Shown in pieces: positions 1-64,000 of a DNA stretch of 64,000 bases. Position numbers and translations under genes: made by a program. Positions within the stretch are counted from its first letter, which is position 1. Each line of letters begins with the position of its first letter. The notes under the pieces were generated by a model, which worked only from the letters and a program-made list of their open reading frames with translations, had not been told where the DNA came from and ran no database searches. Source of the stretch: Candidatus Gastranaerophilales bacterium (lineage in GTDB: Bacteria > Cyanobacteriota > Vampirovibrionia > Gastranaerophilales > Gastranaerophilaceae); NCBI GenBank assembly GCA_944327225.1, contig CALVGZ010000007.1, positions 1 through 64,000 on the forward strand. The letters are read 5' to 3'.

Positions 1-123
1 CTCTCGGGGGGTACGGACTACGCACTTGGCACGAGCTCAACGCTCCTGCCTGCGTGCTTCGCACACCTTTGCCCTCGCTCTCGCTCAACGTGTGCAGTCG
101 CACTGCGTTTCGCTCGGCTCGGG
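1..123. other. GC-rich segment with small hairpins, no gene recognised
   Basis: This stretch is far richer in G+C than the rest of the window, which is strongly AT-rich. It contains short inverted repeats, for example GTGC (54-57) with GCAC (61-64), and GCAGT (94-98) with ACTGC (102-106). It has no convincing reading frame, tRNA or rRNA signature. It could be part of a repeated element, the edge of an acquired segment, or the end of a feature lying left of the window. Its function is unknown. Confidence 0.4.
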
Positions 124-127
124 TACA

Positions 128-150
128 AAAAAAGCCCTGAAAATCAGGGC
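128..150 (-). terminator. Terminator-like hairpin
   Basis: The arms GCCCTGA (134-140) and TCAGGGC (144-150) form a 7 bp hairpin with a 3 nt loop. A-residues at 127-133 become a U-tract when read on the minus strand, so this would stop leftward transcription. No minus-strand gene is visible immediately to the right, so its role is unclear. Confidence 0.45.
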
Positions 151-269
151 ATAGCAATCAGAAGAGTTGAGGATTTACTTTATTAATATAATTATTTTTT
201 AACTGCATTTAATTAGATTTTGTGTTAATTTTAAATTAATAAAAAAGTTAACAAATTAAACGAGGCAAT

Positions 270-965
270 ATGAGAACTGACGGAAGAAAAAATAATGAGC
301 TAAGGCAAATTAAATTCACACACAACTTTACAAAACATTCCCCTGGATCAGTATTAACGGAATTTGGTGAAACCAAAGTGCTTATTTGTGCAAATTTCGA
401 AGATTCAATTCCAAAATGGATGGACAAAGATTCACCTGAAGGCTGGTTAACTGCAGAATATTCACTGCTGCCACAAAGCACAAATATAAGATGTCAAAGG
501 GAAAGAACAAAATTATCAGGAAGAACTCAAGAGATTCAAAGATTAATCGGGCGTTCTCTTCGCTCATGTCTTAATCTGGAGCTAATCAAAGGAAAAACTA
601 TCATAATTGACGCAGACGTTATACAAGCCGACGGTGGGACAAGAACTGCATCAATATGCGGTGCATTTCTTGCCGTATCTGACTTAATAAAATACCTTTT
701 AAAAGAAAATATTATAGAAAAAAACCCCATAATCGAACCCATAGGAGCAATATCTGCAGGCATAGTAAACAATCAAATTATGGTTGATTTGTGCTATGAA
801 GAAGATTCTTCAGCACAAGTAGATTCAAACATAGTTCTTACAAAATCAGGGAAAATTATTGAATTTCAAACAACAGCGGAAGGTCTGCCCTTTGAAAAAA
901 TACAACTGGACGAAATATACAATCTTGCAAAAATTTCTATAGACAAAATTATTAAAATGTACTAG
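270..965 (+). CDS. rph: Ribonuclease PH
   Basis: RNase PH is a phosphorolytic 3'-5' exoribonuclease that trims tRNA 3' ends using phosphate, working as a hexamer in the cytoplasm. The protein has 231 residues, close to the usual 238-240. Family signatures are visible: the MRTDGR start, GRTQEIQRLIGRSLR in the middle, DADVIQADGGTRTASICGA, and EFQTTAEG near the end. The ATG at 270 is preceded by GAGG at 262-265, a normal ribosome binding site. It stands upstream of an unknown small gene. In many bacteria rph sits near the Maf/HAM1 nucleotide-hygiene genes; here maf lies 9 kb away. Identification is firm. Confidence 0.95.
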   Translation: MRTDGRKNNELRQIKFTHNFTKHSPGSVLTEFGETKVLICANFEDSIPKWMDKDSPEGWLTAEYSLLPQSTNIRCQRERTKLSGRTQEIQRLIGRSLRSCLNLELIKGKTIIIDADVIQADGGTRTASICGAFLAVSDLIKYLLKENIIEKNPIIEPIGAISAGIVNNQIMVDLCYEEDSSAQVDSNIVLTKSGKIIEFQTTAEGLPFEKIQLDEIYNLAKISIDKIIKMY

Positions 966-1036
966 CAATTTTTATTTGAAATTTTACTTTATAAAATATA
1001 TCATTAAGATTTTTATAAATTTTGAGTAAAAATAAA

Positions 1037-1495
1037 ATGAAATTTCAAACAAAAAACCGTACATATTTCAAAAAAGATGAAATTGAAGATATACTTAATT
1101 TTTCAAAATTAGAAAACAAAAAATATTTATATCAAATTTTATCCATAAAAAACATATCAGCTTTTGATGCCGGCTACATAATGAATAAGCTCAGTTTAAA
1201 CGATGAAAAAATAAAAATTTTAAATTTAGCATTAAACAAATATGAAAATGACAGTGAAATAAATCAATCAGAAAGCTACAGTGATTTTTTATTCAGAATA
1301 GTAAGGAATATTGAAAAATTGGAAAAAAGAAATGTAAAATTTTTAAAAGAAATTTATAGCTGTAAAAATAATCTTGATAATTTAAAATTATTTGTAAATT
1401 TTCTTGTCGAAAAATCTGCAAACTTATTTGAAAATACAATGGAAAACCCTATAAACAAAGGTTTTATATTTTCAAAAATATATATAGATAACTAA
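1037..1495 (+). CDS. Hypothetical protein, Lys/Asn/Ile-rich
   Basis: This is a charged, probably helical soluble protein of about 152 residues with no motif I recognise, no signal peptide and no membrane segment. The frame is open with codon use like its neighbours. An in-frame TTG at 1022 would add five residues. Neither start has a clear ribosome binding site. TATAAA at 1014-1019 could be a -10 element giving a very short leader to the ATG at 1037. It lies 71 bp after rph and converges on the sigma factor gene, with a shared bidirectional terminator between them. The gene is likely real; the function is unknown. Confidence 0.6.
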   Translation: MKFQTKNRTYFKKDEIEDILNFSKLENKKYLYQILSIKNISAFDAGYIMNKLSLNDEKIKILNLALNKYENDSEINQSESYSDFLFRIVRNIEKLEKRNVKFLKEIYSCKNNLDNLKLFVNFLVEKSANLFENTMENPINKGFIFSKIYIDN

Positions 1496-1520
1496 AATCT
1501 TTTTTGCATTTAATAAAAAA

Positions 1521-1549
1521 GCGAAATTACTATATAATTTCGCTTTTAA
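1521..1549. terminator. Bidirectional terminator overlapping a gene end
   Basis: The arms GCGAAATT (1521-1528) and AATTTCGC (1536-1543) form an 8 bp hairpin flanked by A-residues on the left and T-residues on the right, so it can act for both converging genes. The last codons and stop (1530-1532) of the minus-strand sigma gene lie inside the hairpin. Confidence 0.75.
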
Positions 1550-2150
1550 TCAACTCATCTTTAATTTTATCCAAACCGGATTTAATAATTCTTGAAATTC
1601 TACTTGGAGAAATTGAAAACTCATCAGACAATTCATGAAGTTTTTTTTCTTTAAAAAACTTTGATTCTATCAATTCTCTTTCACGTTTTGGCAGAGTCAT
1701 CACAGCCTCTTTAATTCCCGAAGATAACATTGAAAACTCGCAATTTTCTTCCGGATTTTTTCTTACATCCTTAACTTCAAATGTACGTTCAGAATCAAGC
1801 ATCTCATCAGTTGATAAAATTGTTTTATAAATTGCTTCTCTTAATTCATTACTTTCATCTTCTGTTAAATTTTTGCTCTGGCGGACTCCATACCATTTAT
1901 ACCTGCTTCTTAATTCATTTCTGATTGCCCATTTAATCGCAGTCGAAATATAAGATTCATTATAAGAATTAAAATCAGATTGCGAACACAAAATACTTAC
2001 TGTTTGAAAACCAATATTGATGAGTTCTTCAAACTCTATTAAATATTGTACCCCCATTGACCTATATTCAACTTTGGCAATCTTATTAATAAGGTCACTA
2101 TACTGTCTTAAATTAATGTCTTTTAGTACTTTTTCTTTAATATTTTGCAT
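1530..2150 (-). CDS. Sigma-70 family RNA polymerase sigma factor (divergent)
   Basis: A 206-residue sigma factor. The N-terminal half resembles region 2 (FEELINIGFQTV, then a stretch ending AIKWAIRNELRSRYKW, which matches the DNA-melting and -10 recognition helices). The C-terminal half is region 4 with a helix-turn-helix (LPKRERELIESKFF, then LSDEFSISPSRISRIIKSGLDKIKDEL). Region 3 is replaced by an acidic linker. It is distinct from the RpoD (32641) and FliA-like (55313) proteins also present, so it is probably an alternative factor for a specific regulon. No anti-sigma gene is adjacent. The ATG lacks a strong ribosome binding site. The regulon cannot be told from sequence. Confidence 0.8.
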   Translation of the reverse strand: MQNIKEKVLKDINLRQYSDLINKIAKVEYRSMGVQYLIEFEELINIGFQTVSILCSQSDFNSYNESYISTAIKWAIRNELRSRYKWYGVRQSKNLTEDESNELREAIYKTILSTDEMLDSERTFEVKDVRKNPEENCEFSMLSSGIKEAVMTLPKRERELIESKFFKEKKLHELSDEFSISPSRISRIIKSGLDKIKDELIKSEII

Positions 2151-2314
2151 ATAATTTCAACCAGAGATGATATATTATCATGCTTTAATTTTTAAATAAA
2201 GCACAAACACTCAATTATTAACTTTTGTATACATAAATACTTACAAAACAAAAAAGAAAGCTAAAAATATAAATTGCCAAATAAAAATAAAATATGAAGT
2301 TTTATTAAAAAATA

Positions 2315-2342
2315 TTGACAATACTTATTGATATACTATTAT
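2315..2342 (+). promoter_or_regulatory. Promoter of rplJ-rplL
   Basis: TTGACA at 2315-2320 and TATTAT at 2337-2342 are separated by 16 bp, a near-consensus vegetative promoter. Transcription would start near 2348, at the beginning of the structured leader. The rest of the 2151-2314 gap is AT-rich and shows nothing else I can identify. Confidence 0.8.
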
Positions 2343-2347
2343 AAACG

Positions 2348-2504
2348 CAGTACCAAAGACAGTTGGTGACTTAAAGTCTTAATTTCCAACCCAGGTTCAA
2401 AAGTTTATCAAATATACTTCTTGAGCTGTTTTGCGTACTACACTCGCAAAACTTTTTTAATATCAAAAGTTTGCGAAGTCTAAAAGAAAGGAGAAATTCG
2501 CAAA
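2348..2504 (+). ncRNA. L10-type ribosomal protein leader with attenuator
   Basis: The RNA begins with a hairpin typical of L10 leaders: CCAAAGACAG, then GTTGG (2362-2366) pairing with CCAAC (2386-2390), with GAC/GTC inside. It is followed by GTTTTGCG (2428-2435) pairing with CGCAAAAC (2445-2452) and six T residues (2453-2458), an intrinsic terminator upstream of rplJ. A further pair, TTTGCGAA (2470-2477) with TTCGCAAA (2497-2504), encloses the ribosome binding site AGGAG (2489-2493). L10 leaders are known to be bound by the L10-L12 complex and to give feedback control. The alternative pairings here are read from the sequence; the mechanism is inferred. Confidence 0.8.
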
Positions 2505-2506
2505 TA

Positions 2507-3028
2507 ATGGCAACTAAACAATTTAAAAACGAAAAAATCGAATATTACAAAAAACAATTCGAAAACGCTAAAGTTGCTGTTGTAACAGACTACCGAGGAT
2601 TGTCCGTTGAAGAAATCACAGAACTCAGACGCGGACTTCAAAAAGAGCAAGCAGACCTTACAGTAACAAAAAATACTTTATTTAAAGTTGCATCAAAAGG
2701 CTCAAATTTTGAAGTAATTGAAGAATTAATGCAAGGCCCTACTGCAGTCGCTTTCGGATACGGTGATGAAGTTGCAGCCGCAAAAATCTTAGCAAAATTT
2801 ATCAAAGAAAACAAGAAAGGTGAAATTTTAGGTGCAGTTCTTGATGGCAAGGTACTGTCAAAAGAAGAAGCGACAAAACTTGCTTCTATGCCGTCTAAAG
2901 AAGAACTATACGCAAAAATTCTCGGCTCAGTCAATTCTCCTGCAAGCGGCTTAGTATACTCTATAAATGGAGTTATGTCAGCACTTGTCAGAGCAATTGA
3001 TGCGGTAAGACAACAAAAATCAGCATAA
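2507..3028 (+). CDS. rplJ: 50S ribosomal protein L10
   Basis: L10 forms the base of the ribosomal stalk and carries L7/L12 dimers. The protein has 173 residues. It shows the family features VVTDYRGLSVEEITELRRGL and VTKNTLFKVA near the N-terminus, and the C-terminal helix that binds L12 (NGVMSALVRAIDAVRQQK). The start is the ATG at 2507, placed by AGGAG at 2489-2493; an in-frame TTG at 2471 lies inside the leader structure and is not used. It is followed 29 bp later by rplL. rplK and rplA are not upstream, so the usual larger cluster is broken here. Regulation is by the leader at 2348-2504. Confidence 0.96.
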   Translation: MATKQFKNEKIEYYKKQFENAKVAVVTDYRGLSVEEITELRRGLQKEQADLTVTKNTLFKVASKGSNFEVIEELMQGPTAVAFGYGDEVAAAKILAKFIKENKKGEILGAVLDGKVLSKEEATKLASMPSKEELYAKILGSVNSPASGLVYSINGVMSALVRAIDAVRQQKSA

Positions 3029-3057
3029 AATATTAAATTAAGAAAGGTAATAATAAA

Positions 3058-3435
3058 ATGAGTAATGTAGAAACTATTTTAGAATCAATTGAAAAATTAA
3101 CATTATTAGAAGCAGCAGAACTAGTTAAAGCTATGGAAGAAAAATTCGGTGTATCCGCTGCTGCTCCTGTTGCAGTTGCTGCCGCTCCGGCTGCGGGTGC
3201 TGCTGAAGCTGCTAGTGAAGCTCCTTCCGAAGTAAATGTTATCTTAGCTTCTGCCGGTGCTAACAAGATTCCGGTACTTAAATTAGTTCGTGAAATCACA
3301 GGTCTAGGCTTAAAAGAAGCAAAAGATTTAGTTGACGGAGCTCCAAAACCGTTAAAAGAAGGTGTAAAACCTGAAGAAGCTAAAGAAATTAAAGCTAAAT
3401 TAGAAGAAGCAGGAGCTACAGTTGAAATCAAATAA
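3058..3435 (+). CDS. rplL: 50S ribosomal protein L7/L12
   Basis: L7/L12 is the mobile stalk protein that recruits translational GTPases. It has 125 residues. Its layout is an N-terminal dimerisation helix ([28 protein letters not shown]), an Ala/Pro/Gly hinge at about 33-58, and a C-terminal factor-binding domain ([29 protein letters not shown]). It is translated from an ATG with AGAAAGG just upstream. It is the last gene of the rplJ-rplL unit and is closed by a strong terminator. Confidence 0.97.
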
Positions 3436-3452
3436 TTGATTTTACAAAGTTT

Positions 3453-3485
3453 AAAAAAGACTGTGTTTTATGCACAGTCTTTTTT
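3453..3485 (+). terminator. Terminator of rplJ-rplL
   Basis: The arms AGACTGTG (3458-3465) and CACAGTCT (3473-3480) form a perfect 8 bp stem with a 7 nt loop, followed by a T-run to 3485. Six A residues precede the stem, so it could also act leftward. Confidence 0.88.
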
Positions 3486-3493
3486 ATTTATTG

Positions 3494-3499
3494 TATAAT
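3494..3499 (+). promoter_or_regulatory. -10 element of a probable leaderless transcript
   Basis: TATAAT lies exactly 6 nt before the ATG at 3506, with no room for a ribosome binding site. Transcription from this box would begin at or next to the start codon. The same spacing recurs at other genes in this window. Confidence 0.6.
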
Positions 3500-3505
3500 T
3501 TAGAT

Positions 3506-4666
3506 ATGAAAAATAATGATAAAAAAATAAAAGTAGCTTTTCCACATATGGGAACAATATATGTGGCTTGGGAAATGGCACTAAAAACAATGGGAATAGA
3601 ACCATATATACCGCCATACACCAGTAAAAAAACATTATCTCTCGGCACCAAAAATTCACCTGAAGCAATTTGCTTACCTTACAAATTAATTTTAGGTAAT
3701 TTTATAGAAGCAATAGAAGGCGGAGCCGACTATGTTTCAATGATTACATCACCGGGAATTTGCAGGCTCGGAGAATACGGAAGAAATATTGAGCAAGTAT
3801 TAAAAGAAATGGGCTACAAAACTAATTATATAGAATTAAGTCTTTATGACGGTTTTAAGGGCATGATTGATTATCTTGTCAGATTAAGCGGATCAAAAAA
3901 TTATTTTAAAATTTTTCATGCCATCTATCTTGCAGTAAGAACTGTTTTTGCGGTTGACGAACTTCAAAATTTTCTTTCTTATCACAGAGCAAGAGAAATA
4001 AATAAAGGAGATAGCGAAAAAGCCTTTAACAAAGCAATTAAATTAATAAGAGAATCAAGAAATGCTATAGAACTATCAAAAGCATTGAAAAAAGGTTTAA
4101 GCTTAATTTCAAATGTAGAAATAGACAAAAACAGAGACATTTTACATGTTGACCTAACCGGTGAAATTTATATCGTTAATGATGAATTTTCCAATCAAAA
4201 CATGGAAAGAGAACTGGGTGCTATGGGTGTTCAAGTCAGACGTTCTCTGACCGTATCATCATTTTTAAAAGATGCTATTATTCCAAAATTATTTAAAAAA
4301 GGTGAAACCCACCTTGAGCGTGCATACAGACTAGCAAAACCATACCTAATAAGGGACATCGGTGGAGATGCACTTGAATGTATCTCAGATGTATTATACG
4401 CAAAAGAAAGAAATATAGACGGTTTAATACATGTCTCTCCATTTACTTGCATGCCCGAAATTATGAGCCAAAATATATTTCCAAAAATGAGAGAAGATGT
4501 AAACCTACCAATTTTAACACTCATAATGGATGAACAAACCGGAAAAGCAGGATATATCACAAGATTAGAAGCCTTTGTTGATTTAATGAGAAGAAAAAAA
4601 ATGAAATCAAAAATCAACAATAATAAAATGAACACAACCGAAGAAAAAACTGCCCAAAAAGTATAA
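3506..4666 (+). CDS. 2-hydroxyacyl-CoA dehydratase/CoA-protein-activase-like protein (COG3581-like)
   Basis: A 386-residue protein resembling the activase-related family of (R)-2-hydroxyacyl-CoA dehydratases. Visible signatures are FPHMGTIYVAWEM at the N-terminus, SPEAICLPYKLILGNFIEA, GADYVSMITSPGICRLGEYG, SPFTCMPEIM, and TGKAGYITRLEAFVDLM near the end. Conserved cysteines in CLPYK, GICR and FTCMPE are candidate iron-sulfur ligands. No partner BadF-type ATPase or dehydratase subunit is next to it, so the exact reaction is unknown. The start is the ATG at 3506; the open frame extends upstream into the rplL terminator (to 3470) but that part is implausible. The C-terminal tail is Lys/Asn-rich and probably disordered. 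Confidence 0.75.
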   Translation: MKNNDKKIKVAFPHMGTIYVAWEMALKTMGIEPYIPPYTSKKTLSLGTKNSPEAICLPYKLILGNFIEAIEGGADYVSMITSPGICRLGEYGRNIEQVLKEMGYKTNYIELSLYDGFKGMIDYLVRLSGSKNYFKIFHAIYLAVRTVFAVDELQNFLSYHRAREINKGDSEKAFNKAIKLIRESRNAIELSKALKKGLSLISNVEIDKNRDILHVDLTGEIYIVNDEFSNQNMERELGAMGVQVRRSLTVSSFLKDAIIPKLFKKGETHLERAYRLAKPYLIRDIGGDALECISDVLYAKERNIDGLIHVSPFTCMPEIMSQNIFPKMREDVNLPILTLIMDEQTGKAGYITRLEAFVDLMRRKKMKSKINNNKMNTTEEKTAQKV

Positions 4667-4695
4667 TTGGAAAAAAACTGTCAACATGCTATAAT
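4667..4695 (+). promoter_or_regulatory. Promoter of the peptide ABC ATPase gene
   Basis: TTGGAA (4667-4672) and TATAAT (4690-4695) are separated by 17 bp, and TGC precedes the -10 (extended -10). An AGGGGA ribosome binding site follows at 4707-4712. Confidence 0.65.
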
Positions 4696-4717
4696 TCCAC
4701 ATAACTAGGGGATAATT

Positions 4718-5665
4718 GTGGATAAAATTTTAAAAGTTAAAAATCTAAGTGCCGGATTTTATATAGAAGACAGTTTTTATTTTGCACTGAACGATATAAA
4801 TCTGGAATTTGAAAAAGGTAAAATTCACGCAATTGCAGGTGAATCCGGTTGTGGGAAATCAGTTTTTATAAATACAATTTTAAAACTTTTGCCTAAAAAT
4901 TCAGAAATAACCTCTGGTGAAATATTTTTTGAAAACAAAAATTTATTAGAAGTTAAAAAAAATGATTTTAATAAAATTAGAGGCACAAAAATAGCACTCA
5001 TACCGCAAGACCCTTTTATGTCCTTAAACCCTTTATACAAAATAGAAAATCAGTTGCTTGAAGTTAATTCACTAAAAAGTAAAAGCAAAGAAGAAGCAAA
5101 GAAAATTATTCTTAAAGCACTTGAAGAAGTTAAAATTCAAAATATAGAAAATGTTTTAAAATCATATCCTCATGAATTATCAGGGGGGATGAAACAAAGA
5201 ATTATTATTGCCATGGCACTAATTTCGGATGCTACTCTTATACTTGCAGATGAACCCACAACAGCACTTGATGTAAGTGTTTCAAATTCAATTTTAAATT
5301 TATTAACAGAATTAAAAAATAAAGGCAAAACTATTATTTTAATTACTCATGATTTATCTATTGTATACAACTACTGTGATACGGCAACAATAATGTACCT
5401 TGGAGACATTGTAGAAAGTTCAAATGCAAAAGAACTTTTTAAAAATCCAAAACATCCCTACACAAAAGCCTTAATTGAAGCACTGCCAACCCTAAGAGGA
5501 AAGAAATTAAAAAACATAAAAGGACAAATTTCACCGATAACAAACACAATAAGCGGATGCAAATTTAACCCCAGATGCGAATATAAAAAAAATATATGTA
5601 CAATTAACAAACCAAAATTAAAAAAATGTGGATATAGCGAAGTTGCCTGTTACTTATATAAATAA
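4718..5665 (+). CDS. Oligopeptide/dipeptide ABC transporter ATP-binding protein
   Basis: A cytoplasmic ATPase of the OppD/DppD family that would power import of peptides or nickel. It has 315 residues with Walker A GESGCGKS (41-48), a Q-loop, signature LSGGMKQR, Walker B LILADEPTTALD and a switch His in ITHD. After the nucleotide-binding core comes the oligopeptide-transporter C-terminal domain with the cysteine cluster GCKFNPRCEYKKNIC and a final VACYLYK. The GTG start is fixed by AGGGGA 6 nt upstream. It is orphaned: no permease, binding protein or second ATPase is adjacent, so its partners must be elsewhere. The substrate is not predictable. Confidence 0.88.
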   Translation: MDKILKVKNLSAGFYIEDSFYFALNDINLEFEKGKIHAIAGESGCGKSVFINTILKLLPKNSEITSGEIFFENKNLLEVKKNDFNKIRGTKIALIPQDPFMSLNPLYKIENQLLEVNSLKSKSKEEAKKIILKALEEVKIQNIENVLKSYPHELSGGMKQRIIIAMALISDATLILADEPTTALDVSVSNSILNLLTELKNKGKTIILITHDLSIVYNYCDTATIMYLGDIVESSNAKELFKNPKHPYTKALIEALPTLRGKKLKNIKGQISPITNTISGCKFNPRCEYKKNICTINKPKLKKCGYSEVACYLYK

Positions 5666-5694
5666 TTGCAAACAACAATATTAAATGCTAAAAT
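5666..5694 (+). promoter_or_regulatory. Promoter of the SecA-like operon
   Basis: TTGCAA (5666-5671) and TAAAAT (5689-5694), 17 bp apart, with TGC just before the -10 box (extended -10). It starts directly after the stop codon of the preceding gene, so the SecA-like gene and the twin genes after it form their own unit. Confidence 0.6.
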
Positions 5695-5749
5695 TTTACT
5701 AATAAAACACAAAAAATAAATAAAAGCTGTGTTAGTGGGTAATAATAAT

Positions 5750-7243
5750 ATGAATGAAAATTACAAATCTTCATCAGATAAAGGTTTAGTAAATTATTTT
5801 GAAGATATAAATTTATCAAATATTGATAATAATCTGTCAAATTTTATTTCAATTATATCCGAAAGCATGAAAAGAACAATTGATAATGAAATATCAAACT
5901 ACGATATAGAATTATTTAACAAATTTATAGATAAAAAAAGTTTAAATATAGAAAATAACTATAAAGCAATATATGCTTTTGCTTTATATAGCATCTATCA
6001 AAAAAAGAAAAACCACAAACTTCATGTTATATACATTAATAAATTTTTATTATCGGATTTTTACGAAAAATTAAAACCTCTATATGATTTTCTTAACATA
6101 AAAGCAGAAATTAACCTAAACTATGATGATATGATTGAAGACAAAAACAACATAAAAACAAAAACGGAAATATATAAAGGGGATATTATTTTTGCAAATC
6201 TGGAAGAATTTTTACATGACTATGTAGTAAATATAGATATAGATAAAATTTCAGACAGAATTGATTTTAATTTTGATACAGCTTTCATTTTTGATATAGA
6301 CAATGTATTATATGACAGATACGAACATACATTTAAAATAAACGGTTATAATCTCAAAAGAAACGAACTAAAATTAAAAGACTTCTTTAAAAAATACAAA
6401 ACAATTCTTGGAGTTTCACCAGGTCTATTTTTTGAAAAATTATCACAAGCAAGAAAATATGATTTAAAAATAGAAAATCTTCCAGACAAAAATAAATTAT
6501 TGGAAAAAAATAAAGAAATTAAAAATCTATATTTTGTAAATAAACAAGAAAAAATTAAAAATATAGTACAAATCACAAAAGAATTGTCAGCCAAAAATAA
6601 AACAATAATAATAGATGCTAATGATGATTACGACTTAGAACTTTTAAAAAAATATCTAAATAATAACAAAATTAAATATGATATAATCAATAACTTTAAA
6701 ATTTCTAATAAAAAAATAATTGCACAGATGTTAATCGAAAAAAAAGTAACAATTCTTGCAAACCTAACTGACATATATATAAAACCAAAACTTGGCGGAG
6801 ATTATGAATATCTGGCTAAAATCAAAACATCTTCATACGGCATAGAACAAAATACAAACTTCTACAGAGAAAAATATAAATCAGAACTAAAAAAACAAAA
6901 AGAAAAAGCCGAACTAACCAAACAAAACATAATCAAAAATAATTCAATATATTTATTTTTTACTTCTAAATATCTGGAAATTAAAAACGAATATTTAACA
7001 ATCAACAACTATAGAGAATACATACAAAACGAAAATATCACAATATATAATTGCCCTGAAGATGAATTATATAAAAAATTTCACCTAAATAATCTTTCAA
7101 TTCTGCATTCATCTATGGATGAAAAAAATGAAAGTTTATTTAAAATTATAAATTTATACACTTTTTATTTAAGAAAATTTCTATTAAAAAAAATTATTAT
7201 GGAAAAACACAAATATCTAGAATATACTGTTAGTGACAATTAA
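5750..7243 (+). CDS. Degenerate SecA-like protein (pseudo-ATPase)
   Basis: About 497 residues that follow the order of SecA motor-domain landmarks while losing the catalytic ones. SecA pattern: IYAFALYSIYQ then HVIYINKFLLSDFYEKLKPLYDFLNI (after motif I), GDIIFANLEEFLHDYV (the TNNEFGFDYL region), FIFDIDNVLYDRYEH (the DEVDSILIDEAR region), a stretch like the linker into the second motor domain, and VTILANLTDIYIKPKLGG (the TNMAGRGTDIKLGG region). Walker A is absent (IENNYK in place of GEGKT), Walker B has DIDN for DEVD, and the arginine finger is lost. It is much shorter than SecA (800-900). The frame is intact, so it looks like a repurposed non-ATPase rather than a decaying gene. GTG at 5729 is an alternative start. 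Confidence 0.6.
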   Translation: MNENYKSSSDKGLVNYFEDINLSNIDNNLSNFISIISESMKRTIDNEISNYDIELFNKFIDKKSLNIENNYKAIYAFALYSIYQKKKNHKLHVIYINKFLLSDFYEKLKPLYDFLNIKAEINLNYDDMIEDKNNIKTKTEIYKGDIIFANLEEFLHDYVVNIDIDKISDRIDFNFDTAFIFDIDNVLYDRYEHTFKINGYNLKRNELKLKDFFKKYKTILGVSPGLFFEKLSQARKYDLKIENLPDKNKLLEKNKEIKNLYFVNKQEKIKNIVQITKELSAKNKTIIIDANDDYDLELLKKYLNNNKIKYDIINNFKISNKKIIAQMLIEKKVTILANLTDIYIKPKLGGDYEYLAKIKTSSYGIEQNTNFYREKYKSELKKQKEKAELTKQNIIKNNSIYLFFTSKYLEIKNEYLTINNYREYIQNENITIYNCPEDELYKKFHLNNLSILHSSMDEKNESLFKIINLYTFYLRKFLLKKIIMEKHKYLEYTVSDN

Positions 7244-7256
7244 TAAGAGAATAATG

Positions 7257-8252
7257 ATGACAAAAAGTTTTTTTAAATACAAAAATACAGAATGGACCTT
7301 GCCCTTACTTTTTCAATATGACGCCATTTGGGGTGCTATATATAAAACATTAAAAATGTATAATATAAAACCGCCGAAAGTAAATCTTTTCGGATCTCCC
7401 TCAGTTATATGGGCGGGAGGAAGAATGCCCGCATTATTCGGTAATTTTAATAAAGAAACTTTAAGCAAATGGTTTGGGTACATTAATGATTTAAACGCTT
7501 TTCCGACATTTACTTTTACATCAACAACCCTTACAAAAGATGATTTAAATGATAAATATGCAAATTTTATTTTAGAGACCTCATTTGAATATAATGCAAG
7601 ATACATTGTATACTCTGATTATTTAAGAGATTATATTAAAGAAAAAAATCCTGATGCAATAGTCATTGCTTCAGTTATAAAACCCAATTGCAGGTTTCAA
7701 GGTCCCGATAAAATTGAAGAACCAACAATTGAAAATGAAACAAATTACTATAACAAGTTGCTGAAAGAATACGATGTAGTTGTTGTAAGACCTGAATACT
7801 CTAAAGATATTTTACCATATCATCCGGAGTACATAGATGATATCTCAAGATTAGAAGTTTTAATTAATCAACCATGCATAAAAAACTGTCCTAAAATGCC
7901 TGAGCATTATAAGCATTTAGAAAAATTTAATTTAAATAGCAACCACAACGGGGAGTTTATTTGCATAAGAGTAAATATACCATGTACTATTTTGTACGAA
8001 AACAATCTTATACATGATCAAAAAACAGTAGAAAGACTTGTAGACATAGGTGTAAATAATCTTAAATTACAAGGAAGAAGTAATGGAATAACTTTGGAAT
8101 CATTAATGCTTATATTAGCTGATCAAATGTTTAACAGAGACGGTAACAATGAACTTATTATTAACGCAATGGAAAATAATCTGGGTTGGGAAATCAATAA
8201 TTTTAATCAAATAATAGGCGAACAAAAACAGCTTAGTTCACCCTATGCGTAG
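7257..8252 (+). CDS. Uncharacterised TIM-barrel-like protein, twin 1
   Basis: A 331-residue soluble protein, paralogous to the next gene. I do not recognise a named family with certainty. Segments such as VVVVRPEYSKDI and the cysteine motif CIKNC, with a further Cys-x6-Cys pair shared by both twins, faintly recall peptidase-U32/UbiU-V type barrels that hold a 4Fe-4S cluster. The ATG at 7257 is chosen because AAGAGA lies 6 nt upstream and because MTKSFFKYKNTEW then aligns with MTNKINKYENIEW of twin 2. ATGs at 7254 and 7233 are also in frame; the latter overlaps the SecA-like gene. Residues 91-226 are encoded by DNA identical to twin 2. Confidence 0.65.
   Translation: MTKSFFKYKNTEWTLPLLFQYDAIWGAIYKTLKMYNIKPPKVNLFGSPSVIWAGGRMPALFGNFNKETLSKWFGYINDLNAFPTFTFTSTTLTKDDLNDKYANFILETSFEYNARYIVYSDYLRDYIKEKNPDAIVIASVIKPNCRFQGPDKIEEPTIENETNYYNKLLKEYDVVVVRPEYSKDILPYHPEYIDDISRLEVLINQPCIKNCPKMPEHYKHLEKFNLNSNHNGEFICIRVNIPCTILYENNLIHDQKTVERLVDIGVNNLKLQGRSNGITLESLMLILADQMFNRDGNNELIINAMENNLGWEINNFNQIIGEQKQLSSPYA
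7527..7934. repeat. 408 bp perfect direct repeat, copy 1
   Basis: This stretch inside twin gene 1 is identical base for base, as far as I can see by eye, to 8535-8942 in twin gene 2, exactly 1008 bp away. Both flanks differ at about half of the amino acid positions. It spans 136 codons and stays in frame. Confidence 0.9.
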
Positions 8253-8264
8253 GAAAACAATAAA

Positions 8265-9266
8265 ATGACAAATAAAATTAATAAATATGAAAATATCGAA
8301 TGGGATATAAACCTGCTATTTCAATTTGAAACAATCTGGGGAACAATTTATAGAACTTTTGAATCGTACAATTTTCCTGTGCCAAACGTTAATTTATACG
8401 GAACCCCTTCAAATATCTGGGCAGGCGGACAGATTCCGGGTTTATACGGAGAATTTAAAAAAGAAACACTTGTAAATTTATTCAACTACTTAAAAGAATT
8501 AAATGCAAAACCAGCATTTAATTTTACAAATACTACCCTTACAAAAGATGATTTAAATGATAAATATGCAAATTTTATTTTAGAGACCTCATTTGAATAT
8601 AATGCAAGATACATTGTATACTCTGATTATTTAAGAGATTATATTAAAGAAAAAAATCCTGATGCAATAGTCATTGCTTCAGTTATAAAACCCAATTGCA
8701 GGTTTCAAGGTCCCGATAAAATTGAAGAACCAACAATTGAAAATGAAACAAATTACTATAACAAGTTGCTGAAAGAATACGATGTAGTTGTTGTAAGACC
8801 TGAATACTCTAAAGATATTTTACCATATCATCCGGAGTACATAGATGATATCTCAAGATTAGAAGTTTTAATTAATCAACCATGCATAAAAAACTGTCCT
8901 AAAATGCCTGAGCATTATAAGCATTTAGAAAAATTTAATTTAGACGCTAATCAAACTCATAACTTTACATGTGTTATGCAAAATATCCCATGCGAAATAT
9001 TATTCGAAAATAATTTAATACACAGTCAAGAAATAATAGAAAAACTTGTAAACAACGGCATAAAACACATAATTTTAACAGCAAGACAAAATAACTCGCA
9101 CCATTCTATACTATGTGAAATTTTTCAAACAATGTTTGATACGACAGGAAGTAATCATTTATTAATAACCGAAGCACTAACCTTTCATTTAAGAGAAGAA
9201 ATAAAATATTTCAATCAAATAATAGGAGATATCGAAGGACTTACTTCACCATTTACACTGGCGTAA
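8265..9266 (+). CDS. Uncharacterised TIM-barrel-like protein, twin 2
   Basis: A 333-residue paralogue of the preceding gene, separated from it by 12 bp, with AGGA upstream of its ATG. Its N-terminal 90 residues (WDINLLFQFETIWGTIYRTF, NLYGTPSNIWAGGQIPGLYG) and C-terminal 107 residues are only about half identical to twin 1. The middle (from TLTKDDLND to EKFNL) is identical. Conserved cysteines include 207 and 211 (CIKNC) and a later pair in FTCVMQNIPCEILFENN; these could bind an iron-sulfur cluster. The last 21 bp overlap the convergent maf gene. No function can be assigned. Confidence 0.65.
   Translation: MTNKINKYENIEWDINLLFQFETIWGTIYRTFESYNFPVPNVNLYGTPSNIWAGGQIPGLYGEFKKETLVNLFNYLKELNAKPAFNFTNTTLTKDDLNDKYANFILETSFEYNARYIVYSDYLRDYIKEKNPDAIVIASVIKPNCRFQGPDKIEEPTIENETNYYNKLLKEYDVVVVRPEYSKDILPYHPEYIDDISRLEVLINQPCIKNCPKMPEHYKHLEKFNLDANQTHNFTCVMQNIPCEILFENNLIHSQEIIEKLVNNGIKHIILTARQNNSHHSILCEIFQTMFDTTGSNHLLITEALTFHLREEIKYFNQIIGDIEGLTSPFTLA
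8535..8942. repeat. 408 bp perfect direct repeat, copy 2
   Basis: This is the second copy of the block described at 7527-7934. The abrupt edges (identity starts at ACCCTTAC and stops after TTTAATTTA) and the lack of any synonymous change point to recent gene conversion between the twins. Confidence 0.9.
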
Positions 9267-9815
9267 TTTTTCCACCAAACAATTAAACTTTCTCAAAGGG
9301 AAACCAACTACATTATCTATATTACCATCTGTTTTTAGTACAAAATCAAAATTTTTATCCTGTATTCCATAACTTCCCGCCTTGTCAAACGGACTTTGGG
9401 TCTTAATATAATTAATAATTTCAAATTCTGACAAATTTCTAAATGTTACATAAGTAATTTCAATATCTTTTATTATCTTATCTTTAGAAATTAAACAAAT
9501 AGAAGTTGCAATAAAATGAGTACGGTTAGAAAGTTGTTTCAACATATTAAAAGCTTCAAAACAATTTTTAGGCTTACCCAAAATTAAATTATCCAAAACA
9601 ACAACAGTATCAGCAGAAATAATCGGTAAATCAGCATTTATTCTTTTTTTAACATCTAATGCTTTTTGATAGGCACAATTTTTAACAAGCTCATTTGAAT
9701 ATGTTAAACCGGATATATTTTCATCATAACAAGAAGGTATAATCTCAAAATCATAACCCGCCTTTAATAAAATTTCTTTTCTTCTTGGAGATGCACTAGC
9801 TAAAATAAATTTCAT
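9246..9815 (-). CDS. maf: Maf-like nucleotide pyrophosphatase
   Basis: Maf proteins hydrolyse non-canonical or pyrimidine nucleoside triphosphates to monophosphates. The 189 residues show the family start FILASASPRRKEIL, the catalytic region ISADTVVVLDNLILGKP, and QSPFDKAGSYGIQD with VDNVVGFPLRKF near the end. The start is the ATG at 9815: it lines up with the family start and has TATAAT exactly 6 nt upstream, so the mRNA is probably leaderless. A further ATG at 9830 would place the start over the -10 box. Its 3' end overlaps the twin 2 gene by 21 bp. Confidence 0.92.
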   Translation of the reverse strand: MKFILASASPRRKEILLKAGYDFEIIPSCYDENISGLTYSNELVKNCAYQKALDVKKRINADLPIISADTVVVLDNLILGKPKNCFEAFNMLKQLSNRTHFIATSICLISKDKIIKDIEITYVTFRNLSEFEIINYIKTQSPFDKAGSYGIQDKNFDFVLKTDGNIDNVVGFPLRKFNCLVEKLRQCKW

Positions 9816-9821
9816 AAGAAA

Positions 9822-9827
9822 ATTATA
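9822..9827 (-). promoter_or_regulatory. -10 element of maf (leaderless type)
   Basis: On the minus strand this reads TATAAT, 6 nt before the maf start codon. It lies immediately downstream of the tsf terminator hairpin, so maf is separately transcribed. Confidence 0.6.
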
Positions 9828-9830
9828 CAT

Positions 9831-9863
9831 AAAAAAACACTGATTTAAAAATCAGTGTTTTTT
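9831..9863 (-). terminator. Terminator of rpsB-tsf
   Basis: The arms AACACTGAT (9836-9844) and ATCAGTGTT (9851-9859) form a 9 bp stem. The A-run at 9831-9837 gives a U-tract on the minus strand, downstream of the tsf stop. Confidence 0.85.
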
Positions 9864-9879
9864 ATACAATTAAAACAAA

Positions 9880-10755
9880 CTAACCTTTTATTTGATTCAT
9901 TACTTCCTCAGCAAAATTATCTTGTCTTTTTTCTAAACCTTCGCCAAGAACATATCTTTCAAATCTAACAATTTCACACTTACCTTCAATTAATTGTGCA
10001 ATAGTTAAATCAGGATTTTTAACAAATTGTTGCTCTAAAAGACATCTTTGAGCCATTAACTTGTTAACTCTACCTTCAACAATTTTTTCTCTGATTTGTT
10101 CGGGTTTGTTTGCTAAATCTTCCTTGCCCATTTCAATACGTTTTTCTTCTGCAATAACCGAAGCCGGAATTTCTTCTCTTGAAACAAATTCAGGAGCATT
10201 TGATGCGATATGTAAACAAATATCTTTAGTTAAAGTTTCATCACAGTTTGCACATTTTGCTTCCAGTAAAACACCTATCTTTCCATTATGAATATAAGTG
10301 TTTACGCAACAACCCGCATCATATCTTACAAACCTTCTGATAGTGATTTTTTCTCCAATTTTAGCTATTTTTTCTTTAAGAACTTCTTCTATTGGTTTTT
10401 TACAAATGGGACAATCCATTTTAACTAGTTCATCAACCGAAGCGGGATTAAGCTTAGCAACAGCAGCAGCCATCATATTTGCAAAATCTTTAAAATCTTC
10501 ATTCTTTGCGACAAAATCAGTTTCACAGTTTACTTCAACCATTGCACCGACCTTTCCGTCGACAACAGAAGCAACTACGCCTTCAGCAGCAATTCTACCC
10601 ATTTTTTTATCTGCAGAAGCCATACCTTTTTGTCTAAGTAATTCGACAGCTTTATCCATATCACCATTAGATTCAACAAGAGCTTTCTTGGCGTCCATCA
10701 TTCCGGCACCAGTCTTATCTCTTAATTCTTTTACCATTGATGCTTTTATTTCCAT
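9880..10755 (-). CDS. tsf: Elongation factor Ts
   Basis: EF-Ts is the nucleotide exchange factor for EF-Tu. The 291-residue protein has the N-terminal UBA-like helix bundle (VKELRDKTGAGMMDAKKAL), the catalytic core motif TDFVAKNEDF, and a C-terminal dimer/helical module. It is unusually cysteine-rich: CPIC at 115-118 and CANC at 168-171 form two CxxC pairs not typical of the family and could hold zinc. It lies 28 bp after rpsB in the usual rpsB-tsf order. A normal AGGAG precedes the ATG. Confidence 0.95.
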   Translation of the reverse strand: MEIKASMVKELRDKTGAGMMDAKKALVESNGDMDKAVELLRQKGMASADKKMGRIAAEGVVASVVDGKVGAMVEVNCETDFVAKNEDFKDFANMMAAAVAKLNPASVDELVKMDCPICKKPIEEVLKEKIAKIGEKITIRRFVRYDAGCCVNTYIHNGKIGVLLEAKCANCDETLTKDICLHIASNAPEFVSREEIPASVIAEEKRIEMGKEDLANKPEQIREKIVEGRVNKLMAQRCLLEQQFVKNPDLTIAQLIEGKCEIVRFERYVLGEGLEKRQDNFAEEVMNQIKG

Positions 10756-10783
10756 AGTTTTTCTCCTAATTCTAATTAACTAT

Positions 10784-11566
10784 CTATACTTCTGTTGTTT
10801 CAGCACTAACTTCTGCTGACTCAGCATTAGCATCTTTTGCTTCAACTTTTTCAATTTTTCCGGTTGTCTTAGCCTTATTTGCTCTTAATTCTTTACCTTC
10901 TAAAACCGCATCAGCCATTTTTGAAGTAATAAGTTTAATTGAACGAAGTGCATCATCGTTTCCCGGAATAATATAATCTATTCCATCAGTATCAGCATTG
11001 GTATCAGCTAAACATACAACAGGAATTCCCAATTTATTTGCTTCTTTTATCGCAATAAGTTCTTTCTTTTGATCGATTACAACCAAAATATCAGGCATAC
11101 CCTTCATTTCCTTAATACCGCCCAAAGTCTTTGACAATTTTGCAACTTGTCTTGTTAATTGAGCGATTTCTTTTTTTGGAAGTTTATTTGCAGCACCTGA
11201 TTCCAAAAAAGATTCAAGTTCTCTTAATTTATTGACTCTACCCCTGATTGTTTCAAAATTAGTCATCATGCCGCCCAACCAACGGCGATTAATATAATAA
11301 CCGCCACAGCGAACCGCTTCCTGAGCAACAACATCCACTGCCTGCTTTTTAGTGCCGACAAATAAAACATTTTTTCCTTGTGAAGCATATTTTCTTACAA
11401 TTTCATAGGCTTTATCCAATAAATCTGAGGTTTTTCTCAAATCAATAATATAAATACCGTTTTTTGCACCAAAAATATACTGTTTCATTTTTGGATTCCA
11501 TTTTTGCGTTTGGTGACCAAAGTGTACACCTGCATCCAATAATTCTAATAGAGTAGCTACTGCCAT
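10784..11566 (-). CDS. rpsB: 30S ribosomal protein S2
   Basis: S2 binds the back of the 30S subunit. The 260-residue protein carries the family motifs [19 protein letters not shown] at the N-terminus, [14 protein letters not shown] and LPDILVVID-like [12 protein letters not shown], and [13 protein letters not shown]. The last 35 residues are an Ala/Glu/Thr-rich tail, probably disordered. It is translated from an ATG with AAAGGAT upstream, and is the first gene of the rpsB-tsf unit. It sits behind a structured leader (11585-11653). Confidence 0.96.
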
Positions 11567-11584
11567 AGTTTCTTATCCTTTCTT

Positions 11585-11653
11585 TTTTCGGTTTAATCCT
11601 GACCCCTTGGCATTGGGCTGGCTAAAATACCATTTGGAAATAATAACCGAAAA
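11585..11653 (-). ncRNA. Structured rpsB leader candidate
   Basis: On the minus strand the 5' untranslated region folds around a 9 bp outer stem: TTTTCGGTT (11645-11653 read on minus) pairs with AACCGAAAA (11585-11593 read on minus). Inside lie a CCAAATGG self-pairing segment and GCCAGCCC with a CAAGGGGTCAGG tract, much richer in GC than its surroundings. Position and compactness suggest a ribosomal-protein S2 autoregulatory leader; I cannot match it to a named class. Confidence 0.5.
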
Positions 11654-11742
11654 GGTAATCTAATAACAAAACTATTTTATATAAAACATAGTTTAAAAGC
11701 AAGGAAGAATTAAATCCTGTATACAAAATTTAATCATACATG

Positions 11743-11795
11743 TTGACATTTTGTTAGGTTTACCTTACTATGTATAAAGTAAGGAAAACCTAACA
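11743..11795 (+). promoter_or_regulatory. Promoter and palindromic operator of the metal-dependent repressor gene
   Basis: TTGACA (11743-11748) and TACTAT (11766-11771) are 17 bp apart. Overlapping the -10 and the ribosome binding site is a large inverted repeat: the left arm TGTTAGGTTTACCTTAC (11752-11768) and the right arm GTAAGGAAAACCTAACA (11779-11795), with one mismatch. Each arm is itself a near palindrome resembling the TTAGG/CCTAA pattern bound by DtxR/MntR/SirR repressors. The gene downstream encodes such a repressor, so autoregulation is likely. Confidence 0.8.
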
Positions 11796-12182
11796 ATGAT
11801 AAGTGCAAGTCTTGAAGATTACCTTGAATTTGTTCACAATACAATTCTTGAAAAAAAGGAGATAAAAGCAATTGATATTTCAAAAGCATTCAATATCTCA
11901 AGACCATCTGTATCAGAGGCACTAATTCGCCTTGCAGATATGGATTTAATAATCTATGAAGGAAGAAAAGGGATAAAAATAACCAAAAAAGGAATAGAAC
12001 AAGCCCAAAAAACAGTAAAAAAACATAAAATTCTATCTGATTTTTTTACGGAAATTCTCAAAATCGACAGAGAACAAGCAGAAAAAAATGCCTGCAAAAT
12101 AGAGCATGTTATAGATGATGAAATAATTGAAAAAATGAAAAAATACAAAGAAAGCAAACTAGAAAACAATGAACAGTCTTAA
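11796..12182 (+). CDS. DtxR/MntR-family metal-dependent transcriptional repressor
   Basis: A 128-residue regulator with an N-terminal winged helix (AIDISKAFNISRPSVSEALIRLADMDLI) and a metal-binding/dimerisation domain; there is no SH3-like C-terminal domain, as in MntR (142 residues). Ligand positions can be aligned to B. subtilis MntR: Asp8, Glu11 and His77 match, and Glu103-His104 match Glu102-His103. MntR Glu99 is replaced by Cys100, the residue used by iron-sensing DtxR. It could therefore sense manganese or iron. The start is fixed by TAAGGA about 10 nt upstream. It overlaps the next gene by 14 bp, so the pair is co-transcribed, under the palindromic operator described above. Confidence 0.9.
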   Translation: MISASLEDYLEFVHNTILEKKEIKAIDISKAFNISRPSVSEALIRLADMDLIIYEGRKGIKITKKGIEQAQKTVKKHKILSDFFTEILKIDREQAEKNACKIEHVIDDEIIEKMKKYKESKLENNEQS

Positions 12183-13155
12183 AATCTTTGGAAAATTTCT
12201 CGACCAGCCGATATTAATAACAAAATTAAACAAATCAATGCCAAAAATAATGACTTGTGGGGCAGGCATTATTTTAACAAATAACGTTATTGATATTTTT
12301 AAAAGAAATAAAGAAGATAAAAAACTAAAAAAAGAATTGTTTAAAAAAGCAATTATTTTGACTTTTGCAATAACAAGCGCACTTTTAGCTCCTAAAATTG
12401 CATCAAAAATAACAAAAAGAGCACCAATTGAAACACTCGATGAAATACGCAGCAGAAACGAAAACTTAGTCAATAATTTTCTAAAAAATAGTAATCTTGA
12501 AGATACTGCAAAAAATCTTCTCAACAAAGCTAAAAATGAAATTTTAACACTTAGTGAAATAAAAAAACTTGCTCAAAATTTATCGCACAATAATAATGGA
12601 GAAAAACTTATTAATGAATTGATACCTGACCCGCAAAACATCCAAGCGAAAGACATTTTTTCAGAAATCGGTTATTTATCAATTTATGGGGCAATTCCTG
12701 TAATAGGAGGGATAATAGGAGGTATTTGTGCTGATAAAACAACAAAAGAGTGCAATAAAGAAAAAATAACAGATAAAATCAATGAAGGGGTTTATCAATA
12801 TCTTGCTAATATTTTTATGTGCAACATAGGGGCAGGTCTGGCTTTGTCAATTCTGGAGAAAATGAAAATAACCTCAAAATCAGCAAGAGCGATAGGCATG
12901 ACAACAGGAATTGTCTTGACAGGAGTGATAGGTGGCTCCAAAATCGCTAATACGATCTCACAAAAAGTAATTCAACCATTTATATGCCCAAACAAAACAA
13001 AAAAAGAAAGAAAACCCGAACTTATGGACATAGGATTACACACAGACGATATCGCAACAGTATCACTATTATCCGGATTAAAATGGATAGAACCGGCTTT
13101 ACCTGTTTTATATAGCATTTCAGGATATAAAGCAGGAATAGGATACAAAAATTAA
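12169..13155 (+). CDS. Unknown multi-pass membrane protein linked to a metal regulator
   Basis: A 328-residue protein with about six hydrophobic segments (around 27-45, 60-80, 165-188, 213-232, 240-260 and 300-322) rich in Gly and Ala, separated by a long charged loop (85-160). Short glycine-rich stretches such as IPVIGGIIGGICAD, GMTTGIVLTGVIGGSK and SGYKAGIGYK are notable. It resembles no transporter family I know (not NRAMP, ZIP or FeoB). It overlaps the DtxR/MntR-type gene by 14 bp and should respond to the same metal. Similar two-helix blocks with a Lys/Asp loop occur in the protein at 52586. Function unknown; a metal-linked membrane role is inference. Confidence 0.6.
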   Translation: MNSLKIFGKFLDQPILITKLNKSMPKIMTCGAGIILTNNVIDIFKRNKEDKKLKKELFKKAIILTFAITSALLAPKIASKITKRAPIETLDEIRSRNENLVNNFLKNSNLEDTAKNLLNKAKNEILTLSEIKKLAQNLSHNNNGEKLINELIPDPQNIQAKDIFSEIGYLSIYGAIPVIGGIIGGICADKTTKECNKEKITDKINEGVYQYLANIFMCNIGAGLALSILEKMKITSKSARAIGMTTGIVLTGVIGGSKIANTISQKVIQPFICPNKTKKERKPELMDIGLHTDDIATVSLLSGLKWIEPALPVLYSISGYKAGIGYKN

Positions 13156-13210
13156 TACAGTTATAAAATAAAGTTTTATTAATTTTTTAGTATTTTAAAA
13201 AATAAAAATA

Positions 13211-13216
13211 TAAAAT
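13211..13216 (+). promoter_or_regulatory. -10 element of a probable leaderless transcript
   Basis: TAAAAT lies exactly 6 nt before the ATG at 13223, matching the spacing seen at several TATAAT boxes in the window, and no ribosome binding site is present. Confidence 0.45.
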
Positions 13217-13222
13217 ATTAAT

Positions 13223-13777
13223 ATGGATTACATTTTACAAGCGGAAAAATTGTATAAATTTTTCGAGTTTAATCTTGAACTCGAAAAAATGCAGAAAACA
13301 CTAAAGATTAAAAAGTTATTCAACAATGACTTAAATTTAATTTGTTGTTATATAAAAGATTTTCTAACATTAGAAAATAATGGTCAAATAACTGAGGACA
13401 ATAATATATACAACGATTTTGTATTATGCTTTGAGAAACATAAAGACAAAAACAAATTTATTGATAGATTATTGGAATATTCACAATATTATATAACCCT
13501 TGTATTTGAAGATACAAAAGACAAAGTTTTACTTAATACAATAGCAAGCGTAAATTCGTGTTTCAATATGGAATATTACCCATTTTTAATGGAATTAATG
13601 GATAAATATATTAATAAAAAGATTGATGGCATTTCTTATGCTCTAATGTTACAATTTATAACAGATACTGTTTTTGAAAACTTTGAAAAACAAAATGAAA
13701 ATAAAATCAATCTAACAAAATTAAGAAATAAGCTTAGTACTATAATATCACTTCAAAAAAAAAGAATAGCAATATAA
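13223..13777 (+). CDS. Hypothetical protein upstream of obgE
   Basis: A 184-residue, probably all-helical soluble protein with no recognised domain. It contains several cysteines (for example in LICCYIKDFL and SVNSCFNMEYY) without a metal-binding pattern. Its stop codon overlaps the obgE start (TAATG), so the two are translationally coupled and probably made together. The context suggests a link to ribosome assembly or cell-cycle GTPase function, but nothing in the sequence proves it. Confidence 0.65.
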   Translation: MDYILQAEKLYKFFEFNLELEKMQKTLKIKKLFNNDLNLICCYIKDFLTLENNGQITEDNNIYNDFVLCFEKHKDKNKFIDRLLEYSQYYITLVFEDTKDKVLLNTIASVNSCFNMEYYPFLMELMDKYINKKIDGISYALMLQFITDTVFENFEKQNENKINLTKLRNKLSTIISLQKKRIAI

Positions 13778-15066
13778 TGACATCATTTATCGATAAAGCC
13801 AAAATAAAAGTTGTGTCAGGTGCCGGTGGAAACGGAGCCACAGCTTGGCGTAGAGAAAAATATGTTGATAAAGGTGGTCCTGCAGGCGGGGACGGCGGAA
13901 ATGGCGGAAATGTATATTTTACAGCTACATCAGACATGTCAACCCTGCTTGATTTCGCACATAAAACCGTTTTCAAAGCTCAAAGAGGAGAAAACGGAAA
14001 AAGTAAAAATTGTCATGGCAAAAATGGAGATGACTTATATATAAAAATGCCGATAGGTGTGATAGTTAGAGATTTAAAAAACAATAAATTAATTGCCGAT
14101 TTAAATAAAGAAGGAAAAACGGTTTTGATAGCAAAAGGCGGAAGAGGCGGAAGAGGAAATGCACGCTTTGCAACTCCTCAAAAAAGAGCACCTCAATTTT
14201 GTGAGCCTGGAGAACCATCAATTGAAAGAGAATTAGAACTGGAACTTAAACTTTTAGCTGATGTTGGTCTTATTGGTATGCCAAATGCAGGAAAATCCAG
14301 TCTGATTAGTGTTGTTAGTGCCGCAAAACCAAAAATAGCCGATTATCCATTTACAACATTGATTCCAAACCTGGGAGTTGTTAAAAAACCAAACGGTGAC
14401 GGCTTTGTCATGGCTGATATCCCCGGTCTAATCGAAGGAGCGTCAAAAGGACAGGGCTTGGGACACGAATTTCTGCGTCATGTTCAAAGATGTAAACTTT
14501 TACTTCATGTTATTGATATATCACTTGAAAACAGCTATGAAAACTATAAAAAAATAAATAATGAACTAAAAAAGTTTGATAAAGAATTGGCTAAAAGACA
14601 ACAAATAATAATTTTAAATAAATCCGATTTAGTTGATTTTGAGCATGCCCAAGAAATAAAATCAGAATTTATTAAAAAAACAAAAACAAAAAATGAAATA
14701 TTCATAATATCAACAGCAACAAAGCAAGGTATAAAAGAACTTTTAACATACCTTTATGACAAATTAGAAAAAACTGAGAACATAAAAATTCAACTGGATA
14801 TTGAAGAAGATACAGATTCAATAAATAACGATGATTCAAATTTTGAAATTACAAAACTTAACAAAAATACATATCAAATAACATGTGGCAAATTAAAACG
14901 TATGGCCTCCGTTACTGACATTAAAAACATGCATCAAATAAAAAGATTTACAAATATTATGGACTCAATGGGAATATACGAAAAGCTCAGAGAACATGGT
15001 ATTAAAAATAATGACACAATAATAGCAGAAGGAATCGAACTTATGTATGACGAAGATTATTACTAA
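13777..15066 (+). CDS. obgE: Obg family GTPase
   Basis: Obg is a GTPase acting late in 50S assembly and in the stringent response. The 429-residue protein has the glycine-rich Obg fold at 1-157 (VSGAGGNGATAWRREKYVDKG, GGPAGGDGGNGGNVYF), the G domain with P-loop GMPNAGKSS, DIPGLIEGAS and NKSD, and a C-terminal OCT domain from about 350. The start overlaps the previous stop. It is followed 105 bp later by the pilus operon, which seems separately transcribed. Confidence 0.96.
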   Translation: MTSFIDKAKIKVVSGAGGNGATAWRREKYVDKGGPAGGDGGNGGNVYFTATSDMSTLLDFAHKTVFKAQRGENGKSKNCHGKNGDDLYIKMPIGVIVRDLKNNKLIADLNKEGKTVLIAKGGRGGRGNARFATPQKRAPQFCEPGEPSIERELELELKLLADVGLIGMPNAGKSSLISVVSAAKPKIADYPFTTLIPNLGVVKKPNGDGFVMADIPGLIEGASKGQGLGHEFLRHVQRCKLLLHVIDISLENSYENYKKINNELKKFDKELAKRQQIIILNKSDLVDFEHAQEIKSEFIKKTKTKNEIFIISTATKQGIKELLTYLYDKLEKTENIKIQLDIEEDTDSINNDDSNFEITKLNKNTYQITCGKLKRMASVTDIKNMHQIKRFTNIMDSMGIYEKLREHGIKNNDTIIAEGIELMYDEDYY

Positions 15067-15171
15067 AAAGTTACATTTTGACAAAATAAAAAGTCATAGT
15101 AAACTTAAAATTAGGGTAATAAATACAATTATGTATGGTACTATTAGTATTAGAAAAAGAGTTTAATATTA

Positions 15172-16395
15172 ATGTTTTTTGAGGATGAAAAGGATATTAT
15201 AGAAAGCGGAGCTGATATACAGATATCGGATGATGGAACCGTTACTTGGGAAGATGTCTTGAGTGATGTCGATGATAATATTATATCGGTTAAAAATACT
15301 CCATCAGTCAAAAAAGAAGCTCAAAAAGAAAACACAATTGATCTGGGAGACGAACTTGAACTTGTTTCTGATATCGATGAGGATATAAACGATGCCGAAC
15401 TCGCACAGATTCTAAATGAGAAACCGGCTCCAAAACAAAAAGCATTTGATTCGTTTGGTACTTCAGAAAATCAAGAACAAGAATTAGCAGAGATTGATGA
15501 TGATTTCAATATTGATGAACAGTTGGCTAGTGTTGCTCTTGAAGAAAATGAACAAAAAAACGACGATGAAGAAATAATACTTCCAAGAAAAAAAGAACAA
15601 AAAAAATCTCCGAGCTTAATGGTATTTTTATTGGCAATACTTTTTGCAGTTGTAGTTGTTGCCGGAGTATACTACATTCTTGAATACACAAAAGAAAATA
15701 ATTTAGATCAAAATGAGCTTAAAGCACCACAAAGTATTCAAGAAGAAATGAATAACATAACTCCAGAGGAAATATCTCAAAGGACAGAAGAAAATATTCC
15801 CGTTGTCAATGAAAATGAAGTAAGCGAAATAAAACCTGACGAAAAACCGGCTGCGGAAGAAAAAAAAGAAGTAATAGATATAAAACCAACAGGAAGACCT
15901 AATCCTTTTATGCCACTACAAAAATATATAGCTGTTGAAATACCTGAAACAGTTATTCAATATGATAAAGTAGGGCTTCCAAAACCTCCTGAAACGTATG
16001 GAATCAAAGATGAGAAAATGGTGAAAATGTTGGCTATTGCAGTATCTGGCATAATGTACGACGAAACAAACCCTTCGGCAATAATAACATTCGACAATAA
16101 CGACTATTTTGTTCAAAAGGGTGACAGACTGGATGACTATAAAATAGTCGATATAACAAGAAATTCAGTCACCATAGCACTTGGTAAAAATCTATACAAA
16201 GCAAACATAGGAGAAGAATTTAAAATATCGTCATTTTACGGAAATGCAGAATACATATCTCCAAAGCAAGGGGGTGGAAGGCAATACCATGCCGTTTCAA
16301 GCGAAGGTGAAAATATGTCAATCGAACAAACGAGAGGTGCAATACCATCGAGCAGATATGTATCTGAAAAAGACGTAATAATAAATTCAAGATAA
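15172..16395 (+). CDS. PilP/GspC-like inner-membrane protein of the pilus/secretion system
   Basis: A 407-residue protein: a long acidic cytoplasmic region (1-145, rich in Asp/Glu), one membrane helix (LMVFLLAILFAVVVVAGVYYIL, about 149-170), a Glu/Pro-rich periplasmic linker, and a small beta domain (VKMLAIAVSGIMYDETNPS, IITFDNNDYFVQKGDRLDDYKIVDI, VTIALGKNLYKANIGEEFKI) that resembles PilP/GspC homology regions. These link the inner-membrane platform to the secretin. It is the first gene of the unit with PilQ, PilB and PilC. The domain match is by pattern rather than strong identity, so the name is provisional. Confidence 0.65.
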   Translation: MFFEDEKDIIESGADIQISDDGTVTWEDVLSDVDDNIISVKNTPSVKKEAQKENTIDLGDELELVSDIDEDINDAELAQILNEKPAPKQKAFDSFGTSENQEQELAEIDDDFNIDEQLASVALEENEQKNDDEEIILPRKKEQKKSPSLMVFLLAILFAVVVVAGVYYILEYTKENNLDQNELKAPQSIQEEMNNITPEEISQRTEENIPVVNENEVSEIKPDEKPAAEEKKEVIDIKPTGRPNPFMPLQKYIAVEIPETVIQYDKVGLPKPPETYGIKDEKMVKMLAIAVSGIMYDETNPSAIITFDNNDYFVQKGDRLDDYKIVDITRNSVTIALGKNLYKANIGEEFKISSFYGNAEYISPKQGGGRQYHAVSSEGENMSIEQTRGAIPSSRYVSEKDVIINSR

Positions 16396-16418
16396 TTTTC
16401 ATTCTAGGAGAAAATAAA

Positions 16419-18311
16419 ATGCAAAAACTTAAAGCAAGTAAAATAAGTAGAATTTGTTTAACTGTCTTGAGCTTGACATTAATGACGCAGACCGTTTTTG
16501 GCTACGACAACAATAAAGTCTCATATCTTGACAGTGTTTCAAGTAATTATTTGTACAACAGTCAACCTTCTGACGGCAACAGCATATTAAACATTAACTC
16601 TGTTGACGCAAGAGGAATTGAAACTACTCTTAAATTAGATAATACTCCAATTATTACACCTTCAAATGTAAAAATAAACTTGTCTTTAAGAGAATCAGAT
16701 ATAAAACAGGCATTAAGAATGCTTGCAGATAAAGCAAAGCTTAACATAGTATTTGATAAATCGGTCGAAGGTAAAATTACTCTCGATTTAAATAATATCA
16801 ATATTAACGATGCTTTTATGGTTATTTTTAAATCATCACAGCTGACATACACAATGGATGGAAATACAATAACCGTAATGACTTTGGAAAATGCCAATCA
16901 ACTCGCATACACAAGAAAAAGCATGACTGTTTTGCCTGTTAAATATGTAAATGCTGAAAGCGTTGCAGGATTTTTAAATGAAAATTTATTTAAATCAAAA
17001 ATATTTGGTTTATCAAATCAACCTATTGTGACATCAAACCCAAGAACAAACCAAATTGTAGTCTTTGGTAGCAATGCTGATGTTACTGCAGTTAAAAGAG
17101 TGTTGCCTGTACTTGATACAAAACCTATGGTTAATAGTTTTAAAGTTAACCACACAACTCCAAAAGAGATGGCAACACTAATTTGCGATTCCTTATTCTA
17201 TAATAGCAACACAAACGGATCAAGTAGCTCCAGTTCAACTGATTCTGAAGATGTTATATTAGGAGGTGGAACAATTGCATGTAGAGACGAGTCAAACGAA
17301 TCATCGTCATCTGGGGGAGAAGGCTTGTCTGCGTTTAAAACCAATCCTCTTACAATCACCTACTTTCCAGAACTTGGCAAAATATCAGCTTTTGGCGGCT
17401 CAGTAGAGCAAATAGAAGTTATAAAAGAATTCATAAAAGAGCATGATAAAAAGCAATTAATGGCTTATATTGAATTATCGGTTATTGAATTAAATGAAAC
17501 AGGTTCAAAAGAATTTTCAAATACGTGGAATTTATGGACACCATTTATTTCACTTGGTTTCAGCCCGTTAGAAGGCTTAACTACGCAATCTCTTGCACCA
17601 TTTTTTATTTGGGGTGATCGTTATCCAACCACTACCGTAACTGAAAGTACGGATGCCAACGGAAACACAACATCCAATGAAACTGTTACAATGGTTACAA
17701 AATCAAATAATTCAGCATTAACATATCAACTTAAATATCTTGTTGAAAACGGAAATGGAAGAGTTTTAACCAACCCGAAAATAATGGTAACAAACGGTAA
17801 AAAAGCTACGATAGATATGACTTCAGACTATGTAAAATCAGTTACAAGCCAAATTTTACAAGGTTCTGATACCGTTACAAGTGCAACTCAAAGAACTTAT
17901 GACATAGGTTCGGATGAAGGTCTTTTAATTGAAATAGTACCTTTTATTTCACCTGACGGTTATGTATCAATGAATATTTCACCGGAATTTGCAACAATAA
18001 AAAGTCAACTATATACAACAAATGAATTAGGCCAACAGGAACTTGCGGCAACATTACTACAAAGACGTGATTTAGAACTTAAAAACATAAGAATCAAAGA
18101 TGGAGAAACCTTGGTATTAGCGGGTTTAATTAAAGAAAATGAAACCCAAACAGTGCAAAAAATGCCGATATTATCAGATTTACCTTTTATAGGTGCATTC
18201 TTTAGAGGTAATGCAACAACTAAATCAAGAGAAGAACTTGTAATTGTTGTAACACCACACATTGTAAAAGACGGGCAAGATTTCTCGGATGATAAAATAT
18301 ACGATTTATAG
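16419..18311 (+). CDS. pilQ: Type IV pilus/type II secretion secretin (PilQ/GspD-like)
   Basis: The outer-membrane channel subunit. It has 630 residues with an N-terminal signal sequence (cationic MQKLKASK then a hydrophobic stretch ending TVFGYD) and an STN domain (VKINLSLRESDIKQALRMLADKAKLNIVFD). Next come ring-forming N domains (MTVLPVKYVNAESVAGFLNE) with a Ser-rich insertion near 265-300. The C-terminal secretin core has VLTNPKIMVTNGKKA, DLELKNIRIKDGETLVLAGLIK, and PILSDLPFIGAFFRG with LVIVVTPHIV. The ribosome binding site is TAGGAG. It is followed 11 bp later by pilB. T2SS versus type IV pilus cannot be settled without pilin genes, which are not in the window. Confidence 0.9.
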   Translation: MQKLKASKISRICLTVLSLTLMTQTVFGYDNNKVSYLDSVSSNYLYNSQPSDGNSILNINSVDARGIETTLKLDNTPIITPSNVKINLSLRESDIKQALRMLADKAKLNIVFDKSVEGKITLDLNNININDAFMVIFKSSQLTYTMDGNTITVMTLENANQLAYTRKSMTVLPVKYVNAESVAGFLNENLFKSKIFGLSNQPIVTSNPRTNQIVVFGSNADVTAVKRVLPVLDTKPMVNSFKVNHTTPKEMATLICDSLFYNSNTNGSSSSSSTDSEDVILGGGTIACRDESNESSSSGGEGLSAFKTNPLTITYFPELGKISAFGGSVEQIEVIKEFIKEHDKKQLMAYIELSVIELNETGSKEFSNTWNLWTPFISLGFSPLEGLTTQSLAPFFIWGDRYPTTTVTESTDANGNTTSNETVTMVTKSNNSALTYQLKYLVENGNGRVLTNPKIMVTNGKKATIDMTSDYVKSVTSQILQGSDTVTSATQRTYDIGSDEGLLIEIVPFISPDGYVSMNISPEFATIKSQLYTTNELGQQELAATLLQRRDLELKNIRIKDGETLVLAGLIKENETQTVQKMPILSDLPFIGAFFRGNATTKSREELVIVVTPHIVKDGQDFSDDKIYDL

Positions 18312-18322
18312 AAAAAATAAAA

Positions 18323-20653
18323 ATGGATAATAGTATAATTACAAAACTAATCAGCAAAATAAATTTTGATCTTGCAGACAAATTTGAATTATCGATAGCG
18401 GAAGAATTATCTTTCGTTCCCGTTAATATGCAAAACAATGTTTTCTTTATTGCCATATACTCAAATTCAGACAAAGAAAAAATAAAAGAGTATGTAAGTA
18501 AAATAATTGATAATAAAATTGAATTTATATATCTGACTCAAGAAAATTTCGAACAATTATTTAACGCTTTTTTAAAAAAATTCTCTGCAAAATATGGAAT
18601 TTCAATTAAGAACCCTATTAAAGATATCCAAGAAGATTCACTTGAATTTGATTCAGATGACTTTGAAAATATTGATGACAACGACGATGAGTTAGTAATT
18701 GATGACACTGACGATGAGTTAGTAATTGACGACACTGACTATAACGATGAAAGCGATGATATAGATGAGATAGAATCAAAAGATGAAGACTTGTATCTTG
18801 ACGATTCTGAAAAAATAGAAGAAATAGAAGAAATAGAAGATGATGAAAATAGAGAAACAAAAAAACAAATAATTGATGATGGTGATGGCATTGCCAAAGC
18901 TGACATAACTAAAGTCAAAGCACCGCAAACAAAAAAACTTGGTGAAATTCTTTTAGAAGAAGAACTTATAACAAAAGAACAACTTGAGATTGCACTAGCC
19001 GAGGGTAAAGCACAAGGCATACCTCTCGGTTCCGTTCTTGTTAAAATGGGTTTTGTAACAATTAAAGACCTTAAAGAAGCACTGGGTGCACAAATGGGTC
19101 TTAAATATGCAACAGCGGAGCAATTAAAGGCTCTCCCAACAGCTATATCAATATTACCTGAAGATTTTGTTAAAATAAACAAGGTAATACCTCTCAGCAT
19201 GACAGAAAAATCGTTAGTTGTAGGGATGGTAAATCCAAACGATACAAAAGTAATCAATGAAATAGTTTATCAAACAGGTTTAAAACCTACTGTAATGTTG
19301 GTTACTCACGTAGAATTTGAAAATTTTATAAATACATACTATAACGTAGACAAATCAGATGCGGATGAATTATTACAACAAATAAACGAAGACGATAAGC
19401 TTGAAACAAATTCATCTGGTCTTTGGGAACAAGTAGAACAAGAAATACAAGATTCGGATGGTGCAGTTTCACAACTTGCAAATAAAATCATTACAATGGC
19501 AATAGACAGGCGTGCATCTGATATCCACATTGAACCGTTGACTGTTGGATATAGAGTACGTTTAAGGGTTGACGGTTCCCTGCAAGAGGCACTTAAGATA
19601 CCTGCAAAAGTAGACAGTGCGATTATATCAAGATTTAAAGTGCTTTCAAGAATGAATATAGCAGAACACAGACGTGCTCAAGATGGCTCTTTTACCTTAA
19701 AATACAAGAACAAAGCACAAGACTTTCGTGTTAATACATTGCCGGTTGCCGGAAAAGAAAAAATGGTTATCCGTGTTCTTGCTCCACAAATGGATTCAAA
19801 AGAAGCCAAAGCCGACAAAATCGAGATTGTAGGTGCATCGGAAGATGATGTTAAAAAAATAAGATATTTGGTTTCTTCTCCTAATGGTATTGTACTGACA
19901 TCCGGACCAACTGGTTCAGGTAAAACAACAACATTGTATGCACTTTTAAGATACATGAACTCGGATACCGTTAATATTACAACAATTGAAGATCCTGTTG
20001 AAATCAAATTAGAAGGAATAAACCAATCATCTATTAACACTAAAGCGGGTATTACTTTTGCTAATTCGTTACGTGCTATTTTAAGACAAGACCCGGATAC
20101 AATATTAATAGGGGAGATTCGTGACTATGAAACACTAGAAGTTGCAATTTCAGCTTCCCTAACTGGACACCTTGTACTATCAACAGTTCACACAAACTCA
20201 GCAGCAGCAACCATCACTCGTTTAATAGAAATGGGGGCAAAAGATTACCTAATTTCATCAACTATTTCAGGAATCATAGCCCAGCGTTTAGTTAAAAAAT
20301 TATGCCCAAATTGTAAAGAAGAATACTATCCAAGTTACGACGAAGCAAAGCAAATTTTAACCGATCCGATAGAAATACAAAAATTAACGCAAACAAAAAT
20401 ATACAAACCACACGGATGTCCCAACTGCAAAAATACAGGATATTTAGGACGTTTGGCAGTAATGGAAATATTAGTTGTAAATAACGAAATAAGGAAAATG
20501 ATTGCACAACGTGCTCATGACGTCGAAATTGAAGATTATGCAATCAAACAAGGTATGAAAACTCTTAAAATGTCTTGTTTAAGGCATATATTAGAGGGTA
20601 ATACCTCAATTGAAGAACAGGTAAGAATACTAGGATTGGCAGGCGAACAATAA
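18323..20653 (+). CDS. pilB: Type IV pilus/type II secretion assembly ATPase (PilB/GspE)
   Basis: The cytoplasmic hexameric motor for pilus extension or secretion. It has 776 residues. The first 200 are family-atypical: a small domain, then a highly acidic linker containing a 27 bp DNA tandem repeat. An MshEN domain follows (LGEILLEEELITKEQLEIALAEGKAQGIPLG split around 216-245), then the ATPase core with Walker A GPTGSGKTTT (528-537), the Asp box, Walker B ILIGEIRD, the His box LVLSTVHTN, and the zinc site CPNC...CPNC (KLCPNCKEEY, GCPNCKNTGYLGR). It overlaps pilC by 1 bp. Confidence 0.93.
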   Translation: MDNSIITKLISKINFDLADKFELSIAEELSFVPVNMQNNVFFIAIYSNSDKEKIKEYVSKIIDNKIEFIYLTQENFEQLFNAFLKKFSAKYGISIKNPIKDIQEDSLEFDSDDFENIDDNDDELVIDDTDDELVIDDTDYNDESDDIDEIESKDEDLYLDDSEKIEEIEEIEDDENRETKKQIIDDGDGIAKADITKVKAPQTKKLGEILLEEELITKEQLEIALAEGKAQGIPLGSVLVKMGFVTIKDLKEALGAQMGLKYATAEQLKALPTAISILPEDFVKINKVIPLSMTEKSLVVGMVNPNDTKVINEIVYQTGLKPTVMLVTHVEFENFINTYYNVDKSDADELLQQINEDDKLETNSSGLWEQVEQEIQDSDGAVSQLANKIITMAIDRRASDIHIEPLTVGYRVRLRVDGSLQEALKIPAKVDSAIISRFKVLSRMNIAEHRRAQDGSFTLKYKNKAQDFRVNTLPVAGKEKMVIRVLAPQMDSKEAKADKIEIVGASEDDVKKIRYLVSSPNGIVLTSGPTGSGKTTTLYALLRYMNSDTVNITTIEDPVEIKLEGINQSSINTKAGITFANSLRAILRQDPDTILIGEIRDYETLEVAISASLTGHLVLSTVHTNSAAATITRLIEMGAKDYLISSTISGIIAQRLVKKLCPNCKEEYYPSYDEAKQILTDPIEIQKLTQTKIYKPHGCPNCKNTGYLGRLAVMEILVVNNEIRKMIAQRAHDVEIEDYAIKQGMKTLKMSCLRHILEGNTSIEEQVRILGLAGEQ
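18683..18736. repeat. 27 bp tandem repeat, two copies, in pilB
   Basis: Two nearly identical 27 bp units (18683-18709, 18710-18736) encode the nine-residue unit DDELVIDDT in the acidic linker of PilB. The units differ only by one T/C. Confidence 0.8.
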
Positions 20654-21864
20654 TGGCAGTTTTTTTATACACAGCAATAAAAAATAATAAAACTGTTGTA
20701 TCAGGACGTGTTGAAGCTGCAGATGTGGTAGAAGCACGGAAAAAAGTTCGTGAAATGAATCTTATACCAACATCATTTTCTGATGCAGAGACAGCAGAAC
20801 AAAAAAAATCTAAAAGCAAAGTTGCAAAAATCAGTGCTCTTAGCTTAAAAGAAAAAATTGATTTTACATCAACACTGGAAATTCTTACATCTACAGGTAT
20901 TCCAATTATTGAAGCACTTTTATTTATTGAACAAAATTCTGACTCTCAAAGAATAAGAAAAATAACTCACGAATTTAGAAAACAAATTATTGGCGGATCT
21001 ACACTTGGTGAAACTCTTGAAAAGTACAGAAATATTTTTGGAAGAGTGTATATAGGTCTTGTTAAAGCCGGAGAGGACTCTGGAGAATTAGATAAGACGC
21101 TAATGCGTATGTTAGATTTGCTAAAAAAACAAGACGCCGTAAAAGGTAAAGTTATAGGAGCTTTAATTTATCCTGCAATAGTTGTATTATTAGCGATAGT
21201 AGCCGTAGTAATAATGCTTGTATTTGTATTTCCTGCGTTCGATGAAATGTTTAATAATCTGGGCAAACCCCTTCCTTGGATAACTAAAGCCTGCATGAAT
21301 ATGGGCGTTTTTATGAAAAAATATTGGTTTGTCTTTATAATAGGAATAATTGGAGGAGTTATAGGTATAAATCAAGCGTACCAAAACCCAACAATAAGAA
21401 AAGCAATTGATAAATTTGTCTTACATCTGCCAATGCTATCTGAACTAATGAAATTTTCAAATTTTTCAAACTTTATTGCGGTATTACAAGTATCATATGA
21501 ATCTGGTATTCCAATTGTAGATTGCTTATTTCTGGCCAACTTAACAATGGATAATTTTGTGCTTAAAACTGCAATAATGCAAATTGCAACAAAAGTACAA
21601 CAAGGTACACATTTATCAGTTGCACTAAAAAGTGTCAATGAAGTTCCGACAATGATGACATTTATGATTGCAACGGGCGAACAATCAGGACGTTTAGGAG
21701 ATTCGTTGTATCATTGCGTTAGTTTTATTGATAAAAAGCTGGACGCAGTAATTGACGCTTTTACAAAATTAATAGAACCAATATTAATGGTATTTATAGG
21801 TGTTCTGGTTGGTTTCCTTGGTTTAGCATTATATCTACCACTATTCCAAGCATATCAGCAATAA
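20653..21864 (+). CDS. pilC: Type IV pilus/type II secretion inner-membrane protein (PilC/GspF)
   Basis: The inner-membrane platform partner of PilB, with 403 residues. It has the GspF N-terminal start (MAVFLYTAIKNNKTVVSGRVEA), then two homologous cytoplasmic domains (LSLKEKIDFTSTLEILTSTGIPIIEAL and KFSNFSNFIAVLQVSYESGIPIVDCL), each followed by a membrane segment. Three hydrophobic helices lie near 175-200, 218-238 and 375-400. Translation overlaps with the pilB stop (TAATG). It closes the operon, with a terminator 75 bp downstream. Confidence 0.94.
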   Translation: MAVFLYTAIKNNKTVVSGRVEAADVVEARKKVREMNLIPTSFSDAETAEQKKSKSKVAKISALSLKEKIDFTSTLEILTSTGIPIIEALLFIEQNSDSQRIRKITHEFRKQIIGGSTLGETLEKYRNIFGRVYIGLVKAGEDSGELDKTLMRMLDLLKKQDAVKGKVIGALIYPAIVVLLAIVAVVIMLVFVFPAFDEMFNNLGKPLPWITKACMNMGVFMKKYWFVFIIGIIGGVIGINQAYQNPTIRKAIDKFVLHLPMLSELMKFSNFSNFIAVLQVSYESGIPIVDCLFLANLTMDNFVLKTAIMQIATKVQQGTHLSVALKSVNEVPTMMTFMIATGEQSGRLGDSLYHCVSFIDKKLDAVIDAFTKLIEPILMVFIGVLVGFLGLALYLPLFQAYQQ

Positions 21865-21938
21865 AATAACAAATTAAACACATAAAAGCTTACGTTAAAA
21901 TCAAAATTAAAAAAATTTACTCTACAAGACACAAATTT

Positions 21939-21968
21939 AAAAAGCGATACATAACTGTATCGCTTTTT
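21939..21968. terminator. Bidirectional terminator between pilC and tpsB
   Basis: The arms AAAAGCGATAC (21940-21950) and GTATCGCTTTT (21957-21967) form an 11 bp stem with A- and T-runs on both sides, serving the convergent pilC and tpsB genes. Confidence 0.88.
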
Positions 21969-21985
21969 AAAAATATCATTTTATA

Positions 21986-23761
21986 CTATAAAATATTTGA
22001 AGTAATCATAAAATGAACTCTAAAGCTTGAGGCATCATCAGGTCTATTAACAATTGGAACACCAAAATAAACATTACCTGATAAATATCTGGTCATTTTT
22101 AAAACCAAACCGCCACCGACACTCATTACAAAATCAGAACCAATACCTTGAGCGTAGTCACCGAACCATCCCATATCACAAAATGCTGCAAGACGTATTG
22201 AATCATCAATAAATCTTAATTTGTCGGGAAGCTTATTCAAAAATGGCACTGGTGCCCTGAGTTCTACAGAACCAGTTACACCATAATCTCTTAAGAAATA
22301 ACCTTCTTCAAAACCTCTGACAGAAGAAATACCGCCAATTTGCATTTTGTCTGAGTACCATACATTCCTGTTTACCCATTGACCATTGGCAGTAAATATA
22401 CCCATCATTCTCCAGGGTAAAACTTGCAACCTGGCAATAGAAGCTTGCAATTTCACCATTTTATTAGTAGGAGTTTCTCTTGAATACACTCCAAAAGCAT
22501 CATTTGATGCACCAAAAATATCTATACCTTTTGCAACACCGATATTTCCAAACCATTTTCCATAAAAATCATCTTTAACATTTGTTAAATTTAATTTAAT
22601 TGCCCTTGTTCTGTATCCATACAAATCATAACCTCTTAAAGTAGTATTTGTATTTCTCATATCAAAAGCTATATCGCCATATAATTTATAATTCTCCGTT
22701 TTTATTAATCTTCTTGACAAATCAATATAAAAACTGTGGGATTTACCCTTGACATCAAAATCTTTCAATGGTCCTTTATCAAGTTTAGTTCCTGAATAAG
22801 AATAACCTAAATTCAACTTAGTCTCGTGTCTTCCTATTGGTACTGAATAGAAAACACCTTGACCAATTGAACTTCTGGCTAAAGAAGTAGTAGATAATAT
22901 CTGATCGCCAAAACCTGTTAAATTACTCATGCCGGCAAATATTACAAAACGATTTAAACCCACAGAAGACCTTCCTTGGTTATCGAATCTAAAATCGAAA
23001 TCAATAGGAAATCTGTCTTTTACATTCAAAGTTAAATCGGTGTATTGTTCTGAATCTTCGTTATCCTGAAGTGCTACAGCACCTTTTATATAATCAGTTG
23101 CATTTAATTCACGTAAGGATTCTTGAATATCAGCAACATTTAATACCTTATCTTCTTGTATATTTTTATCTTTTAAGAAAGTTGCACTTAAATATTTTTT
23201 TCTTGCCCATTTATTTCCTTCAATTGTGATATTTCCATACTTACCTTCAAGAACAACAATCTCAACATTACCGTCTTCAACTTTTTGCGGAGGTAAATAT
23301 GCAGTAGTTGAAATATAGCCATTCTTTTGATAATATTCCGTAATAGCATTTGCCATACCAATCAAATCATTAATTGTAACAACGTCTCCGATTTTTTGAC
23401 AAACAAGATTCATTAATTGTTCTTCGGTATATTCGGTATTTCCTGTTATATGAATCGAGTTAAGGGTAAAACTAACCTCTTTGTTAGGGAGATCTTTCAT
23501 TTTATCCCTCATCTCTTTATTCATTTCGATTTTTTCTTCATAATGTTCTTCTTCTCTATCGTCCCTAATTTTTTGCTCATAATCTTTAATTTGGCGCAAA
23601 TTTGTTTGGTCAATAACACCAGCATCAAAATTACCTATACCATTCGGAATAAGATTTGAACCTGCTTCCGGACCTGCAATAGTTAATGGGGAAACAAATA
23701 ACAAAGCAGAAAACAAAAGAAATAACTTTAATTCAGTTCTGCAAATAAAACTCTTATGCAC
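21986..23761 (-). CDS. Two-partner secretion outer-membrane transporter (TpsB, ShlB/FhaC family)
   Basis: A beta-barrel outer-membrane channel that exports its TpsA partner. The 591-residue protein has a signal sequence (TELKLFLLFSALLFVSPLTIAGPEAG) and a charged helical linker. Two POTRA domains follow (VSFTLNSIHITGNTEYTEEQLMNLV and VEIVVLEGKYGNITIEGNKW), then the ShlB barrel from about 240. The barrel has the conserved SVRGFEEGYFLRDYGV near 490 (the VRGY loop-6 motif) and a hydrophobic C-terminal strand (FRVHFMITSNIL). It starts at a GTG with AAGGAA about 11 nt upstream. It is divergent from the large TpsA exoprotein gene. Confidence 0.92.
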   Translation of the reverse strand: MHKSFICRTELKLFLLFSALLFVSPLTIAGPEAGSNLIPNGIGNFDAGVIDQTNLRQIKDYEQKIRDDREEEHYEEKIEMNKEMRDKMKDLPNKEVSFTLNSIHITGNTEYTEEQLMNLVCQKIGDVVTINDLIGMANAITEYYQKNGYISTTAYLPPQKVEDGNVEIVVLEGKYGNITIEGNKWARKKYLSATFLKDKNIQEDKVLNVADIQESLRELNATDYIKGAVALQDNEDSEQYTDLTLNVKDRFPIDFDFRFDNQGRSSVGLNRFVIFAGMSNLTGFGDQILSTTSLARSSIGQGVFYSVPIGRHETKLNLGYSYSGTKLDKGPLKDFDVKGKSHSFYIDLSRRLIKTENYKLYGDIAFDMRNTNTTLRGYDLYGYRTRAIKLNLTNVKDDFYGKWFGNIGVAKGIDIFGASNDAFGVYSRETPTNKMVKLQASIARLQVLPWRMMGIFTANGQWVNRNVWYSDKMQIGGISSVRGFEEGYFLRDYGVTGSVELRAPVPFLNKLPDKLRFIDDSIRLAAFCDMGWFGDYAQGIGSDFVMSVGGGLVLKMTRYLSGNVYFGVPIVNRPDDASSFRVHFMITSNIL

Positions 23762-24124
23762 TTTTCTTAAATTCCTTTTCGCTTAATCTATGGAACATGC
23801 ACAACGAATATAGTTCGTGCAATACTATCATAAAACATCTTCACATATATAACAATAAATTATATTGATGATTTTTATCTTACTATAAAAATAAATTAAT
23901 AAAATAATTTTGCTAATTTATTAAATTATGTGAAAATCGTATATAAAATAAGATATACCACGTATATAAACGGTTGATTTAAAATTTATTTTCTGATAAC
24001 ATAAAGAAAATGTAAATTTTTGTAAATATGAGTATTGTATTTGAAAACTTTTTCTTTCTGTGTGGTTTTTATACTATATAAGCATATGGATGCAAAAAGA
24101 TTGTTTTATGAAAGGGAACCCATA
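23762..24124. promoter_or_regulatory. Divergent tpsB/tpsA intergenic region
   Basis: This 363 bp gap lies between the two divergent secretion genes and must carry both promoters. A TATACT box at 24070-24075 is a candidate -10 for tpsA; its -35 is unclear. The direct repeat CGTATATAAA occurs at 23938-23947 and 23961-23970, 23 bp apart, and could be a regulator site. A short imperfect inverted repeat (GCAC...CGAA / TTCGTGC) near 23797-23818 lies in the tpsB leader. No small gene is seen. Confidence 0.5.
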
Positions 24125-27100
24125 ATGAGTAAGTTTAAAAAGAAGATTACTGCATTTACTGCTATGCTTGCCTTTTTGTCCATAACAGGTGCAACGGCTT
24201 TTGCAGCATCAGTAGATAATGTTATTAATAATACCGGAAACGTAGGTTTTGGAGGATCCGGAAACAGACTTGACGTAAACATCACAGGAGGTCAACACGG
24301 TGCGGTAGGACAAGTTGACTGGAACGATTTTTCAGTCGGAAAAGGCGAACAAGTTAATTTTGGATTTTCTGGACTTTCACAAACTATAATAAACCGTGTT
24401 CTTGGCGGTAAAACCTCAAATATCTTAGGTGACCTTACAAACTCATGTATAAATGGTGGTGTTTGCGATTCATTTGCAGCAACAGGCAAAGTAATTCTTA
24501 TTAATCCGGCAGGCGTTATGTTTGGAGCAGGCTCAACTGTTGACCTAAACTCGTTTACCGTTTCAACATTTGACTTTAAAGGTGCACAAAACCTAAAGGG
24601 CATGACTGACTCCGAAATGGCAGCATACCAATCAGGGGTACTAAATAAATTATCACCCACACCCGAAGTGAACGGCGAAAACAGAGTGTATGGTTCAATT
24701 ACATTTGATTCAAATTACACAAAAGCATTTGAAGATGCAGGTTTAACATTCCAAAAAGGTGATACCTTTGTAAGTTTAGATGGAACTACATTTGCTCATT
24801 TTAATGAAGACGGCACACTAAACGAAGCAAACCCCAATAAATCAGTAGCGATTGTTTCAGACAACATTAAATACAAAGATTCATTAATCAGAACAGGAAA
24901 TAACCATAATTATATTACATCGTACGGTTCTCAATCCTTCTCAAATGTAAGATTAATAACTGCCGATGGTGTAACATTTGACTATCTTGCAAACGGATAT
25001 TTAGACACGCTAAATGTAGCAGAAGACACTGAAAGCAATGTTCAAAGAACAATTGATATAGATAATTCCGGATTAGCAGCTGACGAAACTGCAATAAGAT
25101 CAGGAGATGTTCATATTATTAATAAATCAAACGCAACGGGTTCTGATATTAAAATTTCAAACTCCGTTATTAAAGGCACAAAACTAATAAACAAAGAAAA
25201 CGGAGATATAATGATTGTCGGCTCGCAAGACGTCCTAGTTGACAATTCACGCTTAGAAACAATTAACACAAGTGTAACAGATAAAGACGGTAAAGTAATT
25301 AACACTGAAAGTCAAAATGGTGGCGAAGTATTTATTTCGGCAGACAAAGATGTTACCGTAAAAGATTCATTAGTATATACAGCAGGCTCTAAAAATCAAC
25401 CCGAAGGAAGCAACGCTGGAGCTGTAAGAATCTTCTCATACGGCGGAAAAGCAAAAGTTGATAATTCAAAAATCATTGCGAATGCCGATGCTTATGTGCA
25501 ATCAGTAGACAAAGTCGAAGTTAACAACTCTTTAATCCAATCTACAAATACTATTGATAAAAATGATATAACAAACATCACTCTTGCAGGTGCAGGTGAA
25601 GTAAAAATTCACAACACCGTTGCTAATGCAAGTGGCAATGTAGATATTTTATCTGCATATTCAGACGGGTCACTTGCAGGAAATATAATTATTTCAAGCG
25701 ATTTAGATAAAAATGGCAATAATCAAACCTTAATCGCAGCAGGCGACAAATTATCAGTTCAAGGTTCAAATACCTTAATCGATAATTCATCATTAGTATA
25801 CGATGAAATCAAATTTTACAATGACGGAACAACAGGTCTAAACAACGTAACTGTTGCAAATAACTCAACTTTTAGCCCAATAACATCTGAAGGCAAAGTA
25901 GGCGGTGATGTAACACTTGAAACAAACGGTAACTTTACCCTTGATAATGCTACAATGAAAAGAGCTGCATATTCACTTAAATTTGACAGAAATGCCGATG
26001 ACTCACTTGTTGACGATGGAACAGCAGATGCTATCAACTATAAACTTACAATAAACACAGCAGATGCCAACAATCTAAATGTAACCTCAACCGAAGGTGA
26101 CGTTATAGCAACAAACAATACAAATGTTCATGTAAACAATGATATGAATCTTTTATCTAAGAAAGGTGATGTCAAGATTGACAAATCAACGTTAAAAGCT
26201 GATGGAAATCTTAAAGCTGAAGCTACTAAAGGCGGAATGTTTGTTAAAGATAACTCAGTTATTAATGCAAATAAAGATGTAACTCTTGAAGCGTACGAAA
26301 CTATCACTTTTGGAAAACAAGGTACATCAAATATAAATATCGATAACTCTGCTAAAATTGCATCAGGTGAAGATATGTATATCACTTCAACCGGTGGAAA
26401 TATAAATGCAGAAAAGACAACAATGCCGACACTTGAATACGGTGACAGACTTACATTTAATGCAAAAGGCGATAATACATTTACAAGTGAAGATTCACTA
26501 AAATCAGTAAATGTTGACTATATTGCAGGCGGTGCAAATAAATTCTACACTCAAGGTGATTTACAATTTGTAAATTCAACTTTTGAGGCACCTGAAAACT
26601 TTATTGAATCAGGCAAAGATGTAATAATGAACAATTTAACAATTAAACAAGCAACCGCAAACGCTAAAGATACAGTTACGGAAATATATGCAAATGGCGA
26701 TGTTACAACAGACGATGTAACAGGAACGGCGGCAGAAGATGTTGCAGCAAAAACTCATAAATTCCCGCAAAGCGTTTCTACCGATAGAACAGGAACAGGT
26801 AAAACAGTTCTTGATGTAAATAAAACAAAACTAAAAATTACAACTGAAACTGTAAAAGACGCAAATGATCCTACAAATGGAAGTATTGTAGTAGACTTAA
26901 AAAATGCAAATAACAAAGATGCCGGTGTTGAATTAACGGCACAAAATGTTGAAAAACTCGATAAAGACCCGACAGGCGGTAACTTCAAACCCGGATATTA
27001 CTTATCGGGTACACAAAAATGGGACGAAAAAAGTGAACAATATGAAGGTCCCGAAGTACATGTAAATGCTGTTGATGATGAACTTGCAGTATCCAAAATA

Positions 27101-27619
27101 ATTACAGATAAACTGTTTACTGATGCAAATGATAAAATGTATGCGTCTGACGTTGACTTAACAACTGAACAATTAGCAGGACTCCCCTCGGATACTCCAT
27201 CAAAAGGATATATAGAAGTTAGAGACTATATGGGCTTCAATCAAGACAATGATTTCGACAAAGACCCAACAGATTTTGACTACACAGGAAGCTATGTTCA
27301 AGGAACTGCAAATACACCTGACGGAATAGTTGACGTATTTGAAAAACATACAATCAACTTTGGTGACACAGATGAAGACTTTATTTTGGTTTACGATAAA
27401 CCAATTGATTGTCCGGAACCGCCACCGGTTAATCCTGATGATGGCAGTATAGATTCAATGATCAACCAAATTAAAATTCCAAGAGAACAAGTTGAAATAT
27501 CAAAAACATCGAAAGTTTCAGATAATACAGTTGATCAAACATCAAATATTATGTCGGCGGCAGCAAAAGTTGACTTAGGTCAAGAAGATAAAAATTCCGA
27601 CAAAGAAGATGAAGAATAA
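24125..27619 (+). CDS. TpsA exoprotein with haemagglutination-activity (FhaB-type) secretion domain
   Basis: A secreted beta-helix protein of 1164 residues. A signal peptide (KFKKKITAFTAMLAFLSITGATAFAA) precedes the TPS secretion domain (NNTGNVGFGGSGNRLDVNITGG, VDWNDFSVGKGEQVNFGFSG, INRVLGGKTSNILGDL, and ILINPAGVMFGAGSTVDLNSF, which is the NPNG-type motif). The rest is an Asn/Thr-rich beta-helix of short repeats (VDNSRLETIN, VNNSLIQSTN, IDNSSLVYD), with an acidic C-terminal tail and a Pro-rich patch near 1105. The ATG at 24125 is set by AAAGGGA upstream. Its likely role is surface adhesion or aggregation, with export by the adjacent TpsB. Its ligand is unknown. Confidence 0.9.
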   Translation: MSKFKKKITAFTAMLAFLSITGATAFAASVDNVINNTGNVGFGGSGNRLDVNITGGQHGAVGQVDWNDFSVGKGEQVNFGFSGLSQTIINRVLGGKTSNILGDLTNSCINGGVCDSFAATGKVILINPAGVMFGAGSTVDLNSFTVSTFDFKGAQNLKGMTDSEMAAYQSGVLNKLSPTPEVNGENRVYGSITFDSNYTKAFEDAGLTFQKGDTFVSLDGTTFAHFNEDGTLNEANPNKSVAIVSDNIKYKDSLIRTGNNHNYITSYGSQSFSNVRLITADGVTFDYLANGYLDTLNVAEDTESNVQRTIDIDNSGLAADETAIRSGDVHIINKSNATGSDIKISNSVIKGTKLINKENGDIMIVGSQDVLVDNSRLETINTSVTDKDGKVINTESQNGGEVFISADKDVTVKDSLVYTAGSKNQPEGSNAGAVRIFSYGGKAKVDNSKIIANADAYVQSVDKVEVNNSLIQSTNTIDKNDITNITLAGAGEVKIHNTVANASGNVDILSAYSDGSLAGNIIISSDLDKNGNNQTLIAAGDKLSVQGSNTLIDNSSLVYDEIKFYNDGTTGLNNVTVANNSTFSPITSEGKVGGDVTLETNGNFTLDNATMKRAAYSLKFDRNADDSLVDDGTADAINYKLTINTADANNLNVTSTEGDVIATNNTNVHVNNDMNLLSKKGDVKIDKSTLKADGNLKAEATKGGMFVKDNSVINANKDVTLEAYETITFGKQGTSNINIDNSAKIASGEDMYITSTGGNINAEKTTMPTLEYGDRLTFNAKGDNTFTSEDSLKSVNVDYIAGGANKFYTQGDLQFVNSTFEAPENFIESGKDVIMNNLTIKQATANAKDTVTEIYANGDVTTDDVTGTAAEDVAAKTHKFPQSVSTDRTGTGKTVLDVNKTKLKITTETVKDANDPTNGSIVVDLKNANNKDAGVELTAQNVEKLDKDPTGGNFKPGYYLSGTQKWDEKSEQYEGPEVHVNAVDDELAVSKIITDKLFTDANDKMYASDVDLTTEQLAGLPSDTPSKGYIEVRDYMGFNQDNDFDKDPTDFDYTGSYVQGTANTPDGIVDVFEKHTINFGDTDEDFILVYDKPIDCPEPPPVNPDDGSIDSMINQIKIPREQVEISKTSKVSDNTVDQTSNIMSAAAKVDLGQEDKNSDKEDEE

Positions 27620-27662
27620 AGAATAAAGAATAAAGAATAAAGAATAAAGAATAAAGAATAAA
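27614..27662. repeat. 7 bp tandem repeat (GAATAAA x7) at the tpsA stop
   Basis: Seven perfect copies of GAATAAA run from 27614 to 27662. The tpsA stop TAA (27617-27619) lies in the first copy. Because 7 is not a multiple of 3, the array puts TAA in all three frames. Confidence 0.95.
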
Positions 27663-27665
27663 ATT

Positions 27666-27699
27666 AAAACCCTGAACTTTATAATAAGTTCAGGGTTTT
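27666..27699. terminator. Bidirectional terminator between tpsA and the SPOR gene
   Basis: A perfect 14 bp stem, AAAACCCTGAACTT (27666-27679) with AAGTTCAGGGTTTT (27686-27699), loop of 6 nt, T-run on the right and A-run on the left. It serves both converging genes. Confidence 0.93.
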
Positions 27700-27729
27700 A
27701 ATTACACCATAAAAACACAAGCATATTAT

Positions 27730-28485
27730 TTACTGCTGATAAATCCAAACATCAAAACCTGCTGATTTTAATTTTTGAGCTTGTTTTTTAGCTACACCAA
27801 AATCTTGAAAAGAACCCATTTGCACACTAAAAACATCACCAACTTTTCTAACAAAAGGTGTTAGCGTTGAATCTTGAGATTTAATAGCATTCTGCATTTT
27901 TTTTGCTTCATCAAAACTGGAATATCTACCAATCAAAACCTTTGACATAACAGTAACATTTTTTTCAATTAAAGTTTCTTCCTGAGGTTTTTTATTATGA
28001 GTGGAAATCTCTTCAATGGCCGCAGAAAGTTTATTTTGCTCTTTAATTTGAATTTCTTCACTTTTTTTGAGTTTAGTATCTTCCTTAATAGTCTTATCAA
28101 TATGCGAAGGATCTATTACTTCAAAATTTGTCTTTTCTTTAGTGATAATTCTGGCTTCAGAAGGAGCATTTTCTTCTTGTTGAATAAGCATTAATCTTTT
28201 GTCAATTTGTTTTTGTTGTTCTTCTTCGATAACAGGAGCATATCCAGAAAAATTTTCCATAGTATCAGGATTTCTTAAAGACAAATCGCCTTTTGAATAT
28301 TCAATATCCATTTTAGCGGAATATTTCATAATAAAAACAACAATAATAATAAAAATAATTACAAAAGTTGCAAGAAAAAGCTGAAAAAGAAAATTGAGTT
28401 TTGAAATTGGCTTATTTGGTTTTTCAACTTCGGACTGCATTTTATTTTTCTTATATGCAAAGTAATCTGATGTATTAAAATTCAT
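27730..28485 (-). CDS. SPOR-domain membrane protein
   Basis: A 251-residue protein with an N-terminal cytoplasmic part, one membrane helix (FLATFVIIFIIIVVFIM, about 37-53), a charged periplasmic linker (100-175), and a C-terminal SPOR domain (VLIGRYSSFDEAKKMQNAI and FSVQMGSFQDFGVAKKQAQKL). SPOR domains bind denuded septal peptidoglycan, so a role at the division site or in cell-wall turnover is expected. It lies 2 bp after the DUF366 gene in a minus-strand operon. Confidence 0.85.
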   Translation of the reverse strand: MNFNTSDYFAYKKNKMQSEVEKPNKPISKLNFLFQLFLATFVIIFIIIVVFIMKYSAKMDIEYSKGDLSLRNPDTMENFSGYAPVIEEEQQKQIDKRLMLIQQEENAPSEARIITKEKTNFEVIDPSHIDKTIKEDTKLKKSEEIQIKEQNKLSAAIEEISTHNKKPQEETLIEKNVTVMSKVLIGRYSSFDEAKKMQNAIKSQDSTLTPFVRKVGDVFSVQMGSFQDFGVAKKQAQKLKSAGFDVWIYQQ

Positions 28486-28487
28486 GT

Positions 28488-29042
28488 TTAAACTAAACCT
28501 CTTACTTTGTATGTAGCCATTTTTATACTTTCTGCTTCACTTTTAAATCTGGACAAAACATCCAAGGCAAACCCCTCAATATCAACTACTCCGATTTCAA
28601 TTAAATCAGATGCGTCGACAGGAGCACCCTCTTTTATTATATTTAAAGCAGTATGAATAAGACAAGAATTTACAGATTTTGTTGCAATTGAAACAGATAA
28701 TTTTCTGTTATCAAAAAATAAATCATCTCCTTTTCTTGAAACAAAATAACCCAAATCTTCAATAGCCTCTTTTATTATAGTTACAAAAAGCCTTTGAGCC
28801 CAAACCATCTGTTCTAAATTAAAATCAAAACATTCAATTATAAAATTTAACATCTTCTTAGAATAAATCGGCTCATCATTAATAACATCTTCTATGTCAA
28901 CCATTTCATCAAGCTTAACATCTACTTCACCGATAAATGAGACAATAGCATCACCTAAAATATTAAAATTTTTATAAATCCAATGAGGAGATAACTCCTT
29001 ACCTGTATATTTAATTTCTTTTTCAATAAAATATGTTTGCAT
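28488..29042 (-). CDS. DUF366 family protein
   Basis: A 184-residue protein of the uncharacterised DUF366 family, recognised by IKYTGKELSPHWIYKNF near the start, the middle motif RKGDDLFFDNRKLSVSIATKS, and SCLIHTALNIIKEGAPVDAS. The fold may be related to the lipoate/biotin-ligase class, but the function is unknown. It sits directly after queC (no gap) and before the SPOR gene. The genomic link to queuosine-type deazaguanine synthesis is suggestive only. Confidence 0.75.
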   Translation of the reverse strand: MQTYFIEKEIKYTGKELSPHWIYKNFNILGDAIVSFIGEVDVKLDEMVDIEDVINDEPIYSKKMLNFIIECFDFNLEQMVWAQRLFVTIIKEAIEDLGYFVSRKGDDLFFDNRKLSVSIATKSVNSCLIHTALNIIKEGAPVDASDLIEIGVVDIEGFALDVLSRFKSEAESIKMATYKVRGLV

Positions 29043-29687
29043 TTAAAATATTTCCTTAATAAGCTCCGGTTTTTTACTTTTTTGAATAGCATTTTTTAAC
29101 AACTTACAAGATAAACATTCGCCACAATGCTTCTTTCCGGTATTTTGAGAAGAATCATAACAGCTTTTTAAAAATTTTAACGGTACATTATTATCTATAG
29201 CATAATTTACAATTTGGATTTTATCAAATTGTAAACAAGGAGCAAAAATTTTAGGATTATTCAAAGTAGAAAACTTAAAAAATTCATCACAAATTTTAAC
29301 AAACTTTTCTGAATTATCGGGAAATTGACAACTTTCTTCTTTATTTGCTCCAAAAATAATATACCCATAATTATATTTATCACAAAAAGAAGCAGCAATA
29401 TTTAAAAATAATCCGTTTCTGTTTGGAATCCAAACAGAGTCAAAATCATCAAAATTTTTATTTTGAAAATCACACAATTCTCTCATGAAAGATAGGTCGA
29501 TGAATTTCAAACTTATGTTATAATATTTCGCAATATCAATAGCTGCCTGTTTTTCTTCAAAATACGCACTTTGACCGTAATCAAATATAAGTGCCAATTT
29601 TACATCTAATTTTTTTATAGCAATATCCAAGGAAACTAAGCTATCCAAACCGCCAGATAATAATATTATAGCATCCTTACTCATCAA
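29043..29687 (-). CDS. queC: 7-cyano-7-deazaguanine (preQ0) synthase
   Basis: QueC converts 7-carboxy-7-deazaguanine to preQ0 with ATP and ammonia on the way to queuosine in tRNA. The 214-residue protein has the PP-loop motif LLSGGLDSLVSL, the region WIPNRNGLFLNIAASF and the C-terminal zinc-type cysteines SCYDSSQNTGKKHCGECLSCKLL. No queD or queE is nearby. The first ATG (29687) and second (29684) are both possible. It overlaps the upstream HEAT-repeat gene by about 11 bp. Confidence 0.9.
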   Translation of the reverse strand: MMSKDAIILLSGGLDSLVSLDIAIKKLDVKLALIFDYGQSAYFEEKQAAIDIAKYYNISLKFIDLSFMRELCDFQNKNFDDFDSVWIPNRNGLFLNIAASFCDKYNYGYIIFGANKEESCQFPDNSEKFVKICDEFFKFSTLNNPKIFAPCLQFDKIQIVNYAIDNNVPLKFLKSCYDSSQNTGKKHCGECLSCKLLKNAIQKSKKPELIKEIF

Positions 29688-30597
29688 TATCCTCGTACAC
29701 CCTTAATGTCTGTCTTGCATATTCTTTTAATTCTTCAGCAAAATCGCCATTAATTACTTCATCTAAAATCATTCTGTCAGATAAATTATATAAAGCAATT
29801 AAAGCATTCTTTTTTACCTCGATATCTGAATCATATTTCAAACAATCAAAAATTAACTCATAATTTTCTCTACAATCACTGTTCATCAATGCTTCAATTG
29901 CACTAATTCTAATTTTAGGAGATGAATCATTCAAAGTTTTTTTTAAAATTTCAAGAGCCTTACGGTCTCTTGAAACATCAAAATTAGAAATAGCTTCAAT
30001 AATTTTTTCTTTTAGATATATAAATTTATCCAAAAACATTTGTTTTGTATTTATTATAGAATCAAATACATCCAAAGCACGGCTATCTTTTAACATACCC
30101 AATGCCGTAACTGCCGATTCTTTTATGTAAGCAGACTTTTCGGTTTCATCGCTTACTACATTCATAAGAGAATCAAAAGCATTTTTATCACCGATTTTTC
30201 CAAGTGCCTCGGCAGCCGCCAACCTTATTTTATAATTTGAATTTTTATCATTCAAGCAAAACAACAAAGGCTGAAGCGCGACTTTGCTTTTATAACTTGA
30301 AATAGTCTTTATTGCAAGAACTTTAAGATTCAAAAAATCATTATTTGAATTTTGTATTAAAATAAAATCAATTAAGGAATTTAAATTATCGGCAAATTTG
30401 AATTTGTTAACTCTTCGAATCGTTTCATTTAACAAATTTATTTCGTGTTTATTTTTTAAAATATAATTGAAAAGATAACAAATTTCGCTTTTATTGAATT
30501 TTTTTTCGATATCATTAAACAATAAAACAAGATCGCATTTTGATTGTATTTTTTGTTCTAAATATGAAACTATATCTTCTGAAAAAAACTCTTTCAT
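29677..30597 (-). CDS. HEAT-repeat protein
   Basis: A 306-residue helical protein built from HEAT-type repeats; clear units are KVALQPLLFCLNDKNSNYKIRLAAAEALGKIGDKNA split across about 105-140, SLMNVVSDETEKSAYIKESAVTALGML, and ILKKTLNDSSPKIRISAIEALMNS. Such repeats make protein-binding solenoids, as in PBS-lyase-like proteins. Its partner is unknown. The start has GGTGAG upstream of the ATG. It opens the minus-strand operon with queC, DUF366 and SPOR, divergent from dnaG. Confidence 0.7.
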   Translation of the reverse strand: MKEFFSEDIVSYLEQKIQSKCDLVLLFNDIEKKFNKSEICYLFNYILKNKHEINLLNETIRRVNKFKFADNLNSLIDFILIQNSNNDFLNLKVLAIKTISSYKSKVALQPLLFCLNDKNSNYKIRLAAAEALGKIGDKNAFDSLMNVVSDETEKSAYIKESAVTALGMLKDSRALDVFDSIINTKQMFLDKFIYLKEKIIEAISNFDVSRDRKALEILKKTLNDSSPKIRISAIEALMNSDCRENYELIFDCLKYDSDIEVKKNALIALYNLSDRMILDEVINGDFAEELKEYARQTLRVYEDIDE

Positions 30598-30747
30598 CTC
30601 ACCAAGCCGTATTATTAATATAAAAATTTAAACATAAATAAAAAGGGTTGTAAACTTTTTTAAACTATTTATGGAAATACACTTTAAAACATGCTGTTTT
30701 AGTGTTAAAACGATACAGAATACAAAAAAGAGTTTACTTTGGAGAAG

Positions 30748-32622
30748 ATGTCGGAAGTTTCTTACCAGCAAGCAGTCGAGCAAATAAAAAATAATTTAGA
30801 TATAGTCGATGTTATATCTAAATATGTTGTGCTGAAGAAAACAGGAAGAAACTTTCAGGGACTTTGCCCTTTCCACAACGAAAAAACTCCCTCATTCGTC
30901 GTAACTCCCGACAAACAAATATTTAAATGCTTCGGATGCGGAGAAGGCGGAGATGTATTTACCTTCTTAATGAAAATCAATAATCAATCTTTTAATGAAG
31001 TCATTGAAGAACAAGCTTTAAATATGGGAATAGAACTTCCAAAAAGAAATCTAAAAAATGCTTCAATACACAAAGCAGAAAAAGAACGTTTATATGATGC
31101 TATGGAACAAGCATGTAAATTTTTTAAAAATAATCTTGAAGCAAACCAAAAAGCTCTTGAATATCTTGAAAAAAGAGGAATAAATGAAATTGCAATTTCA
31201 AAATTTTCTCTGGGACTTGCACCAAAAGGAAATTTTGAACTAAAAAACCACTTAACAAAGCTTGGATTTACAGTTGAAGAATTAAACAAAGCAGGGCTTG
31301 TATACGAAAAAGACGGAACTTTTGTAGATCGATTTAAAAACAGAATTATAATCCCAATCAAAGATGCAAACTCAAACACAATAGCTTTCGGAGCTAGAGC
31401 AGTCATAGAAGGGCAAATGCCAAAATATATTAATTCTCCCGAAAGTATTATTTACAATAAAAGTGCTGTTTTATTCGGTTTAAACAGAGCGAAAGATGCA
31501 ATAACCAAAAATGACTCCGTTATTTTTATGGAAGGATATTTTGATGTAATTTCAGCACACCTTGGCGGAGTAGAAAACGCTGTTGCAACCTGTGGAACAG
31601 CTCTTACCCCTCAACATATCAAACTCATTAGCAGATATAGCCCGTCAAGAAAAATTTATCTTGCTTTTGATACTGACAGTGCAGGGAAAAAAGCAATCGA
31701 ACATGGTGCGGAAGTAATAAAAAATATATTTTCTGCATTAGGGGACATAAAACAATACGACTCAAATTTTAGAGAAAATGAAGAAAATGTATGCGAAATA
31801 AGAGTTGTATCCGAAATACAAGGTAAGGATCCGGATGAATTTATCAGAGAATTTGGCGGAGAAGAATATTTAAAAAAAGTTAAAGAAGCTCCTTTGTTGT
31901 TAGATTACCAAATCAACCAGATATATAAGGAAACAAAAGCCAATTTAACTCCACAAGAAAAAAGTCATTTAGTCATACAAATTGCTGATATTTTATATCA
32001 AATTAAAAATCCTGTAATTTTGGACGATTATATTAAAGCGGCAGCTTTTAAATTAAATGTTGCGGAAACAATTTTAAAAACTCAAATTTCAAATAAACAG
32101 GCTGATGAATTTGGAATTTTGAAAATAGAAAATGAAAATCCAATAAACAAAATAAAATTACCGAACAAAGATTCATCAAATTTATATGAATTAATGGAAC
32201 AAAATTTAATAAAGCTTGCATTTGCAGCTAATACAGAAGATAAAAAAAACTATCTTCAAGAGAAATTATCAGGCTACAGCTCACAAGACAAGGAAAACTC
32301 AAAGATATTAGAAAGCATTGACAAAAAATTTTTGGAAGTAAATAATGTTGACGAACTAGCAAAAAAACTTTTTTTAGGGTTTTATAATGAACAGCATATA
32401 CAAAAAAAAATCTCAGATAATATTTTTTCGTCGCATGAATTTAACAACTTGTCACAAGACAACTTTAAACAAGCAGTAGATGAAACATTTGAAAGATTAG
32501 AAAATTTAAAACAGCAATACAGGAAAAACGAGTTGAAAAAAATGCTTAAAGATAATAATCTAACACCCGAAGAAAAGCTTGAAATTTCGACAAAAATTTT
32601 CCAAGAACTTAAAAAACAATAA
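30748..32622 (+). CDS. dnaG: DNA primase
   Basis: DnaG makes RNA primers at the replication fork. It has about 624 residues. The N-terminal CHC2 zinc domain shows LCPFHNEKTPSF and FKCFGCGEGGDVF. The TOPRIM core has VIFMEGYFDVISAH and KIYLAFDTDSAGKKA, and a C-terminal helicase-interacting region follows. A TTG at 30739 with weak AAGAG upstream is an alternative start; the ATG at 30748 follows GGAG at only 3 nt. It is followed 18 bp later by rpoD, the classical macromolecular-synthesis pairing; rpsU is absent. Confidence 0.93.
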   Translation: MSEVSYQQAVEQIKNNLDIVDVISKYVVLKKTGRNFQGLCPFHNEKTPSFVVTPDKQIFKCFGCGEGGDVFTFLMKINNQSFNEVIEEQALNMGIELPKRNLKNASIHKAEKERLYDAMEQACKFFKNNLEANQKALEYLEKRGINEIAISKFSLGLAPKGNFELKNHLTKLGFTVEELNKAGLVYEKDGTFVDRFKNRIIIPIKDANSNTIAFGARAVIEGQMPKYINSPESIIYNKSAVLFGLNRAKDAITKNDSVIFMEGYFDVISAHLGGVENAVATCGTALTPQHIKLISRYSPSRKIYLAFDTDSAGKKAIEHGAEVIKNIFSALGDIKQYDSNFRENEENVCEIRVVSEIQGKDPDEFIREFGGEEYLKKVKEAPLLLDYQINQIYKETKANLTPQEKSHLVIQIADILYQIKNPVILDDYIKAAAFKLNVAETILKTQISNKQADEFGILKIENENPINKIKLPNKDSSNLYELMEQNLIKLAFAANTEDKKNYLQEKLSGYSSQDKENSKILESIDKKFLEVNNVDELAKKLFLGFYNEQHIQKKISDNIFSSHEFNNLSQDNFKQAVDETFERLENLKQQYRKNELKKMLKDNNLTPEEKLEISTKIFQELKKQ

Positions 32623-32640
32623 ACAGATTGGAGATAATTA

Positions 32641-33711
32641 ATGAGTAGAAAAAGAAATTCCGACAGTTCTGTAATTAATGTTATGGATAAATCAGAAATG
32701 ATTGAAGAAGATGAATACTTTGAAAGCACAGGTCTTGAAACTGATAATATCTCTAACATAATGAGAACTCAAGGCGTTAGCACTGTTGAAACATCCAGCG
32801 TTGCAAACTTTTTCGACCAACAAGATACAGAAGGTGAATCAGAAAACGATTTAAAAGTTCCAAGAGGAATATCGGTTGATGACCCTGTTAGAATGTACTT
32901 AAGAGAAATCGGCAGAATTAAACTCTTAACGGCAGACGAAGAAATCGATTTAGCAAGAAAAATCGTAGCAGGCGGAAACAGTGGTGCGGTTGCAAAAAGA
33001 AAACTTGTACAGGCTAATTTAAGACTTGTTGTTTCAATAGCTAAAAAATATGTTGGACGTGGCATGCTATTTTTAGACTTAATACAAGAAGGAAATCTCG
33101 GCTTAATTAGAGCAGCAGAAAAATTTGACCATGAAAGAGGGTACAAATTTTCAACCTATGCAACTTGGTGGATTAGGCAGGCAATAACAAGAGCAATTGC
33201 AGACCAAGCAAGAACAATAAGAATTCCTGTTCACATGGTTGAAACAATAAATAAACTTAAAAAAGTAACAAGAAAACTGGCACAAGAACTTGCAAGAAAA
33301 CCGTCCGAAGAAGAACTATCCGCAGAAATGGGTATTTCAATTAACAAGCTTAGAGAAATTATAAAAGTTGCCCAAGAACCTTTGTCCCTTGAAACACCTA
33401 TAGGAAAAGAAGAAGATTCAAGATTGGGTGATTTTATTGAAGATAAAGACGCCGATGCTCCAGTCAAAACAGTTGCACATGAACTTTTAAGAGAAGATTT
33501 AGCAGAAGTCTTGGGTTCACTTTCACCCCGTGAGAGAGATGTTTTAAGATTACGTTTCGGTATGGATGACGGCAGACAAAGAACTCTCGAAGAAGTTGGT
33601 CAATTATTTGGTGTTACTCGTGAACGTATAAGACAAATTGAAGCAAAAGCTTTAAGAAAATTACGCCACCCTAACCGCTCAAAAAGATTAAAAGAATATG
33701 TTGAAGTTTAA
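32641..33711 (+). CDS. rpoD: Principal sigma factor RpoD (SigA)
   Basis: The housekeeping sigma-70, 356 residues, lacking the long acidic region 1.1 insert of E. coli. Region 1.2 ([30 protein letters not shown]) leads into region 2 ([37 protein letters not shown] and [17 protein letters not shown]). Region 3 is followed by region 4 ([26 protein letters not shown] and [22 protein letters not shown]). The compact form is like that of cyanobacteria and Gram-positives. The ribosome binding site is GGAGATAATTA-ATG. Confidence 0.97.
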
Positions 33712-33745
33712 TATTAAGCCCTCAATTTTGAGGGCTTAATATTTT
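33710..33745 (+). terminator. Terminator of dnaG-rpoD
   Basis: A perfect 16 bp stem, AATATTAAGCCCTCAA (33710-33725) with TTGAGGGCTTAATATT (33728-33743), followed by T residues. The arm overlaps the last bases of the rpoD stop codon. Confidence 0.95.
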
Positions 33746-33754
33746 GAAGAAAAG

Positions 33755-33797
33755 ATGACAATAAAAAAATTTATTATATAATTAAGTAACTTATAAT
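33755..33797 (+). promoter_or_regulatory. Promoter region of gmk
   Basis: ATGACA (33755-33760) and TATAAT (33777-33782) with 16 bp spacing make one candidate; a second TATAAT at 33792-33797 lies 13 nt before the gmk ATG. Either would give a short leader. Confidence 0.5.
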
Positions 33798-33810
33798 ATT
33801 TTGGTAGATT

Positions 33811-34380
33811 ATGGCAAAAAATAAAGCAAAACTAATAATTTTTACAGGTCCTTCGGGTGTTGGCAAAGGAACAATTTTAGCTGATTTTTTTAAAAAAGTA
33901 GATAATAACATTGTCTACTCCATCTCAAATACTACAAGAAAGCCCAGAGATGGCGAAATTAACGGAATGCACTACTTCTTTATTTCAAGAGAAGAATTCG
34001 AAAAATTAATAAAAGAAAATGCTTTTTTGGAATATGCAAACTATAGCGGAAATTATTACGGAACAAGTAAAAAATTTGTCGAAGAAAAACTAAAAGAAGG
34101 AAAAAGCGTTCTTCTTGAAATTGAGCTCCAAGGTGCATTACAAGTAATTAAAAAATGTCCGCAAGCCGTAACCGTTTTTATTAAACCACCAAGCTTTGAA
34201 GAACTTGAAAAACGACTAAGAGGCCGCCACAGTGAAAGCGAAGAAGCGATCCAAAAAAGACTTATTACAGCAAAAGAAGAACTAAATAATGCAAACAAAT
34301 TCCATTATGTAATAGAAAATAAAATAGTAAATGAAGCAGTGGATGAATTAATTAAAATCTATAACAAGGAAACAAGATGA
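33811..34380 (+). CDS. gmk: Guanylate kinase
   Basis: It converts GMP to GDP with ATP. The 189-residue protein has the P-loop FTGPSGVGKGT, the GMP-binding SNTTRKPRDGEINGMHYFF and FLEYANYSGNYYGT, and RLRGRHSESEEAIQKRL for the lid. It is the first gene of a unit with coaBC, overlapping it by 4 bp (ATGA). A near-identical arrangement (gmk then coaBC, sometimes with rpoZ between) occurs in many bacteria; rpoZ is missing here. Confidence 0.96.
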   Translation: MAKNKAKLIIFTGPSGVGKGTILADFFKKVDNNIVYSISNTTRKPRDGEINGMHYFFISREEFEKLIKENAFLEYANYSGNYYGTSKKFVEEKLKEGKSVLLEIELQGALQVIKKCPQAVTVFIKPPSFEELEKRLRGRHSESEEAIQKRLITAKEELNNANKFHYVIENKIVNEAVDELIKIYNKETR

Positions 34381-35546
34381 ATAAAAATATATTAATTGGA
34401 ATAACATCGTCCATTGCATCATATAAAATATATGAGCTAATCAGACTTTATAAAAAAAATGGTTTTAATGTAAAAGTAGTTCTAACAAATAATGCACTTA
34501 ATTTTGTATCTCCGCTTATATTAGAGACATTATCGGAAAATGAAGTTTACTATGAACAATTTAAACCAAGAAATAATGTTGAACACATCAGCCTTGTGGA
34601 CTGGGCGGATATTTTTGTTGTAGCACCTGCAAGTGCAAACACTATTTCAAAATTTACACATGGAATTTCAGACAATTTATTATGCAGTATATTTTGTGCA
34701 TACATTTCAACCAAAAAACCGATTTTAATTGCTCCCGCTATGAACACAAATATGTGGAACAATCCTTTTATACAAGAAAATATTAAAAAACTAAAAACGC
34801 AAAATATAGATTTTATTAATCCGGAAAATGGATTTCTCGCTTGCAAAACAAATGGCACAGGAAGACTGGCAAATATAGAAATAATTTTTGAAAAAACCCT
34901 AAGAAACCTTTTTCAAAATAAAAAATATAATAATAAAAAAATTATAATAACACTGGGCGGAACAAAAGAATCAATTGACAATGTTCGTTGTATAAGCAAC
35001 TATTCATCAGGAAAAATGGGAATATCATTATGTAAATGGGCATACAGATTAGGTTTCGACGTTTTAGCTATTTCTACAATCGAACTTAACAATGTTCCTT
35101 ATGAACATATTATAATAAATTCTGCCGACGAAATGCTGAAAGAAATCCAAAAAAATGATTTCAATATATTAATTATGGCAGCTGCTGTATGTGATTTTAA
35201 AGTAAAAAATAAATCAAATAAAAAACTTATAAAAGAAAATATAAAAGAAGAATTTGCCTTAGAACTCGTAAAAAATCCTGATATAATAAAAACAATATCT
35301 GAAAACAAAAAAGAAAACCAAAAAATAATAGGATTTTGTTTAGCCGATGAAGACTTTATTAATCGTGCAAAAACTAAGCTGGAAAACAAAAAACTTGATT
35401 TTATTGTTGCAAATGAAATAAAAATCGCACTAAACACAGATAAAAACAAAGTTACAATTATTGAAAAAAGTGGTAGAATTATAAATATAGACTTAGACAC
35501 AAAAGACAATATTGCTAGAAAAATTTTGGAGGTCGTTTGTGATTAA
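34377..35546 (+). CDS. coaBC: CoaBC phosphopantothenoylcysteine synthetase/decarboxylase
   Basis: A bifunctional enzyme of coenzyme A synthesis, 389 residues. The N-terminal flavin decarboxylase shows GITSSIASYKIYELI, the active-site His region (NNVEHISLVDWADIFVVAPASANT), PAMNTNMW and the Cys segment GFLACKTNGTGRLA. The C-terminal synthetase begins at ITLGGTKESIDNVRCISNYSSGKMG. It starts with ATGA overlap from gmk and ends 8 bp into the next gene. Identification is solid. Confidence 0.94.
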   Translation: MNKNILIGITSSIASYKIYELIRLYKKNGFNVKVVLTNNALNFVSPLILETLSENEVYYEQFKPRNNVEHISLVDWADIFVVAPASANTISKFTHGISDNLLCSIFCAYISTKKPILIAPAMNTNMWNNPFIQENIKKLKTQNIDFINPENGFLACKTNGTGRLANIEIIFEKTLRNLFQNKKYNNKKIIITLGGTKESIDNVRCISNYSSGKMGISLCKWAYRLGFDVLAISTIELNNVPYEHIIINSADEMLKEIQKNDFNILIMAAAVCDFKVKNKSNKKLIKENIKEEFALELVKNPDIIKTISENKKENQKIIGFCLADEDFINRAKTKLENKKLDFIVANEIKIALNTDKNKVTIIEKSGRIINIDLDTKDNIARKILEVVCD

Positions 35547-36276
35547 AACGGATTATATTATTTCAAAAATTGAAAAATACGCATCTCTTGAACTTGCCGA
35601 ATCATGGGATAACTCAGGTTGGCAAATAAATCTTGAGCACGACTACACCAATAAAGTTTTGGTTGCTCTTTCTTTTACCAGAGATGTTCTAGAACAGGCG
35701 GTTACAAACGATTGCGACTTAATAATTACGCACCATCCTTTAATTTTTAATTCAATTAAAAAAATAGATAATTCTCTTATAACAGAAGCCATAAAAAATA
35801 ATATTTGCGTATACAGTGCACACACAAACCTTGATAAAACCTATGGTTCCACAACTGACGCACTTTGCGGAGTTTTAGGACTTCAAAATCTTATCACAGT
35901 TGACGACTATATTAAAATTTCACATTTAAAAGATGAATTTGCTCTGGAACAAATGATTAAAAATATAAAACAAGCATTAAATCTGGAACATTTAAAGCTA
36001 ATTAATCCCAATAATATAGATATAGTTAAAAATGTGGCTGTTTGTGCCGGTGCTGGCGGAAGTTTCATTGATAAACTAAAAAATTATGATATAGATTTAT
36101 ATATAACAGGAGACATTAAATTCCACAAAGCACTTGAGGTTGAAGGTTTTGCAGTAGCAGACATAGGGCATTTTGAATCAGAATTGCCTGTTTTGCCGCT
36201 TATACAAGGCTTAATTGCCAAAACAAAAGTTGAAGTTATAATAGCCAAGGAAGAAAAACCCTGGACAGTTGTTTAA
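35539..36276 (+). CDS. Nif3-like dinuclear metal centre protein
   Basis: A member of the Nif3/YbgI (DUF34) family, often annotated as a GTP cyclohydrolase I-type hydrolase, function still debated. The 245 residues have the metal ligands in ITHHPLIF, AHTNLDKTYGSTTDALC and IGHFESELPVLP with ITGDIKFHKALE. The GTG at 35539 is preferred because GGAGG lies 6 nt upstream; the open frame extends a further 27 bp into coaBC. Its position in the gmk-coaBC-aroC run is of unknown significance. Confidence 0.88.
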   Translation: MIKTDYIISKIEKYASLELAESWDNSGWQINLEHDYTNKVLVALSFTRDVLEQAVTNDCDLIITHHPLIFNSIKKIDNSLITEAIKNNICVYSAHTNLDKTYGSTTDALCGVLGLQNLITVDDYIKISHLKDEFALEQMIKNIKQALNLEHLKLINPNNIDIVKNVAVCAGAGGSFIDKLKNYDIDLYITGDIKFHKALEVEGFAVADIGHFESELPVLPLIQGLIAKTKVEVIIAKEEKPWTVV

Positions 36277-36285
36277 GAGGATAAA

Positions 36286-37410
36286 ATGGCAATACGTTTT
36301 TTAACATCCGGAGAATCACACGGGGAAAAGTTAAACGCAATAATAGAAGGAATCCCATATGGCTATGAGCTGGATTTTGACTTTATAAATTCTGAGCTTG
36401 CGTCACGCCAGCAAGGTTGCGGCAGAGGCGGAAGAATGAAAATTGAAAAGGATACAATTAAAATACTCTCGGGTGTGCGTTTTTCAACAACAACAGCAAG
36501 TCCAATCGCACTCGAAATTGAAAACAAAGATTGGCAAAATTGGATATATCCAATGAGTGTTGAAAAAATTAATTTTAATAAGGTTAATGCAAAATTAAAA
36601 AAAGAAATCGAAGAAAAAATAAACGATAAAAAAATTACAAAATTAAGACCCGCTCACGCAGATTTAGCAGGAACAATTAAATACGGTTTTGACGATATAA
36701 GATATGTTCTTGAACGCTCAAGTGCAAGAGAAACCGCGACTAGAGTAGCAGTTGGTGCAATTTGCCAAAATATCTTAAAATATTACGACATTTCATTCAT
36801 TTCTGAAATTATTTCAATAGGGCTATGTAAAGACAAAAATAACTTTGAAAATTACATAAAAGATTTTCAAAAAGAAGGAGATTCCTTAGGGGGGGTTATT
36901 AAAATAACAATAAAAAATCCGCCTGTAGGATTAGGAAGCTTTAATCATTGGGACAACAGACTTGATGGCAAACTGGCACAAGCAATGATGTCTATTCCTG
37001 CTGTAAAATGTGTTGAAATCGGTCTCGGGAAAGAATATGCGAAATACTCCGGACATCAATCTCACGATGAAATCTTCGAAGAAAACGGAAAAATTTATCA
37101 TAAAACAAATAACTCGGGTGGGATAGAAGGCGGCATGTCAAACGGAGAAGATATAATACTCAAAATTGCAATGAAACCTATTCCAACAATGAAAAAAGCA
37201 CTTAATAGCATAGAAATTAAGACACATAAAAAAACAAAAGCACATTTTGAAAGAGCAGATAATTGTGCCGTTGAAGCCTGCGGAACAGTTGCAAGAAATA
37301 TGGCAGCCATAATAATACTTGATGCTTTTCTTGATAAGTTTGGTAAAGATTGCAAACGAGATATAGATTTAGCTTTTCAAAATTATCAAAAGAGGATAAA
37401 TGAAACATAA
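36286..37410 (+). CDS. aroC: Chorismate synthase
   Basis: The last enzyme of the shikimate pathway, converting EPSP to chorismate using reduced FMN. The 374-residue protein has FLTSGESHGEKLNAIIEGIP at the start, RQQGCGRGGRMKIEKD, RPAHADLAGTIKYGFDDIR with ERSSARETATRVAVGA, and KIAMKPIPTM. The ribosome binding site is AGAGGA. It overlaps aroK by 11 bp; with aroB after it, three shikimate genes run consecutively. Confidence 0.96.
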   Translation: MAIRFLTSGESHGEKLNAIIEGIPYGYELDFDFINSELASRQQGCGRGGRMKIEKDTIKILSGVRFSTTTASPIALEIENKDWQNWIYPMSVEKINFNKVNAKLKKEIEEKINDKKITKLRPAHADLAGTIKYGFDDIRYVLERSSARETATRVAVGAICQNILKYYDISFISEIISIGLCKDKNNFENYIKDFQKEGDSLGGVIKITIKNPPVGLGSFNHWDNRLDGKLAQAMMSIPAVKCVEIGLGKEYAKYSGHQSHDEIFEENGKIYHKTNNSGGIEGGMSNGEDIILKIAMKPIPTMKKALNSIEIKTHKKTKAHFERADNCAVEACGTVARNMAAIIILDAFLDKFGKDCKRDIDLAFQNYQKRINET

Positions 37411-37906
37411 AAAAATTGCACTCATCGGAATGATGGGAAGCGGAAAAACAACAATAGCTAAGGAACTAAGCAAATTAACAAATATAAAACTTTATGAAGC
37501 AGACGATATTTTTGAAAAAAAATATCAAATGACAATAAAAAATTTTTTTAAATATTATGGAGAAGAAAAGTTCAGAGAAAAGGAAAATGAAATATTAAAA
37601 GAAATCATAAAAAATGAAAACTTTATTATTTCAACAGGCGGAGGAGTTATATTAAATCAAAAAAACAGAGAAATACTTTTTAATGAAAATATTAAAACTA
37701 TATACCTCAAAACAACTCCTGATACGATATTCAAAAGAATCAAAAACGATAAAAAAAGACCCTTGTTACTGGTAAAAAATCCAAAAGGAAAAATTGCAGA
37801 AATTTTAAACGAAAGAGAAAAACATTATAATAAAGCACATATAATAATAGAAACCGATAACAGAAAAATCAAAGAAATAATAGCAGAAATAAACGAAAAA
37901 TTATGA
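37400..37906 (+). CDS. aroK: Shikimate kinase
   Basis: It phosphorylates shikimate with ATP. The 168-residue protein has the P-loop GMMGSGKTTIAKEL, the Asp in YEADDIFEKKYQ, the substrate arginine region EKFREKENEIL, STGGGVIL and the lid KKRPLL. It overlaps aroC by 11 bp and aroB by 4 bp, so the three are one operon. The residues needed for activity are present. Confidence 0.94.
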   Translation: MKHKKIALIGMMGSGKTTIAKELSKLTNIKLYEADDIFEKKYQMTIKNFFKYYGEEKFREKENEILKEIIKNENFIISTGGGVILNQKNREILFNENIKTIYLKTTPDTIFKRIKNDKKRPLLLVKNPKGKIAEILNEREKHYNKAHIIIETDNRKIKEIIAEINEKL

Positions 37907-38964
37907 AAAAAATATATATAAAAACTTCTGAAAACAATCAAAGCGAAATCATAATTCAAAATGATTTATCAAAAAAAATACAAGAAATTATAGATATTAG
38001 AGATTGTTTCCTTATAACCAATACTAAAATCGCAAAATTATACCCTGAAATACTATATAAATTCAACGAAAGAAAAATTGTAATAATAAAAGATGGAGAA
38101 AAATATAAAAATTTTAAAACGTGCAACTTTATTTTAAATAAATTATTAGAAGAAAAAATAGAAAGAAAAGATTGTATCGTTGCTCTTGGCGGCGGTGTCG
38201 TGGGTGACATTGCAGGATATTGTGCAAGTGTCATTTTAAGAGGAGTTAAATTAATACAAATCCCGACAACCCTTCTTGCGATGTGCGATTCTTCAATAGG
38301 AGGAAAAACAGGGTACAACAGTCCTTTTGGAAAAAACTTAATAGGCACTTTTTATTTAGCAGACAAAGTTTTAATTGACCCTATATTCTTAAATACTTTA
38401 GATGAATTTAATTACAAATGCGGTTTGGGTGAAATTTTAAAATACGCATTTATTGAAAAATCCTGTAAATGCGGACAATTTTATAATTTGGAAAATATTT
38501 TAACAATTAATCAAACAAAAGACGTTAGAAATGAAATGACTGAAATAATCAGCTGCTGTGCTTCCTTAAAAGCAAACGTGGCAACACTTGATAAAAAGGA
38601 AAATAATTTAAGAAAAATATTAAACTTTGGACATACATACGCACACGCTTTTGAAACATACCTGAAATATAAAAAGCTCTCCCATGGCCAAGCAGTAAGT
38701 TACGGTATAAAATGTGCAAACAAATTGTCGTATAAACTAGGGAAAATCGATAAAGAATACTATGATAAAATAAATTTTTTAATTGATAAATTCTCTCTAA
38801 CTAACAAAAAAATTAAATTTAAAAAAGAAAAAATCATTGAACTAATGATGCATGACAAAAAAGTACAAAATAAAAAAATTAACTTGCTGCTTCCAACTGC
38901 CCCTCTTGAAGTTGAGCTTTTTGATAATATAGATTTGCCTTTGCTTGAAGCTTCTTTGCCTTAG
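37903..38964 (+). CDS. aroB: 3-dehydroquinate synthase
   Basis: It makes 3-dehydroquinate from DAHP using NAD and a metal. The 353-residue protein has VALGGGVVGDIAGYCAS, IPTTLLAMCDSSIGGKTGYN, CGLGEILKYAFI and LNFGHTYAHAFET with SHGQAVSYGIK, which supply the metal and nucleotide ligands. The C-terminus (INLLLPTAPLEVELFD) is typical of the family. The last 86 bp overlap the convergent TPR gene in antisense. Confidence 0.95.
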   Translation: MKKIYIKTSENNQSEIIIQNDLSKKIQEIIDIRDCFLITNTKIAKLYPEILYKFNERKIVIIKDGEKYKNFKTCNFILNKLLEEKIERKDCIVALGGGVVGDIAGYCASVILRGVKLIQIPTTLLAMCDSSIGGKTGYNSPFGKNLIGTFYLADKVLIDPIFLNTLDEFNYKCGLGEILKYAFIEKSCKCGQFYNLENILTINQTKDVRNEMTEIISCCASLKANVATLDKKENNLRKILNFGHTYAHAFETYLKYKKLSHGQAVSYGIKCANKLSYKLGKIDKEYYDKINFLIDKFSLTNKKIKFKKEKIIELMMHDKKVQNKKINLLLPTAPLEVELFDNIDLPLLEASLP

Positions 38965-40387
38965 CAGAATTTCCTAATTTTTCCATTACTAAAGCAGCTT
39001 GCTCGTAATTATAAGCAATTTGTTCATAACTTTCTTGAGTGGAAGAAAAAATCATTAAAGCATTCTTGTATCCGCTTAAAGCTTTTTCATTGTCACCAAC
39101 ATATTGGTAATTTTGAGCACCATCAGAATATGTATTTGCAATCAGACTATCATTATTACTGCCCTGTGCAACATCATACGCTAAAACTGTATAATCATCA
39201 GTATTTTTAGAATCAAACTGTTTTGCATATAACCCAGCTATACTGGTTAAAGCTCTGGTTTGAATATTCGGATTTTCCGCTTCTCCGCTATAAGCAACCG
39301 CAGACAGGTAATTATTCAAAGCAGGAGAAAACTCACCAAATTCATCGTAAATAGACCCTGAACGGAAAAAAGCCTGTGACTTCAAATTAAGCTCTTGTGC
39401 TTTAGTTGCTTGCCAATAATCCCTTAAAGCAAAATCAACATAATCATAATCATCAAAAATTTTTCCTCTTTCAAAATGAATTGCAGCTTTTATATTTTCA
39501 TTTGAAAAATCACTATCAGATAATATTCCCAAAGCCTCATTTAAAAAATTTAAAGCATCTGTATCACCCTGATTTGTTTGAGGCATATTTTTTGCATAAA
39601 TATAAAGCTCTCTTGCTTTAATGTCGGCTTCACTCAAAGGTGCAAACGGAGTATTTAACGGTTGAGTACTTGCATTATCGGTATTTTCACCTATCTCAAG
39701 CTCGTTTTCAATTTCAATATTTTCAGGTTCTCTAACTTGACTATCGCTAGTTATATATGGTTGCAAAGCACTCGACTCTTCGGTTTCTTCAACAATAGTC
39801 TCTTTGTCCGGAATCTCAAGATTGGCTTTTTCTTGAACTTTTTCAGCTGGAGTTAAAACAAAAGACTGTGCCTTGGACTTTTCAATTTTTTCTTTAGCCT
39901 TTTGAGGAAATTCAAGTAAAAAATCAGGATTTATTTCATCAGGGTCAGCTTTTAAATTAATTTTTTGCAAAAATAAAGCATCAATCCAGCCTTCAACAAC
40001 ATTAGAAGGCTTATTCAAACTTTTTGCAATAAAATTGTCGGAAATTTTTGAAGCATTTTTTAAATTTGCAATTATAATGTCACGAGACGGATTTTCTTTA
40101 TGAGATTCTTTTTCAACAAGATTTAAATATGTTGAAACCTCTTCTCTAACATCATCCGGAGCATTAATTGCAAGTATAGTATTTCTGAAATCCATAAGAA
40201 CTTGAGAAATATTTATTTGCCCCTTTGTGTAGTCTATTGCAACTTTGCTTCCGTTTGGAAAAGTATTTTGCTTCTTGTTCTCATCCGAAACAGCAAAACT
40301 ATCAGGCTTTTCAGAACCTGAATTTCCTGCGTTATATTGATTATGCTTTCTGTAATTTATATTTATAGGATAAATCGAATTATACAA
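38879..40387 (-). CDS. TPR-repeat protein
   Basis: A 502-residue protein: the first 170 residues hold an unfamiliar N-terminal region (KVAIDYTKGQINISQVLMDFRNTILAIN). A Glu/Pro-rich disordered linker follows (about 170-260), then a C-terminal array of tetratricopeptide repeats (AAIHFERGKIFDDYDYVDFALRDYWQATKAQ split at about 310-345, NPNIQTRALTSIAGLYAKQF, QIAYNYEQAALVMEKLGN). It starts at a TTG with GAGG 7 nt upstream. Its 3' end covers the last 86 bp of aroB in antisense. It is probably a scaffold; the partner is unknown. Confidence 0.7.
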   Translation of the reverse strand: MYNSIYPININYRKHNQYNAGNSGSEKPDSFAVSDENKKQNTFPNGSKVAIDYTKGQINISQVLMDFRNTILAINAPDDVREEVSTYLNLVEKESHKENPSRDIIIANLKNASKISDNFIAKSLNKPSNVVEGWIDALFLQKINLKADPDEINPDFLLEFPQKAKEKIEKSKAQSFVLTPAEKVQEKANLEIPDKETIVEETEESSALQPYITSDSQVREPENIEIENELEIGENTDNASTQPLNTPFAPLSEADIKARELYIYAKNMPQTNQGDTDALNFLNEALGILSDSDFSNENIKAAIHFERGKIFDDYDYVDFALRDYWQATKAQELNLKSQAFFRSGSIYDEFGEFSPALNNYLSAVAYSGEAENPNIQTRALTSIAGLYAKQFDSKNTDDYTVLAYDVAQGSNNDSLIANTYSDGAQNYQYVGDNEKALSGYKNALMIFSSTQESYEQIAYNYEQAALVMEKLGNSAKAKKLQAKANLYYQKAQLQEGQLEAAS

Positions 40388-40625
40388 TTCAAGACCTCAA
40401 TGCTTTCCCCAAAAGTATTATAAAAAAAAATATAAGTCCTTTAGTCATACAAATGGATTAAAAATCAGCTTTCATACAACAATAATTTAACAATTTTTTA
40501 TAAAAAATCAATTTTCCATGCTTATTTTCAAGAAAAACGTATATTTTTTTTACAATACTTAAAAAAAAGAAGATTTAAAGCATGGTTTTGATTATAATGT
40601 TAGTGTATTACTTAGGAGTAGATAA

Positions 40626-40754
40626 ATGCCCCAATATGTTTTTAAAATGAAAAAAGGCGAACTGGAGATAGAATTTTCATCTGACGATGCCGAGTTTGTT
40701 GAACAACAGCTTGAAAAATGGCGCGAAGAAATCTTAAAAAAACACGCACAATAG
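40626..40754 (+). CDS. Small 42-residue protein, twin of the next gene's N-terminal domain
   Basis: A short gene (42 codons) with a strong AGGAG (40614-40618) 7 nt before its ATG and a TATAAT box at 40593-40598. The protein starts MPQYVFKMKKGELEIEFSSDD, then helical FVEQQLEKWREEI. The strand-strand-helix pattern parallels the first 45 residues of the gene at 40767 (YNIKIKSQKSEFILESNDKN). It lies 12 bp before it and is likely cotranscribed with it. Confidence 0.65.
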   Translation: MPQYVFKMKKGELEIEFSSDDAEFVEQQLEKWREEILKKHAQ

Positions 40755-40766
40755 AATTAGGAAAAA

Positions 40767-42131
40767 ATGTATTACAATATCAAAATAAAATCGCAAAAAA
40801 GCGAATTTATACTCGAATCCAACGATAAAAATGTTACGCAAAGAGAAATGGATATATATTTTGCGTACATTTTTAATGCAAGCGAAGAATTTAAATCAAA
40901 AATTAAAAAAGTTGAAATAAATAATACAAACCTAAAATCAATAGAAGAAATTGAAAAATTGGCAAACGAACGTAATAACGAAATACAATACTCAAAATTT
41001 CAAGATGAAAATCATATAGCCGAAATAATGCCAAAAGAAATAGATCAAACGCAAAAAAATACACAACCCGAAGTTTTGTTAGAACAAAATGAAATTAATA
41101 TTGAACATAAAAACTGTACAATTAATGAAAAGCAAGAACCAATCGAGCAAACAAATCAAACGCAAAAAAATATAGCATCTGAATATAAAAATTACAATGT
41201 TGAAATTAAAAATGACACAAATAATAATTTAATAGAAACTGAAACAAAACAAGAAAAAACAAATATTGAACAAACAAAAAAAAGCAATATAGAAGAAATA
41301 ATAGAACTAGCACGAAACAAAATAGACTCAACTGATTTGTCAGTTAAAAGTATACTTGATTCAATTAACGGAGATGAAATCTCTCAAGAAGATGATAATA
41401 TAATCAAATTTGATATAAAAGAAGAAATAAAATCACAACCAATAAAAATAGAAAATACGCAAGAAAAAGAAATATACCACGGCAATAATCAAAACAATGT
41501 AGACAACATTTTTTCATCATTCGAAAATATGCAAAACAAAGAAAATTCAAATAAACAAGAAATAACAATTACAACACTAAATGAAGCTTTAGAAAAAAAT
41601 GAATCTATTCAAAAAGCAGATGAAATTAAAATAATTTCACAAAATCCGACATCACTTGACAATCAAAATACAACACAAAAAGAAAATACGACAGAAATAC
41701 AAGAAAAAATAGAATTACCTTTAGACGAAATCAAAATAGATATTTTAGGCGAAAATCAATTGCCCGAAAACAAACAAGAAACCGATATAATATTACAAAA
41801 CAATAAAAATATTGAAACAAGCAATGAAATCAAAGGTCCAATATTAGACTTTACTTTATTTCTTTCCGGTTTTGGTGCAAATGAAATACTGGACGAATTT
41901 TTAATATGTGCATACTATATAAAAAATATGCTGCACGAAGAAAACTTTTCAATGAAATTTATAAATTCAAAAATTTTTCCCGCAACTGGAAAGATAGCTG
42001 ACATGTCAATAATAGAAGCACTAATTAGAGAAGGATACATAAGCACCATAAATATTGATGGTATAATTAAGTATACAATAACCAAACAAGGTGAAGAATA
42101 TTTTGCTTCAAAATTTCAAAACAAAACGTAA
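40767..42131 (+). CDS. Hypothetical protein with small N-terminal domain, disordered linker and C-terminal winged-helix-like domain
   Basis: A 454-residue protein. Residues 1-50 form a small domain similar to the 42-residue protein next door. Residues about 60-355 are a long low-complexity Glu/Asn/Gln/Thr-rich linker. The C-terminal 95 residues (ILDFTLFLSGFGANEILDEFLICAYYI, then MSIIEALIREGYISTINIDGIIKYTITKQGEEYF) look like a winged helix. The ribosome binding site is TTAGGA. Its function is unknown; a regulatory or adaptor role is guesswork. Confidence 0.65.
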   Translation: MYYNIKIKSQKSEFILESNDKNVTQREMDIYFAYIFNASEEFKSKIKKVEINNTNLKSIEEIEKLANERNNEIQYSKFQDENHIAEIMPKEIDQTQKNTQPEVLLEQNEINIEHKNCTINEKQEPIEQTNQTQKNIASEYKNYNVEIKNDTNNNLIETETKQEKTNIEQTKKSNIEEIIELARNKIDSTDLSVKSILDSINGDEISQEDDNIIKFDIKEEIKSQPIKIENTQEKEIYHGNNQNNVDNIFSSFENMQNKENSNKQEITITTLNEALEKNESIQKADEIKIISQNPTSLDNQNTTQKENTTEIQEKIELPLDEIKIDILGENQLPENKQETDIILQNNKNIETSNEIKGPILDFTLFLSGFGANEILDEFLICAYYIKNMLHEENFSMKFINSKIFPATGKIADMSIIEALIREGYISTINIDGIIKYTITKQGEEYFASKFQNKT

Positions 42132-42140
42132 GGTAAAACA

Positions 42141-42716
42141 TTGAACTATATTTTTATTTTTTTAATCTTAATTTCGTTTATTTGTGCCATTATAAATAAC
42201 AAAATGGATATAGTCGTGGATGAACTGCTAAAATCTAGTCAAAGAGCCGTGGAGATCGCCTTGGGTTTAATTGGAATTATGGGATTTTGGCTTGGCATAA
42301 TCAATATCGCAAAAAAATCCGGACTAATTGATATTTTTTCAAAACTAATTAAAAAAACTTTGCTTTTGATTTTTCCGGATTTGAAAGAAAATAATGAAGC
42401 AATTTCAAATATTGCACTAAATATAACAGCAAATGCAATGGGCTTAACAAATGCTGCAACTCCTTTTGGAATTAAAGCAATGGAAAATATGCAAAAAGAA
42501 AATAAGGACAAACAAAAAGCAACAAATTCTATGTGTACTTTTTTGGCAATAAATACGGCCGGTTTTCAAATAGTTCCCGCCGTTGTAATTGCAATTTTAA
42601 GTGCAGCAAAGATGAGCAATCCTTCACAAATTATTATTCCGACTTTAATTGTTACAACGATTGCATTTATTTCAGCATTATTTTTCGTAAAAATTTTGGA
42701 AAGGTTTTATAAATGA
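42141..42716 (+). CDS. spmA: SpmA-like nucleoside-recognition/gate domain protein
   Basis: A 191-residue multi-pass membrane protein related to spore maturation protein A. Motifs are SQRAVEIALGLIGIMGFWLGIINIAKKSGL, ISNIALNITANAMGLTNAATPFGIKAM, and MCTFLAINTAGFQIVPA. It starts at TTG with AAGGT upstream. It overlaps spmB by 4 bp. In sporulating Firmicutes SpmA/SpmB are needed for spore core dehydration, but homologues are common in non-sporulating bacteria, where the role is unknown. Confidence 0.85.
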   Translation: MNYIFIFLILISFICAIINNKMDIVVDELLKSSQRAVEIALGLIGIMGFWLGIINIAKKSGLIDIFSKLIKKTLLLIFPDLKENNEAISNIALNITANAMGLTNAATPFGIKAMENMQKENKDKQKATNSMCTFLAINTAGFQIVPAVVIAILSAAKMSNPSQIIIPTLIVTTIAFISALFFVKILERFYK

Positions 42717-43246
42717 TTAAAATACTTAATTCTCTTTCCATATACATAATACCATTTATGATTACGATTATTTTAATTTATGCTACATATAAAAAATCAC
42801 CTGCATACGAAAGCTTTGTTGATGGTGCAAAAGAAGGATTTAATATAGCAATTAAAATAATACCTTATCTGATTGCAATTATTGTATGTACCGCAGTATT
42901 CAGGGCAAGCGGAGCAATAGACATTTTACAAAATATTTTAAAGCCAATACTCGATTTCTTTAAAATTCCGGCCGAAACAACGATTTTAATGATAACCCGT
43001 TCATTATCAGGCTCTGCAACATTAGGAGTTTTATCTGATATAATAAATCAAACCGGAGCAAATTCCTATGCTACAAAGCTTGCTGCAGTTATAACCGGCA
43101 GCTCGGAAACAACTTTTTATGTAGCTTCAGTCTATTTTGGAGCAATTGGAATTAAAAAATTCAGACATGCTCTTTTAGCGGGGATTATGGCGGACATAGT
43201 CGGTATAATTGCGGCAATATGGATATGCTCAATTTTTTTCTTATAA
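42713..43246 (+). CDS. spmB: SpmB-like nucleoside-recognition/gate domain protein
   Basis: A 177-residue membrane protein related to SpmB. Key stretches are SPAYESFVDGAKEGFNIAIKIIPYL, IIVCTAVFRASGAIDIL, TRSLSGSATLGVLSDII, and AAVITGSSETTFYVASVYFGAIGIKK. Translation is coupled to spmA (4 bp overlap). It ends with a 6 bp overlap of the hpt gene from the opposite strand. No spore-specific genes are nearby. Confidence 0.85.
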   Translation: MIKILNSLSIYIIPFMITIILIYATYKKSPAYESFVDGAKEGFNIAIKIIPYLIAIIVCTAVFRASGAIDILQNILKPILDFFKIPAETTILMITRSLSGSATLGVLSDIINQTGANSYATKLAAVITGSSETTFYVASVYFGAIGIKKFRHALLAGIMADIVGIIAAIWICSIFFL

Positions 43247-43774
43247 ATTAAAATACCCCACATAATCTAAGTTACGATAAAATCCGTTATAATCCAAACC
43301 AAACCCGACAATAAATTTGTCATCAACATCAAAAGCTGCAAAATCCGGTTCTATATCAAATTTTCTTGCACATTTTTTGTTGAATAAAACCACCAGTTTA
43401 ACATCTCTTACCTTACAATTTGTTTTTATGAATTTTAATAGAAAGTCAAGAGTTAATCCTGTGTCAATTATATCTTCAACAATCAAAGCATTTTGATTTT
43501 CTAAATCAGGTATTGCGAGATTTACAGCCTTTATTTTTCCTGACGACTTTTCGCTGTTACCGTAACTCGACAATGTTACAAACTCCATTTTAACGGGCAT
43601 TTTTAAGTGCTTTGCAAGCTCAGTATAAAACATTACTGCACCTCTTAAAATACATATCAATGTAAGAGGTTTTTCTGTTCCATAAAAATTATTAATCTCT
43701 AATGCAAGCTCTATAATTCTTTTATTTAAACTATCTCTATCGATTAATACTTTTAAATCCTTAATATCTCTCAT
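43241..43774 (-). CDS. hpt: Hypoxanthine phosphoribosyltransferase
   Basis: A purine salvage enzyme, 177 residues. It has LICILRGAVMFYTELAKHL, a TLSSYGNSEKSSGKI flexible loop, the PRPP-binding motif ALIVEDIIDTGLTLDFLL, and FAAFDVDDKFIVGFGLDYNGFYRNLDYVGY. It overlaps tilS by 14 bp; the tilS-hpt pair is conserved in many bacteria. Confidence 0.93.
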   Translation of the reverse strand: MRDIKDLKVLIDRDSLNKRIIELALEINNFYGTEKPLTLICILRGAVMFYTELAKHLKMPVKMEFVTLSSYGNSEKSSGKIKAVNLAIPDLENQNALIVEDIIDTGLTLDFLLKFIKTNCKVRDVKLVVLFNKKCARKFDIEPDFAAFDVDDKFIVGFGLDYNGFYRNLDYVGYFNL

Positions 43775-45098
43775 AATCCACCTCTTTATAATAAGAAAGT
43801 TTGTAGCAACCGTTTGATTTTACTTTATATTTCTCGCTGATTTTTTCACCCAATATCCACAAAACTTCATTTTCTTTACACAACAATATGTATTCATCTT
43901 TTTTATCTTGAGGTATTTTTTGATTAATAAAATAATCCTTTAGTTTCATTTTACCTTTTTTTAAACCAAATGGTGAAAAAATATCCCCATTTTTACGATG
44001 TCTTAATGTTAAGGGAAATATATTTTCTTGTACAGACGAAATAAAACAAATTTTCTCGCTCGAATTGGGAAACTTTTCAATTTTGTTTTCATATTTTTCA
44101 ATTTTAAAAACAATATCTAAAAACCTATATTCACCAACATCGTTTATCTTAACTTCGGCACCATTTTTTAATTTTCTTTCTTGAATATAAATTTCATCAT
44201 TAAGTATAATTAAAAAAAGTGAAGAATTTATTGAACATTTTGATTTATCATTATTTAAAATAAAATCATCAAATTTAACAATAGTTTTATAATCACGATT
44301 TTTTAAATGCTCACCTAAAAATTTATTTAATATTTCATACCTTATTTCCGGCTTTGTTTTCAAAAATTTACTTCTTATAATCCTATTGTTTTTTATTAAT
44401 CTTTTAAACTCCAAATTTAACAATGAATCAATAATTTTTCTTGATGCAATAGAATTTTTAATTAAATTATCTATGGAATTAATATAATTAGAATTAATTT
44501 CAGCAAATAAAGGTAAAATTTTTTCTCTAATTAAATTTCTTTTATATTTTATGTCAAAATTTGAAGAATCAGTTAAATAACTTTGATTATTTTTTCTCAA
44601 AAAATAATATATTTCTTCTTTTGAAATATCTAGCAAAGGACGAAAATATAAATCTCTATTTTCAGGAATTGAACATAAACCCTTAACAGAAGTTCCTTTT
44701 ATTATTCTATAAATCAAAGTTTCAATATTGTCATTTTTATTATGTGCAAGCATAACGACTTTTGAATTAAATTTTTTTGCACATTCTTCAAAAAAAGCAT
44801 ATCTTAAATTTCTTGCAGTTTCTTCGTTTTTCTTGCAATCCAACGGGGCTTCTTTTATGTAAAAAACAGAATTTATTTTGCCAGCAAAATCTTTTGTAAA
44901 TTGAACTTCTTTTTTAGCTTCTTCAATACGCCAATTATGATTAAAATAAGCAAGTATTAAGTTTAAATTATATTTTTTTGCAAATTTTGACAGAACTAAA
45001 GCTAAAGCAGTACTATCCGGACCGGATGAAAATCCAACAATCACATTTTCGTTTTTAATTTCATACTTTTTTAAAAAATCTTCAACCTTATTTTCCAT
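43761..45098 (-). CDS. tilS: tRNA(Ile)-lysidine synthase
   Basis: TilS modifies C34 of the isoleucine CAU-anticodon tRNA with lysine and ATP. The 445-residue protein has the PP-loop GFSSGPDSTALALVL (the usual SGGxDS with one Gly to Ser and one to Pro), AYFNHNWRIEEAKKE, MLAHNKNDNIETLIYRIIKGTSVKGL and the TilS C-terminal domain (LTLRHRKNGDIFSPFG). It begins 3 bp after the lysC stop with no separate ribosome binding site, suggesting re-initiation. It overlaps hpt by 14 bp. Confidence 0.93.
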   Translation of the reverse strand: MENKVEDFLKKYEIKNENVIVGFSSGPDSTALALVLSKFAKKYNLNLILAYFNHNWRIEEAKKEVQFTKDFAGKINSVFYIKEAPLDCKKNEETARNLRYAFFEECAKKFNSKVVMLAHNKNDNIETLIYRIIKGTSVKGLCSIPENRDLYFRPLLDISKEEIYYFLRKNNQSYLTDSSNFDIKYKRNLIREKILPLFAEINSNYINSIDNLIKNSIASRKIIDSLLNLEFKRLIKNNRIIRSKFLKTKPEIRYEILNKFLGEHLKNRDYKTIVKFDDFILNNDKSKCSINSSLFLIILNDEIYIQERKLKNGAEVKINDVGEYRFLDIVFKIEKYENKIEKFPNSSEKICFISSVQENIFPLTLRHRKNGDIFSPFGLKKGKMKLKDYFINQKIPQDKKDEYILLCKENEVLWILGEKISEKYKVKSNGCYKLSYYKEVDYERY

Positions 45099-45101
45099 AA
45101 A

Positions 45102-46361
45102 CTATAAAGGTAAATCACCCTTAACATCTGCAACTTTTGCACCATCTAAATTAAATACCGAACAAAGTGCCTTCGCAGCTAATTCGGAATATTTCTTTTC
45201 TACAAGACAACTAATTTTTATTTCGCTTGTTGAAATCATTTTTATATTAATATTTTCACTTGCTAAAGTATCAAACATTTTAGCGGCAATACCAGGTCTG
45301 TCTATCATGCCGGCACCAACAATTGAAACTTTCACAATATCTTCATCTACAAAAATATTACTTGCATTAACTATCTGATTGATTTTGTCTTTTATAGAAT
45401 TAAATTTCTGCATATCAGACTTTGATATTGTAAATGCAATATCATTAGTGTTTTTCATATTTCTTGCATAGGATTGAATAATCATATCAACGCTCAAGTC
45501 ATGTTCTGCCAGCAAATTAAATAATTTTGCAGCATTACCGGGTTTATCCTCAACATCACAAATAACAATTCTAACTTGCGAAGTATCACAAGCAAGTCCT
45601 GTTACAGGCTTATTTAATTCCATATCATCAACTCCTATTATTAAAGTTCCTAAATCATCTAACTTAAAAGAGCTTCTAACTCGCATTTTCATGTTATTTA
45701 ACTTGGCAGCCTCAACCGAACGAGGATGCAAAACATTAGCTCCAACCCTCGCAAGCTCAAGCATCTCATCGTAAGAAATTTCTTTAAGCTTTTTTGCAGT
45801 TTTTATTACCCTAGGATCTGCAGTATAAACTCCTTCAACATCCGAATATATATCACACCTGTCAGCATTTAAAGCACAGGCAAGAGCAACAGCAGTCGTA
45901 TCAGAACCGCCTCTGCCAAGTGTTGTGATATCACAATCATCACAGAAACCTTGAAAACCGGCAACAACAACAATTTTATTCTCCGACAGATGTCTTTTTA
46001 TTCGAGAGGTGTTTATATTCAATATTCTTGCATGTGTATGGCAATTTTCAGTTTTTATTCCGGCTTGATAACCCGTCAAACTTATTGCGTTATATCCCGT
46101 TTCATTTATTGCCATAGCAAGTAAAGACATAGAAATTAATTCACCTGTAGAAAGTAAAACATCCATTTCGCGAGAATCAGGTGCAACAGTTATTTCTTGA
46201 GATAATTTAATTAAATTATCAGTAGTATGCCCCATGGCTGAAACAACAACTACTACATCATTACCAAGTTTCTTTTCTTTTATTACGGCATTTGCAACAT
46301 TTTTAATCTTTTCACTGTCTGCTACAGATGTCCCGCCGAATTTTTGAACAACTAGCCCCAT
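45102..46361 (-). CDS. lysC: Aspartate kinase
   Basis: It phosphorylates aspartate, the first step to Lys, Thr, Met and diaminopimelate. The 419-residue protein has VVQKFGGTSVADSEKI at the start, the catalytic and ATP regions TLGRGGSDTTAVALACAL and DVEGVYTADPRV, and two ACT domains at the C-terminus (VRIVICDVEDKPGNAAKLFNLLAEHDLSVDMI and VSIVGAGMIDRPGIAAKMFDTLASENINIKMI), which mediate feedback inhibition. The ATG at 46361 has GAGG upstream; a longer start at 46373 lies over the end of the TPR gene. Confidence 0.94.
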   Translation of the reverse strand: MGLVVQKFGGTSVADSEKIKNVANAVIKEKKLGNDVVVVVSAMGHTTDNLIKLSQEITVAPDSREMDVLLSTGELISMSLLAMAINETGYNAISLTGYQAGIKTENCHTHARILNINTSRIKRHLSENKIVVVAGFQGFCDDCDITTLGRGGSDTTAVALACALNADRCDIYSDVEGVYTADPRVIKTAKKLKEISYDEMLELARVGANVLHPRSVEAAKLNNMKMRVRSSFKLDDLGTLIIGVDDMELNKPVTGLACDTSQVRIVICDVEDKPGNAAKLFNLLAEHDLSVDMIIQSYARNMKNTNDIAFTISKSDMQKFNSIKDKINQIVNASNIFVDEDIVKVSIVGAGMIDRPGIAAKMFDTLASENINIKMISTSEIKISCLVEKKYSELAAKALCSVFNLDGAKVADVKGDLPL

Positions 46362-46362
46362 T

Positions 46363-48081
46363 TTATACCTCATTTGCTGAAGAATACTGTTGCATTATTT
46401 CGTTTAATGCTTCATCATTTCCAAAAACTTTAATCATTTTATCACAAATTTGACAAATTGCATTCTTTATTTCGATATTTTCAGACTGTTTTTTTGAAAC
46501 TTCAATCATAGCATACATTTTGATTAACATAAAATCTTTTTTTGAAGCAGTTTCTTCATCACATTTGTCTAACAATTCCAACGCTTTTTCAGGATTATTC
46601 AATTTCAGCTCACATTCGGCATGGGCCAAATAAGCAAAACTTAAATCCGGCTTTATATTATACGCTTCTTCAAATTTTTCCTTGGCTCTGTATAAATCGT
46701 CTGTTTTAAACAAAATTAAACCGTATTTTAATACAATATCGGGATTATTTTTAGCTAACTCATAGGCAGTTCTTATATAACGCAGTGCTTTCAATTTATC
46801 ATCAAACTCATTTAAATAAGACAAAGCCAAATTAACATATATATTTGGATTACTTTTATCATATTCGGCAGATTTTTGCCAATATTTTATTGCATTTTTT
46901 ATATCATTTAGTGCATGGTAAGCAATCGCTATATCAAAATACACCTCTTTTATAGAAGCATCCAGAGAAACTGCTTTTTTAAAACTATCAATAGCATTTT
47001 TATATGACTGCTCTTTTAAATACGCTTTACCCAAATTATAATATGAGCTTGCAACTTCAGGGTTGATAGCCAATGCTTTTTTTATTTCATCCTTTGCAGC
47101 GTCAAGGTTATTTATTTTTAAATAAGAATATGAAAGTGCATTGTGTGATATAAATTCATCATCTTTTAGTTCAATTGATTTTTTAAACTTTTCAACAGAT
47201 TCATCCCACATCTCAAATGTTTGAAATGCACAGCCCCAAGAGTTATAATACTTCCAATCAGAAGTACAATATTGCTCATACTTTTTAAATGCTTCAAGAC
47301 AATTATCTTTTTCGTTAAGATTTAAGTAACTTTCAACAATTAAAATATAGTTTTCTGTTTTTTGAGGATTTAAACCAACACATTTTTTACAAAAAGCAAT
47401 ACAGTCATTATAATTTTTAAGTTTTAAAGATGATAATCCGCAAAGATATAATGCCTCGGTATGGAAAGGTTCTTGAGACAATATTTTCAAAAATTTTGAA
47501 AAAGCACTTTTATATTCTTCTTCCTGAAGCAAAATAATTCCCCACATTAAAAGCGGTTGAACATTCATTGGATCGAGTATATAAGCTTTTTTAAACAAAG
47601 ATATTGCCATTTCTTTTTGATTATTTTTAACCGAAAAAACACCGTAATTATAATAAGTTATAGGATTAGTTCTGTCTAATTTTAAAGATTTTTCAAATGC
47701 GGACTTAGCATAATTTTTATCATCAAGCTCTGCATATATTCCGGCTAAATATCCCCAAGCACGTGCATTATTTTTATCCAATCTGACAGCTTTCCTAAAA
47801 TTTTTTAAAGCTTCGTCGTAATTACTGTCTTGAGCATAAGCAATACCTAAATTCAGATATACCTCTGGATTTGACTTATTCATTAAAACGCTTTGTTTTA
47901 GTTTTTCAATCCCTTTTTCCTTTTTTCCTGAATTAATTAAATATAAGCCCCAATTAATATAAGCATAAGAAGGAATTGCAGGTTCTTTTGAAACGATTTT
48001 ATAATGATTTACTTGTCTGTTCAAAGATTCAACAGACAAAAACAAATTATGAATAAATTTATAAAATCTAATCAAAAACAT
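46363..48081 (-). CDS. Large TPR-repeat protein
   Basis: A 572-residue protein composed of about 14 tetratricopeptide repeats (for example NPEVYLNLGIAYAQDSNYDEALKNFRKAVRLD, NARAWGYLAGIYAELDD and ASSYYNLGKAYLKEQSYKNAIDSFKKAV), with no signal peptide or other domain visible. It is probably a cytoplasmic scaffold, partner unknown. It is followed directly by lysC, and the lysC ribosome binding site lies in its last codons. It is the last-but-one gene of a run with KdsC-like and NeuB. Confidence 0.8.
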   Translation of the reverse strand: MFLIRFYKFIHNLFLSVESLNRQVNHYKIVSKEPAIPSYAYINWGLYLINSGKKEKGIEKLKQSVLMNKSNPEVYLNLGIAYAQDSNYDEALKNFRKAVRLDKNNARAWGYLAGIYAELDDKNYAKSAFEKSLKLDRTNPITYYNYGVFSVKNNQKEMAISLFKKAYILDPMNVQPLLMWGIILLQEEEYKSAFSKFLKILSQEPFHTEALYLCGLSSLKLKNYNDCIAFCKKCVGLNPQKTENYILIVESYLNLNEKDNCLEAFKKYEQYCTSDWKYYNSWGCAFQTFEMWDESVEKFKKSIELKDDEFISHNALSYSYLKINNLDAAKDEIKKALAINPEVASSYYNLGKAYLKEQSYKNAIDSFKKAVSLDASIKEVYFDIAIAYHALNDIKNAIKYWQKSAEYDKSNPNIYVNLALSYLNEFDDKLKALRYIRTAYELAKNNPDIVLKYGLILFKTDDLYRAKEKFEEAYNIKPDLSFAYLAHAECELKLNNPEKALELLDKCDEETASKKDFMLIKMYAMIEVSKKQSENIEIKNAICQICDKMIKVFGNDEALNEIMQQYSSANEV

Positions 48082-48082
48082 T

Positions 48083-48571
48083 TTATTTTAAATTCACCAA
48101 CATGTCTGCAACTTCTCTTATTGCACCATCTCCGCCATAATTTTCGGTTATTTGTAAATCACTAACATTAAATCTTAAAACGGGATTTAAATTCTTTGGA
48201 GCAACCCTAAAATCTACCAATTCAAACGCAGGAATATCATTTATATCATCTCCGATATACAAAACTTCATTTGATTTCAAATTATATCGTTGCATAATAT
48301 CATTTAAAACAATACCTTTTTGTCTTATTCCACCATGAATTTCCTGGATTGAAAATTTAACTTTAAAATAATTCAATATATTACTTGTTTCCCCTGATAT
48401 AATTCCAAAATTAATACCCGCCTTCAACAAAAGAGAAACACCCATTATATCTTTAAAATTTAATCTTTTTTGAACATCATTATTCTCGGAAAGATACACT
48501 GACCCATCAGTAAAAACTCCGTCAAAATCGCTTATTACAAATTTTATAGTATCTGATAGTTTTAAAGTCAT
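48083..48571 (-). CDS. KdsC-like HAD phosphatase
   Basis: A 162-residue HAD-superfamily enzyme of the KDO-8-phosphate/nonulosonate-9-phosphate phosphatase type. It shows the catalytic DFDGVFTDGSVYL, a Thr/Ser site in GIISGETSNI, and GDDINDIPAFELVDFRVAPKN. Such enzymes release phosphate from 8- or 9-carbon acid sugars. It overlaps neuB by 1 bp (its substrate may be the NeuB product phosphate), which fits a nonulosonic acid pathway. Confidence 0.85.
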   Translation of the reverse strand: MTLKLSDTIKFVISDFDGVFTDGSVYLSENNDVQKRLNFKDIMGVSLLLKAGINFGIISGETSNILNYFKVKFSIQEIHGGIRQKGIVLNDIMQRYNLKSNEVLYIGDDINDIPAFELVDFRVAPKNLNPVLRFNVSDLQITENYGGDGAIREVADMLVNLK

Positions 48572-49434
48572 TACTTTCTCCTAAGTTTCTTTTTTATGGG
48601 TAATTCTGATTCATAAACTTTTTTTATGCCATCGCCCAGAAAATCTTTTACATTTCTAATATCTCGCACCATTTTTCTTAATCCTTCTGGCTCAAGGCTT
48701 GCTGCTTGATCAGAACCCCACATTGTTCTATCAAGGGTAACATGTCTTTCAACTGTGCATGCACCCATAACAACCGCAATTGTAGAAGGAACAATTCCTT
48801 TTTCATGTCCGGAATAACCTATAGGACAATCAAATTTTTCTTTTAATAACGGAATAACTTTTAAATTTATTTCATTATTTTGCGTAGGATAAGTAGAAGT
48901 ACAATGCAACAAAACAGTATTATCTGTTCCTAAGATACTCAAAGCGTTTTCTATTTCGTCCATTGTCGACATTCCCGTAGAAACAAAAACTGGCTTGTTT
49001 GTTTTTTTAATATGGTTCAGCAATTCAATATCCGTAATGCACGCAGAGGGAATTTTATGAGCACAAACGTCAAATTTCTCAAGAAAATCTACACTATCAA
49101 CATCCCAAGCAGAAGCAAACCAAAGTATTCCAAGTTCTTTACAATATCTATCAATTTCTTTATATTCACTGTATCCAAATTCAAGCCCGTATTTTAAATC
49201 TCCATTGGTATTACCAAACACACTCTGACGAGGCATCATAAGTTCTTCTTTTGTATAAACCTTATCAACAGTTCTTTTTTGAAATTTTACAGCATCACAT
49301 CCAAATAAATGAGCTATATTTATTAATTTCTTTGCTGTTACAAGTGAACCGTTATGATTTATGCCAATCTCAGCTATTATGAAAACAGGCTCACCATCCC
49401 CTATTTTTTTAGTTCCAATTTTAATCTTTTTCAT
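48571..49434 (-). CDS. neuB: NeuB-type N-acetylneuraminate/nonulosonate synthase lacking the SAF domain
   Basis: It condenses phosphoenolpyruvate with a hexosamine to form a sialic-acid-like sugar. The 287-residue TIM barrel has FIIAEIGINHNGSLVTAKKLI, AVKFQKRTVDKVYTKEE, HKIPSACITDIELL, FVSTGMSTMDEIENAL, LLHCTSTYPTQNNEINL and IGYSGHEKGI. Full-length enzymes continue into a C-terminal antifreeze-like SAF domain (total about 340-350); here the protein stops at KKKLRRK. The ATG at 49434 has AGGGA upstream; a TTG at 49437 is one codon earlier. It overlaps fliO-like by 14 bp. Confidence 0.85.
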   Translation of the reverse strand: MKKIKIGTKKIGDGEPVFIIAEIGINHNGSLVTAKKLINIAHLFGCDAVKFQKRTVDKVYTKEELMMPRQSVFGNTNGDLKYGLEFGYSEYKEIDRYCKELGILWFASAWDVDSVDFLEKFDVCAHKIPSACITDIELLNHIKKTNKPVFVSTGMSTMDEIENALSILGTDNTVLLHCTSTYPTQNNEINLKVIPLLKEKFDCPIGYSGHEKGIVPSTIAVVMGACTVERHVTLDRTMWGSDQAASLEPEGLRKMVRDIRNVKDFLGDGIKKVYESELPIKKKLRRK

Positions 49435-49843
49435 CAACTTTCCCTGACTTTTTAACTATGCACCTTTTATCCAAATCTTTCAAATATGAAATATTATTTT
49501 GTGTTGCACCAATTAAAATATATTCATTATTAATTTTCACAATATGGAGATTCTTACCCTGCCCCAAAGAAACAGTTGATAAAATCTGTGGTTTATTTGT
49601 TTCGTCATCTTCTTGGTTAATCTTAACTTTTATTAGCTTCTGATATATATATCCCGTTAAATATATAAGGGCAATTACCAAGAACAAACCCAAAAATAAA
49701 CTAAAATAATTTGGCTCATAATTATTATGACTTAAAGCACTTTTAATTTCTTCATCTTCCATATTTAGTTCAGCTGCAAGACAACTGACATACAACAAAA
49801 TATTAAAAAGAAAAAAAACTTTTTTTTTCAAATCATCCTCCAA
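49421..49843 (-). CDS. fliO: FliO-like flagellar biosynthesis protein
   Basis: A 140-residue membrane protein of the FliO type: an N-terminal hydrophobic stretch (FFLFNILLYVSCLAAEL), a second membrane helix (YFSLFLGLFLVIALIYLTGYIYQKL), and a cytoplasmic domain (ILSTVSLGQGKNLHIVKINNEYILIGATQNNISYL) with the FliO pattern. FliO helps assemble the flagellar export gate. No fliP/fliQ is adjacent in this window, which is unusual. It overlaps neuB at one end and the Tic20-like gene by 11 bp at the other. Confidence 0.75.
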   Translation of the reverse strand: MEDDLKKKVFFLFNILLYVSCLAAELNMEDEEIKSALSHNNYEPNYFSLFLGLFLVIALIYLTGYIYQKLIKVKINQEDDETNKPQILSTVSLGQGKNLHIVKINNEYILIGATQNNISYLKDLDKRCIVKKSGKVDEKD

Positions 49844-50234
49844 AATTTGATGATATTATTTCAGAAACGAAAGGTAAATATGGTTTCTTGCCCAATAAAG
49901 ATAATATTGACAAATACAAAACCAATAAAGTCACCAATAAACCCGATATGGTGAATGTAAAATATAAAGGTGTTTGATTAAAAAATACATCAAACCATCT
50001 GGCAAAATTGCCTATTAAAGGAATTACACTAAGTAAATTTACAGCAATACTGTATATAAGAGAAATTAAAGCTAAAACCACCGACACAAAAATTGCTTGG
50101 TATAAATTAAAAACAAGAAAAGAACTCATGTTTTTTCTGGTTAAATTAGCAAACACCAGCCATATAATACTAAAAATACCAAATGAAAAATAAGCCAATA
50201 TTGATATTATTCTATCTAAAAATCCGACTTTCAT
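49833..50234 (-). CDS. Tic20-like/DUF4870-like membrane protein
   Basis: A 133-residue membrane protein with three to four helices (IISILAYFSFGIFSIIWLVFANL, YQAIFVSVVLALISLIYSIAV, FTFTISGLLVTLLVLYLSILSLL) and the C-terminal pattern GKKPYLPFVSEII. This resembles cyanobacterial Tic20-like/Ycf60 proteins, though the match is by pattern only. DUF4870 proteins look similar. It lies between FliO-like and a TPR gene, with overlap or zero gap. Its function is unclear. Confidence 0.5.
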   Translation of the reverse strand: MKVGFLDRIISILAYFSFGIFSIIWLVFANLTRKNMSSFLVFNLYQAIFVSVVLALISLIYSIAVNLLSVIPLIGNFARWFDVFFNQTPLYFTFTISGLLVTLLVLYLSILSLLGKKPYLPFVSEIISSNFGG

Positions 50235-51293
50235 CTATATACCTTCAATCTTAGAATTAATGTAACTGTTTGCCATTTCAATATATATTAATTTAATTTC
50301 ATTATCTTTAGGTGCTTGTTTCATAGCTTTTTTATAATATTTAACAGCCTGAATATAATCACCCAACATAACATAAGTATTTGCTATAAAAGTTGAAATC
50401 TTTGGATCGTTTACAAGAATTTTGGATGCGGTTTTATAAATCATCAAAGCTTCCTCAAATCTTTTTTCATCAACTAAAATATTAGCAAGCAATATATAGG
50501 CATTAGCTCTTTCGGGTTCAATTTCAATAGCCTGTTTCAATAGAGATATTGCATCTTGAGACATATTGTTATCACAATAAGTTATTGCCTTGCATACCCA
50601 AGCTGAATAATAAGAAGGACTTAATTCAATGGCTCTGTCATATAATTTAATAGCTTTATCAAAGTTCTTGACTGCCGCATAAGCATTAGCCAAGCACAAA
50701 ACAACTTTCTCATCGTCAGGATTTATTTCACTTGCTTTTTCATAATAATCCAGTGCATCTATATAATTATTTTTCTTTTGTTGAGCATTTGCAACATTTA
50801 TATAATATTCATAATTAACAGGGTCAATTTCAATAGCTTTCAAATAATATTCAATTGCCATATCCATACTATCGACATCCTGATACAAATATCCAAGTGC
50901 ATTGTATATCTCAGCTTTTTCTGGATTTATTTTTAATGCTTTTTCATAATTTGACAAAGATAACTCAAAATTATCAATTTCAGCATAAATATTCCCTAAA
51001 TTATAGTACGGAGCATAGTTATTCGGCTCAATAGAAATTGCTTTATTGTAAGATTCTATGGCTTCAAAATACATTTTTTTATAAAAATAAATACTGCCCA
51101 AATTAATCAAAGACTGAAAGTCACACGGAGCAAATTTCAAAATTTCCCTATAGACATACATTGCACCATTTAAATCATTGCTTCCAATATAATAATTTGC
51201 AAGATTTTTATAATTTTCAATATCCGTCGGATTTAATTTTATCTTTTCTTTTAATTCAGAAATAATATTCTCTCTTAACAATTCAATCTCCAA
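50235..51293 (-). CDS. TPR-repeat protein
   Basis: A 352-residue protein made of about nine tetratricopeptide repeats (for example DFQSLINLGSIYFYKKMYFEAIESYNKAISIEPNN, KAEIYNALGYLYQDVDSMDMAIEYYLKAIEIDP, YYSAWVCKAITYCDNNMSQ). It has no other domain. It is directly abutted by the genes on both sides and overlaps none of them. It is probably a scaffold for an assembly process, perhaps linked to the neighbouring FliO-like gene; that is inference. Confidence 0.75.
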   Translation of the reverse strand: MEIELLRENIISELKEKIKLNPTDIENYKNLANYYIGSNDLNGAMYVYREILKFAPCDFQSLINLGSIYFYKKMYFEAIESYNKAISIEPNNYAPYYNLGNIYAEIDNFELSLSNYEKALKINPEKAEIYNALGYLYQDVDSMDMAIEYYLKAIEIDPVNYEYYINVANAQQKKNNYIDALDYYEKASEINPDDEKVVLCLANAYAAVKNFDKAIKLYDRAIELSPSYYSAWVCKAITYCDNNMSQDAISLLKQAIEIEPERANAYILLANILVDEKRFEEALMIYKTASKILVNDPKISTFIANTYVMLGDYIQAVKYYKKAMKQAPKDNEIKLIYIEMANSYINSKIEGI

Positions 51294-51500
51294 CTAATTC
51301 TTAAAAACTTTAGTATTTTCAAAAATAAACCTGCTTTGTGCTAAAGCCATGTTTTTTAAGGAGCAAATTCCCGCACCATCGTGAGTAATAACTCCAATCG
51401 ATTTTAGCCTGTTTGCTACTAATTCATTTAACTCATCAGATTTTATAAACAATGCACAACTTTCGTTACATACATCATTTTTAAAAGGACAATTTTTCAT
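51294..51500 (-). CDS. Small Cys-rich protein
   Basis: A 68-residue protein starting at the ATG at 51500 (TATAAT lies 6 nt upstream, so the mRNA is probably leaderless; a start at 51515 would run across the promoter). The sequence NCPFKNDVCNESCALF has three cysteines spaced like a zinc or disulfide motif, and GICSLKNMAL adds a fourth. Its function is unknown. It is the first gene of the minus-strand run with the TPR and Tic20-like genes. Confidence 0.6.
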   Translation of the reverse strand: MKNCPFKNDVCNESCALFIKSDELNELVANRLKSIGVITHDGAGICSLKNMALAQSRFIFENTKVFKN

Positions 51501-51506
51501 ACAAAT

Positions 51507-51512
51507 ATTATA
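51507..51512 (-). promoter_or_regulatory. -10 element of the small Cys-rich protein gene
   Basis: TATAAT on the minus strand, 6 nt before the start codon. It faces the TATAAT of gshB across about 20 bp, so the two promoters overlap back to back. Confidence 0.6.
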
Positions 51513-51531
51513 CACTAAAATTTTTATTTGT

Positions 51532-51537
51532 TATAAT
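51532..51537 (+). promoter_or_regulatory. -10 element of gshB (leaderless type)
   Basis: TATAAT, preceded by TGT (extended -10), lies 6 nt before the gshB ATG at 51544. No ribosome binding site fits in the gap. Confidence 0.6.
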
Positions 51538-51543
51538 CTGTTT

Positions 51544-52521
51544 ATGAAAAATATATTAGTTATTATTGATGAAATAGAATTTAAATATTTTGAATTTAAT
51601 AAATTAGTTACAAATTTCTGGCTAATATGGGAATTTTTAAACAGAAATTATAATGTTTATATCACGACGAAAAATAAACTTTTTCAGCATTTGAATATCC
51701 CTTTTGGTCTTTGTTTTAAAACAAAACTTGAAAATGAAAACATTAAAAAAGAAAATAATTTTACAAAAAAAAATTTAAACGATTTTGATATAATCTTTTT
51801 TAGACCCGATCCACCGGTTGATATAGATTATATTAATGCAAGCTATATATTATCAAATATTGAAAATAAAGATACTATCGTTATGAATTCTCCAAAAGCC
51901 ATAAGAGAAAAAAACGAAAAGTTATACATAAATGAATTTCAAGGAATAATTCCGGATAACATAGTATCATCCGATGAAAAAATAATTAAAGAATTTCTTT
52001 TTGAAAAAAAAGAAATAATAATAAAACCCTTGAATAGGTGTTTTGGCTCGGGTGTTTTCTACCTAAGTCAAAATGATAAAAATATTAATACGATAATAAA
52101 AACAGCGACAAATGATTTTAAAACTTCAGTTATGGTTCAAGAATATCTCCCTGAAATAAAATACGGCGATAAAAGACTTATTTATATTTGTGGCGAAATT
52201 TTTGATTATTGCGTTACTAAAATTGCAACCAACAACGATTTCAAATTTAATGAACACAATAAAGACACTTTAAAATTTGCACAATTAAATTCAAAAGAAA
52301 GACAAATTGAAAACTACGTTAAACAAAAATTTGAACATGACGGCATATATATGGCTGGATTGGACGTTATAGACGGAAAAATAATAGAAATAAATATTAC
52401 AAGTCCATGCTTCTTTATAAATGAAATAAATAATATTTTTAATATCAAATTTGAAAAATTAATAATAAATAAAATTGAACAATACATAAACTCAAGAAAA
52501 TCGGTAATTTTAAATGTTTAA
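51544..52521 (+). CDS. gshB: Glutathione synthetase-like ATP-grasp enzyme
   Basis: An ATP-grasp ligase that would join glycine to gamma-glutamylcysteine. The 325-residue protein has the GshB hallmarks FFRPDPPVDIDYINASYIL, NSPKAIREKNEKLYINEF, KPLNRCFGSGVFYLSQND, VMVQEYLPEIKYGDKRLIYI and the C-terminal MAGLDVIDGKIIEINITSP. Glycine-rich ATP-loop residues and the acidic metal site are present. The mRNA is probably leaderless. GshA is not seen in the window. Another ATP-grasp substrate is possible. Confidence 0.82.
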   Translation: MKNILVIIDEIEFKYFEFNKLVTNFWLIWEFLNRNYNVYITTKNKLFQHLNIPFGLCFKTKLENENIKKENNFTKKNLNDFDIIFFRPDPPVDIDYINASYILSNIENKDTIVMNSPKAIREKNEKLYINEFQGIIPDNIVSSDEKIIKEFLFEKKEIIIKPLNRCFGSGVFYLSQNDKNINTIIKTATNDFKTSVMVQEYLPEIKYGDKRLIYICGEIFDYCVTKIATNNDFKFNEHNKDTLKFAQLNSKERQIENYVKQKFEHDGIYMAGLDVIDGKIIEINITSPCFFINEINNIFNIKFEKLIINKIEQYINSRKSVILNV

Positions 52522-52585
52522 AACTTATGTAACAAAAAATAAAATTATAGCAAACTTTGATCTTTAGTGTTTTTATATAGGTACC

Positions 52586-54427
52586 ATGAAAATTAATTAC
52601 AAATATACGCCAATAAATAAGCAAACAACAAAAAATCTCATCTCAAAAAAATATGAATTTGATGAGCATATAAATACAAAAAAATATACAAAAACCAGAC
52701 CCGCACAGGCAATAAGCTTCAGCGGGTCTGCGATTTCAGAAGGTCAAAAATTAGCAAGCAAAATTATAAATGAAACAAACACAGGGAAAACTGTTTCAAA
52801 AGTCATGAATAAAATTGGAGACGGTTTTGTTCAAAATAAACCATTAAACAAACTTATTGACTTTGTTCATGATAACGAAGCCGGATACAATGCAATATAC
52901 GCACTGCTTGTTGCCGGCATATTAAAACCTTTTTTGGTATTAAAAACAAAAGATACAGATGAAAAAGACAAACAATTAATAGCTACCAAAAACTTCCTGC
53001 AAGCATTTTTAGGTAGCTTTTTAAGCTTTACGATAAGCGGAAAAATTATTAAAAAAGCTGTCGATATAACTAAAAACAACAGAAAATTAATAAGAATAGA
53101 CGGTAATAATATAACCGTTTTAGAAAAAGATAGCAAACAAGCTCTTGAATTAGCTGAAGAAATACTAAAAAAACAATATAAACCTATAAAAGAAAGAAAA
53201 GCACTGCTTAAAAAAGCATTTGAAGAAAATCAAGGAATCAAAAAAATTACGTCATACATAAAAGCATTATTTAAAAAGATTGATTATGAACCACCAGAAG
53301 ATGCAATTAAAAATAAAGCAAGTGAATTAGTCGATATATGTAAAAACCATGCAAATATTTTTAAGAAAAATCCCAAATTTCTAAAAGAACTTAAAGAAAA
53401 CTGTAAAGCAGACAATTGTAAAGCAACAATAGGCGAAGCTTATGATTCCTTCTGGAAAAACATTGCAGGCTCACCTGTTGCAATTGCAAAAGCAAAAATT
53501 TCAAGCGTTTTACTTCCAATAATTGTCGGGCTGATTTTTGCAAAGAAAAATTTAGATGCAAAACAAAAAAATAAAGAAAATAAATTAAACACCATATTAA
53601 ATTCTCCAATGAATTTATCCGAAAATTTTAAAAATGACCAAAAACAATTTAAAAATTATATGGATAAAGGCACAAGACCCTTATCTTTTACCGGTTCAAC
53701 GACAAGTATTTTAATTGATAAAATAGCAAAAACAATTGAAAGTGCTTCAATGTCAAACTTTGGGGAAACATGTGTTAAGACTCTGGCAAAACTTCCAAAG
53801 CCAAGTGCCAGAATGGCAGATCTTGAATCAATTATGCTTACGGGATATTGGGTTCAAAATACTGCACGCTCCAAAAAGATAGATCCAGACCAAAAACTTG
53901 GTTTAAATATCCAAACAGTACTTGTTACAGCAGTTTCAAGCACTATGGCATATTTAATCGATTTGCTTCTGGATGGATTAATTAAAAAAGGCGAAAACAG
54001 ATATTCAACTATACTACAAGATAATATTAAAGAATTAGCCCGTAAAATAAAACCTCAAGATAACTTAAAAGAAGCAATAAAAGAAAGTTGTAAAAAACTA
54101 AATAATCCTGAAGAAATTGCAAAAACAATAATTAAAAAAGGAATAGATATCAATAATTCCGAACAAGTTAAAGAAATTGCAAACAAACTTGCTTCGGGGT
54201 ATGGCAAGAAACTAAGTAAATTTAAATCACTAACAATATTTACTCTTGTTGTCAGATTTCTTGTACCGGTTTTAATGGTGAAACCCTCAGGAAAAATAAA
54301 ACAAAAAATTAAAAAAATACAACAAGAAAAAGAACAAAAAATTAAAAATCCAGAAAAAGAAACTAACACAATAAAATTAAAAGAAAAACAAGAAGATAAA
54401 GAAAAAGATAAAGAAAAAGATGATTAA
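52586..54427 (+). CDS. Large membrane protein with internal duplication, unknown
   Basis: A 613-residue protein with about six hydrophobic segments and long Lys-rich helical loops. Two parallel halves are visible: RPAQAISFSGSAIS then helices and NAIYALLVAGILKPFLVL...SFLSFTISGKII, and later RPLSFTGSTTS then MLTGYWVQNTA...TMAYLIDLLLDGLI. An SF(S/T)GS motif opens each half. The final 40 residues are a Lys/Glu-rich tail. TATATA lies 6 nt before the ATG, so the mRNA may be leaderless. It shares a general design with the protein at 12169. No function is known. Confidence 0.6.
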   Translation: MKINYKYTPINKQTTKNLISKKYEFDEHINTKKYTKTRPAQAISFSGSAISEGQKLASKIINETNTGKTVSKVMNKIGDGFVQNKPLNKLIDFVHDNEAGYNAIYALLVAGILKPFLVLKTKDTDEKDKQLIATKNFLQAFLGSFLSFTISGKIIKKAVDITKNNRKLIRIDGNNITVLEKDSKQALELAEEILKKQYKPIKERKALLKKAFEENQGIKKITSYIKALFKKIDYEPPEDAIKNKASELVDICKNHANIFKKNPKFLKELKENCKADNCKATIGEAYDSFWKNIAGSPVAIAKAKISSVLLPIIVGLIFAKKNLDAKQKNKENKLNTILNSPMNLSENFKNDQKQFKNYMDKGTRPLSFTGSTTSILIDKIAKTIESASMSNFGETCVKTLAKLPKPSARMADLESIMLTGYWVQNTARSKKIDPDQKLGLNIQTVLVTAVSSTMAYLIDLLLDGLIKKGENRYSTILQDNIKELARKIKPQDNLKEAIKESCKKLNNPEEIAKTIIKKGIDINNSEQVKEIANKLASGYGKKLSKFKSLTIFTLVVRFLVPVLMVKPSGKIKQKIKKIQQEKEQKIKNPEKETNTIKLKEKQEDKEKDKEKDD

Positions 54428-54459
54428 AAAACAGGGACATAAATTAAGTCCCTGTTTTT
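54427..54459. terminator. Bidirectional terminator between the membrane protein gene and tpiA
   Basis: A 12 bp stem, AAAAACAGGGAC (54427-54438) with GTCCCTGTTTTT (54448-54459), loop of 9 nt, flanked by A- and T-runs. It serves both convergent genes. Confidence 0.92.
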
Positions 54460-54474
54460 ATTATAAATAGCTTA

Positions 54475-55245
54475 CTACATTGCACCTTTTATAAGCTCAA
54501 TAAAACTATCAGCTTTTAAGGATGCACCGCCAATAAGCCCTCCGTCTATTTCCGGTTGAGCCATTTGCTCAACAATTGTGGAAGGCTTAACGGAACCGCC
54601 GTATAAAATTCTTATAGATTCGGCAACATCATTACTGTATAAATTTTTAATAACTTTTCTTATTTCACCAATTGTTCTGTTTGCTTCAACAGCGTCGCAT
54701 GATTTACCTGTTCCGATAGCCCAAATAGGTTCATAGGCAATAACAGATTTTTTAGCATCCTCGGGTGAAATTCCCTGGAAAGCTTTTGTGATTTGAGAAG
54801 CAAGATGAGTATCAGTAACACCTTGCTCTCTTTGTTCCAAAGTTTCACCACAACAAATAATAGGTATCAAACCCTTTTCCAAAATAGCAATAGCCTTTTG
54901 ATTTATAAATTCATCAGTTTCACCAAACATTTGACGACGTTCGGAATGACCTATAATAACAAATTTAACCTTAAAATCAGCTAACATGTCTAATGAAATC
55001 TCACCGGTATAAGCTCCTGAAGGATTTGGATTAACATTTTGTGCTGCAAGTGAAAGTTTTGGTTCATTTTTTATTAAATCATAAACTTGCCACAAAGCCG
55101 TATATGTTGGAGCCAAAACAACCTCAGGCATCTTAGATGCTTCAAGTTGACTTACGCCATACATAATACCGTCAGTCAACTCTTTAGCTTCTGCTTTATT
55201 GTTGTTCATTTTCCAATTACCCGCAATAATGGGCCTTCTTGTCAT
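54475..55245 (-). CDS. tpiA: Triosephosphate isomerase
   Basis: It interconverts dihydroxyacetone phosphate and glyceraldehyde 3-phosphate in glycolysis. The 256-residue TIM barrel has IIAGNWKMNNNKAEAKEL (Asn-Lys at the active site), VIIGHSERRQMFGE (catalytic His), VIAYEPIWAIGTGKS (catalytic Glu and flexible loop) and ILYGGSVKPSTI. AAGGAG precedes the ATG. It is apparently monocistronic. Confidence 0.96.
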   Translation of the reverse strand: MTRRPIIAGNWKMNNNKAEAKELTDGIMYGVSQLEASKMPEVVLAPTYTALWQVYDLIKNEPKLSLAAQNVNPNPSGAYTGEISLDMLADFKVKFVIIGHSERRQMFGETDEFINQKAIAILEKGLIPIICCGETLEQREQGVTDTHLASQITKAFQGISPEDAKKSVIAYEPIWAIGTGKSCDAVEANRTIGEIRKVIKNLYSNDVAESIRILYGGSVKPSTIVEQMAQPEIDGGLIGGASLKADSFIELIKGAM

Positions 55246-55312
55246 AATAATAACTCCTTATTAAAAATACTTACGAGAGTTATTTTAACACAAGAAAAAA
55301 TAAAATTAAAAT

Positions 55313-56137
55313 CTAAACAATGGTTTTATTTAGCCTTTCACTTCTATTTGCAGACAATATGTTTCTAAGCTTCATTATTGCCTGAGCATGCAGCTGACAA
55401 ACTCTGGATTCTGATACATTTATCGCTTCGCCGATTTCTTTCAGAGTCATATTCTCATGGTAATAGAAAACCAATAAAGTTCTTTCTCTCTCCGGCAATT
55501 TTTTAAGTGCCATCTGAAGCTCTTTTTTTGCATCAGTTTTTTCAATTTTTTCTTCAGGACGTTGAGAATTTTCATCTTCAATAGTGTCTATTATTTCAAC
55601 ACTGTCATCGCCTGTGCCTTTTTTATCATAAATCGAATTAACCGTAACATCAGCCGACATTATTTCAACAACTTTTTCTTCATTCATGCCCATTACATCG
55701 GCAATTTCTTTTGTTGTTGGGGGTCTACCTATTTGCTGTTTTAATCTTTCTGTAGCTATTTTTATTTCTTTAATTTTTCTTCTTAAAGTTCTAGGAAGCC
55801 AATCAGAAGAACGAATTTTATCAATGATTGCTCCACGTATTCTCATAAGTGCATAAGATTCAAACTTCGCACCCTTTGAAGGATGATATTTCTCAATTGC
55901 ATCAATCAAACCTTCAATTCCAAAAGAAACTATATCATCAAAAGTAAAGCTTGGGGGAAGATTTACTTTTATTCTGCCTACAACATATCTCGCAAGATAA
56001 ATATATTGAACAATCAGCTTATCTCTAACTGATTTCTTTGTTCTATCTTCCAAATATTGTTCCCAAAGCAGTGAAATTTGTTCGTCTGAAAGTCTTGTTA
56101 TTTTTTTATATGAATCAATGTCTGTAGTCTGACTCAT
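55313..56137 (-). CDS. fliA: FliA/WhiG-like sigma factor
   Basis: A 274-residue sigma-70 family factor of the flagellar/sporulation FliA-WhiG group. Region 2 is LARYVVGRIKVNLPPSFTFDDIVSFGIEGLIDAIEKYHPSKGAKFESYALMRIRGAIIDKIRSSDW in part, with region 3 ATERLKQQIGRPPTTKEIADVMGM and region 4 LPERERTLLVFYYHENMTLKEIGEAINVSESRVCQLHAQAIMKL. With FliO-like nearby, it probably directs late flagellar genes. No FlgM-type anti-sigma is adjacent. The start lies 8 nt after a TATAAG box (55139-ish on minus; see the promoter region). Confidence 0.88.
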   Translation of the reverse strand: MSQTTDIDSYKKITRLSDEQISLLWEQYLEDRTKKSVRDKLIVQYIYLARYVVGRIKVNLPPSFTFDDIVSFGIEGLIDAIEKYHPSKGAKFESYALMRIRGAIIDKIRSSDWLPRTLRRKIKEIKIATERLKQQIGRPPTTKEIADVMGMNEEKVVEIMSADVTVNSIYDKKGTGDDSVEIIDTIEDENSQRPEEKIEKTDAKKELQMALKKLPERERTLLVFYYHENMTLKEIGEAINVSESRVCQLHAQAIMKLRNILSANRSERLNKTIV

Positions 56138-56230
56138 TTTTTGCTCTTATAATCCCCAATGTCAAATTGTCTATGTTTATTATTCTCTAAAAAGCAAGCT
56201 ATAATGTCATCATCTATTTACATGATGACA

Positions 56231-56641
56231 TTATTGAGCACTTTGCAAATTTTTATTTATCATTTTTTTTGATTTATCTACATTTTTCATTTTTTTATTT
56301 ATATCATTGATTTCCTTCTTTAAAGCCTTACAATTCGCAATGGCTTTTGCTTTTTCATTCAAAGCTTCATTATACTTTGAAGTTACCACCGCAAGCTCCT
56401 GCCTAAGTTCAACTTGAGCATCATCAAGATTAACAAGAGCATTATTAAATTTTTCTTCTTTTATTGAAGTTGATCTATAGATAGAGTTAACGTTCGTGGT
56501 TGAAGTTGTGCTTTTCGTAGTATTAATTGCAGGTGCCAATTTAACTTCCGTTGCTTTATCCATGGAATCAAAAACAGTATCTGCAGCAAATACACAACCT
56601 GAAAAAAACAAAATTGAAAACAAATATAAAAACTTTTTCAT
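56231..56641 (-). CDS. Secreted coiled-coil protein
   Basis: A 136-residue protein with an N-terminal signal peptide (MKKFLYLFSILFFSGCVFAAD; the SGC stretch faintly resembles a lipobox), a Thr/Ser-rich segment, then a long alpha-helical coiled coil (AQVELRQELAVVTSKYNEALNEKAKA). GGAG precedes the ATG. No homologue is recognised; it is probably an envelope component. Confidence 0.65.
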   Translation of the reverse strand: MKKFLYLFSILFFSGCVFAADTVFDSMDKATEVKLAPAINTTKSTTSTTNVNSIYRSTSIKEEKFNNALVNLDDAQVELRQELAVVTSKYNEALNEKAKAIANCKALKKEINDINKKMKNVDKSKKMINKNLQSAQ

Positions 56642-56750
56642 AACAACTCCAAAACAATTCTATTCCTGATTATATTTTAGCCAAGCAAACAATTATGGTC
56701 AAATAATATTCAAATAATTACTCTTTTTATTTGATTTAATTTTTTAATGC

Positions 56751-56756
56751 TATAAT
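56751..56756 (+). promoter_or_regulatory. -10 element of the ZIP transporter gene (leaderless type)
   Basis: TATAAT preceded by TGC (extended -10) lies 6 nt before the ATG at 56763, with only T residues between. No ribosome binding site is present. Confidence 0.6.
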
Positions 56757-56762
56757 TTTTTT

Positions 56763-57608
56763 ATGGAAAATTCATATGTAATTGCTTTAATATTATCAAC
56801 TCTTGCAGGACTTTCAACAGTTTTAGGTGGTTTTGTGACCTTCTTTATAAAAGAAAACTCTCTTAAATTTCTTTCTTTCGGATTAGGGTTATCTGCAGGA
56901 GTTATGCTATTTATTTCTCTTGTGGATTTGTATCCTGAATCTTGCGAAATAATAAAAAATCAACTCGGGGAAAATTATCTTTTTCTTGCTGTTTTATTTT
57001 TTGCAATAGGAATTTTAACAGCAGTTTTAATCGATTATTTTATTCCCGATCATATCCAAAGCCAAATGTTTACTAAACAACTCGGAGCAAATGAAAAACA
57101 CGAGGACAGTACCGATTGCAAAGAAGATGAAAATGCAATAATATCAATAGGAAAAATTAAAAAAGCAGGTATCTTAACGGCTGTTGTTGTTGCAATCCAC
57201 AATTTTCCCGAAGGTCTTGCAACATTTTTCCTTACAGCACAAGATGTTATGCTTGGTATAGGTATAGTTATTGCAATAGCTATTCATAATATTCCAGAAG
57301 GAATGGCTATTTCGATTCCTGTTTATCAAGCTACACACTCCAAAAGAAAAGCTTTTTTATATTCTTTCTTATCAGGCATGGCAGAACCCGTAGGCGGTGT
57401 AATTGGCTTTATAATAATTAAAACACTATTCCCGAATTTATGCGTCGGTATATTATTTTCACTGGTAGCGGGAATTATGACATATATATCACTTGATACT
57501 CTTTTACCACTTTCAAAAGATTATGACACAGGCCATTATTCAATCTCGGGAGTTGTTCTTGGTCTGCTTATTATGGGAATTGCACTGGTTTTACTTGAAA
57601 TAAATTAA
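56763..57608 (+). CDS. zupT: ZIP-family metal transporter (ZupT-like)
   Basis: An inner-membrane importer for zinc, iron or other divalent metals. The 281-residue protein has about eight membrane helices, a His/Asp/Glu-rich cytoplasmic loop (about 115-130), and the paired metal motifs AIHNFPEGLATF (TM4) and AIHNIPEGMAISIPV (TM5). It is probably transcribed from the promoter just upstream; no DtxR/Fur-like operator was seen there. It overlaps the convergent radical SAM gene by 4 bp. Confidence 0.9.
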   Translation: MENSYVIALILSTLAGLSTVLGGFVTFFIKENSLKFLSFGLGLSAGVMLFISLVDLYPESCEIIKNQLGENYLFLAVLFFAIGILTAVLIDYFIPDHIQSQMFTKQLGANEKHEDSTDCKEDENAIISIGKIKKAGILTAVVVAIHNFPEGLATFFLTAQDVMLGIGIVIAIAIHNIPEGMAISIPVYQATHSKRKAFLYSFLSGMAEPVGGVIGFIIIKTLFPNLCVGILFSLVAGIMTYISLDTLLPLSKDYDTGHYSISGVVLGLLIMGIALVLLEIN

Positions 57609-59011
57609 TTTTTTTTCACCAACTTAATAAAAGTATCATAATAAGACTTAAATTTTGTTATTGAATTAATATTTTTAACCATTTTCAATATATAAGTCGG
57701 TCTCAAATAATAATTTCTGTTCATTTTTTTATTATATTCATATACTTCATCAGCATTTAAAGTATATGTATTTACCGTTGGAATAAAATAAGGTTTTTCA
57801 TAATTTATTTCACCTAATCTGTTCTTTTTTACATAATCATAAAATTTAGTACCCAAAAGTGCTGTTGCTGTATAAAAACTAGCGTATTCAGTATTTAATT
57901 TTTTTGCAAATCTATATGTTTTTTCAATAGTTTCCTTTGTTTCCCAAGGAAGTCCTATAACATAATAAGCATACACTTGAATACCTGCTCTTTTAATCAT
58001 AGAAATTGCGGATTCAACTTGTTGCAAAGTAATATTTTTACCCATTTTATCAAGTAATTCTTGACAGCCGCTTTCTATCCCAACAGATAACAAATTACAA
58101 CCCGCTTTTTTCATTAATTTTAAAGTTTCAAAATCAAGCGTATCAACTCTTGTATTGGCAGAAAATTTAATCTTTAAATTAGAATCAATAATAAGCTTGC
58201 ATAACCTTTGAACCCATCCGGTATCAAAATTAAATAAATCAGACCAAAAAATAAAATTTTTTATATTATATTTTAAAACACATTCTCTGATTTCTTCCAC
58301 TACAAGCTCTGCACTTCGATATCTTACATTTTTACCGTTTAAAGGAGTTGCAAGACAAAAGAAACAATGATTAGGACAACCTTTTGAAACCTTGATTATA
58401 GTTTGAGTCTCTTTAGTATCAGGCCTTACATAGAAAGAATTATCAATTAAATCCCTATCGAGAAAGGGTAAATAATCAAGATTACCATTTAATTTTCTAT
58501 CCGGAGTAGATACAATTTTTTCATCAATTTGATATGTAATTCCATTAATCTTTTTTAAATCTTCATATTGAATTATCTCATCAAAAGCAGGCTCAATTTC
58601 ACCCCTTAAAGCGATATCTATTTCAGGATATTGCTGCATTATAGCATACGAATTAAAATTAAAAACAGCACCCTTTACAATAACAACGGTGTCTTCAAGC
58701 AAATCTTTAGCCTGAGTTAAAATAGACAAATCCTTTTCAAGAGTAGTTGAAGCCACATTTAAAACCAAAAAATCAGGTTTAAAAACTCTTAAATCTCTCA
58801 AAAAATCATATACGGTTTCATTTTTTAAACTATAATCTTTAAATTTTGTTTCATATCCTCTTTTTTTGGCTATTGCTGATAAGCTCATCATATCAACAGG
58901 CGGTAAAGGCGGTATAATAATAGTTTCAGATGTAGGTTGCTGACATCTGTCTTCTCTATTCATAATAACCGAGGGCGGATATATAAAAAATATTTTTTGA
59001 TTATTCTTCAT
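57605..59011 (-). CDS. B12-binding-domain radical SAM protein
   Basis: A 468-residue enzyme. The N-terminal third has the cobalamin-binding fold pattern (IFFIYPPSVIMNRED, FKPDFLVLNVASTTLEKDLS). The radical SAM core follows with the cluster CxxxCxxC in SKGCPNHCFFCLATP, then IFWSDLFNFD and SVGIESGCQELLDKMGKN, and a C-terminal extension. Such enzymes methylate or rearrange unactivated carbons, but the substrate cannot be told. It lies next to an SDR gene (1 bp gap), so the two may act together. Confidence 0.85.
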   Translation of the reverse strand: MKNNQKIFFIYPPSVIMNREDRCQQPTSETIIIPPLPPVDMMSLSAIAKKRGYETKFKDYSLKNETVYDFLRDLRVFKPDFLVLNVASTTLEKDLSILTQAKDLLEDTVVIVKGAVFNFNSYAIMQQYPEIDIALRGEIEPAFDEIIQYEDLKKINGITYQIDEKIVSTPDRKLNGNLDYLPFLDRDLIDNSFYVRPDTKETQTIIKVSKGCPNHCFFCLATPLNGKNVRYRSAELVVEEIRECVLKYNIKNFIFWSDLFNFDTGWVQRLCKLIIDSNLKIKFSANTRVDTLDFETLKLMKKAGCNLLSVGIESGCQELLDKMGKNITLQQVESAISMIKRAGIQVYAYYVIGLPWETKETIEKTYRFAKKLNTEYASFYTATALLGTKFYDYVKKNRLGEINYEKPYFIPTVNTYTLNADEVYEYNKKMNRNYYLRPTYILKMVKNINSITKFKSYYDTFIKLVKKN

Positions 59012-59012
59012 T

Positions 59013-59813
59013 TTATTTCTTTGATATTCTCAACTTTAAAATAAACCCAATTAAATTATTAACAAACCCTTGAGGAAAAAATCTTGTTAATTTAACCAAC
59101 TTAGCGTCTAAACCTATATTATATACCGTTTTTGGATTTTTCAACTGCACTATTTCAGCAATTTTTTTTGAAACATAAATATGATTAGCCGCATGCAACG
59201 AATTTTTTTGTGCATTTTTTACCAGAAAATCTTTCTCTCTATCAAATTTCTTTGAACTGTTATTAAGAGTATTTTTATTAAGCTCCAACGAACTTTCCCA
59301 AAATTTAGTCGCAACTGCGCCCGGACGAATTGAAACAACTTTTTTATCACTTTCGATTGAATATAAATTTAATAAAATGTCAGCAGAAGCTTTAGAAATA
59401 CAATAAGGACTTAAAAAAGGAAATATACCGTATTCGGCCATTGAGCTAATATTTATCAATCTTCCGTCTTCCTTTAAATAAGGACAGAAGTATTTTATTA
59501 TTCTCAATAAACCAAACAAATTAACATCCAATTGCTTTTTTAAATCATTTTCATTTAATTCTTCTATTGCACCGGCAACGGCGATTCCGGCAAAATTTAT
59601 AATTACATCAAATTTTATATTATAAAACTTCTCTTTTAAATGAATAAAATCCATTTCATTAGTTACATCAAGATAAAATTCATGCACCTTATCATCAATC
59701 AAACCTGTTTTTCTTGATGTAGCATAAATATTAAAATTTTTACTCTTCAGCTCATTAATTGTTTCAGAGGCTAATTCTGAATTGGAAGCGATTATTAAAA
59801 TATTCTTATCCAT
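59013..59813 (-). CDS. Short-chain dehydrogenase/reductase
   Basis: A 266-residue SDR. The active site is present: NFAGIAVAG, SSMAEYGIF and the YCISK triad (Tyr-x-x-x-Lys). The usual glycine-rich TGxxxGxG nucleotide motif is weak here (IIASNSELASETI), which is atypical. It could be an NAD(P)-dependent reductase. The ATG at 59813 is preferred, with TAAAAT 7 nt upstream; an ATG at 59822 is the longer option. It abuts the radical SAM gene. Confidence 0.8.
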   Translation of the reverse strand: MDKNILIIASNSELASETINELKSKNFNIYATSRKTGLIDDKVHEFYLDVTNEMDFIHLKEKFYNIKFDVIINFAGIAVAGAIEELNENDLKKQLDVNLFGLLRIIKYFCPYLKEDGRLINISSMAEYGIFPFLSPYCISKASADILLNLYSIESDKKVVSIRPGAVATKFWESSLELNKNTLNNSSKKFDREKDFLVKNAQKNSLHAANHIYVSKKIAEIVQLKNPKTVYNIGLDAKLVKLTRFFPQGFVNNLIGFILKLRISKK

Positions 59814-59898
59814 AAAAAACATTTTATTTTAAATAAAAAAAATGTACAAGAAAGATTAAAAACTTTTAAAAAAGATGAATTTATGATAATAATATTAT

Positions 59899-60927
59899 AT
59901 GAAAAAGGTGTTAGTATCGGGTTATATCGGTTTTAATAATTTTGGAGATGAAGCAATATTTTACTCTCTTTCTAACCACCTTAAAAAACTAAAATTTGAT
60001 GTTTCCGTTTTATGTTCTAATAAAAATATCGTAAAAGAAAAATATGATGTAAAAACATACAATTTTAAAAAACCTTTTGAAATTATAAAAGCAATTTTTA
60101 ATTGTGACATCCTGATTTCAGGCGGTGGAAGTTTGCTTCAGAACAAAACCAGCAATTTTAGTTTGTTTTATTATCTTTCTATTTTATTAATTGCTAAATT
60201 ATTATTTAAAAAAACAATAATCTTTGCACAGGGTATAGAACCCATAAACGGGAAATTTCAAACTTTTATTACAAAGTCTGTTTTAAAAACCGCAAATTTT
60301 ATCTCAGTCAGAGACGAAAACAGTTTTAATCTATTAAAAAGTTGGAAATTAAATCCGGTTTTAGTCTCTGATCCGATATATTCAATTATTGAAAATATTA
60401 AAATTAAAGACAAAAAAGAGGAAGAAATCATAATACAACTAAGGGATTTTAAAAATATAAATAAAAAATTTTTAACAGACTTGGCAGATGCAATTAAAGA
60501 AAACTTTTCAGATAAAAAGATAAATATTTTTTCATTTCAAGACGAAATAGACGAAAAACCATGCAAACAATTTATAGAAATACTAAAACAAAACAACATA
60601 AAAGCAAACTATATACCAAATAAACCGATTAAAGAAACTATTGAAATTGTAAACAATTCAAAATATATGATATCAACAAGACTTCATGGGGTATTAATAT
60701 CTCATGCACTCAAAGTAAAAACTTTCGCACTTATTTATGATAAAAAACTGGAAACATTTGCAAAAGAACTTAACATTGAAGCAATTAATTTAGATAATTA
60801 TGACAAAGAAGAACTAAAAAATAAAATAAATTTCCTTTTAAATAACGAGGATGAAACGAAAAACTATAGAAAATTTGACTGGAGTCTAATAGATAAAGTT
60901 TTAACAGAAAATCGGGGGCAAAAATGA
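59899..60927 (+). CDS. csaB: Polysaccharide pyruvyl transferase (CsaB-like)
   Basis: It adds a pyruvyl ketal to a cell-surface polysaccharide, using PEP; in CsaB this creates the anchor for S-layer (SLH) domains. The 342-residue protein has VSGYIGFNNFGDEAIFYSL at the start, ISGGGSLLQNKTS, FAQGIEPINGKFQ and STRLHGVLISHALKVKTFAL near the end, all typical. The ATG has a TAATAA box 6 nt upstream. It overlaps the HisA-HisIE gene by 4 bp. Confidence 0.85.
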   Translation: MKKVLVSGYIGFNNFGDEAIFYSLSNHLKKLKFDVSVLCSNKNIVKEKYDVKTYNFKKPFEIIKAIFNCDILISGGGSLLQNKTSNFSLFYYLSILLIAKLLFKKTIIFAQGIEPINGKFQTFITKSVLKTANFISVRDENSFNLLKSWKLNPVLVSDPIYSIIENIKIKDKKEEEIIIQLRDFKNINKKFLTDLADAIKENFSDKKINIFSFQDEIDEKPCKQFIEILKQNNIKANYIPNKPIKETIEIVNNSKYMISTRLHGVLISHALKVKTFALIYDKKLETFAKELNIEAINLDNYDKEELKNKINFLLNNEDETKNYRKFDWSLIDKVLTENRGQK

Positions 60928-62156
60928 TTGTAGCAAGTATTGATTTAATGGACGGAAAAGCAGTTCAACTCCAACAAGGAAAAAATAAAGTACTGGAGCG
61001 TGAAGACGTTTTAGATATTGCAAAGTACTATGCACGTTTTGGAGAGGTTGCAGTAATTGACCTTGATTGTGCAATGAATACAGGCAAAAACAACGAAGAA
61101 TTAATTAAAAAAATATGCAAAATTGCACCCGCAAGAGTAGGTGGCGGCATAAGAACAATTGAAAAAGCCAAAAAAGTATTATCTTGGGGAGCAAAAAAAA
61201 TAATCATAGGAACAGCTGCAAGTGAAGATTTTTTATCAAAACTTCCAAAATCAAAAGTGCTTGTTGCAATAGATTCAAGAGACGGTAAAATAACAACCAA
61301 AGGCTGGATGGAAGTAAGCGAATTTTCAACAATGGATTACGTTAAAAGGTTTGAAGATTACTGCTCGGGCTTCGTATTTACAGTTGTCGAAAGAGAAGGT
61401 ATGATGCAAGGAGCTGATATAAATTTCATCAAACAAATTGCATCATCAACTTCAAAACCAATTACAGCAGCAGGCGGAATATCATCTGTTGAAGAAATAG
61501 TTGAACTTGAAAAAAATAATATTAATTCACAACTCGGCATGTGCATATACACAGGCAAAATAACACTGGAAGATGCCTTTTGTGCATGCTTAGATTTTGA
61601 AAAACAAGGCGGTCTTATTCCGACTATTGTACAGGATAAAATGACAAAACAGGTCGTAATGCTTGCCTATAGCAGTCCCGAATCACTTAAAAAATCATTT
61701 CAGGAAGGAATTTGCACATATTTTTCCCGTTCAAGAAATGCTCTTAGAACAAAAGGTGAAAAACATGGAAACTATCAACAATTACTAAATGCAAAATTTG
61801 ATTGCGACAGAGATGCAATATTATTTACTGTAAGACAAATAGGAAATTCGTGCCATTTGAACAGATTTAGCTGCTTTCAAGACAAAGATTTTACTTTTGA
61901 AGAATTATATGAACTGATAGAAGACAGAAAAGAAAAAATGCCCCAAAATAGTTACACTACAACACTATTTAGAGACGAATTTTTATTAAAGAAAAAAATA
62001 ATGGAAGAAGCTTTTGAAGCTGTAAATTTTGAACAAGCGGAAGGTCTCGCTTGGGAAGGAGCAGAATTACTATATCATCTGTTTGTTTTTATGTCCAAAA
62101 ATAATATAACTATTGATGATATAAGAAATAACTTAACTTCAAGAACAAAAAAATAA
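60924..62156 (+). CDS. hisAIE: HisA-HisI-HisE fusion (histidine biosynthesis)
   Basis: A 410-residue fusion of three steps. Residues 1-230 are HisA (ASIDLMDGKAVQL, ARVGGGIRTIEKAKKVLSWGAKKIIIGTAA, GGISSVEEIVEL), the ProFAR isomerase barrel. Residues 231-330 are HisI (phosphoribosyl-AMP cyclohydrolase: MLAYSSPESLKKSF, CTYFSRSRNALRTKGEKHGN, DCDRDAILF, CHLNRFSCF metal/active-site region). Residues 331-410 are HisE (pyrophosphohydrolase: FLLKKKIMEEAFEAVNF, EGAELLYHLFVFM). HisIE fusions are common; HisA joined in front is unusual. It overlaps csaB by 4 bp. Confidence 0.85.
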   Translation: MIVASIDLMDGKAVQLQQGKNKVLEREDVLDIAKYYARFGEVAVIDLDCAMNTGKNNEELIKKICKIAPARVGGGIRTIEKAKKVLSWGAKKIIIGTAASEDFLSKLPKSKVLVAIDSRDGKITTKGWMEVSEFSTMDYVKRFEDYCSGFVFTVVEREGMMQGADINFIKQIASSTSKPITAAGGISSVEEIVELEKNNINSQLGMCIYTGKITLEDAFCACLDFEKQGGLIPTIVQDKMTKQVVMLAYSSPESLKKSFQEGICTYFSRSRNALRTKGEKHGNYQQLLNAKFDCDRDAILFTVRQIGNSCHLNRFSCFQDKDFTFEELYELIEDRKEKMPQNSYTTTLFRDEFLLKKKIMEEAFEAVNFEQAEGLAWEGAELLYHLFVFMSKNNITIDDIRNNLTSRTKK

Positions 62157-62176
62157 ATTTTGAAAGGTTAGGAAAG

Positions 62177-62857
62177 TTGTCAGAATTAATGAAAAAATTT
62201 AAAAAATTCAAAAAAAAATACGGCACAGAATTAATGTGTTTCTTTGTAGTTAATTTATTTAAACTCGAAAAATTATTCTACAAATGCAAGTGTATAAATT
62301 ATCCGAAAGAAAAATGTATGTTTGCACTATGGCATGCTCATCAGTGCGGAGTATTTTCTTGTAATTTGAACAGAAAAACCTGTATCATGGTCTCAAGCTC
62401 GCAAGACGGTGAAATTATATCACGTGCAGCAAACGCAGTTGGAGTGGAAACTGTAAGGGGTTCCAAAACAAGGGGTGGAACAAAAGCAAGCCTTGAATTA
62501 ATTAAAAGAATACAAAACGAAGATATAAACGGAGCCTTAACAATCGATGGCCCTAAAGGCCCAAACAGAATAGTAAAAAAGGGAATAATTGAAGTTGCAA
62601 AAATTGCAAATGTACCTATTGTACCAGCTGTATATTGGAGTCCTCAAAAAAGATTTTTAAAATTTAAATCATGGGATGAGTTCAGATTTCCTCTCATTGG
62701 AACAGATCTTGTCATGCTTTTCGGAAATCCTATAAATATTCCAAAAGACCCAACAGAAACTGAAATAGAAGAAATACGTCTAAAAATTGAAAACAGTCTA
62801 AATGATTTATATAAAGATTTAAAAGAAAATTATTATACCTATTTAAAGCAAAAATAA
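62177..62857 (+). CDS. DUF374 lysophospholipid-acyltransferase-like protein
   Basis: A 226-residue protein of the DUF374 family, related to the LpxL/PlsC acyltransferase superfamily. It shows the HxxxxH/D motif ALWHAHQCGVF, the segment TCIMVSSSQDGEIISRAANAVG, TVRGSKTRGGTKASLELIK and LTIDGPKGPNRIVKKGIIEVAK. These residues would place acyl groups on a phosphate-bearing acceptor. The start is the TTG at 62177 with AAAGG upstream. Confidence 0.85.
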   Translation: MSELMKKFKKFKKKYGTELMCFFVVNLFKLEKLFYKCKCINYPKEKCMFALWHAHQCGVFSCNLNRKTCIMVSSSQDGEIISRAANAVGVETVRGSKTRGGTKASLELIKRIQNEDINGALTIDGPKGPNRIVKKGIIEVAKIANVPIVPAVYWSPQKRFLKFKSWDEFRFPLIGTDLVMLFGNPINIPKDPTETEIEEIRLKIENSLNDLYKDLKENYYTYLKQK

Positions 62858-62880
62858 TAATTTTATTGTTTTTAAAAAAT

Positions 62881-63243
62881 ATGAACAGTATAAATTTTAC
62901 GGCAAAACTGACAGTAAATCCAAATCTTAGAAAAACACTTAAAACAAGTAATTTAGATGAAATTATTGAAAAAACAAAACCGATTGTCGAACACCCGTAT
63001 ATTTCAAATTTTTTAGATGAGGATGAAATTATTTTATCAGGCTTGAAAAATAGAAACGGCGAAGGACTTTTAATCCAAATCGGAAATCAAAAAATTGAAA
63101 TAAAAACCAAAACTCCAATCAACCCTATACTTATAGTAAGTCAAATTTTACTTTATATATGCTTAAAAAACGGAGTTCAACCAGTTAGCGGAAGTCCTGA
63201 ACGTATATTTGAGGCGGCAAAAAAACTTTTTGAAAAAAATTAA
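62881..63243 (+). CDS. Hypothetical protein with N-terminal NFTAKL motif
   Basis: A 120-residue soluble protein from the ATG at 62881 (TTG at 62866 would add five residues). It starts [16 protein letters not shown]; the short N-terminal N(F/S)F(T/S)-type motif recalls the SFSGS motifs of the protein at 52586. The rest is mixed helix and strand ([16 protein letters not shown]). Its function is unknown. It overlaps the convergent ruvB end by 4 bp. Confidence 0.55.
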
Positions 63244-64000
63244 AACAAACCCAACTGAGAAACTTCCTTTTTATGTCCCAAATGTTCATAAGCCATTTTT
63301 GTAGCCTTTCTCCCCCTTGGAGTTCTTGCAATTAAACCTTTTTGAATTAAATAAGGTTCATATACGTCTTCTATTGTCCTAATATCCTCTCCTAAAGCAA
63401 CGGCCAAGGTCTCTATTCCGACAGGACCGCCTTCAAAAGAATTTATCATTAAGTTAAGTAAAGCTCTATCTGTAACATCCAATCCGATTTCGTCAATATC
63501 AAGAGCAGAAAGTGCCGACTCTGCAACTTCTTTTGTTATAACTCCGTCACCCTTAACAATAGCCCAATCTGCACTCCTTTTAACCAAACGATTAGCTATA
63601 CGAGGGGTACAGCGTGAACGTTTTGCTATTTCCATTGCACCTTCATCATCAATTTTAAAATCAAGAATTCCTGCCGTTCTTTTAATAATTTTACATAATT
63701 CCTCAGGAGTATAAAATTCTAATCTGTGGATTATTCCAAATCTATCCCTCAATGGACCGGACAAAGCCCCTGCTTTAGTTGTTGCACCAATTAAAGTAAA
63801 TTTTTGAATTGGAATTCTGACTGTTTTAACACTTTGACTTTTACCAGTCGTTAAATCAATAACGAAATCTTCCATGGCGGGATATAAAATTTCTTCAGCT
63901 ATTTTATTTAATCGATGAATTTCATCAATAAAAAGAACTTCCCCTTCTTTCATTTGCATTAAAATTCCGATTATATCCCTAGGACGCTCTATTGAGGGAG
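63240..64000 (-). CDS. ruvB: Holliday junction branch migration ATPase RuvB (5' end beyond the window)
   Basis: RuvB is the ring motor that moves Holliday junctions with RuvA. The start lies beyond the right edge; the reading frame continues through 63960-64000. Visible parts are the Walker B region [16 protein letters not shown], sensor 1 ([20 protein letters not shown]), and [22 protein letters not shown] winged-helix domain with [19 protein letters not shown] follows. All are typical. Confidence 0.93.

Follow-up and report, generated by a model that had tools for sequence, protein, structure and literature searches.

A predicted L10-sensing attenuator in a Gastranaerophilales rplJ leader, with a downstream module that may couple translation to the termination decision

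Introduction

Upstream of rplJ, the gene for ribosomal protein L10, a Candidatus Gastranaerophilales bacterium from the gut carries four short segments that can pair with one another in succession, and these raise the question of whether a single leader could control transcription and translation of L10 and L12 together. L10 leaders are widespread. In B. subtilis, experiments have established that the rplJL leader contains an anti-antiterminator (the L10 site), an antiterminator and a terminator that overlap in turn, and NusA was proposed to promote formation of the antiterminator (Yakhnin 2015, PMC4538822). In E. coli, rplJ is under translational control by L10(L12)4; the review that we use for this system describes the detailed mechanism as unresolved, the binding site being far from the start codon, and states that L10 leader mechanisms in other phyla need experiments (PMC10931766). 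Our literature search, which covered few subscription papers, found no publication on an L10 leader with combined control and none on ribosomal leaders in the Gastranaerophilales. We analysed the rplJ leader in the window, by which we mean the whole 64-kb stretch of DNA under study, together with its relatives in the same genus, family and order.

Results

The rplJ locus and the genomes compared

A preliminary description of this DNA had placed the four segments at 2428-2435, 2445-2452, 2470-2477 and 2497-2504, and these coordinates proved exact. We refer to them as segments 1 to 4 and to their pairings as 1:2, 2:3 and 3:4. The features of the locus, in window coordinates, are as follows.

2315-2342, + strand: promoter-like site, TTGACA-N16-TATTAT, 11 of 12 matches to consensus
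2349-2363, + strand: predicted antiterminator 5' strand, AGUACCAAAGACAGU, overlapping the 5' strand of the L10 element and forming a duplex with 2425-2439
2352-2396, + strand: predicted L10(L12)4-binding kink-turn element (anti-antiterminator), from the Rfam RF00557 match
2425-2439, + strand: predicted antiterminator 3' strand, overlapping the terminator 5' arm
2428-2458, + strand: predicted intrinsic terminator, with segments 1 and 2 as its arms (2428-2435 and 2445-2452) and a tract of six U at 2453-2458
2442-2479, + strand: predicted helix 2:3 (ON-state helix), 2442-2456 with 2465-2479, 14 bp, one-base bulges at 2448 and 2477
2469-2505, + strand: predicted Shine-Dalgarno (SD) hairpin, with 3:4 as basal stem (2470-2477 and 2497-2504, extended by G2469-U2505) and an inner stem in which UCU 2479-2481 pairs with AGA 2492-2494
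2489-2493, + strand: SD sequence AGGAG, 13 nt upstream of the rplJ start codon
2507-3028, + strand: rplJ (L10), reading frame with ATG at 2507-2509
3058-3435, + strand: presumably rplL (L7/L12), from reading frame and sequence

The RNA probably starts near 2349, since the promoter-like site ends at 2342; a consensus scan counted three promoter-like sites in the region against a mean of 2.8 in shuffles, which is no excess. As a whole the leader folds at -36.5 kcal/mol, more stable than its own shuffles (z = -2.63). The gap between the SD and the start codon (2494-2506) is 13 nt, longer than usual, and segment 4 sits in the extra room.

Two observations concern the window apart from the leader. 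Positions 1-126 have a G+C content of 64%, against 30% for the window, are followed by a short inverted repeat, and look foreign or repetitive. The adjoining genes at 7233-8252 and 8265-9266 share an identical 408-bp block (7527-7934 and 8535-8942) and differ at their ends; recent gene conversion, a partial duplication and an assembly artefact are alternative explanations.

For comparison we used 27 leaders from the window's genus (g1), in which a single-copy rplJ relative was found in 27 of 28 genomes, and 15 from a second genus (g36), giving 42 leaders together. An rplJ match was present in 274 genomes of the family, genus members included, and 60 of these were sampled from outside the genus; the sample comprised the nearest genera and at least one genome from each of the others. 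A tree of rplJ genes held 26 of the 27 genus genes and 14 of the 15 from g36, with G008 and G307 absent. All swap and shuffle tests across genomes ignore relatedness. One bin, G316, contained two different rplJ genes (contigs C126 and C129), 85% and 79% identical to that of the window, and is probably a mixed bin.

The leader contains a predicted L10 element, antiterminator and terminator

The leader matched the Rfam family L10_leader (RF00557) at 2335-2467, over the full length of the model (1-138), with 76.8 bits against a cut-off of 44 and with rplJ as the next gene. It was the sole Rfam family to reach its cut-off in the 64-kb window. The Rfam alignment sets the terminator hairpin on segments 1 and 2. 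As had been proposed, 1:2 has the sequence of a terminator, lying inside the L10_leader match and followed by six U. Over the 27 genus members, 100% of the cells in 1:2 were paired, with 2 two-sided changes. A simple consensus terminator scan reported no terminator at the leader because the loop of 1:2 (9) exceeds the loop limit of that scan (8).

In the window, 2349-2363 and 2425-2439 can form a duplex of -13.7 kcal/mol whose 13 pairs are interrupted by a 2x2 internal loop, and the corresponding strands pair in 42 of 42 leaders of g1 and g36. With relatedness ignored, the mean duplex energy was -12.36 kcal/mol in g1 against -5.96 for letter shuffles, and -14.14 kcal/mol in g36 against -4.89, none of 200 shuffled sets being as low in either genus. 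Within the genus, 94.0% of cells were paired with one two-sided change; covariation among the 27 members showed no excess over shuffles, and exchanging strands between genus genomes made no difference to pairing (p = 0.73, relatedness ignored). Further afield the pairing is kept with other letters: AGUAC:GUACU in the window corresponds to UGUAC:GUACA in g36 and G009, many other genera of the family have ACCGCAGAC:UUUUGCGGU, and an antiterminator-like CCACAGA:UCUGUGG was seen by eye in the order-level relative L005. An automated parse resolved 38 of 45 leaders outside g1 and g36, of which 18 were significant and many were mis-parsed.

An overlapping antiterminator of the B. subtilis type is thus present as predicted base pairing, and we consider it highly probable that L10 element, antiterminator and terminator together constitute an attenuator. 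The order of parts is that of B. subtilis rplJL, namely a kink-turn L10 element, an antiterminator sharing bases with both of its neighbours, a terminator and then rplJ (PMC4538822). The Bacillus leader in addition has a leader peptide whose SD lies in the 3' part of the terminator (PMC4538822), an accessory feature that is missing here: reading through 2428-2488 revealed no GGAG-like site.

The four segments are not expected by chance

Segments 1 and 2, and likewise 3 and 4, are perfect 8-bp complements. A quartet of this form, with two successive 8-bp hairpins whose inner arms share at least 6 complementary bases, arose in 1 of 20,000 dinucleotide shuffles of 2335-2520, and on both strands of the 64-kb window this one alone was found. 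The four-segment pattern is real, and a chance origin was rejected on these two counts. A general translation signal repeated at many genes was also rejected: GCGAAGUCU..AAAGAAAGGAG has one exact site, at rplJ, in each of 19 of the 28 genus genomes and none elsewhere in those 19.

Helix 2:3 is conserved in two genera

Segments 2 and 3 had been described as complementary; within the octamers only 6 pairs are contiguous, and when extended the helix reaches 14 bp. In the window it is the best duplex between the terminator 3' arm plus U-tract and the downstream stretch (-11.9 kcal/mol). The preliminary description had named a lack of covariation, or absence from close relatives, as telling against the paired segments, and 2:3 withstands this check. 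The core CGC:GCG (UGC:GCA in G009) is retained in 42 of 42 leaders of g1 and g36. Exchanging segment 3 among g1 members weakened the mean energy from a cognate -10.15 to -9.33 kcal/mol, and 5,000 permutations never gave a value as low as the cognate one (p = 0.0002, the smallest that this test can return, relatedness ignored). Swapping within g36 gave pairing as good as cognate (p = 0.87).

Individual changes follow the helix. In G009, segment 1 has changed from GCG to GUA, segment 2 from CGC to UGC and segment 3 from GCG to GCA, and because the three changed together both 1:2 and 2:3 survive. In G063, of genus g37, UGUGC pairs with GCACA. Eight of the 27 genus members have UUUCUU instead of UUUUUU in the U-tract, and each time a G in segment 3 faces the C; the seven of these that are in the rplJ tree occupy three separate positions, two of them being G024 and G002 and the third a group of five.

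Alignment-wide counts for the genus (MAFFT) gave 89.8% of 2:3 cells paired against 32.3-49.7% for slid controls. Covariation amounted to one two-sided change (G009), with measures not clearly above shuffles in the genus, since segment 2 hardly varies and the alignment breaks up segment 3 with gaps; such gaps also kept the U/C differences in the U-tract from registering as two-sided. Of 87 leaders submitted to an automated 2:3 test, 85 gave a result and 44 of those 85 had p < 0.05, namely 36 of 42 in g1 and g36 against 8 of 43 elsewhere in the family. These counts include several leaders in which the terminator was picked wrongly (e.g. G027, G022, G010, G191 and G170), and none was picked in G242 and G052.

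Beyond these genera the downstream part thins out. In genera g3, g39 and g9 the automated test found only A/U-rich pairing with the U-tract. In the order-level relatives L005, L018, L019 and L030 the SD follows the terminator immediately, leaving no space for segments 3 and 4, and antiterminator-like pairing is retained by eye; another, L029, has a longer stretch behind the terminator. From this distribution, segments 3 and 4 seem to have been added later, in a few genera.

A hairpin at the Shine-Dalgarno sequence

In the window, the fold of 2469-2505 had a minimum free energy of -10.8 kcal/mol against -3.1 with segment 4 shuffled (p = 0.003). The idea that 3:4 masks AGGAG applies in part: the inner UCU:AGA stem pairs part of the SD, and most of AGGAG lies in the loop, outside segments 3 and 4. 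In g36 the inner stem is often CCUU with AAGG of the SD.

Taken singly, 3:4 or a substitute SD hairpin was significant in 12 of 27 genus members and in 0 of 15 in g36. Taken as a set, with relatedness ignored, the SD hairpins were more stable than 300 of 300 shuffled sets in each genus, and for the 3:4 pairing itself none of 200 shuffled sets was as stable in either g1 or g36. In the genus alignment, 54.6% of 3:4 cells were paired (25.9-41.5% for slid controls), and 12 cells carried changes in both partners, compared with 7.2 in shuffles (0 of 500), with relatedness not removed; part of these changes came from groups that use another partner, for example GAAGuCUU:AAGCUUC. The pairing is weak (above -3 kcal/mol) in 8 of the 42 leaders, and G003, nearest by gene tree, has lost several 3:4 pairs without compensation. 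The check on covariation and close relatives is thus passed only in part by 3:4: all five nearest relatives have it, G003 in the weakest form, and it is weak or missing in those 8 of 42. From this comparison 3:4 is real in the window's clade and in a second group, and variable elsewhere.

Other sequences were seen near the SD. Within the 35 nt that precede the start codon, the 15 g36 leaders (L058-L071 and L074) have the SD inside CCCUUUAGAAAGGAG or a close variant of it; this sequence is a small self-complementary hairpin that would occlude some of the SD. A motif absent from the window's genus and its neighbours, AGGTCGATA or AGGTCGAAA, stands directly upstream of the rplJ SD in most of the family's distant genera (e.g. 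L087, L091, L104 and L107). Of 60 family genomes, 21 contain the form AGGTCGATA-N(4-30)-AAGGAGC, almost always as a single copy, and it is possibly a second, different regulatory element of rplJ.

Modelled access to the ribosome-binding site depends on segments 3 and 4

We modelled two states in ViennaRNA, one mimicking bound L10 by making the L10 element unavailable and the other with the antiterminator formed, and calculated how much energy it takes to open the region between the SD and a point 13 nt beyond the beginning of the ATG. In these folding models the window cost 7.7 kcal/mol in the L10-bound mimic and 2.6 with the antiterminator formed. Genus means were 8.76 and 3.57 kcal/mol, the bound mimic being costlier by at least 1 kcal/mol in 26 of 27 members; for g36 they were 8.33 and 6.30 kcal/mol, the corresponding count being 12 of 15. 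The mean gap of 5.18 kcal/mol in the genus fell to 1.25 when segment 3 was shuffled, to 2.89 with segment 4 shuffled and to 0.51 with both, the largest gaps among 12 shuffled sets each being 1.76, 3.05 and 1.00, respectively. This control is our strongest result, and it indicates that the modelled coupling depends on both segments.

The route by which the site closes varies among the models, which use segment 3, segment 1 or the linker that precedes the terminator. Segment 1 and the linker are out of reach once the antiterminator forms, and segment 3 once helix 2:3 forms; the linker effect is partly a model rule, as no pseudoknots are allowed. The switch to ON costs 3:4 at least 2 bp in only 5 of 27 members, many of the others closing the site through segment 1 or linker sequence, and the modelled ON state of G023 and G008 retains 3:4; the total of upstream pairs made by the site is larger with L10 mimicked as bound for 25 of 27 members. 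For the window, the unconstrained fold at -36.5 kcal/mol is the OFF fold, and the ON fold is less stable at -31.1, so the ON state must be kinetic, depending on folding order, pausing or factors.

Discussion

We set out to ask whether one leader could act at both steps, as the preliminary description had proposed for L10-L12. What stands of that proposal is a modelled link between terminator and ribosome-binding site that needs segments 3 and 4; what falls is the assignment of 2:3 as the antiterminator. With somewhat better than even confidence, we interpret the leader as an L10(L12)4-sensing attenuator of the B. subtilis kind to which a downstream module, made of segments 3 and 4, couples translation.

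From the sequence, its complementarity and conservation, and the dependence seen in the models, we infer the following course of L10 binding, folding, termination and translation. With little free L10(L12)4 available, the 5' end of the leader (2349-2363) would take the terminator 5' arm (2425-2439), no terminator would form and polymerase would continue. The freed terminator 3' arm and U-tract would then take segment 3, forming helix 2:3, so that the terminator could not re-form; the same helix would hold segment 3 off segment 4 and leave the ribosome-binding site open. When L10(L12)4 is in excess and occupies the kink-turn element, segment 1 would take segment 2 and most transcripts would terminate. 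In those that escape, segment 4 would pair with segment 3 (or with segment 1) and the site would close. The leader 5' strand and segment 4 would thus vie for a partner, with L10 deciding which strand is left over.

Four other explanations were weighed. The leader may be a plain L10 attenuator of the B. subtilis kind, in which 2:3 merely locks the readthrough state, by occupying the terminator 3' arm or protecting the RNA end, and 3:4 is a quirk of the lineage with little effect on translation. Such a reading would draw on the best-supported parts of the leader (antiterminator, L10 element and terminator), and it agrees with 2:3 being more widespread than 3:4 and with segment 4 being absent or replaced in several lineages; against it, modelled access to the ribosome-binding site depends on segment 4 as well as segment 3, and as a set the SD hairpins beat shuffles in two genera. 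We regard it as unlikely, though a serious contender. That segments 3 and 4 are a decayed, functionless duplicate of the terminator hairpin, as their likeness to segments 1 and 2 might suggest, is very improbable: GCGAAG of segment 3 is kept amid diverging surroundings, segments 2 and 3 have changed together in G009 and G063, the quartet is rare by chance and the motif is found at rplJ only. The long, almost unbroken helix directly behind the terminator could also serve mainly in RNA processing or stability of the readthrough mRNA, as a double-strand cleavage site or a protective hairpin, a role that leaves the dependence of site opening on segment 4 unexplained and that we think very improbable. 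Finally, the original proposal that 2:3 is itself the antiterminator is hardly credible, for although 2:3 and 1:2 are mutually exclusive by sequence, the last U (2458) comes 12 nt before the beginning of segment 3 and 7 nt before the first base that 2:3 pairs there (2465), so that segment 3 is not yet transcribed when the terminator acts and 2:3 cannot be a classical antiterminator, and moreover a better antiterminator exists upstream (2349-2363 with 2425-2439) and L005, L018, L019 and L030 keep antiterminator-like pairing with no room for segments 3 and 4.

The attenuator with a coupled downstream module, which remains our preferred reading, can be set beside known leaders. In the B. subtilis trp leader, TRAP also controls access to the ribosome site of trpE. 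We know of no helix in that leader between the terminator 3' arm and downstream sequence. The likeness lies in one RNA-binding protein steering both the choice between terminator and antiterminator and the access of ribosomes to readthrough transcripts by refolding; protein, RNA target and operon are different (PMC4347634). The B. subtilis yxjB leader also has a terminator together with an SD-sequestering hairpin, and its control rests on pausing and on ribosomes that stall at a leader peptide, with no overlapping antiterminator identified (PMC6851288). With the E. coli rplJ leader the present one would share the protein, the kink-turn target and, in our model, translation as a regulated step; that leader works by translation (PMC10931766), and the present one has a predicted terminator-based switch as well. 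For B. subtilis rplJL, regulation is reported at the level of transcription (PMC4538822); here segments 3 and 4 come after the terminator. Control of L10 leaders at transcription in B. subtilis and at translation in E. coli was known already, as were leaders combining a terminator with control of the ribosome site (TRAP, yxjB).

There is also a wider reading, to which we would give even chances of being right. One L10 leader would unite the E. coli (translation) and B. subtilis (transcription) modes through five alternating strands (the leader 5' end and segments 1, 2, 3 and 4), of which exactly one is unpaired at a time, and L10 binding would pick whether this is the leader 5' end or the strand beside the start codon. 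The extension would have arisen within the Gastranaerophilaceae, by the addition of segments 3 and 4 between an older terminator and the SD.

If this is true, strands that relay the binding signal stepwise to the start codon would offer a concrete route by which a distant L10 site can act, and a transcription switch would be able to gain translation control through two short added segments. The leader is a simple, testable design from bacteria that have not yet been grown.

Follow-up and report, generated by a model that had tools for sequence, protein, structure and literature searches.

Old tandem paralogues of a U32-like protein family with a probably recurrently converted core in a Candidatus Gastranaerophilales genome

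The A/B locus and its genomic neighbourhood

The window analysed is a stretch of 64,000 nucleotides of a Candidatus Gastranaerophilales bacterium, an uncultured, gut-dwelling relative of the cyanobacteria (positions 1 to 64,000 of the forward strand of contig CALVGZ010000007.1, assembly GCA_944327225.1). Two intact genes, referred to here as A and B, are arranged in tandem downstream of a SecA-like gene. The following features were distinguished at this locus:

5729..7243, plus strand: SecA-like gene, alignable to the genome's own SecA (905 aa) in both nucleotide-binding folds
7257..8252, plus strand: gene A, intact ORF encoding an unnamed U32-like protein of 331 aa, with the C-terminal GVxxLKLQGR motif kept
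7257..7526, plus strand: 5' part of A, diverged (54% protein identity to B), clusters with A orthologues
7527..7934, plus strand: core of A (aa 91-226), homogenised with and identical to the core of B; probable donor side
7935..8249, plus strand: 3' part of A, diverged (41% protein identity to B), clusters with A orthologues
8265..9266, plus strand: gene B, intact ORF of 333 aa, tandem paralogue of A, in which KLQGR is lost (IILTARQ)
8265..8534, plus strand: 5' part of B, diverged, clusters with B orthologues
8535..8942, plus strand: homogenised core of B, identical to the core of A; probable recipient side
8943..9263, plus strand: 3' part of B, diverged, clusters with B orthologues

An earlier, sequence-only reading of this DNA had described the two cores as identical, with no synonymous change, and their flanks as only about half identical in protein sequence. 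Both descriptions are accurate. Outward extension from the reported start showed 7527-7934 and 8535-8942 (offset 1008) to be an identical run of exactly 408 bp with zero differences, and the protein identity of A and B amounts to 49/90 residues (54%) on the 5' (N-terminal) side of the block, 136/136 within it and 43/104 (41%) on the 3' (C-terminal) side. The synonymous divergence (dS) between the two genes is approximately 2, i.e., saturated, in each flank. The block, which has 77.7 synonymous sites, shows a dS of 0, and from 0 changes at ~78 synonymous sites we estimate an upper limit (95% bound) of ~0.04. The longest run of matching polymorphic sites in the comparison of A with B is 213, the maximum obtained by shuffling being 31 (site permutation, 5000). 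Within the 1.73-Mb genome the block is present in two copies, both in the A/B genes, and none was found elsewhere. The same reading had called the block in frame and sharp-edged: its edges do lie at codon boundaries in the window, but the reading frame has no special meaning, since the edges of the corresponding 361-bp block of a related genome (G057) do not.

Alignment with the genome's own SecA indicates that the neighbouring gene is a degenerate SecA paralogue or remnant. The two nucleotide-binding folds are common to both proteins, whereas the window's gene has approximately half the length, is devoid of Walker A (GEGKT), carries DIDN in place of the Walker B sequence DEVD, and has neither the preprotein-binding part nor the C-terminal part. 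The SecA-like gene was identified in 7 of 28 congeners, and every one of these seven has the twin family as well (Fisher p 7e-4, a value that ignores kinship).

Members of the A/B family are encoded by 12/28 genomes of the genus. The genomes used for the comparison all seem to be drafts, for the most part assembled from metagenomes. Pairs or trios of the genes were found in (i) G000, i.e., this genome (sequences Aw/Bw of the window), (ii) G057 (L021; A21/B21), (iii) G117 (L022; A22/B22), (iv) G103 (L023; A23/B23), (v) G098 (L050) and (vi) G102 (L051). Several congeners share the gene order oppF - SecA-like - A - B - maf - tsf. The locus comprises a DUF2229/CoA-activase-like gene, a gene for an oppF-type ABC ATPase, often the SecA-like gene, and one to three copies of the family, followed on the opposite strand by maf and tsf at the loci where the contigs permit reading. 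Five further members of the family, two of whose three loci (L015, L016 and L017) are tandem pairs, are present in other surroundings in G023, a genome of another genus. The member encoded on the minus strand of L055 (G109; gene at 7851) has a long Pro/Gln-rich C-terminal tail and a total length of ~392 aa.

Affiliation of the A and B proteins

The A and B proteins had no match above the cut-off in Pfam or NCBIfam, only weak matches to unknowns in PHROGs, and only chance matches among PDB sequences. For the Pfam U32 family (PF01136), the window proteins were without a match and three relatives reached 14.4, 12.3 and 15.9 bits, the cut-off being 22.4; the U32 link in Pfam is sub-threshold (E 0.008-0.1). 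In an alignment of 29 members, the cysteines C207, C211 and C236 are conserved in 29, 28 and 29 sequences, respectively, and G46, W52, N103 and N204 are also near-invariant. The published four-cysteine pattern of U32 proteins, CX6CX15CX3/4C (PMC6747719), was not found in the family, which has three cysteines with other spacing.

Comparison of the family profile with the genome's own 600-aa U32 protein yielded an hhalign score of 46.7 over 185 columns; the alignment is collinear and ends at (K/L)xxGR. As controls, 30 column shuffles gave a maximum of 27.9, and unrelated families scored below 20. The KLQGR motif is lost in the B lineage of all five species, and relatives encoded on human faecal contigs have NFKIEGR, which is nearer to the U32 form. 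The AlphaFold models of A and B (mean pLDDT 71.6, pTM 0.74) contain strands that alternate with helices, and their quality is low near the cysteines. Foldseek searches with both models retrieved generic barrels only; for A, the U32 protein Mk0906 (5d88) was placed at rank 26 (TMt 0.51). Judging from profile and motif, the family looks like a remote U32-like (beta/alpha) barrel with a conserved three-cysteine site, even though the formal U32 tests (Pfam cut-off and four-cysteine spacing) failed, and its proteins are possibly metal-binding. Several extra weak U32-domain matches were obtained in one congener (G106:C74, C35 and C107; ORFs of ~400-420 aa), which may represent another U32-like expansion.

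The viral contigs encode no relative of A or B, and the plasmids gave no match. Distant relatives were detected in GenBank contigs from human faeces named 'Bacteriophage sp.' (MT836087, MT836355 and MT835898); the corresponding features lie at L107 2624-3541, L108 about 3001-3900 and L109 about 3001-3858. The view that these relatives are phage genes was not supported: MT836087, the one contig read of this short, unverified set, carries bacterial housekeeping genes, e.g., that for DNA polymerase I, and is probably mislabelled bacterial DNA. The family extends to Firmicutes-like gut contigs.

Segment phylogenies and the cores of sister species

In the trees of the N and C segments, the A sequences of G000, G057 and G117 form one group and the B sequences another (moderate support), whereas in the tree of the middle (M) segment Aw+Bw, A21+B21 and A22+B22 are sisters, each at 97-100%. 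In AU tests the species-wise tree was rejected for the N segment (dlnL 58) and the C segment (dlnL 95), and the paralogue-wise tree for the M segment (dlnL 301). According to these tests the tract is flanked by regions of other phylogeny, a hallmark of conversion. Within a species the core is closer to that of the partner gene than to its orthologues, synonymous sites included, as in concerted evolution, and recurrence is apparent from the M tree, where G000, G057 and G117 each form a within-species pair, and from the short patch in G098. The single-copy congener c97 was also considered as a product of crossover between A and B; this was rejected, the segment trees showing that it is not an A/B chimera.

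The pairs of the sister species differ in the extent and degree of homogenisation. The G057 pair has an identical core of 361 bp spanning alignment columns 102-221 (columns 93-228 in the window) and an extra identical patch of 26 bp in the N part. The core of the G117 pair is mostly 93-98% identical, with one dip to ~70%, and the G098 pair has a shorter patch, with 98% identity in columns 151-180 (permutation p 4e-4). For the G103 pair (A23/B23) the permutation test revealed no significant run; the protein identity of this pair is 71% in the core, and 45% and 34% in the ends. The within-species core dS equals 0 in the window, 0.06 in G057 and 0.28 in G117, and is ~0.75 in two older pairs; between species, the dS of orthologous cores ranges from 0.71 to 1.75. 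For the window and G057 the values are 0.71 for the core and 1.38 for oppF. On this scale the window lineage underwent its last conversion recently compared with its separation from G057, the dS of the block being below ~0.04.

Tree topology and synonymous divergence together show that the 408-bp cores of the window were homogenised by recombination after the split from the sampled relatives, and that at least two sister species (G057 and G117) independently went through the same homogenisation, with a shorter patch in G098. The recent gene conversion proposed in the sequence-only reading is strongly supported by locus, edges, trees and dS in the related genomes. The comparison of the locus in relatives, which that reading had suggested, showed that the pair recurs at the same locus, that its core is homogenised between different edges, and that the trees of the middle and of the ends contradict each other.

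The direction of conversion was deduced from alignment columns 109-150, where nine diagnostic residues separate the outgroup sequences A23/c98_2 from B23/c98_3. Bw and B21 are A-type at most of these sites (exceptions: 142 and 148); B22 retains the B-type residues M122 and S143 and has residues of its own at 145 and 150. A direction from A to B, with A as the donor, is thus indicated at least for the 5' half of the block.

Origin of the identical cores and comparison with known systems

In our interpretation, to which we assign a probability of approximately 0.82, A and B are old tandem paralogues of a U32-like three-cysteine family that undergo recurrent partial gene conversion in the core only and may act as a pair. 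The homogenisation would proceed by recombination of the RecA type, the direct repeats lying ~1 kb apart. Only the core would be affected, as purifying selection maintains there the similarity that recombination requires, the ends having drifted too far apart for this, and each conversion event would reset the identity of the cores and so prolong the process. No other part of the family is as well conserved as the converted block, and conversion therefore probably continues wherever the copies are still sufficiently alike. The two proteins could form a working pair, perhaps a heteromer like UbiU-UbiV, with a common metal- or Fe-S-binding core and an altered C-terminal site in B.

The main alternative to such similarity-limited recombination is selection for an identical core in partner subunits: A and B would need the same central half-barrel (for a shared partner, an interface or a cofactor site), and conversion events that make the cores identical again would be favoured while the ends specialise. 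The modular design suggested in the sequence-only reading, with a constant core and variable ends, is compatible with the data. This would agree with the finding that, despite differing edges, homogenisation affects much the same portion of the protein in three species, and with the location in the homogenised region of most invariant residues, including C207 and C211; furthermore, long-lasting concerted evolution in prokaryotes mostly affects subunits of complexes (PMC6053082). However, even A23/B23, a pair that is without a significant run and whose cores stayed distinct, is most alike in the core, so simple recombination mechanics would suffice, and we put such selection forward only tentatively. 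A more elaborate form of the idea, which we consider improbable, is that the ATPase-dead SecA remnant and the A and B barrels make up a dedicated complex in gut Gastranaerophilales, in which A would retain the ancestral site, B would be a pseudo-enzyme, and conversion would keep the shared core identical while the ends specialise.

Apart from selection, identical cores might originate from a collapsed or chimeric assembly, an option that the sequence-only reading had left standing beside conversion. The assembly is a draft, and 408 bp is longer than a short read; moreover, two contigs of the congener G114 (L052, positions 1-127, and L053, positions 6442-6568) end in the core with an exact 127-base overlap, which marks an assembly-graph break; a homogenised core or repeat is possible there too. 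A graph assembler can misjoin flanks but normally would not erase real differences, and the path through the repeat is correct because the two flanks of each gene, N and C, have concordant phylogenies, giving the same A/B grouping. As the pattern also recurs in separate assemblies, in which the core sequences and edges differ, we reject the artefact as an account of the overall pattern and rate it as very unlikely. The 100% identity of the core could equally suggest youth of the genes themselves, i.e., a very recent duplication of a single gene whose ends diverge fast, but the flanks of A and of B are each nearer to orthologues of other species than to each other and are saturated at synonymous sites; this scenario is refuted by the segment trees and has a negligible probability. 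Hardly any weight can be given to extreme nucleotide-level constraint (e.g., an RNA element) in place of conversion: the core is indeed the most conserved part of the family, yet orthologous cores vary freely at synonymous sites, over the dS range given above, and cores of the same genome do not, so the synonymous differences between species refute it.

Partial gene conversion between A and B, the reading preferred here, provides a clean, dated case of concerted evolution restricted to the middle of a gene. The sister species represent different ages of the process, which makes the tract edges, the direction and the similarity needed for its continuation measurable. Trees or ortholog calls based on the core of the A/B family in these genomes would mislead. 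The case concerns a family without a Pfam, NCBIfam or PDB match that adjoins a degenerate SecA, and among the papers searched none was retrieved that names Gastranaerophilales and gene conversion together.

Three known systems are relevant for comparison. UbiU-UbiV is an adjacent U32 pair forming a heterodimer (PMC6747719), and by this precedent a pairing of A with B is plausible. Features in common with U32 proteins and UbiU-UbiV are the collinear profile, including (K/L)xxGR after the cysteine-bearing region, the predicted barrel elements and the adjacency of the paralogues; in contrast, A and B fall below the Pfam cut-off and have a CX3C...C three-cysteine spacing. Long-lasting recurrent concerted evolution has been described for 26 genes in prokaryotes (PMC6053082). 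As in those genes, paralogues from one species resemble each other more than they resemble orthologues, at synonymous sites as well, but A and B evolve in concert in the middle only, their ends form separate lineages, and the family is uncharacterised.

Domain-limited conversion between old duplicates was reported for mtrA-1/mtrA-2 of methanogens (PMC4632066), so the phenomenon itself is known, and A and B are genes new to it. Like A and B, mtrA-1 and mtrA-2 are an old pair within one operon, with a shared domain that was repeatedly converted and another part that differs. In the mtrA case, however, the process is of great age and a fusion has given one of the copies an additional transmembrane domain (PMC4632066), whereas A and B have the same architecture in both copies, are diverged at both ends, and are found within one bacterial genus.
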